This document shows, in pieces, positions 1 to 64,000 of a stretch of DNA of 64,000 nt. Within the stretch, counting starts at the first letter, position 1. Each line of letters starts with the position of its first letter. The DNA is from Conchocele bisecta. Its lineage: Eukaryota; Mollusca; Bivalvia; Lucinida; Thyasiridae. The notes under the pieces are model-generated. The model had not been told where the DNA came from. It worked only from the letters and a program-made list of their open reading frames with translations, and did no database searches. The translations under genes were made by a program, and so were the position numbers. Location: the NCBI GenBank assembly GCA_029237695.1, contig CM055265.1, positions 46,189,056 through 46,253,055 on the forward strand. The letters run 5' to 3'.

Positions 1-245
1 GACCTTGAGGTTAGCAGGGGCCTGATAACCATGGATTTGTTATAGCATGATAGATAATCATTAGAGAAAGGCATGTGTGAAATATCAAAACGTTTGGTGA
101 AAGTAAACAGAAATTATAACAAATTTCTCCCAACGTTAAGTTTTCAAATTTTTGAAGACAGACGGACGGACGTGCCAACGATATGGAGGAAGGGGCCATT
201 TCTATGGCGTGAAAACTTTTCCCGGCCATTGTCCATGTACCCATA
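1..245 (+). repeat. 3' part of a tandem-repeat MITE
   Basis: The segment contains phrases also found in the 37020-38152 array (CAACGTTAAGTTT, GAAATATCAA, TTGCTATAGCA-like text) followed by a short ACGG run near 170. It looks like the last core repeat, microsatellite and right flank of a pearl-like tandem-repeat element cut by the window edge. Non-coding; the short minus-strand reading frame here has no recognisable domain. Confidence 0.5.
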
Positions 246-416
246 ATATTTAGGGTTATCACGATACGTGACATTTTTCAGAGAACAAAATGTCCCGTTT
301 ATTTAACCAAGGGGACATTGGTCATAAAACTATTCAATTTGATTTCTTATGTTACTAATGTTTGCCATGTTTGTTCAGGTCACTGCCTCGGGTTAAATGG
401 CATCAACTCCACATCA

Positions 417-720
417 GTAGCCTATTTGACCAACATTGCAAAGTATACTTTCCTAGCAAAGTATACTTTGAGGGAGAAATTTTCAATTTTAGGATAAATT
501 TATTAATTTTTATTATACTGAATTTATTACATTATCACAACCATTTTGGCTGTGATAATGTAATAAATTCAGTATAATAATTCTGCATAGTTTTAATCAT
601 CAAATATATGCAATCATTAGTTCTGTATGAAATAATGCATTTCGGAAAAATCAATGATTACTCCCTCAAAGTATACTTTGCTAGATAAGTATACTTTGCA
701 ATGTTGGTGAAATAGGCTAC
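417..720. mobile_element. Foldback MITE, family GTAGCCTATTT, copy 1
   Basis: The ends are inverted repeats (GTAGCCTATTTGACCAACAT at the left, its near complement at the right), each followed by two GCAAAGTATACTTT blocks. A central palindrome built on TTATTACATTATCACA lies near 520-585. No coding capacity. A second copy is at 6719-7025 and a truncated one at 9049-9292. The enzyme that moves it is not visible. Confidence 0.85.
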
Positions 721-1405
721 TGACCAGGATCTATAGTGGTCAGGAATGATGACCAGTGTGGGCCCTGATCAACTATGCATATGATCCGGGGCTGTGGTGG
801 TCGCAACTATGTTCCTTTTCTCAGCCAGGGGCCATATTATGCCGTTACTCACAACAATTGTCGGCTGCTGCTGCTTTTATATCTTGCCTTATTTCTCAAT
901 AAAAACATGTTTTGATAGCACTTCAGAATCATTTCCAATGGAAATGATTCTAAAGTGCTGTCAAAGCATGTTGTAAATTATTCTAAAGTGCTGTCAAAGC
1001 ATGTTTTTGATGATAACAATGGAAAATAGAAAATAAACAGCAGATAACAAAAAATTAAGATAGTGGTCTAAGGGTTAACTGTAAATATGTTTAACCCTTT
1101 CACCACTAAGTAACTGACATGGACTAGGTCATGCTAACTTTGAGACTGTTCTATTATGCAGAAAAGGGGATCATGTGTAAAATAAAATCGACAAAATGGT
1201 GCAAATCTTGATAAGGTGGCTCATTGTGAGCTGGTTTATCATGGTCTACACCGTTTACAAATATTATAAAAGAGGTATAATGGTGTTGAAATGGTTAAAG
1301 GTGGTGAAAATATCTGTTATCTGCATTTTATTTGTTTGCCTGTTCAACAAAAATGTGTTCCTTGTTAGCCCAATATTCACAATAAACCACTGGCCCTACG
1401 CCCCA
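721..1405. other. Intergenic stretch with one hairpin
   Basis: No gene seen. A hairpin lies at about 902-975: AGCACTTCAGAATCATTTCC pairs with the following GGAAATGATTCTAAAGTGCT, and part of the right arm (ATTCTAAAGTGCTGTCAAAG) is then repeated directly once more up to about 1005. The rest is AT-rich and featureless. Confidence 0.6.
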
Positions 1406-1789
1406 GGGGGCCGTTTCACTAAACTTCATAGGACTAAAATGTTTGTAAGTGCAAATTTAGGACAGTCTGGAAATTTCAATTGATGGATTTACATTTATTG
1501 AGCATAGGCTGCATATGCAGCCCATGCTCAATAAATGTAAATCCAATAATTGTTTACAAGAAAACAGTGTTAATGTGAAATTTACAGACTATCATAATTT
1601 TGCCTTTACAAATATTTCAATTTAAGGCTTTACATTTATTGAGCATAGGCTGCACATGCAGCCTATGCTCAATAAATGTAAATCCAAAAATTATTTACGA
1701 GGAAACATTGTTAATGTGAAATTCACAGACTATCATAATTTTGCACTTACAAACATTTTAGTCGTACAAAGTTTAGTGAAACGGGTCCC
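1406..1789. mobile_element. Foldback MITE, family GGGGCCCGTTTCACTAAAC, double-hairpin copy
   Basis: Both ends carry the inverted motif GGGCCCGTTTCACTAAACTT followed by CGACTAAAATGTTTGTAAGT. Inside are two successive near-perfect palindromes, at about 1484-1552 and 1626-1685, each reading GGATTTACATTTATTGAGCA and its complement around a TGCATATGCA centre. Related copies at 1993-2235 and 2392-2640 carry a single palindrome, so this one has an internal duplication. Confidence 0.85.
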
Positions 1790-1992
1790 TGGCTGGTAAA
1801 ATTTGATCAGGGCTGAAAGAATTCAACAGCCAGCTGGCCCAGTGGGCCAACAATTCTTTTGCAAAGATGTGTACGTAACTTTTTTCACTCACAATTGATA
1901 ACAATCTGTAACAAATGCTGAATACATTGTTTTTGGGCCAGCAAAATATCAATCGGGCCAGCAGTTTTCTAAATTAATTTTGAAAAAAGACA

Positions 1993-2235
1993 GGGGCCCG
2001 TTTCACTAAACTTTGTACGACTAAAATGTTTGTAAGTGCAAAACTATGATAGTCTGTAAATTTCACATTGACAATGTTTCCTCGTAAACAATTTTTGGAT
2101 TTACATTTATTGAGCATGGGCTGCATATGCAGCCTATGCTCAATAAATGTAAATCGATCAATTGAAATTTACAGACGATCTTAAATTTGCACTTACGAAC
2201 ATTTTAGTCGTACGAAGTTTAGTGAAACGGGCCCC
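1993..2235. mobile_element. Foldback MITE, family GGGGCCCGTTTCACTAAAC, copy 2
   Basis: Flanked by GGGGCCCGTTTCACTAAACT and its complement. The central palindrome around 2098-2156 has arms TTTACATTTATTGAGCATRG. It has the same architecture as 2392-2640. Non-coding. Confidence 0.85.
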
Positions 2236-2391
2236 AGGATCTTACATGGAGAGCAGAGTGGGTTTGCTGAATAGAAGTCCGGAAACAGCATGCCTTCTGA
2301 CGCCATCTTGTCCAGATTGGGGGTCTCCTTACCAGGCTGTCCGAATACACCTAGATCACCCCATCCCATCTGGAACAGGAATAACGAACCA

Positions 2392-2640
2392 GGGGCCCCG
2401 TTTCACTAAACTTTGTACGTCTAAAATGTTCATACTGGTAAGTGCAAATTTAGGATGATTTAGAAATTTTGATTGTTGGATTTACATTTATTGAGCATAG
2501 GCTGCATATGCAGCCTATGCTCAATAAATGTAAATCAAATAATTGTTTACACGAAAATAGTGTTAATGTGAAATTTACAGACTATCATAATTTTGCACTT
2601 ACAAACATTTTATCGCACAAAGTTTAGTGAATCGGCCCCC
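2392..2640. mobile_element. Foldback MITE, family GGGGCCCGTTTCACTAAAC, copy 3
   Basis: Terminal inverted repeats GGGGCCCCGTTTCACTAAAC and its complement, with the same TGCATATGCA-centred palindrome near 2479-2536. Non-coding. Confidence 0.85.
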
Positions 2641-4537
2641 TCCATGGTGGGGTCTAACTCTAAATCATAATATCTGGCTGTGACTGGAGAAATGGGGATT
2701 CAATCCATGAGTCAATCACTCAAAGAATGAATACATGTAAATGTAGGTGAGCCTGTATTTATTTGTTACAATATCTTGATGATTGACCTACCACATAAGA
2801 TGGTCTATTTTTATATGTTATCTCCCCTTGAGATAGCATATTATGTCACGCAAATTTCTATGGGGGAAGCCATATTGTCATGCTAAGTCTAAACAGCGAG
2901 TACGACCAAGAAAATAGTTCCCTGTGCCAACTTATCCTATGGCGTTTTGGTATGTCTTGCTTTGTATCTAAAACTCTACATATACTATTCTCTATAGTTT
3001 TCATAGTTTTGGGCTCAGTTTATCAGTTAAATTCTTGAAAATATGAATCAAGACATACAAGACATACAGCAGCTAATATGAAATAGGCACTACCTATGAC
3101 GGGCGACGTTAGTGTATGAAACTAAATTTACCAATTGATAGCTTTACCATGTTTACCATGATGTTAGTATGCTATGAACGGTACCGTAGTATATTGTAGT
3201 ATTACAGAGCTACTTCCCGCAACTACCATGGTGTTACAGCTTCTCTATTATAATTAAATAGTGTCATTGGCGCACTTCTCTTATTTGAACCAGTGATACA
3301 ATTTAGATATTTCCTTTTCATATGTAGTACATTAATAGCCTAGGGAGTTTTCTAGAGAAAACGTATGGGTGGTAATGGGTTTGCACCATCACCGTACATT
3401 TGCCTCTGGATGATGATTGAGAAAATATGCAACTTTCAGTCTCTAGGTCCGCAAGTGATCAGTTTTTGTGGAGATAACATATTTCAGTACTTTCAGTATT
3501 TTGATTTATATTGCTGTTTCAAACACTTTTTATGGTCCCCTCTACGTACCTCAATTTCAATAAAAATGTTATCAGTTTTGTTCATCCCATTCTAATCATG
3601 CTAATAATTAAAAGATAGGAACGGACTCGCTGGATTCATATTAAATCAATAAATCATATCGAAATAATACGAACGCGGTTGATAACGTCGCGAAAAAACC
3701 TCGATCTGATCGTCTTTATTCATGTTTTGTATCTTATGACACAGCAACAAGTGGTGTTTTCTCATGTGCTGTGTAAATATGTTTTACCACCAACAGAAAC
3801 ATCCCTGGGGCTAACCAGGGGACAACAATATCTTTGAAATTCAGATGATATGACACTCTTTGATGTGGAATATGGTTCACTATCTTGCTAAACCTGGCAT
3901 ATTGTCTCTGCCACCAGTATAGAGCTAGATCAGCTTGCAAAAGCAGCAGTCTGATACTGATCTGCACTGTTCACCTTTCCAGCAATGAAACACATGTCTT
4001 GCGTCTAAGCAATATATATCATTACCAGGCTACATAAGTGTGCTATTTGATCAGGAACTATACTGGTCACAAATCCCAAAACCCCATTTCTCCAATCACA
4101 AGTGTGTAGTCCCTGTTAAATACCCACTGGGGACAGGTACACAACCACACAATGTAAAGCGTATCATGTGATTTAAATGGGGGCAGCCTAAACAGCGCAT
4201 AAATAATGGAAATTTAAAACCAAATATCTGTGGTATTATAATAAATACAAGTCAAGTAAATGCCACGATATATCGTTACAGGTATGAAAGTTATTAAATA
4301 CAGTGAAATCGCGATGGCTCAAAATGTAATGCCTCGTAATGCTGGGCTCGCTCGAAATAGCGCCACGATTTTTCCTATATGTTTAATGTATTTTAAATGC
4401 GATGGCTCAAAATGCAACTCCTTGAAAAGTGTGATCCATCGAAACATTTTTCAAGTGCCGCGGACGCATCTCTTATTATTTTGCTATATGATGGCGACGT
4501 TAATGTGTGCACCACTATGTATCATGCGCTATTTATA
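2641..4537. other. Intergenic stretch without recognised gene
   Basis: No coding signature, RNA gene or array was recognised. Two short pieces (about 2676-2700 and 4020-4100) contain TGACTGGAGAAATGGGG or its complement. That dispersed repeat also occurs near 27545, 52960, 53135 and 53490. Confidence 0.5.
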
Positions 4538-4541
4538 TTAA

Positions 4542-5249
4542 AGGTACATGCCCACCCAGTAGGAACAAAATGTTCATTATCAGAAACATCATCTGAGATG
4601 TTTTCTGGCAAAATAGATAGAGAATAGTAGGTTAGTGCCGTGAATGGGAAAAAATATCCGGCAAGGCTCAAGAATTTCTTTATTTCTCATCAGAAGTATA
4701 TGTTGTGACCACTCATTTGAACCGTCTCGCCGAGACGGTTCAAATTAGTGGTCACAACATATATTTTGGTTCAGAAATAAGGAAAATAGTAGGTTAGTGC
4801 CGTGAATGGGAAAAAATATCTGGCAAGGCTCAGGAAACGGGATGGGCGAGGCTCTGCCGAGCACATCCCGTTTCTGTGCGGCGCCAGATATTTTTTCCCA
4901 TTCACGGCACTAACCTACTATTCTATTTATCCCATGAACACCTACAAATGGCTGTAAAATGCAAATATAGTATTGACTGGATATCAAAAATGTTTCACGG
5001 CACCATGTTTCACGGCACATACGCACTGTGTTGACGGGATAAACATTCATTCACCATTACCCCACATTTTGATTTGCATTATTCTACATTTTATATCAGA
5101 CGTAAATGTCCACACTGATATCAGGGGTGATAATCGTGTTTCCTTAAAATGTTAACGGACATTACTATTTATTCTCTGTATTTATTTTTTGATGTGCAAT
5201 GGTCATACTGTATAATCTGTAGAAAATATTATTTTTTCAGGTGATGCAT
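4542..5249 (+). mobile_element. TTAA-flanked MITE (AGGTACATGCCCACTCAGTAG), outer copy
   Basis: Begins immediately after TTAA (4538-4541) with AGGTACATGCCCACCCAGTA. The interior matches the 500-bp copy at 10665-11164 (for example AATAAATACAGAGAATAAATAG on the opposite strand). A 300-bp foldback element sits inside at 4623-4923. The copy stops at 5249, where a second copy begins at the family's internal TTAA, and its own right end is not found. Confidence 0.7.
4623..4923. mobile_element. Nested foldback element GAATAGTAGGTTAGTGCCGTG
   Basis: The outer arms GAATAGTAGGTTAGTGCCGT and complement bracket two internal hairpins: one around GTTGTGACCACT / AGTGGTCACAAC (4700-4762) and one around AAACGGGATG / CATCCCGTTT (4836-4875). 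The left arm phrase is repeated directly at about 4787. Inserted within the TTAA MITE. Non-coding. Confidence 0.75.
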
Positions 5250-5253
5250 TTAA

Positions 5254-6136
5254 AGGTACATGTCCATTCAGTAGGCACCAGGGCTCCAGATAAGGAATTA
5301 GTAATTGAGTATTGTCACTCCATCATTTCTGAAGCAATTGGGTATTGTGTAAAATAGAATTACACAACTGTTTACACATCAGCAGACCGCACTCATTGAA
5401 TAGTTTGCTTCTAAATGAAAACACATCTTGGTATTTCATTAGAATTGTCTCCTTGGAGAAAATTCTAATGAAATACCAAGATGTGTTTTCATGGGAAAAA
5501 AAAGGAAATATGCTATATTTGTGGTCTGTTTATTGTTTTCTGTAGCATGATAAAGATATCACAAATTTTGCATTGCTTTTTGATACTCACTACTTCTGAT
5601 TTCAATTTTTGGCAATTTTAATTGGGAATTTACTCAAATACGCAGCTTATCTGGAGCTCTGAGGCACAAACTGTTCTTTACATGTACATCAGAGGCATCA
5701 TCTGAACATTTTCTGGCAAAATAAACATTCATTCACCATTATCCCATGTATTGATTGGCATTATTATACATTTTGTATTAGCCGTACATTTACACACTGA
5801 TATCAGGGGCGATAACTGTGTTTCCTTAAAATGTTACGGACATTACTATTTATTCTCTGTATTTATTTTTTGATGTGCAGTGATAAGACTTTATAATCTG
5901 TCGAAAATATGATTTTTTCAGGTGACACATTTAATTAGTATAAATCATGCCTCATTTGCATATGAAAATAGCCTGATACCACCGCACGTCACTATAAGTA
6001 AAATAAATATTACTAAATGATTATATCTGTATAGCGGGCACTTGTAATTTTTAGAACTGGTGGAATAGTGAAACAATTATACACTTATTTAATTCCTATA
6101 AAGAACATTTTGTGCAAACTGAGTGGGCATGCACCT
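5254..6136 (+). mobile_element. TTAA-flanked MITE, inner copy with nested MITE
   Basis: TTAA at 5250-5253 and 6137-6140 bracket AGGTACATGTCCATTCAGTA and the complementary right end ACTGAGTGGGCATGCACCT. A separate MITE occupies about 5281-5662. Without it the length matches the roughly 500-bp family size. Non-coding. A TTAA target is typical of piggyBac-like transposases (family knowledge). Confidence 0.85.
5281..5662 (+). mobile_element. MITE family CAGRGCTCCAGATAAG, copy 1
   Basis: The ends read CAGGGCTCCAGATAAG and CTTATCTGGAGCTCTG. A central hairpin has arms AAAACACATCTTGGTATTTC. The flanking AGGCAC at both junctions looks like a 6-bp target duplication, since other TTAA-MITE copies have AGGCAC only once at this point. 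Copies also at 24249-24653 and 24924-25318. Confidence 0.85.
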
Positions 6137-6139
6137 TTA

Positions 6140-6718
6140 AATAGTGGAGCTTTTAGCCTTTGATAATAAATATATAAAGAGTAAATAGTTTAATATTTAA
6201 CTTCAATCTGCAAATAAATACTATAATCAGCTATAACATTGATACATTCTATTCATGCCCGTAGCGGTGTGTAAAATAATGCCGCGGCAGCCTTTTCAGC
6301 GGGAAATATTCCACTTAGACCCTCAAAATCGCATTTCCTACATACAAAAAAAACAAAACAGGCCAAAATAATGCCACGGCAGCATGGCGCTGCCGTGGCA
6401 TTATTTTGGCCTGTTTTTCCGCTACGGCCCTGCTATTGTGCTACGTCATTCCTAAACCCGATGGGTAAAATAGTCAACAAATATACAAAACTCCCAGATG
6501 CCATGACTAGTAAGATACAATGACTTGCAAAAAATGTACAGGCCCGTGGGCTTTCGAGCCATCGCGATTTCACTGTATTTTATTGTTATTGAAAATGTAT
6601 ATTGTGAAGGAGAAAATAAACTTTGCAAGTTTTAACCCATGGCCCTCTTCTAAATGATCTGGTAATCTTTTATTGTAATTGTCCCAACCAAAACCGATGA
6701 TACCAAGGCCCCACACCA
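6140..6718. other. Intergenic stretch with 27-bp-arm hairpin
   Basis: No gene. A hairpin at about 6354-6414 has arms AAACAGGCCAAAATAATGCC extending into ACGGCAG, with a CATGGCG loop. A degenerate extra copy of the AATAATGCCGCGGCAG phrase lies near 6280. Confidence 0.7.
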
Positions 6719-7025
6719 GTAGCCTATTTCATCAACATTGCAAAGTATACTTTACTAGCAAAGTATACTTTGAGGGAGTAATCATTTATTTTTCCTGAAA
6801 TGCATTATTTCATATAGAACTAACAAATGCATGTATTTCATGATTAAAAGTATGCAGAATTATTATACTGAATTTATTACATTATCACAGCCATTAAATG
6901 GCTGTGATAATGTAATAAATTCAGTATAATAAAAATTAATAAATTTAAAAAAAAATTGAAAATTTCTCCCTCAAAGTATACTTTGCTACTAAAGTATACT
7001 TTGCAATGTTGATGAAATAGGCTAC
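6719..7025. mobile_element. Foldback MITE, family GTAGCCTATTT, copy 2
   Basis: Same inverted ends (GTAGCCTATTTCATCAACAT) and GCAAAGTATACTTT blocks as 417-720, in the opposite internal orientation, with the TTATTACATTATCACA palindrome near 6870-6935. Confidence 0.85.
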
Positions 7026-7343
7026 TGAACCTTGGTATGTAGCTACAGATAACAAGAAAAAGCCATACTGCACCAGAGCACCAGATAAGGCACATATTGG
7101 TGTATTTTACATATTTATTTAGCTGAATACGTATTGATTTTCAAATGTGGGAGAACAAAGTACACACAACAATATGATAATACTCACTGAGTTTCAAATT
7201 GAGTAGTATAAGTGTTCCTAATAAACTGTTTGCATGTTGCTGCTCAAGTCAGTTTTTCAACTTTGTTTACTTTTTACGCATTTATTCCCCATGCATATCG
7301 GAAAGAACGAGTGATAAATTCCATAATCCATTTGCAAACATAA

Positions 7344-8921
7344 ACTAGAAATGTGGCCTGTCGGCACACGAATACCCCCACTGGCAGCCAAAGAAAACGA
7401 GGCATTTTTTATTATAAGCCATTTAGCCGAGCGTTAAGGTTTCAAACGCATCAAGTCTGTGACCTTGACCCTGGGCATAGTGTGATAATACATGCATCGG
7501 TGTAGAAGATATAGAGCGGAAGGGAATTTCAATAGGTTTGACCTTTGACCTTCAACTGTGACCTTGACCTTGGACGTAGGTGCGTGGTTATTGATCGCGA
7601 CACACCTTCTCATCCTGAGAAAAATTTGTGCCAAGGCATTTAATAATCCATGCATCGGTGTAGAAGATATAGAGCGGAAGGGAATTTCAATAGGTTTGAC
7701 CTTTGACCTTCAACTGTGACCTTGACCTTGGACGTAGGTGCGTGGTTATTGATTGCGACACACCTTATCATCATGAGAAACATTTGTGCCAAGCCATTTG
7801 ATAATCCATGCATCAGTGTAGAAGATATAGAGCGGAAGGGAATTTCAATAGGTTTGACCTTTGACCTTCAACTGTGACCTTGGATGTAGGTGCGTGGTTA
7901 GCATCTGAGAAGACATTTGATAATCCATGCATCGGTGTGAAGATATGAGCGGAAGGGAATTTCAATAGGTTTGACATTTGACCTTCAACTGTGAACTGTA
8001 CCTTGATTGGACGTAGGTGCGTGGTTATTGATCGCGACACACCTCATCATGAGAAACATTTGTGCCAAGCCATTTGATAATCCATGCATCGGTGTAGAAG
8101 ATATAGAGCGGAAGGGAATTTCAATAGGTTTGACCTTTGACCTTCAACAGTGACCTTGACCTTGGACGTAGGTGCGTGGTTATTGATCGCGACACACCTT
8201 CTCATCATGAGAAACATTTGTGCCATGCCATTTGATAATCCATGCATCGGTGTAGAAGATATAGAGCGGAAGGGAATTTCGATAGGTTTGACCTTTGACC
8301 TTCAACTGTGACCTTGACCTTGGACGTAGCAAACATTTGTGCCAAGCCATTTGATAATCCATGCTTCGATGTAGAATATATAGAGCGGAAGGGAATTTCA
8401 ATAGGTTTGACCTTTGACCTTCAACTGTGACCTTGACCTTGGATGTAGGTGCGTGGTTATTGATCGCGACACACCTTCTCATCATGAGAAACATTTGTGC
8501 CAAGCCATTTGATAATCCATGCATCGGTGTAGAAGATATAGAGCGGAAGGGAATTTCGATAGGTTTGACCTTTGACCTTCAACTGTGACCTTGACCTTGG
8601 ACGTAGCAAACATTTGTGCCAAGCCATTTGATAATCCATGCTTCGATGTAGAAGATATAGAGCGGAAGGGAATTTCTATAGGTTTGACCTTTGACCTTTG
8701 ACCTTCAACTGTGACCTTGACCTTGGATGTAGGTGCGTGGTTATTGATCGCGACACACCTTCTCATCTTGAGAAACATTTGTGCCACGGCATTTGATAAT
8801 CCATGCATCTGTGTAGAAGATATAGAGCGGAAGGGAATTTCCAACAGACCGACAGACCGACAGACCGACCGACAAGCTGACTCCTATATACCCCCAACAA
8901 ACTTTGTTTGTGGGGGTATAA
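7344..8921 (+). mobile_element. Tandem-repeat MITE (pearl/HINE-like) with 158-bp core
   Basis: The left flank starts ACTAGAAATGTGGCCTGTCG and contains ATACCCCCACTGG. The core is about ten tandem units of 158 bp (several shortened to about 120 bp). Next comes a GACCGACA-type microsatellite, and the right end folds as TACCCCCAACAAAC...GTTTGTGGGGGTATA. The 5' ATACCCCCAC and 3' GTGGGGGTAT form a subterminal inverted pair. This layout is that of bivalve pearl elements and Helentron-associated elements (family knowledge). Open reading frames across the array are artefacts of the repeat. Confidence 0.75.
7430..8840. repeat. 158-bp tandem array carrying nuclear-receptor-like half-sites
   Basis: Units share GATATAGAGCGGAAGGGAAT, CATTTGATAATCCATGCATC and a block reading TGACCTTTGACCT then TGACCTTGACCTTGG. 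The first is the complement of AGGTCAAAGGTCA (an exact DR1); the second contains the complement of TCAAGGTCA. About nine units carry the block, one with a mutated DR1 (7970s). Confidence 0.8.
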
Positions 8922-9048
8922 ATATGCATTGAATTCAAAATCAGGGGTGTAATACTCTTTAAACACAAAGCTTATCTGGAGCCCTGTGTGTTCTGCCACA
9001 ATAAAATGAGGCTTATAGAATCTTTGACAAGTCTTATCACCTGAACCC

Positions 9049-9292
9049 GTAGCTGATTTCATCAAAATTGCAAAGTATACTTATCTAGCAAAGTATACTT
9101 TAAGGGAGAAATCATTTATTTTACCCGAAATGCATTATTTTATATAGAACTAACGACTGCATATATTTGATGATTAAAAGTATGCAGAATTATTATACTA
9201 CCTCTATTTATTACATTATCACAGCCAAAATGGCTGTGATAATGTAATAAATTCAGTATATTTTGGCTGTGATAATGTAATAAATTCAGTAC
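9049..9292. mobile_element. Foldback MITE, family GTAGCCTATTT, truncated copy 3
   Basis: The left end (GTAGCTGATTTCATCAAAAT, GCAAAGTATACTT blocks) is present and the TTATTACATTATCACA palindrome is duplicated. The right inverted end is missing, replaced at about 9293 by the start of an ACAAGAAACGAGGC repeat. Confidence 0.75.
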
Positions 9293-9662
9293 AATAACAA
9301 GAAACGAGGCAAAGCCACGAAGGCCAGGATTTTTCCAAGCATAGACACTTGGATAACATAATTATACCAACTTTTTGTAGACTAGATGGCTGTGGCCTGC
9401 ATGTCGCGCCTTCAGGCGAGGCATGGACACTAAAAAAATAGATATAGTAGATGGAAAAACTTTAACCAAAAAACTTTAACCGGACACACGGATGTACGGA
9501 CGGACGTATGCCAAGATGCCGACGATATCGCGCTTTCCGCAAGCAAGTGCCACAATGATGATAAACACCCATGTGAAGTATCAAGGTAATGGATGAAGCA
9601 GTTGCAGAGATATAGTACACGAAAAAACTTTAACAAAAAAATTCAAAGTAATTTGACCTTGA
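9293..9662 (+). repeat. ACAAGAAACGAGGCAAAGCC repeat, truncated
   Basis: Starts with AACAAGAAACGAGGCAAAGC, contains TACCAACTTTTTGTAGACTAG and an ACGG-rich run, then CCATGTGAAGTATCAAGGTAAT. Related copies are at 11417-11990 and 12184-12760. It breaks into the 162-bp array at about 9664. Non-coding. Confidence 0.65.
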
Positions 9663-9663
9663 C

Positions 9664-10590
9664 ATTGGATTCGGATTTTTGATCCGACCCTCCATCATGG
9701 ATTATCTCCCCCTTTCGGACTCACAATTTCCCATTTTTTCCTTGTAACTCGAAATACTTTTTCACCTTCATACCTACGCGCCTGATATTTGGTATGTAGC
9801 TTCGTTATCATGTGCAGATGCGCAAAGTGAATTCGGATTTTTCATCCGACCCTCCATCATGGATTATCTCCCCCTTTCGGACTCACAATTTCCCATTTTT
9901 TCCTTGTAACTCGAAAAACTTTTTCACCTTCATACCTACGCGCCTGATATTTGGTATGTAGCTTCGTTATCATGTGCAGATGCGCAAAGTGAATTCGGAT
10001 TTTGGATCCGACCCTCCATCATGGATTATCTCCCCCTTTCGGATTCACAATTTCCCATTTTTTCCTTGTAACTCGAAAAACTTTTTCACCTTCATACCTA
10101 CGCGCCTGATATTTGGTATGTAGCTTCGTTATGATGTGCAGATGCGCAAAGTGAATTCGGATTTTTGATGCGACCCTCTATCATGGATTATCTCCCCCTT
10201 TCGGACTCAGAATTTCCCTATTTTTCATTGTAAGTCGAAAAACTTTCTCACCTTAATACCTACATTTCTGATATTTGATATGTAGCTTCGTTATGATGTG
10301 CAAAGTGAATTCCGATTTTTGATCGGACCTTCCATCATGGATTATCTCCCCCTTTCGGACTTAGAATTTCACTATTTTTCCTCGTAGGTCGAAAAACTTT
10401 TTCACCTTAATACCTACGCGTCTGATATTTGGTTCGTAGCTTCGTTTTGATGTGCTGATGCGCAAAGTGAATTCGGATTTTTTATCCGACCCTCCATCAT
10501 GGATTACCTCCCCCTTTCGGACTTAGCATTTGGGGAAAGTGGGTATATTGCGATGGCGCGCCATCGACTTTTTCTAGTTATATATTATAT
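9664..10590 (-). repeat. 162-bp tandem array, reverse-oriented tandem-repeat MITE fragment
   Basis: About six units of 162 bp share ATTATCTCCCCCTTTCGGAC, AACTCGAAAAACTTTTTCAC and GATATTTGGTATGTAGCTTC. The far end (10534-10590) is the complement of the left flank of the element at 21736, with GGCGCGCC. It is therefore the same family on the opposite strand, truncated at its microsatellite end. Confidence 0.85.
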
Positions 10591-10664
10591 TCATATATCA
10601 CATCACTCTTATGATGCAATTATAATTGAAGCCAAATCTATCTATCTATGACCTACTACCTTAA

Positions 10665-11164
10665 AGGTACATTCCCACTCAGTAGGCACAAACTATTCTT
10701 TATAGGAATTAAATGTGTATAATTGTGTCACTATTCCAACAGTTTTAAAAATTACGAGTGCATACTATACAGATAAAATCATTTAGTAATATTTATTTTA
10801 CTGATAGTGACTCGTGGTATTGTCAGGCTATTTTCATATGCAAATGAGGCATGATAGTTTTTAATTATTTATACTAATTAAATGTGTCACCTGAAAAAAT
10901 TATATTTTCGACAGATTATAAATTATGATCATTGCACATAAAAAAATAAATACAGAGAATAAATAGTAATGTCCGTTAACATGTTAAGGAAACACGGTTA
11001 TCACCCCTGATATCATTGTGGAAATTTACGTCTGATATAAATGTATAATAATGCCAATCAATACGTGGGGTAATGGTGAATGAATGTTTATTTTGCCAGA
11101 AAATGTCTCATATGGTGTCTCTGATATAAAGGAAATTTTGTGCCTACTGAGTGGGAATGTACCT
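10665..11164 (-). mobile_element. TTAA-flanked MITE, complete 500-bp copy
   Basis: TTAA at 10661-10664 and 11165-11168. Ends AGGTACATTCCCACTCAGTA and TACTGAGTGGGAATGTACCT are a perfect inverted pair. No coding capacity. This is the reference complete copy in the window; its interior reads opposite to 5254-6136. Confidence 0.9.
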
Positions 11165-11416
11165 TTAAAGTCCAGAAAGTGTGACAAGAATGAAATTTTC
11201 GAAATCCATTGGGCTTTATGTAGCAGTTTATACTTGTTGCAGTTTATACTTGTTTACAGACTCCTTTAGGTGTTTGTTAACATGGTTTTCAAATAGTCAT
11301 GGTCGTGAACACAGAAGTGTAGTGTGTCTTAATTTTATGTTAATTTCAACTAAAAATAGTTTCTTTCATTAATATTCAATCGGATCCGCATCCTGTAATG
11401 CTAGACGATATTATTC

Positions 11417-11990
11417 ATACAACAAGAAAGGAGGCAAAGCCACGAAGGCCAGGTTTTTACCAAGCATAGACACTTGGATAACATAATTATACCCACTTTT
11501 TGTAGACTAGATGGCCGTGGCCTGCATGTCGCGCCTTGGGGCAAGGCATGGACAATAAAAAAAAGAGATATAGTAGATGGAAAAACTTTAACCAAAAAAC
11601 TTTAAACGGACACACGGACGTACGGACGGACGGACGTATGCCAAAATGCCGACTATATCGCGATTTCCGCAAGCGGGCGCGACAATGATGATAAATACCC
11701 ATGTGAAGTATCAAGGAATGGGTGAAGCAGTTGCAGAGATATAGTACACGAAAAAACTTTAACAAAAAAAGTAATTTGACCTTGACATTGGGCACAGGGG
11801 CCACATGGTTGGGGGGTAGAATGAAAATATGGATGATGATAAACACCCATGTGAAGTTTCAAGGTAATAGGCGAAGCAGTTGCAGGGATATAGTATAACA
11901 AAAAACGTTTAACCAAAAAACTTTAACCAGACGTACATTAAAAAGTTAACGTTGAAAAGTCAATTAGGTAGAAATAATAGGTCAAGGTAA
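11417..11990 (+). repeat. ACAAGAAACGAGGC-type tandem-repeat MITE copy
   Basis: Opens with ACAAGAAAGGAGGCAAAGCC, then TATACCCACTTTTTGTAGAC, an ACGG-type run at about 11608-11640 and core units containing CCATGTGAAGTATCAAGG. Same family as 9293 and 12184. Minus-strand reading frames here are conserved only because the repeat is conserved. Confidence 0.65.
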
Positions 11991-12183
11991 AAAAAATGGG
12001 CACATGTTGGATAGTTGTATGTGGTGGGCACCCCTTGGTTATGAAGCTGTGAAAGTTTGGTGGTCCTAGGTGGTACAGTACCAAAGAAATGGACTTAAAC
12101 ACGAAAACTTAACATTGTAAACACGAAAAGTTAACATTGAAAATGGCTAAATCGACTACGCGGAAAAAATGGGTCAAGTTAAA

Positions 12184-12780
12184 AACAAGAAACGAGGCAA
12201 AGCCACGAAGGCCAGGTTTTTTCCAAGCGTAGACACTTGGACAACATAATTATAACCACTTTTTGTAGACTAGATGGCCATGGCCTGCATGTCGTGCCTT
12301 GGGGCGAGGCATGGACACTAAAAAAATAGATATAGTAGATGACAAAACTTTAACAAAAAAACTTTAACCAGACACACGGACGTACGGACGTACGGACGGA
12401 CGTATGCCAAAATGCCGACGATATCACGCTGACAATGATGATAAACACTCATGTGAAGTATCAAGGTAATGGGTGAAGGAGTTGCAGAGATATAGTACAC
12501 AAAAAAAACATTAACAAAAAAATTCAAAGTAATTTGACCTTGACATTGGGCATAGGGGCCGCACGGTTGTGGGGTAGAATGAAAATATGGATGATGATAA
12601 ACACCCATGTGAAGTTTCAAGGTAATGGGCGAAGCAGTTGCAGAGATATAGTATAACGAAAAACTTTTAACCAAAAAACTTTAACCAGACGTACGTTAAA
12701 AAGTTAACGTTGAAAATGGTCAATTACGTAGAAATAATAGGTGAAGGTAAAAAAAATGGTCACATGTTGGATTGTGGATG
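12184..12780 (+). repeat. ACAAGAAACGAGGC-type tandem-repeat MITE copy
   Basis: Begins ACAAGAAACGAGGCAAAGCC and carries CGTACGGACGTACGGACGGA, then two core-like units. It is followed by GTTAACGTTGAAAATGG phrases shared with 11940-12180. Confidence 0.65.
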
Positions 12781-13145
12781 CCGCCCACGCCCGCCCGCCC
12801 GCCCGCCCGCCCGCCCGCCCGCCCGCCGCCCGGCTTTCGCCAATCCAATAGCCTGGATTTCTTTCAAAAAAACCTGGCTAAAAAGGTAACATGTTGGATA
12901 GTGATATGTGGTGGGCACCCCTTGATTATGAAGCTGTGAAAGTTTGGTGGTCCTAGGTGGTACAGTAACAAAGAAATGGACTCAAACACGAAAACTTAAC
13001 ATTGATTGTGGACGCCGCCCACCGCCCGCCCGATCGCCCGCCCGCCCACCCGGCTTTCGCCAATCCAATAGCCTTGATTTTTTCTCCAAAAAAACCTGGC
13101 CAAAAAACGGAATTGAAAACGTGTATTCATTTTGTCTCGCCCATC
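12781..13145. repeat. CCCG microsatellites with short flanking duplication
   Basis: Runs of CCCG at about 12788-12832 and 13015-13050 are each followed by GGCTTTCGCCAATCCAATAG, so the block is duplicated about 220 bp apart. Between them lies GTTGGATAGTGATATGTGGT, also seen near 12005. Non-coding; the two short ORFs across it are composition artefacts. Confidence 0.7.
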
Positions 13146-13305
13146 AGGGGCCCGTTTCACTAAACTTCTTACGACTAAAATGTTTGTAAGTGCAAATTTA
13201 AGATCGTCTGTAAATTTCAATTTATGGATTTACATTTATTGAGCATAGATTGCATATGCAGCATATGCTAAATAAATGTAAATCCATTAATTATTTACAA
13301 ATGAA
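13146..13305. mobile_element. Foldback MITE, family GGGGCCCGTTTCACTAAAC, truncated copy
   Basis: The left terminus GGGGCCCGTTTCACTAAACT and the TGCATATGCA-centred palindrome (about 13225-13285) are present with substitutions. The right inverted end is missing. Confidence 0.75.
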
Positions 13306-15240
13306 ATATGCCACTTTACGAGTGTGTGTAGGTTTATAACACTTTTCTGTTACTTACTGAACGCCCCTCAATTATATCCCTATTTTTGTCAGTGACAATT
13401 GTCTTTCCATGTGCTACACTATACGTAAACAGAAATATACTGTAGACTACGTGTGGGAGATTCACCAGGTAAGCTTTTATTTAAAGTATTTCCACAATGT
13501 TCTACACTATAGTTTAGACATTTCTGCTGCCCGTCTGTATATATATTTTTGTTTATACATCTGTCCATGGCATTGACACGATTTGTGATTACATATGCGT
13601 CACTAACACGGAGAAGGACCCAAGTATAGGATACTAAATAATATCCGCCTAGCCCAAACAAGCCCGATCGAGGTCTGTATTGCTGTTCCTCAGATCGGTA
13701 ATAACATATACTTGTAAATATATTAACTGTTTTCTGTCTGTCAAAACCTATAGTCTGTTTCACGAAAGCTGCCCAAATTTTACGGCTTTATAGACAATTC
13801 AAAAACAATATTATTTTTGATAATATTAAATTAAAGGAAAATTTAAGAATGAGCCTTCTTTTTATTTCGTGAAATTCGTCAAATATTGATTTTATTGCGA
13901 AAAATTTATTTGTCTATGGGAATTTAACATGGGGGAAAAAGAGGTAAGGAAGTGTGGGAGGAGTCAAAAAATGAAAAAATTTGGAAATTGACTCCGAAAC
14001 CTGACTAGATAGCTTGGATATGATCTAAGAAAACAAAAGTTAAATTTTAAAAATCGGTACAGTATTTCTAAAATTCAAAAAAATTTCCCCATGTTAAATC
14101 CCCATAGACATCTTCACTCCGTGAAGATGTCTATGGGGATTTAACATGGAGAAATTGTTTTTTCGCAATATATAGTGCAACCCCTCTAAACCGGACACTC
14201 AGAAAAAAAGGGATATTTAATTTACATGTTTTTTGCTGTTATGTATCTCTGATTACAATGAAGTTTCATGACTGCAAAACACTAGAATGTCCCATAAAGC
14301 ATTAACATGTCTGATTTAAAGTGGAACATCCCAAGGTGTCCGAGTTTGGAGAGTTTCCACTGAACGTGTACATTTACAAAATAAATATCTTTGAATGAGC
14401 ATAAGAATACACATATAAAATACCCAATTTTACTTCGAACAGACAGCTTATATCTACAGTCTGTCCACAGTTCAATCGGTTACACACAGCTTGTCATTAT
14501 AATATTAACTGCATCAGAATATTTTGCAAATTAATATCGATAGCCTTTTGAATTTGACAATAATTGTATGTATTGTGAGATCCAATAGTGTGAATCCTAC
14601 CACACCGGACAGAACCACGGTCTGATCGGCTCCACACTGTAGGTCGCTGACTTTGTTATACATGTTTGTTATTTATAGATACAAAATATATATATACATG
14701 TATATATATAAATAAACGGGTTGTTTACTGACAATTCAAAAAAAAAAAAAAGCACCTTGCAGTACCGTATTTGTAACGTGTACCTTTATCATCATTCACC
14801 ATCCAAATTAGCGTTTTATGTTATACATGTAATAATTTTGCTGATCGCAAAACATCAACAACTGCTACATTGGTGACATGTAGTAAATATAGGAAATGGT
14901 GTTGATCGAATGGCGACCAACACATGCAATGATCAAACTGCGTGGATGCGCAGCCTGATCCGGGCTACGCTAGCCATCGTAAGACCACTTATCTTAGCCG
15001 GTGTTCCTTCTGTCAAGCTATCAATTTACACAATGACCATAGACACACAACGTGTGTGGTTTAATTGCCATGAGGCACGACTTTTTCGTGCCCAGGTTTG
15101 CATATAGATGCAAACTTTTCTTTTGTCTATAGAGGAGTTCAAATTGCTTACCAACCTCTGACAAACAATAGAGTTGATGTGTAAGATATGAGATTCCGCA
15201 AGTTACATTTGTTTGGCAGTTAGCCAAAATGAGTAATTGT
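13306..15240. other. Intergenic stretch with one strong hairpin
   Basis: No gene recognised. A perfect hairpin at 14089-14149 has 29-bp arms (CCATGTTAAATCCCCATAGA...) and a 3-nt loop. A partial copy of the right arm, TGTCTATGGGAATTTAACATG, lies at about 13911. A TATATATACATGTATATATA run sits near 14690, and a poly-A near 14740. Confidence 0.6.
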
Positions 15241-15448
15241 TAGGACTGCTAACTTGAAATTCAAGTTAATTCCATTAATTATGCTATAAATTCAGGTGTA
15301 TTAAAAGTTAACTATGTATGGAATGTTAACCGGGTATGGAAGGTCTTCGAGCCATTTCCCACCCTTAAATTCAAGTTAACTATGCTCGGTCGCTACAATA
15401 TGAGATTTCAAGTTCCCAAGTTTAGTGTTTAATTTTTTGGTGGACAGC
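15241..15448 (+). repeat. 140-bp satellite, left portion
   Basis: Contains AACTTGAAATTCAAGTT, GCTATAAATTCAG, TATGCTCGGTCG and AATTTTTTGGTGG in the same order as the large array at 16723. The MITE-like element at 15449-16722 separates the two. An extra piece at about 15330-15370 (CGGGTATGGAAGGT) recurs in complement near 28155. Confidence 0.7.
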
Positions 15449-16722
15449 CTGAGCAACAAGAACTATAGCTCGACTACGAGGGTTGTCGATGTACACATAG
15501 CTTGACAAACAAGGTGGCTGCGGCCTGCATAACAAGAGCAGTAGGAGAACAGCATAGCTCGACTACGAGGGTGTCGATGTACACATAGCTTGACAAAGAA
15601 GGTGGCTGCAGCCTGCATAAAAACCTTAACCAAGGTTGACTAAAAACATTAACCAAGGGAAATTAAGAAAGTAATTCAAGGTTAAATGTAGGTCAATATC
15701 AGATATAGGTCAGGGGTTATTGATGTACATCACTAGGAGATAAAGTTTTCCAAGTATGGTTGCTGTAGGCCCAGGAGTATTCCATATACAAGCTTGAGTA
15801 AAAACCGTAACCAAGGGGAGATAACTAAGTAATCCAAGAATAAAAGTAGGTCAAGGTCAAATATAGGTCAGTCAAGGATTATTGATGTACATCACTAGGA
15901 GATGAAGTTGTCCAAGTATGGTTGATGTAGGCCCAGAAGTATTTCATATACAAGCTTGACTATAAACATTAACCAAGTAATTCAAGGTTAAATGTAGGTG
16001 AAGGTAAAATAAAGGTCAGGGGTTATTGATGTACATCCCTATGAGAAAAAGCTATCCAAGTATGGTGCCTGTATGCACAATAGTATTCCATGTACAAGCT
16101 TGAGTAAAACCCTTAACCAAGGTTGACTAAAAACCTTAACCAAGGGAATTAAGTAAGTAATTCAAGGTTAAATGTAGGTCAAGGTCAAATACAGATCAGG
16201 GGTTATTGATGTACATCGAGAAAAAGTTATCCAAGTATGGTGCCTGTATGCACAATAGTATTCCATGTACAAGCTTGAGTAAAACCCTTAACCAAGGTTG
16301 ACTAAAAACCTTAACCAAGGGGAATTAAGTAAGTAATTCAAGGTTAAATGTAGGTCAAGGTCAAATACAGATCAGGGGTTATTGATGTACATCACTAGGA
16401 GATGAAGTTGTCCAAGTATGGTGGGTGTAGAGCCAGTAGTATTCCATATACAAGCTTGACTAAAAACATTAACCAAGGGGAATTAACTAAGTAATTCAAG
16501 AGGAAATGTAGGTCAAGGTCAAATATAGATCAGGGGTCATTGATGAACATCACTAGGAGATGAAGTTGTCCAAGTATGGTGGGTGTAGGGCCAGTAGTAT
16601 TCCATATACAAGGTTGACTAAAAACCTTAACCAAGGTGTGACGATGACGCTGACGCCGACGCCGACGCCGACGCCGGGGTGACAACATAAGCTCTAACTA
16701 TTCTTTGAATAGTCGAGCTAAA
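15449..16722 (+). mobile_element. Tandem-repeat MITE inserted in the satellite
   Basis: The left flank has CTATAGCTCGACTACGAGGG and the right end AATAGTCGAGCTA, giving an AGCTCGACTA inverted pair. The core is about five units of 150-180 bp containing GGTCAAGGTCAAAT, ATTGATGTACATCACTAGGA and CCAAGTATGGT, followed by a GACGCC microsatellite at 16640-16680. The satellite resumes directly at both sides, so the element is an insertion into it. Confidence 0.75.
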
Positions 16723-19175
16723 AATAAGTAGGAATGCTAATTTTAAATTCAAGTTAAATCAATTAATTATGCTATAAATTCAGCTGTATTCCAATGTATT
16801 TATGCTCGGTCGGTATGATAGGAGATTTTGCAAGTTAAATATTTTGGTGGTCAGCAAAAATAAGTAATTTTTAGGAATGCTAATTTTAAATTCAATTAAT
16901 TATATATGCTTAAAATTCAGGTGTATTCAAATTTATTTAGACTTGGTCGGTATGATAAGAAATTTTGCAAGTTAAATCTTTTGGCGGTCAGCAAAAATAA
17001 GTAATTTTTAAAATGCTAAGTTGAATTTCAAGTTAATTTAATTAATTATGTTATAAATTCAGCTGTATTCCAATGTATTTATGCTCGGTCGATATGATAG
17101 GAGATTTCACAAGTTAAAATTTTTGGTGGTCAGCAAAAATAAGTAACTTTTAGGAATGCTAACTTGAAATTCAAGTTAATTCAGTGAATTATTCAGCTGT
17201 ATTCAAATTGAATTATGCTCGGTCGGTATGATATGAGATTTTGCAAGTCAAATGTTTTGCCCGTCAGAAAAAATAAGTAATTTTTATGAATGCTAACTTA
17301 AAAATCAAGTTAATTCAGTGAATTATTCAGCAGTATTCAAATTGAATTATGCTCGGTCCGTATGATATGAGATTTCGCAAGTTCATTTTTTTGCTGGTCA
17401 TGCAGCAAAAATAAGTAAGTTTTAGGAATGCTAATTTGAAATTCAATTAATTATGGTTTAAATTCAGGTGTATTCAACTTTATTTATGCTTGGTCGGTAT
17501 GATAAGAAATTTCGCAAGTTAAATTTTTTGGAGGTCAGCAAAAATAAGTAATTTTTAGGAATGCTAACTTGAAATTCAAGTTAATTCAATAAATTATTCA
17601 GCTGTATTCAAATTTAATTATGCTCGGTCTGTATGATATGAGATTTCGCAAGTAAAATGTTTTGGCGGTCAGTAAAAATAAGTAATATTTGCGACAGCTA
17701 ACTTGAAATTCAAGTTAATTCAATTAATTCAATATGCTATAAATTCAGCTGTATTCAAATTGAATTATGCTTGGTTGGTATGATATGAGATATCGCAAGT
17801 TAATTTTTTTGGCGGTCAGCAAAAATAAGTAATATTTAGGAATGCTAACTTGAAATTCAGGTTAATTCAATTGTTATTCAGCTGTATTCCAATTTAATTA
17901 TGCTCGGTCGGTATGATATAAGATTTTGCAAGTTAAATTTTTTGTTTGTGAGCAAAAATAATAAATTTTTAGGAATGGTAACTTGAACTTCAAGTTACTT
18001 CAAATAATTATGCTATAAATTCAGGTGTATTCAAATTTATTTATAATCGGTCGGTATGATATGAGATTTCGCAAGTTAAATTTTTTGGCGGTCAGCAAAA
18101 ATAAGTAATTTTTAGGAATGCGAACTTGAAATTCAAGTTAATTTAATTGTTATTCAGCTGTATTCCATTTAATTATATTCGGTCGGTATGATATGTGATT
18201 TCACAAGTTAATTTTTTGGCCGGTCAGCAAAAATAAGTAATTTTTAGGAATGCTAACATGAAATTCAAAATTATGCTCGGTCGGTATGATAAGAAATTTC
18301 ACAAGTTAAATGTTTTGGCGGTCAGTAAAAATAAGTAATATTTGGGACTGCTAACTTAAAATTCAAGTTAGTTCAATTAATTATGGTATACATTCAGCTG
18401 TATTCCAATTTATTTATGCTAGGTTGGTATGATATGAGATATTGCAAGTGAATTTTTTTGACGGTCAGCAAAAATAAGTAATATTTAGGAATGCTAACTT
18501 GAAATTCATCAAGTTAATTCAATTGTTATTCCGCTGTATTGCAATTTAATTATGCTCGGTCAGTATGATATAAGATTTCGCAAGTTAAATATTTTGTTGG
18601 TGAGCTAAAATAAGTAATTTTTAGGAATGGTAACTTGAACTTCAAGTTACTTCAAATAGAGATTTCGCAAGTTAAATTTTTTGGCGGTCAGCAAAAATAT
18701 GTAATTTTTAGGAATGTTAACTTGAAATTCAAGTTAATTTATTATTATTCAGCTGTATTCCAATTTAATGATGCTCGGTCGGTATATATGATATGAGATT
18801 TTGCAAGTTATCTTTTTTGCAGGTCAGCAAAAAATAAGTAATTTTTAGGAATGCTAACTTGAAATTCAAGTTAATTCAATAAATTATTCAGCTGTATTCA
18901 AATTTAATTATGCTCGGTCGGTATGATATAAGATTTCGCAAGTAAAATGTTTTGCCGGTCAGTAAAAAGCAGTAATATTTGGGACGGCTAACTTGAAATT
19001 CAAGTTACCCGTAATTCTATTAATTATGCTATACATTCAGCTGTATTCCAATTTATTTATGCTAGGTCGGTATGATATGAGATTTTGCAAGTTAAATTTT
19101 TTGGCGGTCAGCAAAAATAACTAATTTTTAGGAATGCTAACTTGAACTTCAAGTTAATTCAATTAATTATGCTTT
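16723..19175 (+). repeat. 140-bp satellite array
   Basis: About eighteen monomers of 130-142 bp. Each carries AGCAAAAATAAGTAATTTTTAGG, a palindrome close to AACTTGAAATTCAAGTT, GCTGTATTCAAATT and CGGTCGGTATGATATGAGAT. Monomers differ by substitutions and small deletions (one is shortened near 18650). AT-rich; no coding. Confidence 0.9.
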
Positions 19176-19825
19176 TCAAATCTCAAATGGCACACGGTGT
19201 AAAACTCAAGCAAATTGACATCCAGCCTGAAGCACTCTAAATGTGGTGTGGGTGGAGACGGGGTATGGCGTAGGGGTGAGGGCATATTCAGTGCATGAAT
19301 GGATGGGTTAAACACCGCCGGTAGGTGGAAATGGTAACTGGTTTTATGCAATAAATTCGGATTATTATATTATATTATATGCCACATTAAAAGTAAGAGC
19401 CACACACCACATTACACATAACATGCGTACTATATGCAATTGGCTTTGGGTCAAGCTTTTAAATCAATAAAGAAAAGAAAAGATGGATGGATGTGCATTC
19501 ACCTCTCTCCGATAATTACGCCGATTTTACTCCCATTACGCCGCATTTTCACCTTTATCCAAATAATCGACCATTACGCCATTTAGTGACGCCGTGTATT
19601 ACCATGCATCCGATAACCAATCGATCAGCCAATGATAACTAGGCTTTGAGATCAATTAACCAATAGAAACTAGGCTTTGGACTGGATGCCCAAAACATAG
19701 TTTAAGCTATCAGCCAAGGATAACTAGGCTTCGTGATCGCTTAACCAATCGTAACTCGGGTTGTGACGGGTAGCAGTAACCACTGTTTAGGCTGATTTCG
19801 TAAATTAACTAGCGATTACAATCTG
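19176..19825. other. Intergenic stretch with short direct repeats
   Basis: No gene. Between 19620 and 19760 the phrase CCAATNRNAACTAGGCTTTG recurs about three times, grading into the AAAC-N4-GTTT satellite that follows. Confidence 0.5.
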
Positions 19826-20795
19826 AAACGGCAGTTTCTGGCCAAATGCACAATAATTGCTCAAAACTGGGGTTTGGGAGCCTAAACCATCGTTTAGACT
19901 CTCAAACTGGGGTTTACTGAATTATTGTGCATTTGGCGAACCTAAACTAGGGTTTGGGCAGTCTAAACTGGGGTTTAAGCTCAAACCGTGGTTTAGGCTA
20001 TCAGAAACCCTAGTTTGGCAGTCTAAACGGTGGTTTCTGCCACCAAGTGCACAATAATTGCTCAAACCAGGGTTTAAGAAAACTACCGTTTGGGATCACG
20101 ATTGGCAGTTTTTTCTTAAAATATAGTCTATGGTTTGGGTCCAAACTAGGGTTTAGGCTTTTTTATTGAATTACGATCGCAAATGACAGTTTCTGGCCAA
20201 ATGCACAATAATTGCTCAAACTGGGGTTTGAGAGCCTAAACCATGGTTTAGATTCTCAAACTGGGGATAGCGAATTATTGTGCATTTGGCGAGCCTAAAC
20301 TAGGCTTTGGACAGTCTAGACTGGGGTTTAAGCTCAAACCGTGGTTTAGGCTATCAGAAACCCTAGTTTGGCAATCTAAACGGTGGTTTCTGCCACCAAG
20401 TGCACAATAATTGCTCAAACCAGGGTTTAAGAAAACTACCCTTTGGGATCACGATTGGCATTTTTTTTCTTTAACTATATGGTTTGGGTCCAAACTAGGG
20501 CTTAGGCTTTTTATTGAGTTACAATCGCAAATGGCAGTTTCTGGCCAAATGCACAATAATTGCTCAAACTGGGGTTTGGGAGCCTAAACCATGGTTTAGA
20601 CTCTCAAACTGGGGTTTAGAGAATTAATGTGCATTTGGCGAGCCTAAACTAGGGTTTGGGCAGTCTAAACTGGGGTTTAAGCTCAAACCGTGGTTTAGGC
20701 TATCAGAAACCCTAGGCAGTTTAAGCCCAAACTAGGGTTTGAGGAGCCTAAACTAGGGTTTAAGCTCCAAACCATGGTTCAGGGAATTATTGTGC
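19826..20795 (+). repeat. 350-bp satellite made of AAAC-N4-GTTT motifs on a 20-bp ladder
   Basis: About 2.7 units of roughly 350 bp. In unit 1 the 12-bp inverted motif AAACNNNNGTTT starts at 19826, 19864, 19884, 19904, 19944, 19965, 19983, 20005, 20025, 20064 and 20080, with varied centres (GGCA, TGGG, CATC, TAGG, CGTG, CCTA, GGTG, CAGG, TACC). Empty ladder slots hold AATGCACAATAATT or its complement. Units 2 and 3 repeat the plan with substitutions. Non-coding. Confidence 0.85.
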
Positions 20796-20907
20796 ATTTG
20801 TCTTGCCATAACCATGGTCACCTCAGACAATGGTCAAGTCAGACCATATTTCATTCTCAGCCCACGGGTGTGGTCAAGTTGGACTACCAGACAAGTCACC
20901 TCGGACC

Positions 20908-21150
20908 CAGGGGCGGATCCAGCATTTGGGGAACGGTGGTTGTCCTATTTTCGAGCTCCACAGAGTGAAGCGAGTATGCTAGGGGGTTCCGGGGGCATGC
21001 CGCCCAGGACAAATTTTGAAATGTAGATGTCCAGAAATGCACTTTCCTGTGTTTTACAGCATTTAAATTGGTGGTAAACTGTGATCTATGTAAACTCTGT
21101 GGCTGAACGGAGGGGTTGCAACCCCGGAACCCCCCTCCAGATCCGCCACT
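20908..21150. mobile_element. Small element with GGCGGATCCAG / CTCCAGATCCGCC ends
   Basis: The ends GGGCGGATCCAGCAT and CTCCAGATCCGCCAC are inverted copies, and CAG/CTG-type sequence flanks both sides (GGACCCAG... and ...CTGGGACCA). The interior includes GCCGCCCAGG and CCCCGGAACCCCCC. Non-coding, 240 bp. Confidence 0.5.
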
Positions 21151-21366
21151 GGGACCACATTTCCGTGGTCATCTTGGGACCATATTATAATTTTCATAAA
21201 AGACGTAGAATTAATTATTTATTATAAATGTTGATTAAATTTGGAGTTTTTGTTAAGATTTTGTAAATATTAACAAAAATGATGTGTAGAATGATCACTT
21301 ACATGGTAAACAATGTTTTACATGTATATTCTTATTAAAACATGTGGCTATTAAGACATTTAATAT

Positions 21367-21520
21367 AGGAATGAATGGCCTTTTTGTGGAATTTATCGGG
21401 GTATAAACTTGGAAAAGTCTCGGGAATACTGGACGAAGGCCGGAAGGCCTCGTCCAGTATTCCCGCGACTTTTCCCAGTTTATATCCCGATAAATTTCAC
21501 AAAAAGGCCATTCATTCCTT
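21367..21520. repeat. Long hairpin, about 70-bp arms
   Basis: AGGAATGAATGGCCTTTTTG at the left pairs with CAAAAAGGCCATTCATTCCT at the right. The arms continue through TTTATCGGG, GGAATACTGGACGA and a short GGCCGGAAGGCC centre, with a few mismatches. Probably a foldback MITE. Confidence 0.8.
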
Positions 21521-21735
21521 ATAATTCCAGCATTTGAAATAAATTCATCAAGAAAATGTGTTTATTTTCCGTTTTCTTAAAAATTATTTTAACTGCGCTT
21601 CACGGTTACGGAAAGCAGTTCGGCGTGGGAGTTTACAGGGATATAAATTTTGGACAGAGACTTGCTACGAGCCAATCAAATGTTAGGGAATTGTGTAAAT
21701 ATATTTTGTAATGGAATTATATAAATATATCTATA

Positions 21736-23495
21736 ACTAGAAAAAGTCGATGGCGCGCCATCGCAATATACCCACTTTCCCCAAATGCTAAGTCCGAAAG
21801 GGGGAGGTAATCCATGATGGAGGGTCGGATAAAAAATCCGAATTCACTTTGCGCATGTGCACATGATAACGAAGCTACATAGCAAATATGAGGTGCGTAG
21901 GTATGAAGGTGAAAAAGTTTTTCGAGTTACAAGGAAAAAATGGGAAATTCTGAGTCCGAAAGGGGGAGATAATCCATGATGGAGGGTCGGATGAAAAATC
22001 CGAATTCACTTTGCACATCTGCACATGATAACGAAGCTACATAGCAAATATGAGGCGCGTAGGTATGAACGTGAAAAAGTTTTTCGAGTTACAAGGAAAA
22101 AATGGGAAATTCTGAGTCCGAAAGGGGGAGATAATCCATGATGGAGGGGTCGGATGAAAAATCGAATTCACTTTGCACATCTGCACATGATAACGAAGCT
22201 ACATAGCAAATATGAGGCGCGTAGGTATGAACGTGAAAAAGTTTTTCGAGTTACAAGGAAAAAATGGGAAATTCTGAGTCCGAAAGGGGGAGATAATCCA
22301 TGATGGAGGGTCGGATGAAAAATCCGAATTCACTTTGCGCATCTGCACATGATAACGAAGCTACATAGCAAATATGAGGCGCGTAAGTATGAACGTGAAA
22401 AAGTTTTTCGAGTTACAAGGAAAAAATGGGAAATTCTGAGTCCGAAAGGGGGAGATAATCCATGATGGAGGGTCGGACCAAAAATCCGAATTCACTTTGC
22501 GCATCTGCACATGATAACGAAGCTACATAGCAAATATGAGGCGCGTAGGTATGAAGGTGAAAAAGTTTTTCGAGTTACAAGGAAAAAATGGGAAATTCTG
22601 AGTCCGAAAGGGGGAGATAATCCATGATGGAGGATCGGATCAAAAATCCGAATTCACTTTGCGCATCTGCACATGATAACGAAGCTACATAGCAAATATG
22701 AGGCGCGTAGGTATGAACGTGAAAAAGTTTTTCGAGTTACAAGGAAAAAATGGGAAATTGTGAGTCCGAAAGGGGGAGATAATCCATGATGGAGGGTCGG
22801 ATGAAAAATCCGAATTCACTTTGCGCATCTGCACATGATAACGAAGCTACATAGCAAATATGAGGCACGTAGGTATGAAGGTGAAAAAGTTTTTCGAGTT
22901 ACAAGGAAAAAATGGGAAATTCTGAGTCCGAAAGGGGGAGATAATCCATGATGGAGGGTCGGATGAAAAATCCGAATTCACTTTGCGCATCTGCACATGA
23001 TAACGAAGCTACATAGCAAATATGAGGCGCGTAGGTATGAAGGTGAAAAAGTTTTTCGAGTTACAAGGAAAAAATGGGAAATTCTGAGTCCGAAAGGGGG
23101 AGATAATCCATGATGGAGGATCGGATCAAAAATCCGAATTCACTTTGCACATCTGCACATGATAACGAAGCTACATAGCAAATATGAGGCGCGTAGGTAT
23201 GAACGTGAAAAAGTTTTTCGAGTTACAAGGAAAAAATGGGAAATTGTGAGTCCGAAAGGGGGAGATAATCCATGATGGAGGGTCGGATGAAAAATCCGAA
23301 TTCACTTTGCGCATCTGCACATGATAACGAAGCTACATACCAAATATGAGGCGCGTAGGTATGAACGTGAAAAAGTTTTTCGAGTTACAAGAAACGTGAC
23401 GGACGGACGGACGGACGGACGTACGGACGTACGGACGGACGGACACCCGTGACGAAAACAATATACCCATTTTTTTTTACAAAAAAGTGGGTATA
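21736..23495 (+). mobile_element. Tandem-repeat MITE with 162-bp core and ACGG microsatellite
   Basis: The left flank ACTAGAAAAAGTCGATGGCG includes GGCGCGCC and ATACCCACTTTCCCC. The core is about ten near-identical 162-bp units. An ACGG run follows at 23398-23450, then GTGACGAAAACAATATACCC and a right end AAAAAGTGGGTATAA that is complementary to the left ATACCCACTTT. This is the pearl-like plan. Very low divergence between units suggests recent homogenisation. Confidence 0.85.
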
Positions 23496-23507
23496 AAAAT
23501 ACTATAG

Positions 23508-23806
23508 ACTAGAAAAAGTCGATGGCGCGCCATCGCAATATACCCACTTTCCCCAAATGCTAAGTCCGAAAGGGGGAGGTAATCCATGATGGAGGGTCGG
23601 ATCAAAAATCCGAATTCACTTTGCGCATCTGCACATGATAACGAAGCTACATACCAAATATCAGGCGCGTAGGTATGAAGGTGAAAAAGTTTTTCGAGTT
23701 ACAAGAAACGTGACGGACGGACGGACGGACGGACACCCGTGACGAAAACAATATCCCATTTTTCCCATTTTTTTTTTTTTTACAAAAAATTAAAAAAGTG
23801 GGTATA
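23508..23806 (+). mobile_element. Short tandem-repeat MITE, one core unit
   Basis: Same left flank (ACTAGAAAAAGTCGATGGCG), a single 162-bp core unit, a short ACGG run (23711-23733) and the right end AAAAAGTGGGTATAAC. It is a minimal version of its neighbour at 21736-23495. Confidence 0.8.
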
Positions 23807-24241
23807 ACTAGAGCAGCGCACCATCGCAATATACCGGTACCCACTTTTCCTAACTGCTACATCGAAAAGGGGTAAATAATCCATGACCGGTGGTCGAATA
23901 AAAAATCGAAATTCACTTTGCGCATCTACACACTATAAGGAAGGCACACACCAAGTTCCACGTCTCAACTTATTACGGTTAAAATGGTTTACTTCTTACA
24001 AGAACGTACGGACAATTTAGGTCTAAAAGGGGAGATAATTCATGTCCCAAGGGTTGGATTCAAAATTTAAATTCATTTCCAGTATCTACCTTACGTCATA
24101 AAGAAAATATTACACCACATATTAAGCTCCATCTATTACAATTTAGATATTATACAACTTATAAGGCAAATTTGCAAAGGGTGATGAAAACAACACCCGT
24201 GATGAAAACAATATGCATTTTTCTACAAAAAGTGGGTATAA
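23807..24241 (+). mobile_element. Diverged tandem-repeat MITE of the same family
   Basis: The left flank is ACTAGAGCAGCGCACCATCG with ACCCACTTTTCC, followed by two diverged core units (AAGGGGTAAATAATCCATGA, AAGGGGAGATAATTCATG). The right end is CTACAAAAAGTGGGTATAA. Older than its left neighbours. Confidence 0.7.
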
Positions 24242-24248
24242 TATACAA

Positions 24249-24653
24249 CAGAGCTCCAGATAAGCTGCGTATTTGCGTAAATACCCATTTAAAATTTCCA
24301 AAAAACCCAATGGAAATCAGAAGTAGCTAGTATCAAAAAGCAATAACAATTTTGTGGTACCTTTATCATGCTGCAGAAAACAATAAACATACCACAAATA
24401 TAGCATATATTTCTTATTTTTCATGGAAACAAATCTTGGTATTTCATTAGAATTGTCTCCAAGGAGACAATGCTAATGAAATGCCAAGATATGTTTTCAT
24501 TTTGAAGCAAAGTAATTCAATAATTGCTGTCTGTTGATGTGTACACAGTAGTGTGATTTGATTTTACCAAATTAAAATTTTGAAATACCCAATTGCTTCA
24601 GAAATGATGGAGTGAAAATACTCCATTACGAATTCCTTATCTGGAGCTCTGAT
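24249..24653 (-). mobile_element. MITE family CAGRGCTCCAGATAAG, copy 2
   Basis: Ends CAGAGCTCCAGATAAGCTGC and CTTATCTGGAGCTCTG, central hairpin AAACAAATCTTGGTATTTCA, flanks ATACAA / ATAAAA as an imperfect 6-bp duplication. Confidence 0.8.
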
Positions 24654-24668
24654 AAAACATTATTTAAC

Positions 24669-25600
24669 AAGAAATGTGGCCTATCGGCACAGAATTCCCC
24701 CTGTGGCAAAGTTAATTAACCAACGTGATAAGTATTCACAAGCACATTTATGAAGGTCAAAAGGTCAAATATTAAAGTAATCCATCAACGGATATAGAGG
24801 TTATGACAGAAATGAGAAGCTCCGGCGAACTTATTAATGTGTGAAAAAGTTCAAAGTTGTCATGGTCAAAAGGTCAAGGTCATATTACCGGCAGCATGGA
24901 TGTGTGGCATTTGTCCCAGGCCTCCAGATAAGGAATTGGTAATTGAGTATTGTTACTCCATAATTTCTGAAGCAATTGGGTATTTCAAAATTTTAACCGG
25001 GTAAAATAAAATCGCACTACTGTTTACATACCAACAGACAGCAATTATTGAATAGTTTGCTTCGAAATTAAAACATGTCTTGGCATTTCATTAGAATTGT
25101 CTCCTTGGAGACAATTCTAATGAAATACCAAGATATGTTTTCATGGAAAATAACAAAAATATGCTATATTTGTGGTCTGTTTATTGTTTTCTGCTGCATG
25201 ATAAAGGTACCATAAAATATGTATTGCTTTTTGATACTCACTACGTCTGAATTCAATTGGGTTTTTGGCAATTTTAATTTGGTATTTATGCAAATACGCA
25301 GCTTATCTGGAGCTCTGTGTCCACAGGTATACTGTGTTGAAATATTTAAGTAATCCTTCAAGTAATATAGAAGTTATAACAGAATTTCGAAACTCTGGCA
25401 AGCTTTTTAATGTGGGAAAAAGTTCAAAGTTGTAATGGTCAATGTCATATTAAGGGCAGCATGGATGTGTGGAATTTGTCCACAAGTATACTGTGTTGAA
25501 ATATTTAAGTAATCCTTCAAGGGATATAGAAGTTATAACATAATTTTGAAACTCCAGCGAACTTCGTAATGTTCCGGACACACGGATGGGGCGGGTGGGA
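24669..25600 (+). repeat. GAAATGTGGCCTATCGGCAC tandem-repeat element with nested MITE
   Basis: Begins ACAAGAAATGTGGCCTATCG with ATTCCCCCTG. Core units contain CAGCATGGATGTGTGG and TACTGTGTTGAAATATTTAA, and a MITE interrupts it at 24924-25318. It ends in CGGACACACGGATGGG. Non-coding. Confidence 0.65.
24924..25318 (+). mobile_element. MITE family CAGRGCTCCAGATAAG, copy 3
   Basis: Ends CAGGCCTCCAGATAAGG and CTTATCTGGAGCTCTG with the AACATGTCTTGGCATTTCAT hairpin. The neighbouring unit at about 25466-25510 preserves the uninterrupted target (GGAATTTGTCCACAAGTATA), so the insertion point and a TGTCC duplication can be read directly. Confidence 0.85.
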
Positions 25601-26170
25601 CACTTTTATTTTTTATTTTTTTATTTTCAGGCAATACTAAAACGAGGTGTTGAATGGCAAGCGCAGTTGCGTGCAATAGTGTTTTGTAATAACATGCTCA
25701 TATTGAAGTATTGCTAATCTGGAAGGGGCGGGTTCCGGGGTTGCTGTATTGTGCTACGTAAAGCACTCAGATAAAAAGCTGTGGGAGCGGTATAATACGC
25801 GGGCCGCATCATTTTCGTAAATTTTACCAAATGTTTTTTAATTTAAAAAAAAAGAAAAAAAGATTCAATAAAAAACCCTTGGGCGGGCCGTTTTATATGG
25901 GGCGGGTGGGGATGAGAATCTAAACATTAATATTTTGTAGCCTTAGTTCTTGCATATATAAAGTTATACTGTTGTCGGTATATGACCCGAGCAGACAATA
26001 AATCTGGTCCGAGATGACCACCAATGTGGTCAAACTTGACCACAATGTGCTCCGACTTGACCACCAATATGCTCCGACTTGATCACCAATGTGGTCCAAC
26101 TTCATGCATGGTCCGACTTGACCATAATTCATGTTGACACTCATTTCATTTAAAAAAAAAAAAAATCTTA
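25601..26170. other. Intergenic stretch
   Basis: No gene. Between 26005 and 26140 the phrase TGTGGTCCRACTTGACCAC recurs about four times; a related set occurs at 20805-20905. A poly-A/T tract lies near 25845 and 26145. Confidence 0.5.
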
Positions 26171-26171
26171 T

Positions 26172-26925
26172 CAACTAGAAAATGTGGCCTGTCGACGCAC
26201 TTAGGGCCCCTATTTGAGAAACTGTTACAACTCTTTCAACTAAATATACTGACAGACGGACGGACGAACGATCAATAGCGAGGGTAATTGTATTAATGTA
26301 GAATGATGTATCGTTAATAAGTAATGCATGTGTGCAATATGAAGATATTAACTGAAAGCAAACAGAAATTATAGGTGTTTAAATTCTCGACTGATCAAAA
26401 ACAGATAATTAGGTGCAATTTGAGAAACTCTTACAAAAACTTTCAAATAAATAAACAGACAGACGTATGATCAGTAATTGTAGCGAGGGTAATTGTATTA
26501 AAGGTACATACCCACTCAGTAGGCACAAAATGTTCTATATAGGAATTAAATAAGTGTACAATTGTGTCACTATTCCACTAGTTCTAAAAATAACACTAGT
26601 GCCCGCTATACAGATATAATCATTTAGTAATATTTATTTGACTGATAGGTGAGAATTTACGTATGATATAAATGTGAATGAATGTTTGTTTTGCCTGAAA
26701 ATGTCTCAGATGAGGTCTCCGATATACATGTGGTGCCTACTGAGTGGGCATGTACCTTTAATGTGGAATGATGTATAGTTACTAAGTAATGCATGTATGC
26801 AATATGAAGATATTAACTGAAGGCAAACAGAAATTGTAGGTGATTTGAGAAACTCGAGACAGACGGACAGACACACAGGGCGAAACCTATAGGGCACCGC
26901 CAATTCTCGTTGGGGCCCTAATTAA
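26172..26925 (+). repeat. Tandem-repeat element with AGGGCCCC / GGGGCCCT ends and nested MITE
   Basis: The left flank is ACTAGAAAATGTGGCCTGTC with TTAGGGCCCC and the right end GTTGGGGCCCTAA. Two to three core units of about 200 bp contain GCGAGGGTAATTGTATTAA and GCAATATGAAGATATTAACT. The second unit is split by a TTAA MITE at 26502-26757. Confidence 0.7.
26502..26757 (+). mobile_element. TTAA-flanked MITE, internally deleted copy
   Basis: TTAA at 26498-26501 and 26758-26761, ends AGGTACATACCCACTCAGTA and its complement; only 256 bp, so about half the interior is missing. The uninterrupted site GGGTAATTGTATTAATGTAG is at 26284-26303 in the neighbouring unit. Confidence 0.9.
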
Positions 26926-27060
26926 CAGCTAAAGTGCGAATCAGATCTGATTCGATATTCTACAGAGGAAGCCTATGAGTGGAATCGTAACTCTGGCTAT
27001 GGTACGAGAGTAGATTGCAAGAGTTACTGTTCTCAGGCAGCTGTTCGCAACTGAACTACA
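26926..27060 (-). repeat. 3' part of the tRNA-headed SINE family
   Basis: AATTAACAGCTAAAGTGCGA, ATCTGATTCGATATTCT and GTAACTCTGGCTA match, with changes, the body of the SINE at 42786-43025 read on the other strand. No tRNA head is present. Confidence 0.6.
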
Positions 27061-27631
27061 CATTTCGCAAAATTATTTTTGGCATTGAAATTTGTTTTGT
27101 GTAAAAAAGTATCATTTTCCTAAACATTTGCATGTCTAAGAACCCAAGACCTGCCCGTGGTAAAATAAATTCCTATTGTGTGTACCAACACCTGAACATA
27201 TACGTAACATGGCATACATGGCGACAACTGGTAGCTAGCGGATTCTGGTGAAATGTGTAAATAAAGAAACCAGGACACGCCACAATAGACAAGGATTCAG
27301 TAGAGCATAATTGGAAATAATTCTTACGTCATCCATCAACATAATAATAAAGTTTGGCTTCGATGACACACATGTTAAATACGTAAAAACATGTAATACA
27401 ACAGAAAAGGTGTGCAGCTGCCCTTGACAGCCATGATAGCTGTGTGCAGCCATTTTGATCTCACATGACCTAATTCATCACGTGATCGACATATATACAT
27501 AAACGCGGACCGTCTGATAAAACAACTATCCCGCATTTGTCGCTGTGACTGGAGAAATGGGGCTTATGGGATTTATAACCGGTGTAGCTCCTGATCAAAT
27601 CGCACAGCCAATTAGCATTATAACGATCTAT
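27061..27631. other. Intergenic stretch without recognised gene
   Basis: No coding or RNA signature. It ends in the TGACTGGAGAAATGGGG dispersed repeat at about 27547, immediately before the outer arm of the inverted duplication. Confidence 0.45.
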
Positions 27632-28655
27632 GTATTTCAGGTAGTATGTTTGAACAAAGGTGAATTGCATTGCCTGAATTAGCTGTCGGAAGTGCATGAC
27701 GTAGTATACAAAAAAGAAGAATATATGTTATACCGTTTATTTTGAAAAATTATAATAACCCATTGTGCGTGCACGAATGAAAGCATGGACATGTTCTTCT
27801 TCCATTGAACAATATGGAGCATAACATTAGCATAACTTGAACGTCGTTTTGACGCCGGGCCCCATATCGCGTGATGACGTTGTGTTGGTAACGATGATGA
27901 GTTGTGCATATGAACTCGATGAAGCATTTATCAATCATCATGGATGTGAATTTTCAGTTAACCCAAGGCATATGGATGTTGCAGCATAATAATACTGGTT
28001 ATTCAACCAACACTGAAAATCGAAAACTCTTACAAGCAACCTATCCGCGATGATCGGTGGCTGGTAATAATGATGTGTTGGCAGTTTCAACATTAGCCAC
28101 ACGATTCATTCATTCATTCGGCTCATATTTAAGGGTGGGAATTGGCTCGGACACCTTCCATACCCGGTTTTATTAGCCACACAAGTGACCGTACAACTTT
28201 ATGTACTTAGTCATGATAGTGTGCTTAAAAATCTTCTAAAATTATCCCGCGGGACCATAAACCAAACGGGGTAAATATAATACATAATTGGATGTGGAAG
28301 TTGCATGTTATGGATATGGGATGCCCATCCCCCATATAAATCCGCCACAGCTGGAAGCTCATTTTAGATATACATGTGTGACGAATGAATTTCATATCAT
28401 GATAAAGTGGTGTTATTTTAATTACTACAGACCAACATAAATGGAAAGAAGTGATAAAAAGATCACGTACAAACTTTCACTTTCTTTTTCTTTTCATTTC
28501 AATATGAAATACATTTCAATATGAAATACATTGGCATTCAGGGATGAACTATATTCCCAAGGGGCGCTTGTCCCCGAATCCCCAATCCAAATCATACGAT
28601 TGTGTCCACGCGTAATTTTCAAGATAATTGTTTTCTATTCCAATAGTATATCCTA
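27632..28655 (+). repeat. Outer left arm of large inverted duplication
   Basis: Complementary to 33650-34596 over about 1 kb (for example GGGGCGCTTGTCCCCGAATC here, GATTCGGGGACAAGCGCCCC there). The left arm has an extra segment of about 80 bp at 28100-28180 bounded by ATTAGCCACAC direct repeats. No gene. Confidence 0.85.
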
Positions 28656-28762
28656 ACTTATAATGTAACAGGGTGAGAATGATGCATATCCTACACGAGG
28701 CTCGAACCAGGAACCTCTGGATTACCTACCATCGCTCTAACCGACTGAGCTAGCCGGGCACG
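28640..28762 (-). repeat. tRNA-headed SINE, head and start of body
   Basis: On the minus strand the segment reads like a tRNA: an A-box GGCTAGCTCAGTCGG near the start and a B-box GGTTCGAGCC, followed by TTCTCACCCTGT as in the copies at 42786 and 43366. It is not a functional tRNA by eye, because no CCA-ready acceptor pairing is clear. Confidence 0.7.
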
Positions 28763-28789
28763 AATACACATCTTCTCCCTATATAGTGA

Positions 28790-29193
28790 GTTACGTACCG
28801 TGACATATGCACGGCTAGTTCTCTCCAGTGTGGGTATTAGACGGCTTGGCCGTTCAGGCTCAATGGACCATGTTGTTTGCCATCTCTTTACTTCCGACAT
28901 AAACGCTGCATTGCCGTCACATTCTGAATCAATATCTGCCTTGTAGGTATCATATATTGTCTCAATATCTTTGTCCTGAATACCGCCAACCGTAGATGGG
29001 ATCAGCAGCTGTGCTGTAAAACGTGATTCGTTTGCAATAACCCGGACCTCGATTTCCGTGAACACATTATATAAACTGCTACTCGCCAGTATTCATGTGG
29101 GGTCAGCAATGCCATAGTTGGCTCTGTTCTGTTGGCGTTTGCTTTGCCGTGGTATTTTGTCCCAGATGATACTCCAGATATGCCATCATGCAT
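28790..29193 (-). pseudogene. hAT-superfamily transposase remnant (C-terminal region)
   Basis: The reading frame ending near 28790 contains FTAQLLIPSTV, IYDTYKADID and EVKRWQTTW. The frame just upstream (29070-29193) contains NRTEPTMAL and EYWRVAVY. This order (an EYWR-type motif, a LIPS motif, then a Y-x-D and a W-x3-W segment) is that of the C-terminal dimerisation region of hAT transposases in the THAP/ZMYM-associated group (family knowledge). The frame changes by one base near 29063, and the catalytic core is absent. The frame runs into the SINE at its end. It lies in the asymmetric loop between arms of the inverted duplication. Confidence 0.55.
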
Positions 29194-29775
29194 ACTATTG
29201 TCAGTAAAAAATATAGCGTATGAAACTTTTGTTGGTTGCCCCTGCTCTGGTCATAGGCATATAAGTTTCAAAACCGATGCAAATTTATAAATATTAAATG
29301 GGGTTTGATTAGTCAAATTTCACAATTTTCATCTACATCTAAGACCCAGTTCCTTTAAAATAAAAAATAATTTAATTTATTACTTAAACAAAAATCAATA
29401 TAAAAAAACGGTCGAAGCCGGAACCCACAACGTTCAGTTTCCAAGCTTAACGTCTTAGGTACCAGTCCACTTGAAAAAGGCTTAGTTTCGTAGTTTTCCT
29501 ATGGGCTTTTTACTGAATATTCCAAAACTGCATGCAGTCTGTGGTGATTGAATGTGACTTAAAATTAAATACTCCCCATCCTATGCTATTTTCAGCTGAC
29601 AAAAGCAAGTATTTGTAAAATTATGTGCCAAACTCTGATCTGGGCGATTTAGTGAGCATATTCAGATTAAAATTGTACGCATCTTCCGCTCGAAATGTGT
29701 GTTTGATATTTGGGGCGCAATTTTAAAAGTCTGAAACACAGGTGGAAGACTCGGACCTATGACACCAAAATGAAA

Positions 29776-30913
29776 AGTCATGCAGAGCATGATGTTATTA
29801 GCCGATCAAATCAGGGTAAAGTGCATCGAACATATGTAGGTGTCTCTGGTAACATTGTCAATGGTAAACTATTTTCGACCACAGTTCTGTACCCAGCGTT
29901 GACATTTTTCTCGATTTTGTGCAGGTTTTGGAAACCCGTTCCCAAATCCATCCAATAGCAGCAATGTTTTGTTGTCACCATTATGTTGCGAAATATTCCA
30001 GCGTAACACCTGTACTGTATGCTCTATTTATCTACAAATTACACTCCGCAATACACAAAGTTGTAGTCACTGTGTGTGTGTTTGTCCGAATTCTGTGGCA
30101 GCATGCGAGTGGGCGGAGCTACCAGGGCTATATATATCTAGCGGTTACAGTGTCATCTAAAAATAGACGCAAGCTCCTGCGTATTCAGGCACATGCCCAG
30201 ATTGGCCTAATGTGCCCTATCCGTGATTTTTTGCGCGATGTCGGGCGCAAGACAATCAATAATTTGCGGCATTGACAATAATTAAGGGGGATTGCCGCAA
30301 TCGCGCGTACTGGATGCATCCCTGCCATCCCTGCATGATACGTAAACAAATCAAAGTTGGCTATGAAGGGCAATTCTTCGTTTTGATTGGTGAAAATATT
30401 AACTAGCGTCAAATGACGCGCATACGCGATCCAATGGGATAAACCCGAGATGCTGGGATAAACCCGAAAATTCTGGGGCTGCTAGTAAGGAGATTTTGAG
30501 CAGAGGTCGATTATAAATTAGCCGAATAAACACATTTTACGCGATTATACGTGGCTGAAACTTGTTCTGTTTAATAAATAAAAGCTTTTAAATTAGCCAA
30601 TAATCGGCGTATGTTGGCGTATATGGCCATTAGAGCCAACTATGGACTTCAACAACAATAACTTCCGGGTTAAATCTCTTCAGGCGTTCAGCTCATTAAG
30701 TATTCAAAATTGTGTTATTTGGCTATAAGTAAAGTTTTAAACGGAGATAATTGCCAAAAATGCAAACTTTATCGGTTGATGCAATTTGGAAGTGATACAG
30801 AAAAATTCGCGTTCGTAGATTACCGAATAGCGGAGAAAAGGGTTGCTACAAACTTTTTCAGAATTCGATGGATAACCAATATATTAGCAGATCTATAAAT
30901 AGATCGGCTAATA
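29776..30913. mobile_element. 1.1-kb insertion with TTATTAGCCGATC inverted ends
   Basis: The left end has GTTATTAGCCGATC (about 29797) and the right end GATCGGCTAATAAA (about 30903). The mirror arm at 32022-32056 lacks the whole segment, so it is an insertion in the left arm after duplication. A 48-bp copy of its left end is at 62849-62896. No transposase seen; reading frames inside have no recognisable domain. Confidence 0.65.
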
Positions 30914-31373
30914 AAAATGCCTATTAAAAAAAATCCCATTACCCCACCCACTTGGTCTCGTACAGTACTATACGTTAATTCAAGGTGAGTATAAATAGCG
31001 CTATTATAGAAAGAGCCCTCTCTTTTCCGGCTCGCACAAACACAATAAACATCGATTAAATGTATGAAATATGTCTCTGGCAATCGATAAAGGTATTAGG
31101 TGTGTGAATATACTCACTTCAAATCGCTGTTTCAAGTATTTATTGAGTTATTCGCGTTTTGATTACCCCATCCAAAGCGGAAGTTGCGTGTACGAAAGAA
31201 TCTCACACAGAATCGGAGGCCGTCCGGCTGGATTATCGGTCATATTTGGCCGATAGCTGATCGCCAGCTCAAACTAAAGTCGTGCACCATGATCATATAC
31301 ATTATAGAGACTCCAACCATACAAAGTTCGTCCAATTGTGATCGTTTGCCGATCTAAAAAACACTTTTTTCTA
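30913..31373 (+). repeat. Inner left arm of large inverted duplication
   Basis: Complementary to 31559-32022 with only scattered differences (for example one 2-bp TA insertion near 31306). Contains CGATAAAGGTATTAGGTGTG, GAGGCCGTCCGGCTGG and CAATTGTGATCGTTTGCC. The overlapping ORFs on each arm are the same text on opposite strands and are not taken as genes. Confidence 0.9.
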
Positions 31374-31558
31374 ATTTTATTGACTTTCTTTCATGATTCG
31401 CGTACTATCAGATTATGTCTTCCGGAAACCCTGAAAAGGGAAAGTCCTCGCGTCTATTTTTAGGTTTAACCAATCAGAGATGTTCTTACATAGACGCTTC
31501 GGTGGTTGTATTATGGAAGATAGTGCATTGACCCAGTTCCAGATAATGAACGAAATTA
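31374..31558. other. Spacer between the inner arms
   Basis: A 185-bp unique spacer separates the two inner arms. No gene or motif recognised. Confidence 0.6.
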
Positions 31559-32022
31559 TAGAAAAAAGTGTTTTTTTAGATCGGCGAACGATCACAATTG
31601 GACGAACTTTGTATGGTTGGAGTCTCTAATGTATATGATCACGGTGCACGACTTTAGTTTGAGCTGGCGATCAGCTATCGGCCAAATATGACCGATAATC
31701 CAGCCGGACGGCCTCCGATTCTGTGTGAGATTCTTTCGTACACGCAACTTTCGCTTTGGATGGGGTAATCAAAACGCGAATAACAATATATTAAATACTT
31801 GAAACAGCGATTTGAAGTGAGTATATTCACACACCTAATACCTTTATCGATTGCCAGAGACATATTTCATACATTTAATCGATGTTTATTGTGTTTGTGC
31901 GAGCCGGAAAAAAGAGGGCTCTTTCTATAATAGCGCTATTTATACTCACCTTGAATTAACGTATAGTACTGTACGAGACCAAGTGGGTGGGGTAATGGGA
32001 TTTTTTTTAATAGGCATTTTTT
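31559..32022 (-). repeat. Inner right arm of large inverted duplication
   Basis: Mirror of 30913-31373. Just beyond it, GGTGTCATT is repeated three times (32025-32052), and then AGGTCCGAGTCTTCCACCTGT mirrors 29742-29768, which shows that the duplication continues outward. Confidence 0.9.
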
Positions 32023-32056
32023 TGGTGTCATTGGTGTCATTGGTGTCATAGGTCCG

Positions 32057-33649
32057 AGTCTTCCACCTGTGGTCTGAAACAGAGGTTTGTAGCTCGAAAA
32101 CAAATCACTCAGTACCAGTACAGACTATGATCAGTGTGGGCAGGTATACATGTAGACTTGATTCACACATTATTTGCTGGTGCGAACTCCGCACGTCACA
32201 TAGCTTTCTGGCGCCTTTAGTCCAGCGGCCATGACGGAATAAGTGCAGAAATTGACCACCACATGCTTTTACAGATTATAAATGCTCTTAGCTGTATGCC
32301 AATTTGATTTGTGTAGCTACTAAAGTTTCTTGACATATAATGTAACAGGTGTATACAGCAAACAGCCTCTGTGAATATATGAAGAGGATATCTGAGAAAA
32401 CAACTTGCGGAAGTGCTCGCTCGGCCAAGAATTGCTAAACAATTATAAAATGTTGGTGGACTGGTACCTTAAACGATTGCGCCACGAAGCCCACATCCGG
32501 TTCAACATTGGGATGGATTGGGTCAAATTGGAAGGCGCAAATATAAGCCTATATCTACACTCTGGTCAAAATTCTACCCTGATCAAAGTCATCAGATAGG
32601 CGTAACAACGGGTGCAGCCTCATAACTTTTCAGATCATTTTTTCTCCGACAACAATAAAGCTGTCTAAGGCTCAACCGAATATATTTTATATTCGATGTC
32701 ACTATATAACCATGTATTTACTATATATGGGCCGCGCCATACGAAAACCGGACTTAATGACAACGTCATGAAAAGCGGTAAACGACGTCGGAAAAATGAC
32801 GATTCAAATTGTCTAACGTCGCCGTAAAATTTTGCATGTTGCCCTCCCATTTACGTTTATTGGTGTCAGTTACTGAACGTGAATCCATGTTTGACGTTAT
32901 GGCCATTGTGTCGTGACAAATATTATAGCAAGGATACTTGCAGGAGTTCCTCGCAGCATCAATGACTTACAAATGCTTGAGCCGCTGTACATTGTCGCCT
33001 AACTGTCGTTCTTTGACATTGTCAATCTTTTTCGTCGGTTGTCCTCATGAATTCAAAATGGTGAACGTATAATTTAACTGGCTACATATCAGCAAAGTCT
33101 TCACTTACACTGCACTTTGATCCCTAAATAATCTTAAATATGAACAACCTAGCTAGTGTATGTCAACGGTATTACCAGCTATTATCTTGGTAAATTTAGA
33201 CTTTTGAACAATTATAGCCAGTACTTAGCGAGTGATATGTCATTTAATGCCACTCATTTTATCATAAACGGAGGTAGACACGCAGCTATATAATGACATA
33301 TATATCCGGGGTTTGTATTGCATTTGGCAAAACAAATGCATCAAAATCTCTCTAATAGATTCAGAATCAATGATGTCAATGCAGCTTCTTGATTGTTTGT
33401 GTATAAGCACATATAATGCACAAAACACACAGTGAGGTCGGTGGAGTTTTCGAAAAGTCCTGAAATTAATTGGAAATTTGATGGTCATAAACTTGCTTTT
33501 CGCACGATTTGTAGTATCAGCTTGTCACTTGATTGCATAATAATGTATGTCTGATTCAGGGGATGGTAATGCGATCCTCAAGAAAGAAACCTGGTGACAA
33601 TTATAAGCTACCAAATCTGCCCAATTTCGCGCTCGCGCTACATCCTTAT
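32057..33649. other. Unpaired loop of the inverted duplication
   Basis: No gene. At about 32705-32800 it holds a dispersed repeat reading GGGCCGCGCCATACGAAAAC and CTTAATGACAACGTCATGAA, also found at 53695-53745. The rest is unique by eye. Confidence 0.5.
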
Positions 33650-34596
33650 GATATAATATTGGAATAGAAAACAATTATGATCGTGAAAGTTACGAGTGGG
33701 CACAATCATATGATCCGGCGACGAAGGGTGGGGATTAGGGATTCGGGGACAAGCGCCCCTTGGGAATATAGTTCATCCCTGAATGCCAATCGGTGTGTCT
33801 GAAATGTATTTCATATTGGAATGAAAAGAAAAAGAAATTGAAAGTGTGTACGTGATCTTTTTATCACTTCTTTCTATCTATGCTGGTCTGTAGTAATTAA
33901 AATAACTCAACTTTATCATGATATGAAAGTCATTCGTCACACATATCTAAAGTGAGCTTCCAGCTGTGGCGGATTTATATGGGGGATGGGCATCCCATAT
34001 CCATAACATGCAACTGCAACATCCAAGTATGTATTATATTTACGCCGTTTGGTTTATGGTCCTGCGGGATAATTTTAGAAGATTTTTAAGCACACTATCA
34101 TGACTAAGTACATAAAGTTGTACGGTCACTCGTGTGGCTAATGTTGAAACTGCCAACACATCACATTATTACCAGCCACCGATCATCGCGGATAGGTTGC
34201 TTGAAAGAGTTTTCGATTTCCAGTGTTGGTTGAATAACCATTATGATTGTGCTGCAAAATCCATATGCGTTTGGTTAACTAAAATTCACATCCATGATGA
34301 TTGATAAATGCTTCATCGCTTTCATATGCACAACTCATCATTAATATATCATGGGCAATTTTATCGTTACCAACACAACGTCATCACGCGATATGGGGCC
34401 CGACGTCAAAATGATTGTTCATATTGTTCAATGGAAGAAGAACATGTCCATGCTTTCATTCGTGCTCGCACACTGGGTTATTATTTTTCAAAATAAACGG
34501 TATAACATCTTTTTGTTTATACTACATGCACTTCCGACAGCTAATTAAGTCAGGTAATGCAGTTCACCTTTGTTCAAACATACCACCTCAAATACC
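33650..34596 (-). repeat. Outer right arm of large inverted duplication
   Basis: Mirror of 27632-28655. It lacks the 80-bp insertion present there and has several short indels, so it is more diverged than the inner arms. Confidence 0.85.
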
Positions 34597-36934
34597 AGCA
34601 GTAACATTATTGATTACTGACGTTGTCGAAGTGGATTCCCTTCATGCGGCTGTTCGTGTACGGTATTAAAAAATGAAATCACATGGGGCAAGATTGGGCG
34701 AATATGGAGGATTGAATAACGCCTCAATCGAGGATATTTGATAATAGATTCATCCACTGTACCCACTCAATTGGAAACATGTACATATGTCATTTCAACT
34801 ATCCTAAAACTCGAGAGAAATTGGGAACTCGCCTGGCCTTCTGCTACATGTTCACCATCATCGGGATCCATCTAGCCATATGTCTCCTCATATTTAAATA
34901 TTTTTAATTACACAATGAGTTCAACCGATCTGGCATTTCACGAAAAGTGGTCAGTCGACCAAGACTTTTACTTTGGGTCACAACGTCTGACGACGTCACT
35001 TTTGTACGTCCATGTCTGGCCTAGCCTTTCTCGCCTTCATGTCCATTCTCTATCCGACTGTATCGTTCGTATATTGTCATCCCGATGATGGACTTTCTCT
35101 CATCATCAATATCTCGTTTTTTGTGTTAAAATACAAACTTTAATATAATTTCTTGGTTTTTCCGGCATATTCTCTTACACAGAGCTGGCTGTCGTTCAAC
35201 TACGTCATTTCCGGTCATGATGTCAGATTTTTAAAATAGTTCGTCGCATACGAAATGTTAAATATTGTCGCTATTATTCCCCAAAATTATTTAAGACAGC
35301 AGCAAACAACAGGGAAACGCCAACACTTCTCAATCTGCCTTATTTGAAAATTATTCATACGAAATTACATTACTTGGGCCACAATCCAAAACATGACGTT
35401 ACATTACCAACTGCAACACGAGCTATGAACATTATTTTCATTCTTTGTCTTGGCCTAATGGGAGACACTTGGACAGGCTACGAGATATCCAAATTCGGTT
35501 GACATGCGATAAAAGATGACAAATCTATAGGACTTGTCCGGGTATTTTATCAACACCCCTTGTACATACGCCGTTGATAAAAACGTCGTAATTTCGACGT
35601 CATTGATAAAAAACGTCATATATGATTTTACCACGCGTCATAAAAATACTTCTAAAATGAAAAATAATTGGGTATACATTGATATAATTTTTGCGGCATA
35701 TGGCTTTTATAAGATGTACAATTCAGAATACGCGAACAAGTAAAAACTGAAAATGTTGTCATTAAGCCCGGTTTTCGCACGGCGCGGCTGAAATGTACAT
35801 TTGATCAGTTCGTGCACATGTACATTTAGTGAATTTATAGTGAAATTCGACATGGTAATTTATACCCATCTCCCCCTCAATAATACGAGGAAGACATTGG
35901 TATGCTCATACATACTAGTACCGATTTGAATAGGTGATATCATAAGTGCTATTAAAGTCCAAATCGGCTGATCTGGGGCTACACTGACCCGATAAAGCGC
36001 AGATACCCCCGGATGAATGAATAGGTTTTCGTATGTAAGAAATTCCAACAATGTTGCCTTGGGTTGTTTGGACGTCCCTGCACAGGAGATGGACCAGCGA
36101 CCGGAGATGGACCGGCGACTTCACCAGCTTCTGACAATATCCGTTTAGGTCTCACGGGACAGTGGGCGGCTAGCTTTAACAATGGGGTAGACGATTTTCT
36201 ATATACTTCACTACCGACCCTGCAAGTTACACAAGTGTGTCTATAAAATAGGTTTATGAATATTTATTGACTTTGGGAGGCTTGACTATGTGTATTGTTT
36301 AGAGTATTTCATAATGCTACGAAACTGAATGTTAGCTCCGGTTGATTTTGACATCTTGGAAAATGGTGCATGCTATGCTGTCTCGCCGGTACGGTTTCGC
36401 GGCAGAATTTAAGGTATTTTTCGGGCATTTGTAGCGAACATTTGAGGTGGTTATGACCCCGCTTTGGAATCATTTTCGGGAAATGGTATGGTGTTACAAG
36501 TGATAGAACAAGACATAACAAAGTCTCTGTGCCTCATGTTTTCATGAAAACAATTCCAACAAATTCAGTCGTGTTGAAATTTCTGGCCAAAAATAGGTGG
36601 GTGGGGTAACTTTGTAAACAAATAAAATACATCTGATGGGTTACTGCATTTGTATTGTGGCACGCGATTTGTACTTCATTTGCGAGTATTTTTAAATATT
36701 TGTCGCAAGAGCCTCCGTAACTGATTTTGAGAGGCAGTGATTTTTATAAGTCGCCCGCCACCCTCAGAAAAGCAGTCAATTTTGGCTATTTTCAACCGTC
36801 CCGTGATGCCTTAGGCTCCTGTAATTATTGTTTTATCAATTACAGATTAAACTCTGAATATCCTATGTGTGGCTGTGGATGGACATTTTGGGTTTATGGG
36901 TTTAAAAGCAGCATCTGATCAAATAGCACACTCA
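34597..36934. other. Apparently single-copy intergenic stretch
   Basis: No convincing exon, RNA gene or repeat. Short frames at 35860-36250 include a GDGPATGDGPATS repeat that comes from a 15-bp DNA duplication (36082-36118). A trace of the GATCAAATAGCACA dispersed repeat is at about 36915. Confidence 0.4.
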
Positions 36935-38152
36935 TTAACACGAGTTGTCAGAAGACAACGAAGCTCGCCTCTTGGCAGCCTTCACTCAAACTTGGCACTG
37001 TTGTATAAAACATGAATATTATATAACTTGACCTTGGGATAAGGGGTGTGCGGTGGACCTTGACATTGAGGTCAGTGGTGGTAGGTGGGTCGTGGATTTG
37101 ATAAAGCATGATATAGCATATTAAGATGAATGCATGTATGAAATATCAATGCGCTCCCTGAAAAGAGAAGTAAAACAAAATTTAACCCAACGTTAAGTTT
37201 ATGAATGCACTAAGTTGGTAATTTTCTACAGCATGATAGCTATTCACATGAGGAATGCATGTATAAATGAGCTAAGTTTGTGACCTTGGCCTTGGCGAAA
37301 GGGGTGGGGGGGGGGGGGTGGGGGGAGGTCATGGATTTGCTGTAGCACAATAGAGTATCATCAGATGAATGCATGTATGGAATATGAAGGTGTTCCCTGT
37401 AAAGAAACAGAAGTTATAAAAAGACATTTACTCCAACGTTAAGTTTATGATGTTGATCTTGGGGAAAGGGATGTGGTGGGTCATGGATTTGCTGTAGCAC
37501 AATAGAGGATCATCACATGAATGCATGTATGAAATATCAAAGCGTTAAAAGTGTAAAGAAACAGACGTTACACAACATGTACCCCAATGTAAAGTTTATG
37601 AACATGCTAAGTTTGTGACCTTGACCTTGGGGTAGGCGTTGGGTGGTGGGTTGTGGATTTGCTACAGCATGATAGAGGGTCATCTGAGGAATGTATGTAT
37701 GAAATATCAAGGCGTTCCATCAAAGGAAACAGTTGTTATCAGACATTTACCCCAACGTTAAGTTTATGAATGTGTCAAGTTTGTGACCTTGACCTTGGGG
37801 TAAGGGGTATGCGGTGGGTCATGAATTTGCTATAGCACGATATAGTATCATCAGATGAACGCGTGTATGAAATATCAAGGCGTTCCATGAAAGGAAACAG
37901 ATGTTATAAGACATTTACCCCAACGTTAAGTTTATGAATGTGCTAAGTTTGTAACGGTGACCTTGTGGAAAGGGGGAGGGGGTTGGTCATGGATTTGCTA
38001 TAGCACGCTAGAGTATCATCAGATGAATGCATGTATGAAATATCAAGGTGTTCAAAGTGTAAAGAAACACAAGTTACAGAACATTTACCCCAACGGTAAG
38101 TTTATGAAATGCTAAGTTTGTGACCTTGACTTTTGGGTAAGGGTTGGGTGGT
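36935..38152 (+). repeat. 170-bp tandem array, left part of a tandem-repeat MITE running into the gap
   Basis: Starts GAGTTGTCAGAAGACAACGAAGCTCGCC with a short GTTGTC/GACAAC hairpin. About six 170-bp units follow, sharing TTTGTGACCTTGACCTTGGGG, GAAATATCAAGGCGTTC and CCCCAACGTTAAGTTTATGA. A G-run lies at 37306-37325. The right end is lost in the N gap. Confidence 0.8.
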
Positions 38153-38652
38153 NNNNNNNNNNNNNNNNNNNNNNNNNNNNNNNNNNNNNNNNNNNNNNNN
38201 NNNNNNNNNNNNNNNNNNNNNNNNNNNNNNNNNNNNNNNNNNNNNNNNNNNNNNNNNNNNNNNNNNNNNNNNNNNNNNNNNNNNNNNNNNNNNNNNNNNN
38301 NNNNNNNNNNNNNNNNNNNNNNNNNNNNNNNNNNNNNNNNNNNNNNNNNNNNNNNNNNNNNNNNNNNNNNNNNNNNNNNNNNNNNNNNNNNNNNNNNNNN
38401 NNNNNNNNNNNNNNNNNNNNNNNNNNNNNNNNNNNNNNNNNNNNNNNNNNNNNNNNNNNNNNNNNNNNNNNNNNNNNNNNNNNNNNNNNNNNNNNNNNNN
38501 NNNNNNNNNNNNNNNNNNNNNNNNNNNNNNNNNNNNNNNNNNNNNNNNNNNNNNNNNNNNNNNNNNNNNNNNNNNNNNNNNNNNNNNNNNNNNNNNNNNN
38601 NNNNNNNNNNNNNNNNNNNNNNNNNNNNNNNNNNNNNNNNNNNNNNNNNNNN
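38153..38652. other. Assembly gap (500 N)
   Basis: Exactly 500 N characters, so probably a fixed-size scaffold gap, not a measured length. Repeats abut both edges. Confidence 0.95.
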
Positions 38653-38656
38653 TTAA

Positions 38657-39149
38657 AGGTACATGCCCACTCAGTAGGCACACAATGTTCTTTTCGGGCA
38701 AAATAAACATTAATTCACCATTAATACACATATTTATTGGCATTATTATACATTGTATATCAGACGTAAATTTCCACACTGCTATCAGGGGCGATAACCG
38801 TGTTTCCTTAAAATTTTACCAAGACATTACTATTTATTTTTGGATGTGCAATGATCATACTTTATAATCTGTCGAAAACATTATTTTTTCAAGGAATCAC
38901 ATTTAATTAGTATAAGTAATTAGAAAATATCATGCCCCATTTGCCTATGAAAATAGCCTGATATCACCGCGTGTCACTATCAGTGAAATAAACGTTACTA
39001 AATGATTATACCCATATAACGGGCACTCGTAAAGTTTTTAGAACTGGTGGAATAGTTTATTTACAAAATTATACACTTATTTAATTCCTACAAATAACTG
39101 AGAATACACATAACTTTAATTGTTGTGCCTACAGAGTGGGTATGTACCT
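38657..39149 (+). mobile_element. TTAA-flanked MITE, complete copy inside another copy
   Basis: TTAA at 38653-38656 and 39150-39153. Ends AGGTACATGCCCACTCAGTA and GAGTGGGTATGTACCT. After it the sequence continues TTAATTAGCATAAATAATTA, which is the family's own interior, so this copy lies inside an older copy whose left half is in the gap. Confidence 0.85.
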
Positions 39150-39153
39150 TTAA

Positions 39154-40245
39154 TTAGCATAAATAATTAAAACAAGAGGGCCATGATGGCCCTAATTCGC
39201 TCACCTGACTCCATGAACACCAGAGGAGAATGTGACATTGAGATCATATGTGTTTTAAAAAAATTGTGCTATTTTTAGATGGCGGTCATCTTGGATTAAG
39301 CGATGACCTCCATTTTACAAAATCTGAAAATGCTTCACCCAGCATCGGCCATGTGGTTCCTGAGAAAAAGACGTTAACAATCTTGAATAAATGGACCTTT
39401 TGGTGTCCATCATGGATGACATAATCATCCGATTCCGACAAATATTGCACCAGAGTGATCGCCTCATTGATACCTTCAATTTGATATATGACATGACCAT
39501 ATTCAGTCAAAAATAAAATTTGACCCCAATTTGACCCCACGGGCCACGCCCATTTTTGACCCCGGGGTCACCATTTTAACAACTTTGAAAGAGCAATGTA
39601 CATCGATCATTCCTAGCAAGTTTCGTCGAAATCCGGCAAGCGGTTCATGAGAAGAAGATTTTTTAAGAATTTATGCTATTTTTAGACGGCGGCCATCTTG
39701 GATTAGCCATGACCTCCATTTTAAAAAATCTGAAAAGGCTTCACACATGGACGATAACTTTTAAGTTTGGCTACCATGGGCCAAGCGGTTCATGTGAAGA
39801 AGAATTTTGAAATCTCTAATAAAAGAACGACCTTTTGACCTTTCGGCGGCCATCTTGGATGACATAACAATCCGATTTCGACAAAAAATGCACCAGAGTG
39901 ATGCCTCATTGATACCTTCAATTTCTTATATGAAATGACCATATTCAGTCAAAAATAAAATTTGACCCCAATTTGACCCCACGGGCCACGCCCATTTTTG
40001 ACCCCAGGGTAACAATAGCTCACATGAGCTTCGCTCAGGTGAGCTAAAAAATATCATCCTTATTTGAATATGAAAATAGCTTGATACCACTGCTAGTCAT
40101 TTTCAGTAAAATAAATATTACTAAATGATTATATATGGATAGCGGGCACACGTAATTTTTAGAACTGGTGGAATAGTGACACAATTATACACTTATTTAA
40201 TTGCTATAAAGAACAGTTTGTGCCTACTGAGTGGGCATGTACCTT
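39154..40245 (+). mobile_element. Right half of outer TTAA MITE, split by a GAGGGCCATGATGGCCC element
   Basis: The MITE interior resumes at 39154, is interrupted at about 39175-40048 and continues AATATCATCC...AGTGGGCATGTACCTTTA to 40245. Together with 38657-39149 this gives three layers of insertion. Confidence 0.75.
39175..40048 (+). repeat. Dispersed repeat GAGGGCCATGATGGCCC...CAGGTGAGCTAAAA
   Basis: Starts AAGAGGGCCATGATGGCCC and GCTCACCTGA and ends TCAGGTGAGCTAAAA. Inside are two units of about 400 bp containing GGCGGCCATCTTGGAT, TTTGACCCCAATTTGACCCC and ACGGGCCACGCCCATTTTTG. A longer relative on the other strand occupies 60150-62745. The reading frames at 39286-39540 are repeat artefacts. 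Confidence 0.8.
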
Positions 40246-41101
40246 TACAAACTTTAACCTTAAATCAAAAAAATTTAACCGGACGCACGAAGTGACGTAC
40301 ATATGGATGTACGTACGTATGTAGGCCAATGTGACAACTATATCGCACTGTCCACATGCAGGCATGTAAAAAACTTTGAGGTAAATTTCAAAGTAATTTG
40401 ACCTTGATATTGGACACAGGGGTTGCAGGGGTTGAGCATAGAATGAAAATATGGATGATGATAAACACACATGTGAAGCTTCGAGTGAATTGGCCAAGCT
40501 GTTTCTGAGATATAGTGTTCTTAAAAACTTTAACCTACGGTAAATAAAAACCAGATGGCCATGGCCCGCATGTCGAGCCCACCGAGGCATTTGATGGTCT
40601 CGGAGTATATTTATTTGAAGTTTGAATTAAGGTATGTAAAAGCTTTAACGCAAATTTGAAAGTCATTTGACCTTGATCTTGGGCATGTGGTTCGCATGCG
40701 TGGGCTATAATATGAACATATGGATGATAATAAAGAATTATCTGAAGTTTGAAGCAAATCTGAGTAAGTGTTGTGGAGATATAAAGTATGCACAAACTTT
40801 AACACAAATTTCAAAGTCATTTGACCTTGACCTTGGGGCACAGGGGCCGCATGAGTGGGACACAGAATGAATATATGGATGATGACTAATAAGCATTTGA
40901 TGTTTCAAGTCAATGTGACTTAGGATATGGTATTTAAAAACATACACCGATTTCGGACGGACTGACGCATGGACGTCATTGTGATCACTAAGTCTCGCTT
41001 TCCGCAAGTAGGCTCGGCAAAAAGACTACGGATGGACGTCAATGCGCAGACTATATCGCACTGTCCACAGGCGGTCGCGACAAAAATTGTCCAACCCCTT
41101 T
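40246..41101. repeat. Diverged tandem-repeat element
   Basis: Units contain ATGAAAATATGGATGATGATAA, TTTGACCTTGATNTTGG and AAACTTTAACNNAAATTTCAA at about 190-200-bp spacing, plus GACGTACATATGGATGTACGTACG. Related to the ACAAGAAACGAGGC family. Non-coding. Confidence 0.55.
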
Positions 41102-41105
41102 TTAA

Positions 41106-41448
41106 AGGTGCAAGCCCACTCATTAGGCTAAAGATGCTCTTTATGGGAATTAAATAAGTGTATAATTGTCAATATTCCACTAGTTATAAACATTACGAGT
41201 GCCCGCTATACAGATATAATCATTTGGTAATATTTATTTTACTGATAGTGACGCGCGGTGGTATCGGTATGTTCATGTGCAAATGGGGCATGATATTTTA
41301 TAATTATTTATACTAATTAAATGCATGAACTGAAAACAAAATTGACAGATTATAAAGTATGATCATTGCACATCAAAAAATAAATACAGAGAATAAATAG
41401 TAATGTCCGTTAACATTTTAAGGAAACACGGTTATCGTCCCTGATATC
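41106..41448 (-). mobile_element. TTAA MITE, truncated copy
   Basis: TTAA at 41102-41105, end AGGTGCAAGCCCACTCATTA, interior matching 10665-11164 through GTTATCGTCCCTGATATC, then lost. No right terminus. Confidence 0.75.
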
Positions 41449-41539
41449 GTCCCTTTAACGCTAGCTCCGCCCTGTCCCGTGAGACCTATGCAATTGTTAA
41501 GTTTCATAAAAAATATTGCAAAGGGTGTTCGCGTTATGC

Positions 41540-42130
41540 TCAGGACAAATCAGTGCACGAAAAAACAAAGGGAGATAACTAATCTAGAAAATGTGTTCAT
41601 AGAACACGGATACCCCACATATCGCTTTGATAGTAAACAAGGCAAAATTCCAGTGTCCAAAAGGGAGAGATAATCCATGACACGAGGTTCGAATCAAAAA
41701 TCGAAATAAACTTTCCGCATCTACTCATCATAAGGAAGCTACATATCAAATTTCAGTGCTGTAGCTATTACAAAAGTTTTACGAGTTACAAGGCAAAATT
41801 TTCAAATTCTAATTAAAAAAGGGGGAGATAATCCATGACTCGGGGGTCGAATGAAAATAAACTTTGCAAATCTACTCATCATAAGGAAGCTACATACCAA
41901 GTTTCAGGTGTGTAGCTATTAGGGTTTAAAAGTTTTACGAGCTACAAGACAAAATTGGAAGGGAGATAATCCATGACCATGGGGTCGAATCAAACATACA
42001 TGTAACACGTTTCAGGTCTGTAGCTATTACGGTTTAAAAGTTTTACGAGTTACTAGGTTGGTGACGGACGGAAGAACGGACAAGGGTAACATTAAATGCC
42101 CCCTCCACTATCGTGGTGAGGCAAAAGTTG
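41540..42130 (+). repeat. Diverged relative of the 162-bp tandem-repeat MITE
   Basis: Three units contain AGGGAGATAATCCATGAC, CTCATCATAAGGAAGCTACAT and AAAAGTTTTACGAGTTAC, followed by GACGGACGGAAGAACGGAC. Same order as the 21736 element but about 25-30 percent diverged by eye. Confidence 0.65.
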
Positions 42131-42785
42131 TCATTAACAAGTAACTTACCTTAATTCATCAGTTACACATCAGACGATAAATGAACTTTAATTCTGGTGT
42201 AGAATATTAAAGTTATTCCTTATGTCCAATAGTGCTGCTTTGACATGACGTGAAATTAAAACATGCATGACATGATCTGGAAGAAAAACCACAGACCAAG
42301 CACGCATATTCAGAATCACGTCTGTCGGTTCTTATCCAGCTCCGATTTCTGTCACCTGTCCACAAAATCCAGAATCCAACATTGTCGCAAATTTAATCCT
42401 CTATGTTGGTGTACGTTAGAACAAAATGTCACTTAGTATTATCCAATCCATTGTTATCTCTTGTTTCTCTAAATAAATGCGTCCAACAATCCCTGTAGCT
42501 GCTATCGTGATACAAAATGTTAAAGGTTCCGTCAGCGCCTCACATATTGATCTTAACATCCACCATTTTGATTCCAAGTACCAGAATAATGATGTTTCCA
42601 TGCGCCGTCGTAGTGTTATCTGTCAGATTCCGTTGTTTATTTGATCAAATTGATGGACAAATTTGTGTCCGCTAATGTCGCCAAGAGCATAATCTGTGAC
42701 GTTGACTGTAATAATTTGGCATAACTTCTAGCTTGTGAATTTTTGGTTGAATGAAGTGATCACTATGGTGAATAAGTGTGTATTT
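42131..42785. other. Intergenic stretch without recognised gene
   Basis: No repeat, RNA or coding signature recognised. Confidence 0.4.
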
Positions 42786-43025
42786 GTGTCCGGTTTGCTC
42801 AGTAGGTAGAGCGATGGTGTGGTAAACCAGAGATCCCCGGTTCGATTCCGGGCTGGTGCGCATCTTTCTCACCCTGTGACACTTAGCGCCCAACGTAGTT
42901 GCGGGAAGTAACTCTGCAGAATACTCCCGCATCGTCCGTACCGAGAGTTATGGTGCTCTCCGTAGGTTTCCCCTGCAAAGTACCAAATCACATCTGATTT
43001 GCACTTCAACTGTTAATTGCGACAT
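42786..43025 (+). repeat. tRNA-headed SINE, near-complete copy
   Basis: The head has A-box GGTTTGCTCAGTAGG and B-box GGTTCGATTCC with tRNA spacing. It is followed by TTTCTCACCCTGTGACAC and a body containing CGTCCGTACCGAGAGTTA, CCGTAGGTTTCCCC and ACTGTTAATTGCGACAT. Parts recur at 26926, 28640, 43085 and 43366. Confidence 0.75.
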
Positions 43026-43084
43026 ATTTTCTGTATTTTTCAATAGAAAGAAATGTCAGTATTATACTTATTCATTTATGTGTA

Positions 43085-43230
43085 ATAAGTACAGAAAAAT
43101 ATGTCACAATTAACAGCTAAAGCGCGAATGAGATCCGATTCGGTACTCTGCAGGAAAAACCTATGGAGCACCGTAACTCTGGGTACGGACGATAATTGAG
43201 TATTCTGTTGCCCAACGAAGGACCGCGACT
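43085..43230 (-). repeat. SINE body, reverse orientation
   Basis: ATTAACAGCTAAAGCGCGAA, GGTACTCTGCAG, ACCGTAACTCTGGGTACGGA and CAACGAAGG are the complement of the SINE body at 42895-43025. It forms an inverted pair with it about 60 bp apart. Confidence 0.7.
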
Positions 43231-43365
43231 GATAAATACTCCCAAAATTGTACCCAAACATATGGAATTCGGAGACAAAAATTAAACATGGAATTTGAGG
43301 ACGAATTTCAATTTGGCGGAGAAGAATGTCACAGTACGCAACTGACTATGGGGATGAAGTGTGTA

Positions 43366-43482
43366 TGATATGTGCCTTGTTAGCTTGCTCGGTAGAGCCA
43401 TGGTTATGATCATGGTACTGTAAACATGAGTCCCTGGTTCGATTCCGGGCCGTTATTTATCTTTCTCACTCTGTGACACAAG
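43366..43482 (+). repeat. tRNA-headed SINE, head-only copy
   Basis: A-box-like AGCTTGCTCGGTAGAGCC, B-box GGTTCGATTCC and the TTTCTCACTCTGTGACAC junction are present; the body is absent. Confidence 0.65.
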
Positions 43483-44309
43483 TAAACCGTTTTATTTTAA
43501 AGAAATGGCTATCACCGGAATAAATATTATCTTCATAAAATTTGATTCGGGCCAATAGAAATCAACAGCCGGAACAGAACGTTTGCAGTAATAGAAATCT
43601 AATTCCAAAATAATAATGTTTTAATTTCTTTTTTATGATCAGGTTTCGAAAATTAAAATATGCTTTTCTTTTAAAATTATTATCAATATGTTCACCATGT
43701 TATTATGCTTAATATGCAATTCACAGTCTCCTTGCAGCTTGAAATTGAAAGACATTATGAAAAGTTGTGTTGATCTCAGAAATTGTCATGTCGACTATAG
43801 GATCGCGTCGAAATAATGTTAACAGAATAGGAAAACGTAATTTGATACCGACGAAAAAGTAAACAAAACGCAAAATTGATGCTTTATTTTGCCATAGTAT
43901 ACCGTAGACGACACATTATAATTTGATTTTATATGAAAATAAATATATTGTGAGTATGGTGGTGTCTATTTATTTGTTCTTGATATTCGGAACGGCAGTG
44001 AGTGAGTGACGACATTTTGTTTTGTCCAAGAAATTGTCAAGGTCAATCAATGTTTCACTGTTTGTCTCGCAATAACCCGCCGATTTATATTTGCGCACCA
44101 AAAAAACAGATCACCAATACCGCTGACTTTCAAATTCTAGTCACTTTGAATTAGATAGATGGGATACAATTTTGGATTAGAACACGGATACGTTTGTCAA
44201 CTATTTCGATTTTATTGCCGCATTGGTCAAGCAGAGCGGTCCGCTGGTTTGACCGCAGAGCGCAGCGTAAAGCGGTCATTCTTTCGCAGTTTAAAGACAA
44301 AAAGGAGCG
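43483..44309. other. AT-rich intergenic stretch
   Basis: No gene recognised. The last 100 bases before the Polinton-like element hold short GCGGTCC / GACCGC words that reappear after its right end. Confidence 0.4.
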
Positions 44310-44314
44310 TAAAC

Positions 44315-44420
44315 AGTAGTATATAAGATTCACAAAGATACCACCACCCTCTAGAAGGCACCGGCTACGCGCGGTGCCCCCACCGCATGGTGGTATCATT
44401 GTGGACTCTTATATACTACT
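44315..44420. repeat. Left terminal hairpin
   Basis: The 5' arm 44315-44346 pairs with 44388-44420 (about 32 bp, two mismatches and a one-base bulge). Inside an open loop, GGCACCG (44357-44363) pairs with CGGTGCC (44372-44378) around an 8-nt loop. Confidence 0.85.
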
Positions 44421-44568
44421 TGTATTTCCCTCCACTATTCGGCGGGTATGTATGAGAAGAATGGAACATATTTTTCATCAACCGCGAGACCATATATTTA
44501 TGACATGAAAAGATACACCCTATTAGAGATAAGAATCCCTATGTCATACTCAGTATATATATACAACA
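44315..44568 (+). repeat. Left terminal inverted repeat
   Basis: Matches the complement of 52392-52645 with few differences, starting AGTAGTATATAAGA and ending ATATATACAACA. The first 106 bases are themselves a hairpin. The outer AG dinucleotide is that expected of Polinton ends. A short frame starting at 44448 (MYEKNGTYFSS) is present in both repeats only because the repeats match. Confidence 0.9.
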
Positions 44569-44589
44569 TAATGGTTCTAGTTAAGTGTG

Positions 44590-44868
44590 CGTGGTTGAAG
44601 ACAGGTATACAGTCACGAGAGGTGTCATCGCACCGGTATTTACGAATATTGCAAACATCACCGTGCATGGATGCGAAGAGGTTCCGTTTCGCCTCGCCCA
44701 TGTCGGCATTGTGGGGTAGGGACCAAAGCCGAGTCATTTCTATGTCCACCATGCGGTGGCACTCAGGCTACTCATCGAATGGTTAACAAGGGATTACGTG
44801 CTCGCAAGTATTATCGTTTAGTAATAATTCAAATCGGAAAGTCAGTTAGAAAGATAGAATCGATCTAA
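44590..44868 (+). pseudogene. Cys/His-rich zinc-binding-like reading frame
   Basis: Frame 44671-44868, plus in-frame upstream text from about 44615, shows ERCHRTG, EYCKHHRAW, PCRHCG and FLCPPCGG, a spacing of Cys and His pairs like a double zinc ribbon, then a basic tail. A stop closes it upstream at about 44593, and the neighbouring frame has KCAWLKTG, so the start may be lost by a frame change. It is the first gene inside the left repeat. No specific function recognised; a DNA- or RNA-binding role is only a guess. Confidence 0.45.
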
Positions 44869-44940
44869 TAAGTCACGGTGTTTCTACAGCATTAAAACAC
44901 TGTAAAAAACATTATCAAACTAATTTTATAAAATTGGAAA

Positions 44941-45270
44941 TTGAACAGAAAAAAAAAACAACAACCAATATTATTAGAGAAAATGGATAATACAATGCAA
45001 TTGGAATTGAAAGTTTTTAATGACTGTGTTGAAGAAGTTTACGAAGCTTACGGGGGTTATGATCCTGTATATAAATTCTATAAAATGAGAACACTAGGCG
45101 ATATCGAATACATGAAATACCAGCGTAATTTATTACGCTCGGATAAAAACGTTGCATTTACAATATTATACCGGCAATTATGTCAACTATACAAGAGGCA
45201 AATACATAAAACATTAAGACGGATAATGCGTATCGGATATGAAACTAAGGTGTATTATATAAATTGTTAA
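44941..45270 (+). CDS. Small basic protein of unknown function
   Basis: About 90-109 residues; the first ATG in frame is at 44983. It is rich in Lys, Arg and Tyr, with LKVFNDCVEEVYEAYGG, KMRTLGDIEYMKYQRN and a basic helix RQIHKTLRRIMRIG near the end. The frame just upstream (SHGVSTALKHCKKHYQTN, from about 44869) meets it at a run of ten A near 44948, where a one-base length change would fuse them. The two could thus be one gene continuing from the zinc-ribbon frame. Not recognised. Confidence 0.45.
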   Translation: MNRKKKQQPILLEKMDNTMQLELKVFNDCVEEVYEAYGGYDPVYKFYKMRTLGDIEYMKYQRNLLRSDKNVAFTILYRQLCQLYKRQIHKTLRRIMRIGYETKVYYINC

Positions 45271-45980
45271 AACCAACGATTCGTTTACGAATGTACATTT
45301 CTACGATATCGCTTATAAAGATATGTATATTATTGAACAGAAAAAACACTACTAATTAATTTATGTTGTAATCACAGCACCAAGCAGACGACAATGTTCC
45401 AATTACACGCGTTATGAAAATGTAAATTAGGTGTCCCACCTTACACGTATATTAAGTGTCCATTTATAGAGAGGTTTACACGATTACGTCTTCCGGGAAT
45501 GGAAAATAAACACACTGTAATATATATTACACACACGGTTATTTATAGCCTTATCAATGGTATGTAAACAGGCTATCGATTTACACAGGTGGTGTGTACA
45601 CAGTTTATAAACACTTAGTGAGGGTTATATAATTCACGAATTTCCGGGATGGTTCGTTATTTAATTTTGTAAAAATATTTATAATTTAAAGCTGAACACC
45701 CCCTATTATATAGAAAACATATTAATTAATATAATAATTTATTAATTAATAATAAATAACAATTTTTTTTTATTTCACCAGCAAAGTTAGGTTTATATAT
45801 GAGAAATAAACACATATATACATTGCTGGGACGCTAGCAGTAATCTCAAAAGTGAGGCAGGTTTCGCCACATGTACTTCACTCTGGCCGCTCTACACATT
45901 ATAGCGGATGGAGGTCCAATGATGGGGTGGAGGAGATGTGAGTGTAACACACCTCGCTAAGCCTAAAAAAAAAAATTAAA
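45271..45980. other. AT-rich non-coding part of the element
   Basis: No coding signature. TTAATTAATATAATAATTTATTAATTAA-like text near 45720-45760 is almost pure AT. From 45830 to 45960 GC rises (GAGGCAGGTTTCGCC, GGATGGAGGTCCAATG) without any frame. Confidence 0.5.
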
Positions 45981-45991
45981 TAGAAGAGATT

Positions 45992-46073
45992 TAAGTGAAG
46001 GCTTAGTGGGGTGGACCCAGAAGTGTTTTGCTGGCGCGGGTTCGAGCCTCGGTGGGACCTAAAACTTTTTTTT
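45992..46073 (+). ncRNA. Candidate Pol III transcript (tRNA-like) inside the element
   Basis: AGGCTTAGTGGG (45999-46010) fits the A-box in 11 of 12 positions and GGTTCGAGCCT (46039-46049) fits the B-box in 10 of 11, at tRNA-like spacing. Eight T follow at 46066-46073, a Pol III stop. CCAG/CTGG could form an anticodon-like stem with a 10-nt loop, and the T-arm has four pairs. The acceptor stem does not pair, so it is not a normal tRNA. Confidence 0.4.
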
Positions 46074-46189
46074 CTTTTTTTTTTAAATTGTTAATTTTAT
46101 AATTTTCTTTAAATTAATTAATAAATGTTTACTGTACCAATATAATTAATTTTAAAGAAAACTATAAAATTAATTATTTAATAAAAATA

Positions 46190-46800
46190 TTAATTTCCTC
46201 CGACTTTATCTCCAAGTTTTACCCTAAATTTATCCCAATCAGTACACTCAAGCTTGGGCATGGTGGCGCGTGCTTTTATTCTAATATCATTTTTTAATTT
46301 TTCATATCTCCCCATTTCTTCCACTACGGATTCAAACTCTAAATTTGATATTTTCTTATCGGCCAACGCTTTGGACACTATAACGTCGATGCTATTTTTC
46401 TTAGACCTGGCGAGAACAGATATTCTATCATGTTTTCTACATTTTTTCACGAGTTTTCCACCCGACGCCCTAATTACCATACAAAGTATTCCAGATAAAA
46501 GGGTAATTCCACTCAAAACCCCTGCAAGTGGAACCGTTACAATTGTAGATAGCGTTGCAGCAGTCCCCGCACCACTCATTACAGATAAACTTGCCAGAAC
46601 CGTACTAGATGCTTCATCAAAATCGGCCCGCGCTTATATTTTTTAGCGTGTCTTTTTCTATTTCTATATTCCCTAACTAAAATATCCTGCATAGCGACGA
46701 TATTATTTAACCTAAAATCTGAACTTCTTTCGTTAATTGGACACAGTGTTGATGGAGTGGTATTGACAATTGGAAGCGGTGATTCGTTCATGATTTTCAA
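46190..46800 (-). pseudogene. Small hydrophobic-then-basic protein gene, one frame break
   Basis: Two minus-strand frames: an N-terminal 73-residue frame from 46800 ending in a basic stretch (EYRNRKRHAKKYKR), and a 129-residue frame to 46190. The second opens with a Gly/Ala/Leu-rich membrane-like segment (TVPLAGVLSGITLLSGILC) followed by a charged helical region with KHDRISVLARSKKNSID and NLEFESVVEEMGRYEKLK. A one-base change near 46630 separates them. From memory, small proteins of this plan accompany similar integrase/polymerase elements in cnidarians; function unknown. Divergent to the integrase side. Confidence 0.55.
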
Positions 46801-46845
46801 TATATTTGTATTTACAAATTAAGTTCAATTAACAATGAGACAATA

Positions 46846-47154
46846 GTGGAAGAACTCGCTGGGTCAGCGATTATCGTAACAAAGTTAATAACACTACCTT
46901 TGGAAAGTCTAATTAGATCATCACCGGAGAACGAAACCACCGACGAACTATCTCCAGCGGGTTTAATGACTCCCGGGGGATTGGATGAATTAGATTTTCC
47001 TAAGTTCCTTCAGAACTTAACCCCCAATCGCGATTGTACTTCCAACAAAGGTTTATTATTAACGACGCAGTTACCGGACGATCTGGCGAGGGCATGTTGG
47101 AGATTGTCCGATATATTAGAATACATCACATACGATGAACACGCACAAACTTGA
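46846..47154 (+). CDS. Acidic small ORF upstream of the integrase
   Basis: 102 codons beginning with GTG; no ATG is in frame, so the true start is uncertain. Acidic, with SPENETTDELSPAGLMTPGG and DELDFPKFLQNL. It overlaps the integrase start by 20 bases (47135-47154), which suggests coupled expression or a former fusion. Not recognised. Confidence 0.4.
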   Translation: MEELAGSAIIVTKLITLPLESLIRSSPENETTDELSPAGLMTPGGLDELDFPKFLQNLTPNRDCTSNKGLLLTTQLPDDLARACWRLSDILEYITYDEHAQT

Positions 47155-48168
47155 TACCAAACTATCAGTTCGCCTAACGCGCAAGCTGGCGAACACGTAC
47201 TACAGCCCCCGCGGCTACTGGAAGGGACTCGCGGCCATCAAGAACCTCGCGGCGGCGACCAAGGTTTCAGAAAACGCTGTCAAGGAATGGCTCAAGAAGC
47301 AGGCCATCTGGCAGATCTATTTACCCGCGCCTCACAATATTCCGCGACCGAAATTCGACGTGCCGGTGCCGAACCAAGTTACCCAAGCGGATCTCCTGTT
47401 TCTCCCTCACGATCGCGTCGGTCGCAAGACGTACAAGTACGCACTGACAATCGTTGACGTGGCGAGTCGTTATAAGGAGGCTGAGCCGTTGGCCACTAAA
47501 GAGTCTAAGGAGGTGGCCGAGGCTCTTTCCCGAATATATAAGAGGAGTCCTCTCAAATGGCCGAATCTTCTCCAGGTCGATCCCGGCCGCCAGTTCATGG
47601 GCGCGGTCTCTCCTCTATTGTCAAAGCACGACGTTTCTGTCAGACGCGGGGCCGCGTCAACATCCACCGAGACCAGGGAATCGTGGAGCAGTTCAATCGA
47701 ACCCTGGCTGAGAGACTGTTCGGACACCAATATGCCAAAGAACTTGTAGACCCTCATTCGCTATCGACCGAGTGGGTGGCCAGACTGCCCGCCGTGGTCT
47801 CCGCACTGAACGGAGAGGTGACCAGATTGATAGGTAAGAAGCCTGTTGATGCTATCAAGTTTAAAAGGGTGACGAGCAAGCCCTCTGCCGTCTCGCGCGG
47901 GCGACCCGTTGGTTTAGAGGAGCAACGGCTTCCATCAGATATTGACGTCCGGTACCTCTATCAACCGGGAGAGCTCGAAGGTGGCAGCCGCCGCGCGACT
48001 GATCCCGTGTGGTCTCTCAATGTATATCATCTAGATCGATCTATTACCAAACCCGATGAGCACGTGCTCTACTATTTGGATGATGGGCCATCTCGAGGGT
48101 TTGTTCGCGAAGAACTTCTTATGGTGCCTTCTGACACCCAGCTACCCCCGGATCGTCAGATTCTTTAG
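47135..48168 (+). pseudogene. Polinton-type DDE integrase (rve fold), frame break
   Basis: Would cut and join element ends to chromosomal DNA. Frame 1 (47135-47749) has an N-terminal helical region with YYSPRGYWKGLAAI and WLKKQAIWQIYLPAP, then catalytic Asp in TQADLLFLPHD (residue 86) and in LLQVDPGRQF (residue 149). Frame 2 (to 48168) has the Glu in HRDQGIVEQFNRTL, about 35 residues after the second Asp, then ALNGEVTRL, VRYLYQPGELEGG and a chromo/SH3-like C-terminal stretch ending REELLMVP. The frame changes by one base in a GC-rich G run near 47650. ATG chosen because family similarity begins shortly after it. Stop overlaps the polymerase stop by 4 bases. Confidence 0.85.
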
Positions 48169-50861
48169 TATTCTCTCCTTTTTTCAGAGTTTTTTTTTTT
48201 TTTACCTATCCTATAGGCTCGGTGTGTAACCCGCTTCTCATCTCTCCTCTTGTCGTAGTACGCCGACAACCCCAACTTCTCCTGCTTGTACGTCTTCATC
48301 ACCCCGTTAATAATTCGGAATCCCCTGTTCTCCGCCATATCCCTACCCCCTTCGAGAGCACTCTTGTACCTTCCCCAAGTCAGATCGTTAGATCTCTTCG
48401 ACATCCCCTTGGCCGAGTGCTTAGATTTTCCATCACCACTCACGTAGTAACACTTGCTACACAGAGCGATGGCTCTATCCCCTTCGAATTCCAGCTTGAA
48501 CAGTCCCGGAGTTCTGTTGCTCCACACGTCCCACGCCAACCACTCGGTCTTCTCCTTATTGAACTTTCTCTTCATATTCTTTCTCACCACCGCCGCCAGC
48601 GTCTTCTCCGACAGCGCGAAGTACATGCTGTCAGTGTCCATCTGTATCAGTTCGAAATCTCCGCGATCCACGTACTTGTCCCAGAAGTCGTAGTAGAACT
48701 CCAGAATCTGGAGCTTGGCCAACTGGTAGACCGCTATGCCACACTGAAACGGTCTGTTGATCACCACTCGAGTCTTCCTGCTCGATATCTCGTAAGCCTC
48801 CCCAATCTCCTCCAGGTCTTCGAACCACGCCGACCTCAGTGCCCGGTCGACAGTCTTCTCATCCTTCGTATATGTGGTGTTCAGGTGTCTCTCTTGTGCC
48901 TCTATCAGCTTGCCACAACACGCGTTGCCAACTAGTTTGAATATCTCCGCCAACACCGCCTTGCTCTTGTCGACGTCCCCCGTCCGTCTGGCAGCGGTGA
49001 CCTCTTTAACGAACCATTGAAACGGTTTGCCGGGTGTGTAGTCTATCACCCTATGCACCGCCTTGACGATCAGACCGTGCTCCAGATACCACTTTAACAG
49101 CGGGGAGTATATGATCATCTTCTTGGCGGACATTGCCCCTACGAGCTTTCTCTGTCCTTCGACTCTTTTCCTCCCGGTCCCGGCCAGGTAGTCCTTCATG
49201 TGCTGTGGAACCTCGGTCTCGTCGACTTCTCGATTAACGAACAGCGGCGACATTTCCGAGAACTTGTCTCTCAACGTTTCCGGGACCTCTATATCCAACT
49301 CCGCAAATCCGAACCACTTTTCACTCCTGACCTTCCTCACGAAACAGTCTATATACGACTGTCTTTCCGGGTCGTCACACGTCCATATCGTCTCCTCCCC
49401 GCACGGCATGTCTTTCGACAGGGTAGACAGATACAGCGCATTGGCGTCGTACCCCAGCACCGCCTTGCACATCTTCTCCTCCCGACTACCTACCTGACCC
49501 CTGATCGTCGACCTGCCAGCCTCTGCGTATCTGCAGAACACTATGGACGGACCACCGACCAATCCCTGCTTCATCATCTCGTAAGTTTCAGACTTCGGCG
49601 ACCACAGCTCGGGCGTGTCCGCCGTCCCATCGATCGACCCGCGGAGTAGGTACTGAAGGGAAAGACCGGGCAGAGACACATCATCCTTGAGTATGTCCAC
49701 GCCTCTTCCCCTGTAGAACTCAGTCATTTTAGTCAGAGCCTCCAGGAACGGTCCTACATCTAAGTCGTTGTAGTGTTGCAACCATTCCTTGAACGTCTTC
49801 ATCCCATTTTCTCGGAATACCTTCTTACACTCTTTCCACTCGGACAACGACAGTAGGAACTCACCCTTCAACTTCAAGTACCACTCGGGATAGTCTGGCA
49901 GCCCCGGATGGTCGAGCTTGTCCGCGCTATCGAACCACTCGTACGGAAAGTGAGACTTTACCGTTTTACACTCGTACGCCTTAACCCACCGGTCGTATGT
50001 GGTACCGGGTCCCAGATACTGGATGATGTCGAGAAATCTAAACTCCGGGGTAAACAGAAACATCGTCGTGCTGGCTCTCTTTCCGACCATCACCTTATTC
50101 ACGGTGGCCGCCAACTTCTCTACAAAATACTGCTTGATGAGGTTCAGGTCGTACCTGCTACAGTTGAACCCCACCACCGGGACTTGGTCAATCCAAGAGA
50201 TAATCTTTGCTTGCTGAGACTTCGATAACATATCTATGTCGGCCGGCAGATACTTCTTCCTAACCCCCTCCCTGATTGCCTTGCCTCTCATCTGCAGCTC
50301 GGTCACGAACTTCTCGACTAGCGTGTCGGGATCTCGTTCGTATATGTGTGTGATCCCTTCATGCATCGTATCCCCCAACGACACCGATATAGGAACGTGC
50401 TCGACCTCGAAGGTCAGGTCTTTGGTGGGTCGAGTGGTTTTAGACTTGTCGAGATACGCCTCGAAGTCGTAGACTATCTGGTGAGGGTACAGAGTCGTCG
50501 CCTCCTCGCGCGGTGGTGCTGGATAGTGGGGATTCCCCTCATTCAACCACTCGCACTCCCACATCACCACCAGCTCGTAACCCGCCTCCCTTATCTTGGC
50601 GTCTTGGATTTTCGTCCTCCTGTACAGCGATCTCGCGTGACCTCTCCTGCAATGCGTCGGACACCCGTGCCAGTAACATCCGTGAAACTGAAACACGGTC
50701 TCGGTCTCGTGACAATAACCGTCGACCGGATCGCCGGCCACCCACCTCTCTCCACCGTGACCGCATCTCGCGTGATGTATGTGCTTTCCCACCCTCTCTT
50801 CTTCTCTATTCAACCATTGAATCGACCTCTCGCTCACTGACCCCTTGGGATAGAACGCCTT
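48165..50861 (-). CDS. polB: Protein-primed family B DNA polymerase, catalytic part
   Basis: An uninterrupted frame of about 899 codons after an in-frame TAG (50862-50864). Numbering from 50837: a Cys/His-rich nuclease-like region with TVFQFHGCYWHGC (47-59) and WECEW (93-97). Exonuclease motifs DFEAY (124), NCSRYDLNL (225) and YNDLDV (356). Palm motif A YDANALYL (463), motif B region KLVGNACCGK (634), motif C MDTDSMYF (733) and a KCYY/SAKG tail (795-811). Exo and palm residues look intact. The large insert between Exo III and motif C is expected of protein-primed enzymes of Polintons. It would replicate the element from its ends. No ATG lies just after the TAG; GTG at 50837 is the first alternative. 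Confidence 0.85.
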   Translation of the reverse strand, partial: KAFYPKGSVSERSIQWLNREEERVGKHIHHARCGHGGERWVAGDPVDGYCHETETVFQFHGCYWHGCPTHCRRGHARSLYRRTKIQDAKIREAGYELVVMWECEWLNEGNPHYPAPPREEATTLYPHQIVYDFEAYLDKSKTTRPTKDLTFEVEHVPISVSLGDTMHEGITHIYERDPDTLVEKFVTELQMRGKAIREGVRKKYLPADIDMLSKSQQAKIISWIDQVPVVGFNCSRYDLNLIKQYFVEKLAATVNKVMVGKRASTTMFLFTPEFRFLDIIQYLGPGTTYDRWVKAYECKTVKSHFPYEWFDSADKLDHPGLPDYPEWYLKLKGEFLLSLSEWKECKKVFRENGMKTFKEWLQHYNDLDVGPFLEALTKMTEFYRGRGVDILKDDVSLPGLSLQYLLRGSIDGTADTPELWSPKSETYEMMKQGLVGGPSIVFCRYAEAGRSTIRGQVGSREEKMCKAVLGYDANALYLSTLSKDMPCGEETIWTCDDPERQSYIDCFVRKVRSEKWFGFAELDIEVPETLRDKFSEMSPLFVNREVDETEVPQHMKDYLAGTGRKRVEGQRKLVGAMSAKKMIIYSPLLKWYLEHGLIVKAVHRVIDYTPGKPFQWFVKEVTAARRTGDVDKSKAVLAEIFKLVGNACCGKLIEAQERHLNTTYTKDEKTVDRALRSAWFEDLEEIGEAYEISSRKTRVVINRPFQCGIAVYQLAKLQILEFYYDFWDKYVDRGDFELIQMDTDSMYFALSEKTLAAVVRKNMKRKFNKEKTEWLAWDVWSNRTPGLFKLEFEGDRAIALCSKCYYVSGDGKSKHSAKGMSKRSNDLTWGRYKSALEGGRDMAENRGFRIINGVMKTYKQEKLGLSAYYDKRRDEKRVTHRAYRIGKKKKNSEKRREY

Positions 50862-51446
50862 CTAGTAGGCCGACTGTGGTCTCTCTACCCTCTTACCCGG
50901 ACATGTCACCACGGTCTTCCCACCCATGCAGGTGGTCGCGTGCCTGTGCATGTTACACGATTTTGTGATCCGTTGTAGACATCCGGTGCATCCGTACTCG
51001 TTCGTCATCTTGCGGAGGTTCGTTATGAGGAAAGAGTGACCTCCAAACATTCCTATCGTCATGATCTTCTCCCCAACCACGTCGTAATTTGCCGGAACCT
51101 TCATGAGGTACCACACTCCTTCGTCGGTGGGCTCGTAAACGCGAATGCCCATCTTGAAGTGCTCTTCGACCTTCTTAATATTTTCCAGTGGAATTCCCTT
51201 ACTATCCGGTCCGTTATCGTGACCGAGATATTCATGAGCTAGAGCTCGTGCCTTCTCACAACATCGGTCTGGTCTCCCTCCACGGTGGATGGCTATGCAC
51301 CTAAACAGACACAAGTAGTCGTCGTACGTGTCGACGGAATACATTCCCTTTTTCTGTCTTAACCAGTCTGGGAGTTTTCCCAGAGAAGTTGTTGAGCGTC
51401 GATGATCATCTTCACCTCGACCGATATCCAACGAACGAAGGTCCAT
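50862..51446 (-). pseudogene. Polymerase N-terminal part: OTU-like and zinc-finger region
   Basis: Same frame as the catalytic part, separated only by TAG at 50862-50864. Shows GKLPDWLRQKKGMYSVDTYD, DDYLCLFRCIAIH with a candidate catalytic Cys, and GHSFLIT with a candidate His about 95 residues later. That arrangement resembles OTU cysteine peptidases fused to Polinton polymerases (family knowledge; assignment inferred). A YGCTGC...H....C zinc finger follows near the end, then KRVERPQSAY. Similarity to the family starts near 51395; text upstream of that in this frame is out of phase. Confidence 0.65.
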
Positions 51447-51952
51447 TTTGTGTTTGGTCTATCAACTTTGTCGATGTCCATTCGACCTTTCTCTCTATCG
51501 GTTATCCAACTCTCCGCTTTGGAAATCTCGTTTATCCACGGACTACCCTTTGATTGTTTGTGATAGATCATCGTTTCGTCGGTCTCGATGTTCCTAATAC
51601 GATACGAGCACGAATACCTCAGATAACACGCCGTTGTCATCTCTGGGCGAATTTTATTCATTATGCGATTTTCGATCTCCCCATCTACCCCCCTCTCGAA
51701 AGTCCATACTATCTTCCTCCTACCCCTATCAACAGTTTCCCTAACTTCGGCTTCTTCGGCGAGAATCCTGGGACCCTCCTCCACCAAAGCTCTGGCGATA
51801 TCTCTCCTCCTCTTAGGAGGTCTCCCCACCAACCCTTGATAAATCTTATTGTAGTACGCCTTGTATAGGGGTTTTCTACGTGCGCTGGGATCTTCTTTTA
51901 CACGCTGCGCGTAAGCGGTGGCGCGCAGACTGGCCGTCGTCTCGTTCTCCAA
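51386..51952 (-). pseudogene. Polymerase N-terminal part: basic region
   Basis: The frame contains SLRATAYAQRVKED, GRPPKRRRDIARALVEEG, IVWTFERGVDGEIENRIM and KWTFVRWISVEVKMI before going out of phase with the OTU-like part near 51390 by one base. It lacks its own ATG; it joins its upstream neighbour out of phase near 51955. No separate domain recognised. Position suggests the terminal-protein or linker region. Confidence 0.55.
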
Positions 51953-52146
51953 TTTCTCGGAGCGTTTTCCGGGGGTCGGCGGGCAATCGTCCGGTCGAAA
52001 CCCAAAACCGCACGCCGCAGCCTCTCCTCGTAGACGACGGCTCGCGCGTCACTTATCCTATCTGCTATATCTTTCTTGAGTCTCAAACCTCTTAGGGAAA
52101 TTCCCCAACTCTTAGCTTGCTCTCTCATTTGCTTTATGGTAGACAT
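51898..52146 (-). pseudogene. Polymerase N-terminus: SAP-like segment
   Basis: Begins MSTIKQMREQAKSWGISLRG and continues GLRLKKDIADRI, a helix-turn-helix-like pattern close to SAP DNA-binding motifs; then ARAVVYEERLRRAV. ATG at 52146 is preferred over the upstream one at 52182 because the SAP-like pattern follows it and the TATACTGAGTATA palindrome ends exactly one base before it. The meaningful part stops near 51955, where a one-base change shifts the frame. Confidence 0.55.
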
Positions 52147-52414
52147 TATACTGAGTATAACCAATAGATTTTTTATCTTCAATAGGGTGTAAGTTTATAT
52201 TTTATTTGTAATAAATGTATGACAGATTGTTGTAATATACTTAGTATAACTTATGGATAACTTGTCTTTAATAGGGTGTCAGTTTATATTTGTGACAGAT
52301 TGCTGTATTTATACTAAGTATAACTTATGGATTTCTTATCTTTAATAGGGTGTCAGTTGTTATTTTATTCGTAATAAATGTATGACAGATTGTTGTATAT
52401 ATATACTGAGTATA
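52147..52414. promoter_or_regulatory. Four TATACTNAGTATA palindromes upstream of the polymerase
   Basis: Perfect 13-bp palindromes at 52147-52159, 52236-52248, 52310-52322 and 52402-52414, each followed at a short distance by AATAGGGTGT on the same reading. The block between the polymerase start and the right terminal repeat is made of these 75-90-bp units. Possible promoter or origin-type binding sites. Confidence 0.55.
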
Positions 52415-52645
52415 ACATAGGGATTCTTATCTCTAATAGGGTGTATCTTCTCATGTCATAAATATATGGTCTCGCGGTTGATGAAAAATATGTTCCATTC
52501 TTCTCATACATACCCGCCGAATAGTGGGGGGAAATACAAGTAGTATATAAGAGTCCACAATGATACCACCATGCGGTGGGGGGCACCGCGCGTAGCCGGT
52601 GCCTTCTAGAGGGTGGTGGTATCATTGTGACTCTTATATACTACT
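52392..52645 (-). repeat. Right terminal inverted repeat
   Basis: Complement of 44315-44568. Includes the fourth TATACTGAGTATA and the terminal hairpin. Confidence 0.9.
52539..52645. repeat. Right terminal hairpin
   Basis: Arms AGTAGTATATAAGAGTCCAC... and ...GTGACTCTTATATACTACT pair over about 32 bp with a single one-base bulge, cleaner than the left copy. The inner GGCACCG / CGGTGCC stem-loop is the same and in the same orientation relative to the element end. Confidence 0.85.
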
Positions 52646-52650
52646 TAAAC

Positions 52651-53885
52651 TGCAATTAAAAGCGGAGCGCAGCTCTAACTGCGCTATAATGCAATTCCGC
52701 AACCAACTCTTTGGACCGCAGTCACATGATTGCAGTCCGATTGCGGTCCAATTGCAATTAATGGGAACGCGAATTGCAATCCTGCGTTCCAGGAATTGCA
52801 ATTCGCCTGGTAAGAGAACCGCAGGCCACTCTGTATGCCATAAGCTCTTATGCACTTCGTGCAGGCGAGCTAAACATTGTTTGTTAGAAGCATTACAGGG
52901 TGTTTCAATGACGCTATGTCAAACAGTGCAGATATGGATTTACACTGGTCGCAAAGCCCATTAGCCCCATTTCTCCAGTCACAGAAACATTTATATATGT
53001 GCATAATAGAACGATATATTTTGGAAAGCTGTGTGGAGGTTGTGTGGCCCTAATATTATATATTGTACCGGGAAATCGCGTATGAGGCGTTCTGATTTTC
53101 CAAATGTTCAAGGGTAATGGACTCTATGTAGCTCATAAGCCCAATTCTCCGGTCACAGTCACATTTAACAACTAAAACATTTATGTTTCGCAAATTGTGC
53201 CGCCTGGTCCAATGCTAGCGGAAATATTTAAATGTGCATATACTCGTATACTCCTGTCTATCACAGTGTAAGAAAATAGAGAGTATAATTAACCTTGCTT
53301 GACTTCTCGGGCATCGATACGTTTGAGGAACATCTCTCGTCTACATCACCACCTGATGCCTTCCCCTCTTGTTCGGGTCGTTTTGGCTCTATAATATACA
53401 ACATAAGACACCTTTCAGTATACACAAAAGTAAATCCAATGACAGACCGGTAATATATGGAGCTACACTGGTCGCATAATCCCTAAGCTCCATTTCTCCA
53501 GTCACAGCCACATATATGTGTTGCGGAAACTTGTAATTTAATATAACACTAGTGGAATTGGTACACAATAATACATTAACACTTATGACGTTATGTGATT
53601 TATTATTCCTCTAAAGAACATATTGTGCCTAATCAATTAGAAAACAATTTTAATACATTTTGGAAATACCCTGTAGCACTCATATATATATATATGGGCC
53701 GCGCTCTGTGAAAACCAGCCTTAATGACAACGTCATGAAAGCCTGAAAATGACGTCGCAAAGTTACGCTTAATTTACCAACGTCACGTCGGATTTTGACA
53801 CTTGAAATAGTTGCGTCATTGCAATAAGTTGACGTTGTCCTATTTATAACCGTATTCTGCTTTGGAATTGGACTCAACATTTTGA
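52651..53885. other. Intergenic stretch with short dispersed repeats
   Basis: No gene. 52660-52810 is rich in ATTGCAATT and GCGGTCC words. Three copies of a repeat containing CCATTTCTCCAGTCACAG lie at about 52955-52985, 53125-53155 and 53485-53515. 53695-53745 holds the GGGCCGCGCTCTGTGAAAAC repeat with a TGACAACGTCATGAA inner palindrome. Confidence 0.6.
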
Positions 53886-56260
53886 CCTACCGCTACCCAG
53901 AGTAGAACTTTATGAAAATTGCGAAAACCGCGACCGAAAATATATTTTTCGCTGATCTCCATGGTAACCGTTAAATTAACAAGAAATTACAAATAATTAT
54001 AATGTCGATCAGAATGTAATTTTCTTGTCAACTATTCGTGTTAAAAGCAAACTTTCACATTTGTGTGCACCTTTAGGTTACATAAAAATAAAAAAGTAGT
54101 CTGGTGTAGGTTTTCCAAAACCAAGATAGCCGCCAATTCCAAGATGATCACCACGCATGCAAATGACAGAACCGACATTATATCACTTGCTATCACTTGA
54201 TTAGAGCTCATTACTTATGCAGTTTCAGCAGATAAAGACATTTACTAAAACCATTAATTATGAGCAGAGCAAATGGAAGATCAGTTTCGTCATTTTTGTT
54301 TCAAAATGGCCGCCATGAAACCTAACGTAACTGCTTGTCGACAGATACTATCTTGAAACATCCTGCTGTTCCATAGTTCAACACATTATGATATCAATAG
54401 CTATCACAAACGTAAACATGTAAATTATAATAAAACCCAATAAGCAATAACCTATGTAATTTAGTCATTTTACATTTCAAAATGGCCGCCGTGAAGCATC
54501 TAGCCATTTCTCTTTGATATATATGTTAACGTCCAGTTGCAAAGTATCTTCATTTCTAACCGAATAAGTGCAGAAGCTATCCATATGTGAATTTGTTAAT
54601 TGCATACATATATGACCAACGCAACTTGTCCGTCAAGTAATTTTATTTTCATAATGGCCGCTATGAAGGAAACTGTAGCAGCAGTTCGATATATCATACG
54701 TTGAAAGTCCCGTCTGTGGCAGCTCCGGCTCTTCGATAAATCATACGTCGAAACTCCCGTTTTATTTGAATTAAGATACATCAATTCATGTTATACAGTT
54801 TTATGTGTAAGTGTGATGCCGCTAACGATGTTTTTAAAAGTGTTATATTAGTCACGGCCTGGGAAATTCGACCAGAAGACTCGGATCACAATTCAACCAG
54901 AATTATGCCGTTTATTTCCCTGAACAACAAGTTGTTACCAGTGTAACCATTGCACGATTCCAACTGATGATCAGGGTCCACACAACTCACGAATCGTTAC
55001 CAACCGGCGAAATATGTAACTTAGCTTTTTGTTTCATTATATACCCACGGTGGATCAATCATCTAGCTTTTAATTGTAAAAGCATCTACATCATGAGTGC
55101 AATGTGAGCAACTGTTCGATATAATAGTATTCTATCAGCTGATTTGTAGCATATCGGCAAAATGTCTTGATGTGTGTGATTCGTTCTAGCTAATAATTTA
55201 TACTAACGCCTGAACGATGAAAATGAAAATACATAAAGTACAATTTAATCAGCATGTAGTTTCCCTGTATGTATTGGATGTGCCTATAACAACAATAATA
55301 AAGTGACCCTCACGTTTAATCGATTGGATGTAATGCAAACGTTTGTTTTGGGAACACATTTTACATTGACACAAAACATGTTATAATTTCCTCATGAATG
55401 GGGATATACCGGGTGATGACGAAATAATGAACCCACTAGTAGTCATGGTTAGTGTTATTTCGAACAGAAATGTGTTTTCGTATTTCCGTCCGTCCATCCG
55501 TTAATCCGTCAGGGTGTCCGTCCGTAAGATTGCGTTGACGTTTTTGGGTACCCATTATATACTTGGGCCTCAGTCGGATTGACTTGAAACTGACTTTACT
55601 TCTTTATCATCATTCATATTATCATTTTATGCCCCATCCATGCGGCTATCATGCCCAATGGACTGAAGAAATATTTGAATGTCGGACCAGGCTGAGGTCG
55701 GGGGTATCGGTGAGCCCCTGCCCACTTGCTTTAGCATAGTCATGTATATGCATCTGTGAAATAGAGGTCAGAGAAAACGAAGAGCCCAGTTAAAACATAC
55801 TCAACTCATAATCTATTAAACAGCATACAGTCTGAGTCGTAAACAGGTTGAACATATGATAACATATGATAAATTCGCAAGACAACGAACCTGATGGCAA
55901 CGGCACAGATATGGAAATACCTGTGAGTAGTACTCAACTAACGTAATTACATGGTGCCATAAAACATGTATTGATACTGTTGCCTAGACATAAACTATGA
56001 ACATATTCGTAGGTCTGCTTGCGAAAAATGCGACTGTTTCTTGATTACATATATACTGAAAGGATAAAGAAACGCAGGGTAAACATTTGAGGTGATTTAA
56101 AGTGTTTGCTGTAATATACAATATTTTATATGAGTATTAAAAAAACATCTTTAGTCAACACATTACCAAAATTGCATTAGGTTTTGACCGATAATTCATT
56201 GGTAATTGAATCACAATTGACGGTACCCCCCAATATTGTACAGTGAAATCCACTGTTTTG

Positions 56261-56968
56261 TCAATATCTCGTATGCCCCCCTCGCGCATCTGTCACAGCC
56301 CTGATTCTCTTGTGCATGGAATTCATCAGTGCATTTATCCTTCTTATTGGGATATTGTTCCACTCTTCCAACAATGCAGTCCTTAGTTGGTCGAGATTAG
56401 AAGGGGTATTCCGACACCCCCTTATCCTCCTGTCAAGTTCGTCCCACAGATGTTCGATTGGGGACAAATCGGGACTGTACGCTTGCCAGTCGAGTGGGTT
56501 AATGTTATGGTCAGCCAGAAAGTCTTGACAAACTCTGGCTACATGGGGCCGGGCATTATCATGCTGGAAAATTAGTTGACGCTGTTGCACAAATGGAACA
56601 ACAACCAGGCGGAGGATTGCATCCCTATATCTTACGGCGGTTAAATTCCCGGCTACCACAATCAACGGTGACTTTACCCCGTGAGATATCCCTCCCCAAA
56701 CCATAACCGAGCCACACCAAAACCTATCCCTCTCAAGAACGCAAGCGTCGGCGAAGCGTTCCCCATGACGTCGGCATACATGACGTCGACCGTCCGGACG
56801 AAAAAGAGTGAACCGGGACTCATCTGTGAAAAAGACTTGTCTCCATTGCCTCATTGGAAATCGTCTGGGAGCATGTGTCGCCAACCAAGCCATACGACGC
56901 GCGCGACGTGCACGAGTGAGAGGCAGACCAACGTAGGGACGACGAGCTCGCAGACCAACCTCGCGCAA
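56261..56968 (-). pseudogene. Tc1-like DDE transposase, catalytic part
   Basis: 235 codons to a natural stop at the family-like C-terminus. Catalytic Asp in FFTDESRF (residue 49), Asp in FQHDNARPH (137) and Glu in YSPDLSPIEHLWDEL (172), giving DD34E. WGGI (91-94) is the usual Tc1 block. The catalytic triad is intact. The N-terminal DNA-binding part is in another frame upstream. Flanking Tc1 terminal repeats were not identified with confidence. Confidence 0.9.
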
Positions 56969-57260
56969 TCGATTTCTTACAGTTTTGGGGTGAATGTGGC
57001 GATTATGATTGCCTACCGTGTTAATAGCGGTTTCAGTGGCAGTAACGTGGCGATTACGTAAGTGGGCGAGACGAATAGCCCTGTCTTGACGTCGCGCGCG
57101 GACGTTCCGATCTCGGTCGGTCGGTAACCCTTCCGGTCTCTCTCAGACGACGGACAAGAAGTTCTATGGTGGAAACATTCACACCGAACTGCATAGCAAC
57201 CTGCTGTTGCGTTAGCAATGCAATAGCCTGACCCCTATGAACTTCCGTCAGACGTACCAT
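56969..57260 (-). pseudogene. Tc1-like transposase, N-terminal HTH part
   Basis: Starts MVRLTEVHRGQAIALLTQQQ with helix-turn-helix text (QQQVAMQFGVNVSTIELL) and the GRVTDRPRSERPRA linker typical of Tc1/Tc3 paired-like domains. The family text continues in the +1 frame after about 57088 (RNRHVTATETA, HPKTVRNRLREVG), so one frame break separates it from the catalytic part. Confidence 0.8.
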
Positions 57261-59830
57261 GATTGTGAGAGCTATAAATTCAGTGTAAATAGCGGAAAAC
57301 GATGTGTAATCTCATATTCGGCTATCAAAGTTACATAATTGGACAATAATTATATTGTCATGTTTGAATAATAACCCATTAGACGCAGAAATATGCTTCA
57401 CAATCATACTAGCAAATATACATAATATCTGTGTATAAATAAAGTGTTACATTTTGAAATCGCATATGGCAGTCACATGCACCTGGGCTTCGGTAAAATA
57501 TATTCATGTAACTTTGCATAGCAGACATAGGTCGGTGCTCTGGCAGACCAATGAGGTACAATAAACCGACTTGTGTTATGATCGAAGAGGTTCTGGTATA
57601 ATTATATATTTGTGTTTATCAATGAATGTGAGTGGAATTTATAGTATAACAACAAACCATACATTTTGCTGGTGGTGTTTAAATATGTGTTTATGACATT
57701 GCTAATATTTTAAATGTATTTGCTATCAACAAAATTCATTGGAGATGTAGATATGCTGTTAAACAATTGTACACATAGAGGTGCATTGCTGAAAGCAACA
57801 TCAGTTTATGCCATATATGCAATATAAATAATAGTATATGAATATGATTGTTATAAGCAATATTTATTTCATGAAAGATAAGTGATATACATATATAGTA
57901 CATACAATTAGATTATAAACCAAGTTTTTAGGCTTATGTGAATTGTGCTCCTGGAAAATTCCATTTTGTGCGAAGTGTCTAAGGACATGTACCTGAATAT
58001 TTATAAGTGGCCCATGTGTACTAGTTGGGCACATATGTCTGGTGGTCCTACACAATGGCGTCATGGCAGCACGTACACATACATTTATTGAAGTTATAGA
58101 TATTTTATCGAACACATGATTATATATTGAGTATATATTACTACTATAACTACGTCTCATGGGCTTAATAGTTTTGTTATCGAACTGAATGTTTGCACAA
58201 TAATCATATGTACAGCATTTGTATGGAATAAGGTAGTGTTTTACATATGCAAGTATGGTCATTAATTGACACGTAGTCTATAAGACACACATTAATATAC
58301 ATTACTGATTGAGTCGGGGTAATAATGCCATGTGCACCATATATATTGTTTGTACACAAATGTTTTCGAAAACACATTTAGTGGCATTAAATATAATAAT
58401 AGTGTGCAAGTTATGCTAACATTTTAAGTGGTATGTGACGGGAACATACTATAATGCAATATATTTTGATACACTTGAGTGTGCTGAAGAGCTACAATGA
58501 GATGTGTGACTTCTAATAGGCCCGTACATATAATTTGATTAAGCCTTGTTTACAGGATGTGCAGCTGCTATTATTTGTTTAATTGTATGTTCATTATCTG
58601 ATATGGTACTGTCGGCTAAAAGTCATAAATGGTTTTAGTCCATACATTATATTTATTATGACATTTCATACGGTGGCATATACATATTCACTGCCAGACT
58701 AACGCAATAACTGCGCTTTTCTCATAGCTGTTAGAATTTACAGTTTACCGTGTATATAAAATAAATTTATTGTGTATGAGAAATGAATATTAACAATATG
58801 CAGGCAAAACGTGTACACAGTTACATATTTGATAAACTCACGAAATAATTGAAATGAACGTCAATGTATGATATGTGCCAGTCTACTCCATGCTGACATT
58901 ATTTGTTTGTAAAAGTATAATGTATTCTGTTTATTGTGGAGCGAAATCTGATGCACACGATGTACTTTAATATAGACAAATAAAATACGAGACTGATAAT
59001 ATATTAAACTGATAAAAAATAGTATTTCATTGTAAACATTTGTAAATGAACAAATTAATTTGCATACTTGCGTTATTTAGTGTCGATAACTGTTAAATAA
59101 TGTAATATTGACAAGGTGTATAATTATATATATAACAATATGGGAGCCATTTTGAATCTCTCTCTAACATATAACAGGAACGATGGACAACAGGCAAACA
59201 TATCACATGATAAATGCTATGAATCTATGAACAGACAATGTACATATACAAAGTCATGTGTTTACCTCGGACATTGATAAAACAAACATTTGGCGGCCAT
59301 TTTGCTTTTCTTCATTATGATGTTCTTTACTTGATCAGCATACAAAGGTTGCGCTTGTTGCTACATATGCGTTACCACATAATATTACCCCATTATTTAA
59401 GGTAGACGCAAGTTTCAGATTTATAAATGCATATATGATGAATGATGTGTCTTGTAGTATTATACAAATTCAATTCAAAGGGGAGTAACTCATTACTAAG
59501 TGCTCATTGTAAGCATTGTAAGGTTCTAAACGCCAACAGCATACACATTCTTATTTTAAATATCAGTAGTTTATGTAGTTACCATATTTAAATAAATAAG
59601 AATATGTTATAAGAATGACCTGATAAATACATATTATCCCGATTCAAATATATGTGAATCCTATTAATGAATTCGTATTTCACAATTTTATTAACAGTAA
59701 TCAACGCAACAGCTGTTTTGTTCCACAGTTACCATGGAAATGTCCAAAATTACGGCATTCGGTCGCGGTTTACGCAATTTGAACTCGCGGATTCGGTTTC
59801 TACGATGAATTTCACATAAAATTTGATGCA
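57261..59830. other. AT-rich interior of the 6-kb element
   Basis: No gene, RNA or tandem array recognised. The frame at 57864-58262 (132 codons) has no domain and unbiased composition. Confidence 0.45.
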
Positions 59831-60149
59831 TTTCATAAAGTTCTACTCTGGGTAGGGGTAACTCGAAAAATAAGCGTCGTGCAGAAGCCTGTCCAATAGG
59901 GTAGTACGCTTCACTACTTGTGGCTCACTAACATTTTAATGCTGGATACGCGTAGCAGAATTGTACAGTTGTTTTCAGTTTTGTACAGTGGTTCAGACAG
60001 TTGTCTGTCTTTTCGGTTTCCTTCAAGGAAACACGTAGTGATTTTGTTGATTATTTTTTATACTAATGGGCATATTTCAAATAATTTTTATAATATATGA
60101 ACGACTTGTGCCTTGACATTTGAAACTAAATAACCATACGACCGGTATT

Positions 60150-62745
60150 TTTAGCTCGTCCGTCGTCCGTCCGTGAACATTTTCAAACGTCTTCTCCTCG
60201 GTAACCATTGGGCATATAGTCACCAAATTTCATGGTCATGGTCCTTAGGTAGGGGGATTACAAACTTGTTAAAATGACGTCATTACGTAATCCAAGATGG
60301 CAGCCGTCTGAAAATAGCTCAAATTCTTCAAAAATCTTCTTCTCAAGAACCGCCAACCGGATTTCGACACAAATTCGTAGGAATGATCGATGTATAATGC
60401 TCTTTCAAAGTTGTTAAAATGGTGACCACGGGTCAAAAATGGGCGTGGGCCGTGGGGTCAAATTGGGGTATTTTTTATTTTTGACCGAATATGATCATGT
60501 CATATATCAAATCGAAGGTATCAATCGAAATCGGATGGTTATGTCATCCAAGATGGCCGCCGAAAGGTCAAAAGGTCGTTCTTTTATTAGTGATTTCAAA
60601 ATTCTTCTTCACATGAACCGCAAAACTTAAAAGTTATGGTCCATGGGTGAAGCCTTTTCAAATTTGTTAAAATGGAGGTCATCGCTAATCCAAGATTAAT
60701 CCAAAATAGCATCTAAATTCTTAAAAAATCTTCTCATGAACCGCTAGCCGGATTTCGACGAAACTTGGTAGGAATGATCGATGTACAATGCTCTTTCAAA
60801 GTTGCTAAAATAGTGACCCCGGGGTCAAAAATGGGCGTGGCCCGTGGGGTCAACTTGTGGTCAAATTTTATTTTTGACCGAATATGGTCATGTCTATATC
60901 AAATCGAAGGTATCAAAGAGGTGATCGCTCTGGTACATTTTTTTTGCCGAAATTGGATGGTCATGTCATTCAAGATGGGCGCCGAAAGGTCAAAAGGTCG
61001 TTCTTTTAATAAATATTTCAAATGTCTTGTTCTCGTGAACCGCTTGGCCGATATTGGCCAAACTTCACGGTAATGGTTATTGGGTCAAGCATTTTCATTT
61101 TTGTTTAAATGGTGGTCATCGCGAAATCAAAGATGGCCGCTGTTGAAAAGTAGGTAAACTTCTTAAAAAATCTTCTTCTCGCGAACTGCCAGGCCGATTT
61201 TTACGAAACTTGGTATGAATGTTAGATAGTTAACGCTGGTTCAGATTCCTTCAAATGGTGGACCCCGGGTCAAAAATGGGCGGGGCACGAGGGGTCAAGC
61301 AGGGGTCAAATGTCACATTTGACCGAATATGGTCATGTCATATATCAAATCGAAGGTATCGACGAGACGGTCACTCTGGAGCTTTTTTTTGTCAAAATCA
61401 GGTAATTACGCCATCCGAGATGGCCGCCGAAAGGTCAAAAGGTCGTTCTTTCAATATAGATTACAAACGTCTTCTTCTCGTGAACCACTTGACCAATGTT
61501 GGCCAAACTTCACAGTAATGGTCAGTGGGTCAAATCTTTTCATTTTTGTTAAAATGATGGTTATCGCGTAATCCAAGATGGCCGTCGTTGAAAAGTATGT
61601 CAAATTCTCAAAAAAATCTTCTTTTCACCAACCGCCAGGCCGATTTCGACATTGATCGATAGTTAACGATGTTTCAGATTCCTTCAAATGGTGGCCCCCG
61701 GGTCAAATATGGGCGGGGCGTGAGGGGTCAAGTAGGGGTCAAATTTAACATTTGACCGAATATGGTCATGTCGTATATCAATTCGAAGGTATGGACGAAA
61801 CGATCACTTAGGAGCATTTTTTGTCGAAATCAGATGATTACATCATCCAAGATGGCCGTCGAAATGTCAAAAGGTCGTTCTTTTTTCAGACGTCTTCTTC
61901 ATACAAACCGCTTGGTCATTGGTAGCAAACTTCGCAGTTATGGCGGTCATCGTTAATACCAGATGGCGGCCGTCTAAAAATAGCACAACATTTTAACAAA
62001 TCTTCTTCTCACGAACCACCAGACCGATTTCTACGAAACTTGGCAGAAATGATCGATGTACAATGCTTTTTCAAATTTGTTAAAATGGTGACCCCTGGGT
62101 CAAAAATAGGGTCAAATAGGGGTCAAATTTCATTTTTGACGGAATATGGACTTATAATATATCAAATCAAAGGTATTGATGAGGCGATCGCTGTGGTGCT
62201 CTTTTCATCGAATCGGATGATTACACCATCCAAGATGGCCACCGAAAGGTCAAACGGTTGTTCTTTTATTATAGATTTCAAATGTCTTCTTCATACAAAC
62301 CGCTTGGCCATTGGTGGCCAAACTTCGCAGTTATGGTTCGTTGGTAAAGCCTTTTCAGTTTGGTTAAACTGGCGGTCGTCTAAAAATAGCATAAATTCTT
62401 AAAAAATTGTTAAAATGGTGACCTCTGGGTCAAAAATGGGTATGGCCTGGGGGGTCAAATAGGGGTCAACTCTTTTACGGTATATGGTTATATAATACAT
62501 AAAATCTAAGGAAGCATCCTGCTGTGGTCTCCAAACCACTCAAAGTTGTGTAAGATATATATATGTACATATCGCGAGACAACTCCTACCCTGGTGATTT
62601 CTCAAGTTTGACATTTTGTGCGTCATGGGCTTATTTTGATGTATTGTAGTGACAACTTTACATACCAGTATTTGCTTGATTTTTGTGACATTGCACAGGT
62701 GAGCGATATAGGGCCATAATGACCCTATTGTTTAGATAACACCAT
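60150..62745 (-). repeat. Long dispersed repeat with about five 400-445-bp units
   Basis: Read on the minus strand it starts AATAGGGTCATTATGGCCCT and CGCTCACCTG, like 39175. Units share CCGATTTCGACGAAACTTGG, AATGATCGATGTACAATGCT, CGGGGTCAAAAATGGGCGTG, GACCGAATATGGTCATGTCA and CAAGATGGCCGCCGAAAGGT. The plus-strand frames between 60439 and 62402 look alike only because the DNA repeats. Confidence 0.85.
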
Positions 62746-64000
62746 CACAAAATCAGTATTATGTAACGAATAGAACTGGGCACAGGGCTTAATTCGTTTA
62801 ATTTACTGTTTCGTCTGTCGAATGTTTCGAAAATCAACATAAAAATATGAAAAGTCATGCAGAGCATGATGTTATTAGCCGATCAAATCAGGGTTCAATA
62901 TATGTCCACATTTTAGTAGTTACGGAATCTCAGAGAAAAGTGAGAGAAGTGTTGATTTCCTCCCCAACCAAATTCTCCCAGTTATATTTAGCTATCATTA
63001 ATATCTAAACATAGCAATACTTATGGTAGTCAAATGTAAATTAACTAGCCACAAGTTTATAAAACATTATAATGTGTTAATCATTTCTCTATATGCTGGT
63101 ATATTTGAGCAAAATAAGTAGATTCCGTTATAAATATTGGGCCAAGTGATGTTGGTATGGTAAGGGAACCTGCCACCATAAAAGCAAATGGTAGTTTTAG
63201 TGTTGAATGGATATTGTATACCCCCCACTGTAGCGCCGTTAAACGTAAAAACGCTAAAGATAAGCCAACATTATAAAAAATAATATTGATGTTTTTTCCC
63301 CAAAACATGTGGCATCTAAGGGCCGTAATGGCTCCACTTTTCTCTCGGTACAGTATAAATATACTGCAGGGACAATACCCACTCGTATATTGTTAATTAG
63401 TTTGGGGTGAATTGTCGAGATTCCGGCACCGCGTGTTAATTTTTGTTTCTTGGTGGTTTTGTATATATTTGGGGTCTGGCTTTCCGAAAAATCCGGGTGA
63501 CATTTTTCTCGGACACGTTCAAGGTCATTTCAAGGGCATTGACCTTTTTGGCATAATTGGAGCCCGTGTACCCTGAATTATACACCAATATGTTGTGTAT
63601 ACATATGACCCTAAACTGGTATAAATTACACAGAATAACCGATTAACAGACACACTAAACATTTTCGGAAGATTCGATTTTCAACTCACATATCTGGCGG
63701 TCATATTTTCAAGATGTATATTCTGAAGCTCTGTATGTGTAGTATATTCTGCGACAGTTGTCTGTGTTGAGAACAGAAGTCCAGACTTTGTCTGCCCTAC
63801 TTTTGTGGGTGTCAAAATTGTCTATGTTCGTGAAAGTAAATTACTATGGATTTGCCATTTACTTGCCAGCCATTTTGAGTTTTCTGACAATGGAGTATGT
63901 TAACTGCAACATTATTCCAGTTGAAAGAATTAACCTTTGAATATAGGTGAAGGCGCTTAGCATTACACAAATATGTAGCAAATCAACCGAAATCTCATAA
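62746..64000. other. Intergenic stretch with one transposon-end fragment
   Basis: 62849-62896 matches the left end of the 29776-30913 insertion (GAAAAGTCATGCAGAGCATG, GTTATTAGCCGATC). Nothing else recognised to the window end. Confidence 0.5.

Follow-up and report, generated by a model that had tools for sequence, protein, structure and literature searches.

The locus described here raises the question of whether a transposon that carries a polymerase and an integrase of the Polinton type, and in which no capsid genes are visible, belongs to a small self-replicating lineage of its own or is derived by deletion from a larger element. It is located within a 64,000-nucleotide stretch of the genome of the bivalve Conchocele bisecta (the whole of which is referred to here as the window), and an earlier note made from the sequence had left both readings open. 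We conclude with high confidence that the element is one decayed member of a multicopy Polinton-type family of about 16 kb with predicted capsid genes, and that this copy most likely lost approximately 7.9 kb, including the predicted MCP and packaging ATPase genes, in a single internal deletion whose junction shows 3 bp of microhomology.

Table 1. Features of the window element and its flanks (positions within the window).
Feature	Position	Strand	Remarks
Target site duplication TAAAC, left copy	44310-44314		5-bp duplication
Left terminal inverted repeat	44315-44568	+	254 bp; begins AGTAGT
Predicted terminal hairpin within left repeat	44315-44420	+	-32.1 kcal/mol, z -9.0
Small ORF	44941-45270	+	No Pfam match; related 137-aa ORF in longer copy L015
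Remnant of 207-aa ORF	46190-46800	-	Whole in L015; here 129- and 73-aa ORFs
Deletion junction	46971-46973		3-bp microhomology TCC; about 7.9 kb missing, including predicted capsid module, relative to the 16,264-bp copy
rve-type integrase	47135-48168	+	Frameshift near 47,640; ORFs 47135-47749 and 47557-48168
Family B DNA polymerase, broken	48165-51952	-	ORFs 48165-50837, 50862-51446 and 51359-51952
Right terminal inverted repeat	52391-52645	-	255 bp
Predicted terminal hairpin within right repeat	52539-52645	-	-39.3 kcal/mol, z -12.6; oriented like left
Target site duplication TAAAC, right copy	52646-52650		

The element is a single insertion of 8,331 bp (positions 44315-52645). Its terminal inverted repeats are identical in 249 of 255 columns, and since TAAAC lies directly outside both of them, the two ends belong to one insertion; the 254-bp inverted repeats and the TAAAC duplication on a unit of about 8.33 kb, as described in the earlier note, are thus borne out (254 and 255 bp). 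The same note had named an origin of the two repeats from different insertions as one finding that would speak against its reading. Neighboring ends of such an abundant family could indeed be mispaired, and the unit would then be a chance composite or an artefact of the assembly. This is very improbable, given the TAAAC at both ends, the absence of any N run inside the element, and the fact that nine other copies follow the same rule, the target duplications being 5 bp long in all ten copies (including that of the window) in which both flanks were read.

The polymerase matches the Pfam family DNA_pol_B_2 (E 5e-9) and is 60-61% identical to the three best (1,253-1,318 aa) of at least 120 hits. 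The first of the window integrase ORFs matches rve above the Pfam cut-off (E 1.4e-8), and an unbroken 343-aa integrase ORF in the copy L033 matches it at E 1.5e-7, just short of the cut-off (32.0 of 32.6 bits). These matches agree with the polymerase and Polinton-type integrase proposed from the sequence, the polymerase being putatively protein-primed by family resemblance. Both genes are broken in the window copy. The polymerase carries an in-frame stop at 50862-50864 and is frameshifted near 51,400; L045 and L046 have neither of these changes, and the integrase frameshift is not found in L033 and L024. The breakage of the two genes had gone unmentioned in the earlier note. For the 129-aa and 207-aa forms of the ORF at 46190-46800, no homologues were found.

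With respect to the capsid module, none of the ten window ORFs scanned contains a capsid, ATPase or protease family at the Pfam cut-off, the matches to Waikav_capsid_1 (E 0.19) and Peptidase_C39 (E 0.22) being at chance level. PHROGs named no such function with confidence in the window ORFs, and the MCP and ATPase pieces of the family covered 0% of the window element in tblastn searches; that packaging ATPase, protease and capsid genes are not visible, as the earlier note had it, is confirmed. The tRNA-like gene that had been assigned to the element is not supported: ARAGORN finds none in the window, the sole Rfam match at gathering score is a tRNA outside the element (42797-42852), and a permissive Rfam scan of positions 45700-46250 gave seven weak matches, none of them to a tRNA.

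The family shares with Polintons/Mavericks (polintoviruses) the PolB, the rve integrase, inverted repeats that measure a few hundred bp and, in its longer copies, a predicted MCP and an A32-type ATPase. Maverick target duplications measure 5-6 bp, with 6 bp being usual and not defining. In contrast to the known elements, the family duplicates 5 bp in ten of ten copies, every family end examined has a predicted terminal hairpin, and the capsid module is missing from the window copy. Excerpts of PMC8097293 and PMC12747079 give the target duplication of Mavericks/Polintons as 6 bp, and the former gives (AGT)2//(ACT)2 as the end motif of vertebrate Mavericks, which is common to the window element (AGTAGT...ACTACT). 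By its genes and its end motif, the element is filed under Polinton/Maverick, with the 5-bp duplication as a departure. Neither the polymerase ORF nor the integrase ORF found related loci among viral contigs, where a search with the polymerase alignment yielded a single match of 26 residues at 50% identity (E 4e-4, as computed over the candidate stretches only); prokaryote genome contigs held no related loci, phage records gave one match of about 60 residues, and by sequence the PDB matched neither the polymerase ORF nor the MCP piece.

The 1.89-Gb host genome contains many copies of the family. A probe from the left end gave 3257 first-look candidates, of which 40 were scored (92-100% identity), and pairing of left and right ends delimited seven copies of 16,264, 18,378, 14,220, 17,550, 17,323, 19,600 and 33,627 bp, all with matching 5-bp duplications. 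Two further copies with matched duplications are short (L011, 952 bp; L029, 7,682 bp), and each bears a different deletion. The earlier note had stated that its reading would be refuted if all other copies proved to be 15-20 kb long with capsid genes; they are mostly longer than the window copy, which speaks against a small lineage, but the two short copies depart from that picture. Twenty-two other copies were compared, 20 of them over roughly 10 kb inward of the left end and two over 6 kb around the breakpoint, and most of these stretches are partial. In 15 of the 22 (L015 counted), tblastn with pieces of L015 detected MCP and/or ATPase sequence in the region that is absent from the window copy. 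The ATPase matches Pox_A32 above the Pfam cut-off in L033 and L015 (E 4.3e-9 and 2.9e-8, respectively), and the MCP piece matches Capsid_N below the curated cut-off in both (E 4.6e-5 and 3.9e-4); a maturation protease had no Pfam match in the subset of longer-copy ORFs that was scanned. The right ends of L033 and L034 are 99% identical to that of the window copy (596-base probe), and upstream of the integrase L033 carries both MCP and ATPase, and L034 carries 68% of the ATPase. Around the integrase (about 1.5 kb) and in a 0.9-kb polymerase stretch, the two sister copies are 96-97% identical to the window copy, and the polymerase of each is damaged in its own way.

Seven of the 22 copies have no MCP or ATPase match. 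In three of these (L012, L013, L017) the stretch stops short of the expected place of the module, L020 loses similarity, and so does L018, yet 57% of the polymerase query is found within its stretch. L024 lacks the capsid module but extends into integrase and polymerase, and L011 is the 952-bp derivative. A further three copies (L019, L022, L029) cover just 16-23% of the MCP piece. The module-less copies and the poorly covered MCP pieces indicate that short forms recur in the family, although each of the two junctions used as queries looks private. At the window junction, one of 40 scored matches spans both sides, and this is the window's own; the other 39 match the right side only. The junction thus looks private to the window copy, and with 40 of 3063 first-look candidates scored, a diverged second copy is conceivable. 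An amplified 952-bp derivative was considered and rejected, since the L011 junction was found in one of 40 scored matches, at its own locus only.

How, then, did the window copy arise? The full-length parent would have replicated as linear DNA via its terminal-protein-type PolB and would have been inserted by its rve integrase, the internal deletion may have occurred before or after insertion, and the copy is presumably inert now. A distinct capsid-less Polinton lineage that transposes itself at about 8 kb could account for the complete ends and target duplication and for the retention of polymerase and integrase sequences in the absence of a capsid module, and capsid-less Polintons have been reported: in Krupovic et al. 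(2014; PMC4028283), nine Polintons without MCP also lack protease and ATPase, as does the window copy. However, those elements were reported as cases of concerted gene loss, whereas the window element is a single copy whose family has predicted capsid genes, and its junction is unique among the scored matches (one of 40). Copies with right ends 99% identical to its own carry capsid-module sequence, as do 15 of 22 copies overall, seven of the nine other copies with matched duplications are 14.2-33.6 kb long, and both enzyme genes of the window copy are broken. Hence, a small self-replicating lineage is hardly credible, and the deletion derivative that the earlier note offered as its alternative is the reading that stands.

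It is unlikely that the element was deleted first and then mobilized in trans by full-length copies as a non-autonomous derivative. Its normal ends and target duplication would fit such a history, as would the shorter copies L011 and L029 with duplications of their own; the same facts are, however, explained by deletion after insertion, and no second copy of either the window or the L011 junction was present among the 40 matches scored for each, so that no amplification of a deleted form is seen. We prefer an internal deletion private to the window copy, and with its capsid genes most likely lost in this way, the copy is largely ordinary. An isolated capsid-less Polinton can be a private deletion in a family with capsid genes, and the absence of genes from one copy is therefore no evidence of a capsid-free lineage. 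The remaining interest is at the level of the family and concerns its hairpins, its 5-bp duplications and its mirrored self-copies.

The hairpin ends claimed for the element are supported by DNA folding: the outermost 106-108 nt of either repeat are predicted to fold with a stability far beyond chance, equaled by none of 200 shuffles at either end. A hairpin of about 107 nt is predicted at all 26 family ends examined, with pairing from the first base in 25 and from the second in one (L025). Twenty-five of these ends are in the flip orientation, none is in flop and one is not callable, a sample that is biased to one orientation because matches were ranked by likeness to a flip-oriented query. 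When the flop arrangement was sought by pattern, 78 matches came up, four places of which were read, and no flop end was recognized. A shallow literature search turned up no description of Polintons with hairpin ends.

Parvoviruses and poxviruses are hairpin-ended linear replicons, with a self-complementary terminus that contains an unpaired internal loop and with rare mirrored junctions, all of which the family shares. No enzyme that would nick or resolve the hairpin was recognized in those family ORFs that were scanned with Pfam and PHROGs. Unlike in these viruses, no flop was seen among the 25 callable ends of the biased sample, and the family PolB is, by family resemblance, of the terminal-protein type. 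Bidnaviruses, according to an excerpt of PMC4061559, possess a Polinton-type PolB and reportedly lack terminal hairpins.

At two loci (L060 and L061) the sequence past the hairpin is the terminal repeat again, as a mirrored self-copy that shares rare variants with the repeat, a pattern that turn-around copying would leave; these are two of 40 scored matches, the query's own locus among them, out of 3295 candidates. Pairing L061 with an end in L062 gave no matching target duplication. Host-side template switching would give the same mirrored pattern. The two self-copies are likely products of copying around the hairpin, and the hairpin at each end may be a replication or integration signal able to fold and be copied around. 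It is conceivable, and we advance this tentatively, that the family ends are true hairpin telomeres, in which the terminal 107 nt would fold back to prime or template copying, with head-to-head, rolling-hairpin-like intermediates replacing, or existing alongside, ends of the simple protein-primed kind. The two palindromic ends that are over-extended would then be fossils of this process. The hairpin termini at all examined ends and the two turn-around junctions are relevant to the way in which the ends of Polintons replicate.

The window element is one of many copies in the host genome: a left-end probe run against its 1,891,530,640 bases gave 3257 first-look candidates, and the 40 that were scored matched at 92-100% identity. 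Its inverted repeats (254 and 255 bp) are identical in 249 of 255 columns and, as described in the earlier note, are flanked by the 5-bp duplication TAAAC on both sides, which argues against terminal repeats from different insertions. Read along the + strand, the left repeat is followed by a small ORF, the remnant of a longer ORF (-), the integrase gene (+), the polymerase gene (-) and the right repeat. When ten ORFs of the window were scanned, Pfam matched DNA_pol_B_2 and rve, in agreement with the polymerase and integrase already recognised, and placed no capsid, packaging ATPase or protease family above its cut-off; Waikav_capsid_1 (E 0.19) and Peptidase_C39 (E 0.22) match no better than expected by chance. 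A PHROGs scan of the window ORFs likewise named no capsid, ATPase or protease with confidence, and tblastn with the major capsid protein (MCP) and ATPase pieces of L015, a copy with a capsid module, gave 0% each on the window element; the reported lack of visible genes for these functions thus stands. No tRNA gene was found inside the element, to which a tRNA-like gene had been ascribed, and the Rfam tRNA match lies outside it. The G+C content is 45.1-52.0% in three 2-kb steps across the integrase and polymerase, and 27.6-41.9% in the window's other 29 steps.

Features of the window element and its surroundings (window positions unless stated)
Feature	Position	Strand	Remark
Element	44315-52645		8,331 bp
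Target duplication TAAAC	44310-44314 and 52646-52650		flanks both element ends
Remnant of 207-aa ORF	46190-46800	-	whole ORF in L015 2210-2833 (-), with a weak Pfam RTX N-terminal match (E 4.4e-4, under cut-off); no homologue among 932 candidates
Degenerate tandem units	52147-52430		three to four, ~74-90 bp each, adjoining the right repeat
Rfam tRNA match	42797-42852	+	38.2 bits, model positions 10-63 of 71; perhaps a tRNA-derived repeat
ORF	56261-56968	-	presumably Tc1/mariner-type transposase-like, judged by its sequence

The earlier note had offered two readings of this element, a small self-replicating lineage devoid of capsid genes and a deletion derivative of a longer form. Passages of PMC4028283 report capsid-less Polintons, and such a lineage would be expressed in recurrent copies of the same make-up. 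A 301-base probe across the junction, however, found a full-length match solely at the window's own locus (1 of 40 scored among 3063 candidates), the other 39 scored matches covering its right side only at 97-100% identity, and MCP and/or ATPase sequences are present in 15 of 22 other copies, L015 included (tblastn, L015 pieces as query); the lineage reading therefore fails. These 22 copies comprise 20 stretches of ~10 kb from the left end and 6-kb breakpoint stretches of L033 and L034, which were picked for right ends 99% identical to that of the window over 596 bases. Sixteen of the 20 left-end stretches have a block resembling the window that breaks off at element position 2658 or 2659; beyond it, the longer copies carry a capsid N-terminus-like piece and an A32-type packaging ATPase. 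Pox_A32 scores above its cut-off in L015 (E 2.9e-8) and L033 (E 4.3e-9), and Capsid_N below its cut-off of 24 in both (E 3.9e-4, 20.5 bits; E 4.6e-5, 23.5 bits). The capsid gene of L015 is seemingly split between two frames, and coverage of the MCP piece is only 17% in L019, 16% in L022 (together with 98% of the ATPase) and 23% in L029. Among the seven copies in which tblastn found neither gene, the stretches of L012, L013 and L017 stop short of the expected place of the module, L020 loses similarity, L011 is a derivative of just 952 bp, L024 extends into the integrase and polymerase with the module absent, and L018, which loses similarity as well, has an interrupted left part (936-3322 and beyond) but 57% of the polymerase query in its 10-kb stretch, possibly representing another deleted or nested copy. 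Internal repeats at ~3340-4000 of L015 overlap an ORF (2845-3480, -), with several self-matching registers between copies.

The evidence supports the deletion derivative: ~7.9 kb are missing relative to a 16,264-bp copy, and the join at 46971-46973 falls on a 3-bp microhomology (TCC) common to the left and right parents. Of the two copies with 99%-identical right ends, L033 carries MCP and ATPase upstream of the breakpoint and L034 68% of the ATPase there. Their identity to the window is 96.6% and 95.8% over ~1.5 kb at the integrase and 95.6% and 96.9% along the polymerase stretch, so they are not near-identical throughout. A single deletion of the microhomology type, arising in a normal copy before or after insertion, would be the simplest account. 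The junction of the 952-bp derivative was likewise found only at its own locus (1 of 40 scored matches), so there is no sign of amplified deleted forms.

Copy lengths were obtained by pairing ends by their coordinates and then checking the flanks for duplications. Besides the window copy, nine copies show matching 5-bp duplications. Seven of them are longer than the window copy (16,264, 18,378, 14,220, 17,550, 17,323, 19,600 and 33,627 bp); the other two are short (952 and 7,682 bp), each shaped by a deletion of its own. Some long copies likely contain insertions; ~3.2 kb of the 18,378-bp copy (L017) are unmatched. The duplication measures 5 bp in all ten copies with both flanks read, the window copy included, whereas passages of PMC8097293 report 6 bp for vertebrate Mavericks; Mavericks are listed in molluscs in passages of PMC10294476.

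An in-frame stop (50862-50864) and, near 51,400, a frameshift break the polymerase of the window copy into three pieces, and its integrase carries a frameshift near 47,640. This damage is not common to the copies read (two per gene), because the polymerase lesions are absent from the L045 and L046 stretches, which have damage of their own (a stop and a frameshift; a stop), and the integrase site reads through in L033 (unbroken 343-aa ORF) and L024 (261-aa ORF). Where the relatives P0001-P0003 have the polymerase motif G-N-S-x-Y-G, the window copy (48900-48930) and L024 (ORF 249-824) have G-N-A-C-C-G, with Cys in place of Tyr in at least two copies. Full-length members of the family would replicate as linear DNA by their own family B DNA polymerase (PolB), probably primed by a terminal protein to judge from family resemblance; passages of PMC11071308 describe TP and vOTU domains at the N-terminus of Polinton polymerases. 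The integrase would insert the full-length element at cuts staggered by 5 bp. Packaging, at least at times, is suggested by the MCP and ATPase predicted in the family. With its packaging module lost and its enzymes broken, the window copy would be inert.

The terminal 106-108 nt of each window repeat are predicted to form a stem of ~31 bp, an unpaired internal loop and a small apical stem (DNA folding z-scores -9.0 and -12.6), consistent with the hairpin ends proposed earlier. The predicted fold, computed with RNA energy parameters, pairs the terminal bases in 26 of 26 family ends (21 left, 5 right); pairing starts at the first base in all but one of them, where it starts at the second. Twenty-five of these hairpins are oriented one way, none the opposite way and one is uncallable, in a sample biased because most ends were the best-ranking hits of a probe in one orientation. 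The opposite arrangement was sought with a sequence pattern, which matched at 78 places, by listing mostly ordinary ends with a chance flank match; at the four places read, the tails on C7 and C15 were taken as chance, and the sequences on C8 and C9 are real palindromes. No opposite-orientation hairpin end was recognised among the 26 ends and the 78 matches, four of them read. Giant-virus hairpins are described in passages of PMC12747079, and bidnaviruses, whose PolB is of the Polinton type, reportedly lack terminal hairpins (PMC4061559). A narrow literature search on Polinton ends (hairpin, palindromic, inverted terminal repeat) gave no pointer to hairpin ends, and the word 'hairpin' has no occurrence in PMC8097293 and PMC4028283 and one in PMC11071308; such ends of Polintons may be unreported so far.

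The palindromes on C8 and C9 are the most unusual observation of this analysis. At C8:18.708 Mb (L054, L061 1112; 18.7078 Mb) and C9:79.320 Mb (L060 1012; 79319811), the inner hairpin sequence is mirrored outside, extending ~48 bp and ~98 bp, respectively, beyond the normal terminus. Because rare variants are common to both mirrored arms (three in L060, one in L061; picked after reading the sequences, and found in none of 21 other copies, namely 20 left-end stretches and the window), the outer arm most likely arose by copying of this same end around the hairpin. The mirrored ends would fit fold-back synthesis during element replication; an identical trace would be left by template switching in host DNA where a stable hairpin forms. 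Neither palindrome locus could be assigned a target duplication. A probe of this junction type gave 3295 candidates; of the 40 scored, two span a mirrored junction, one of them being the query's own locus.
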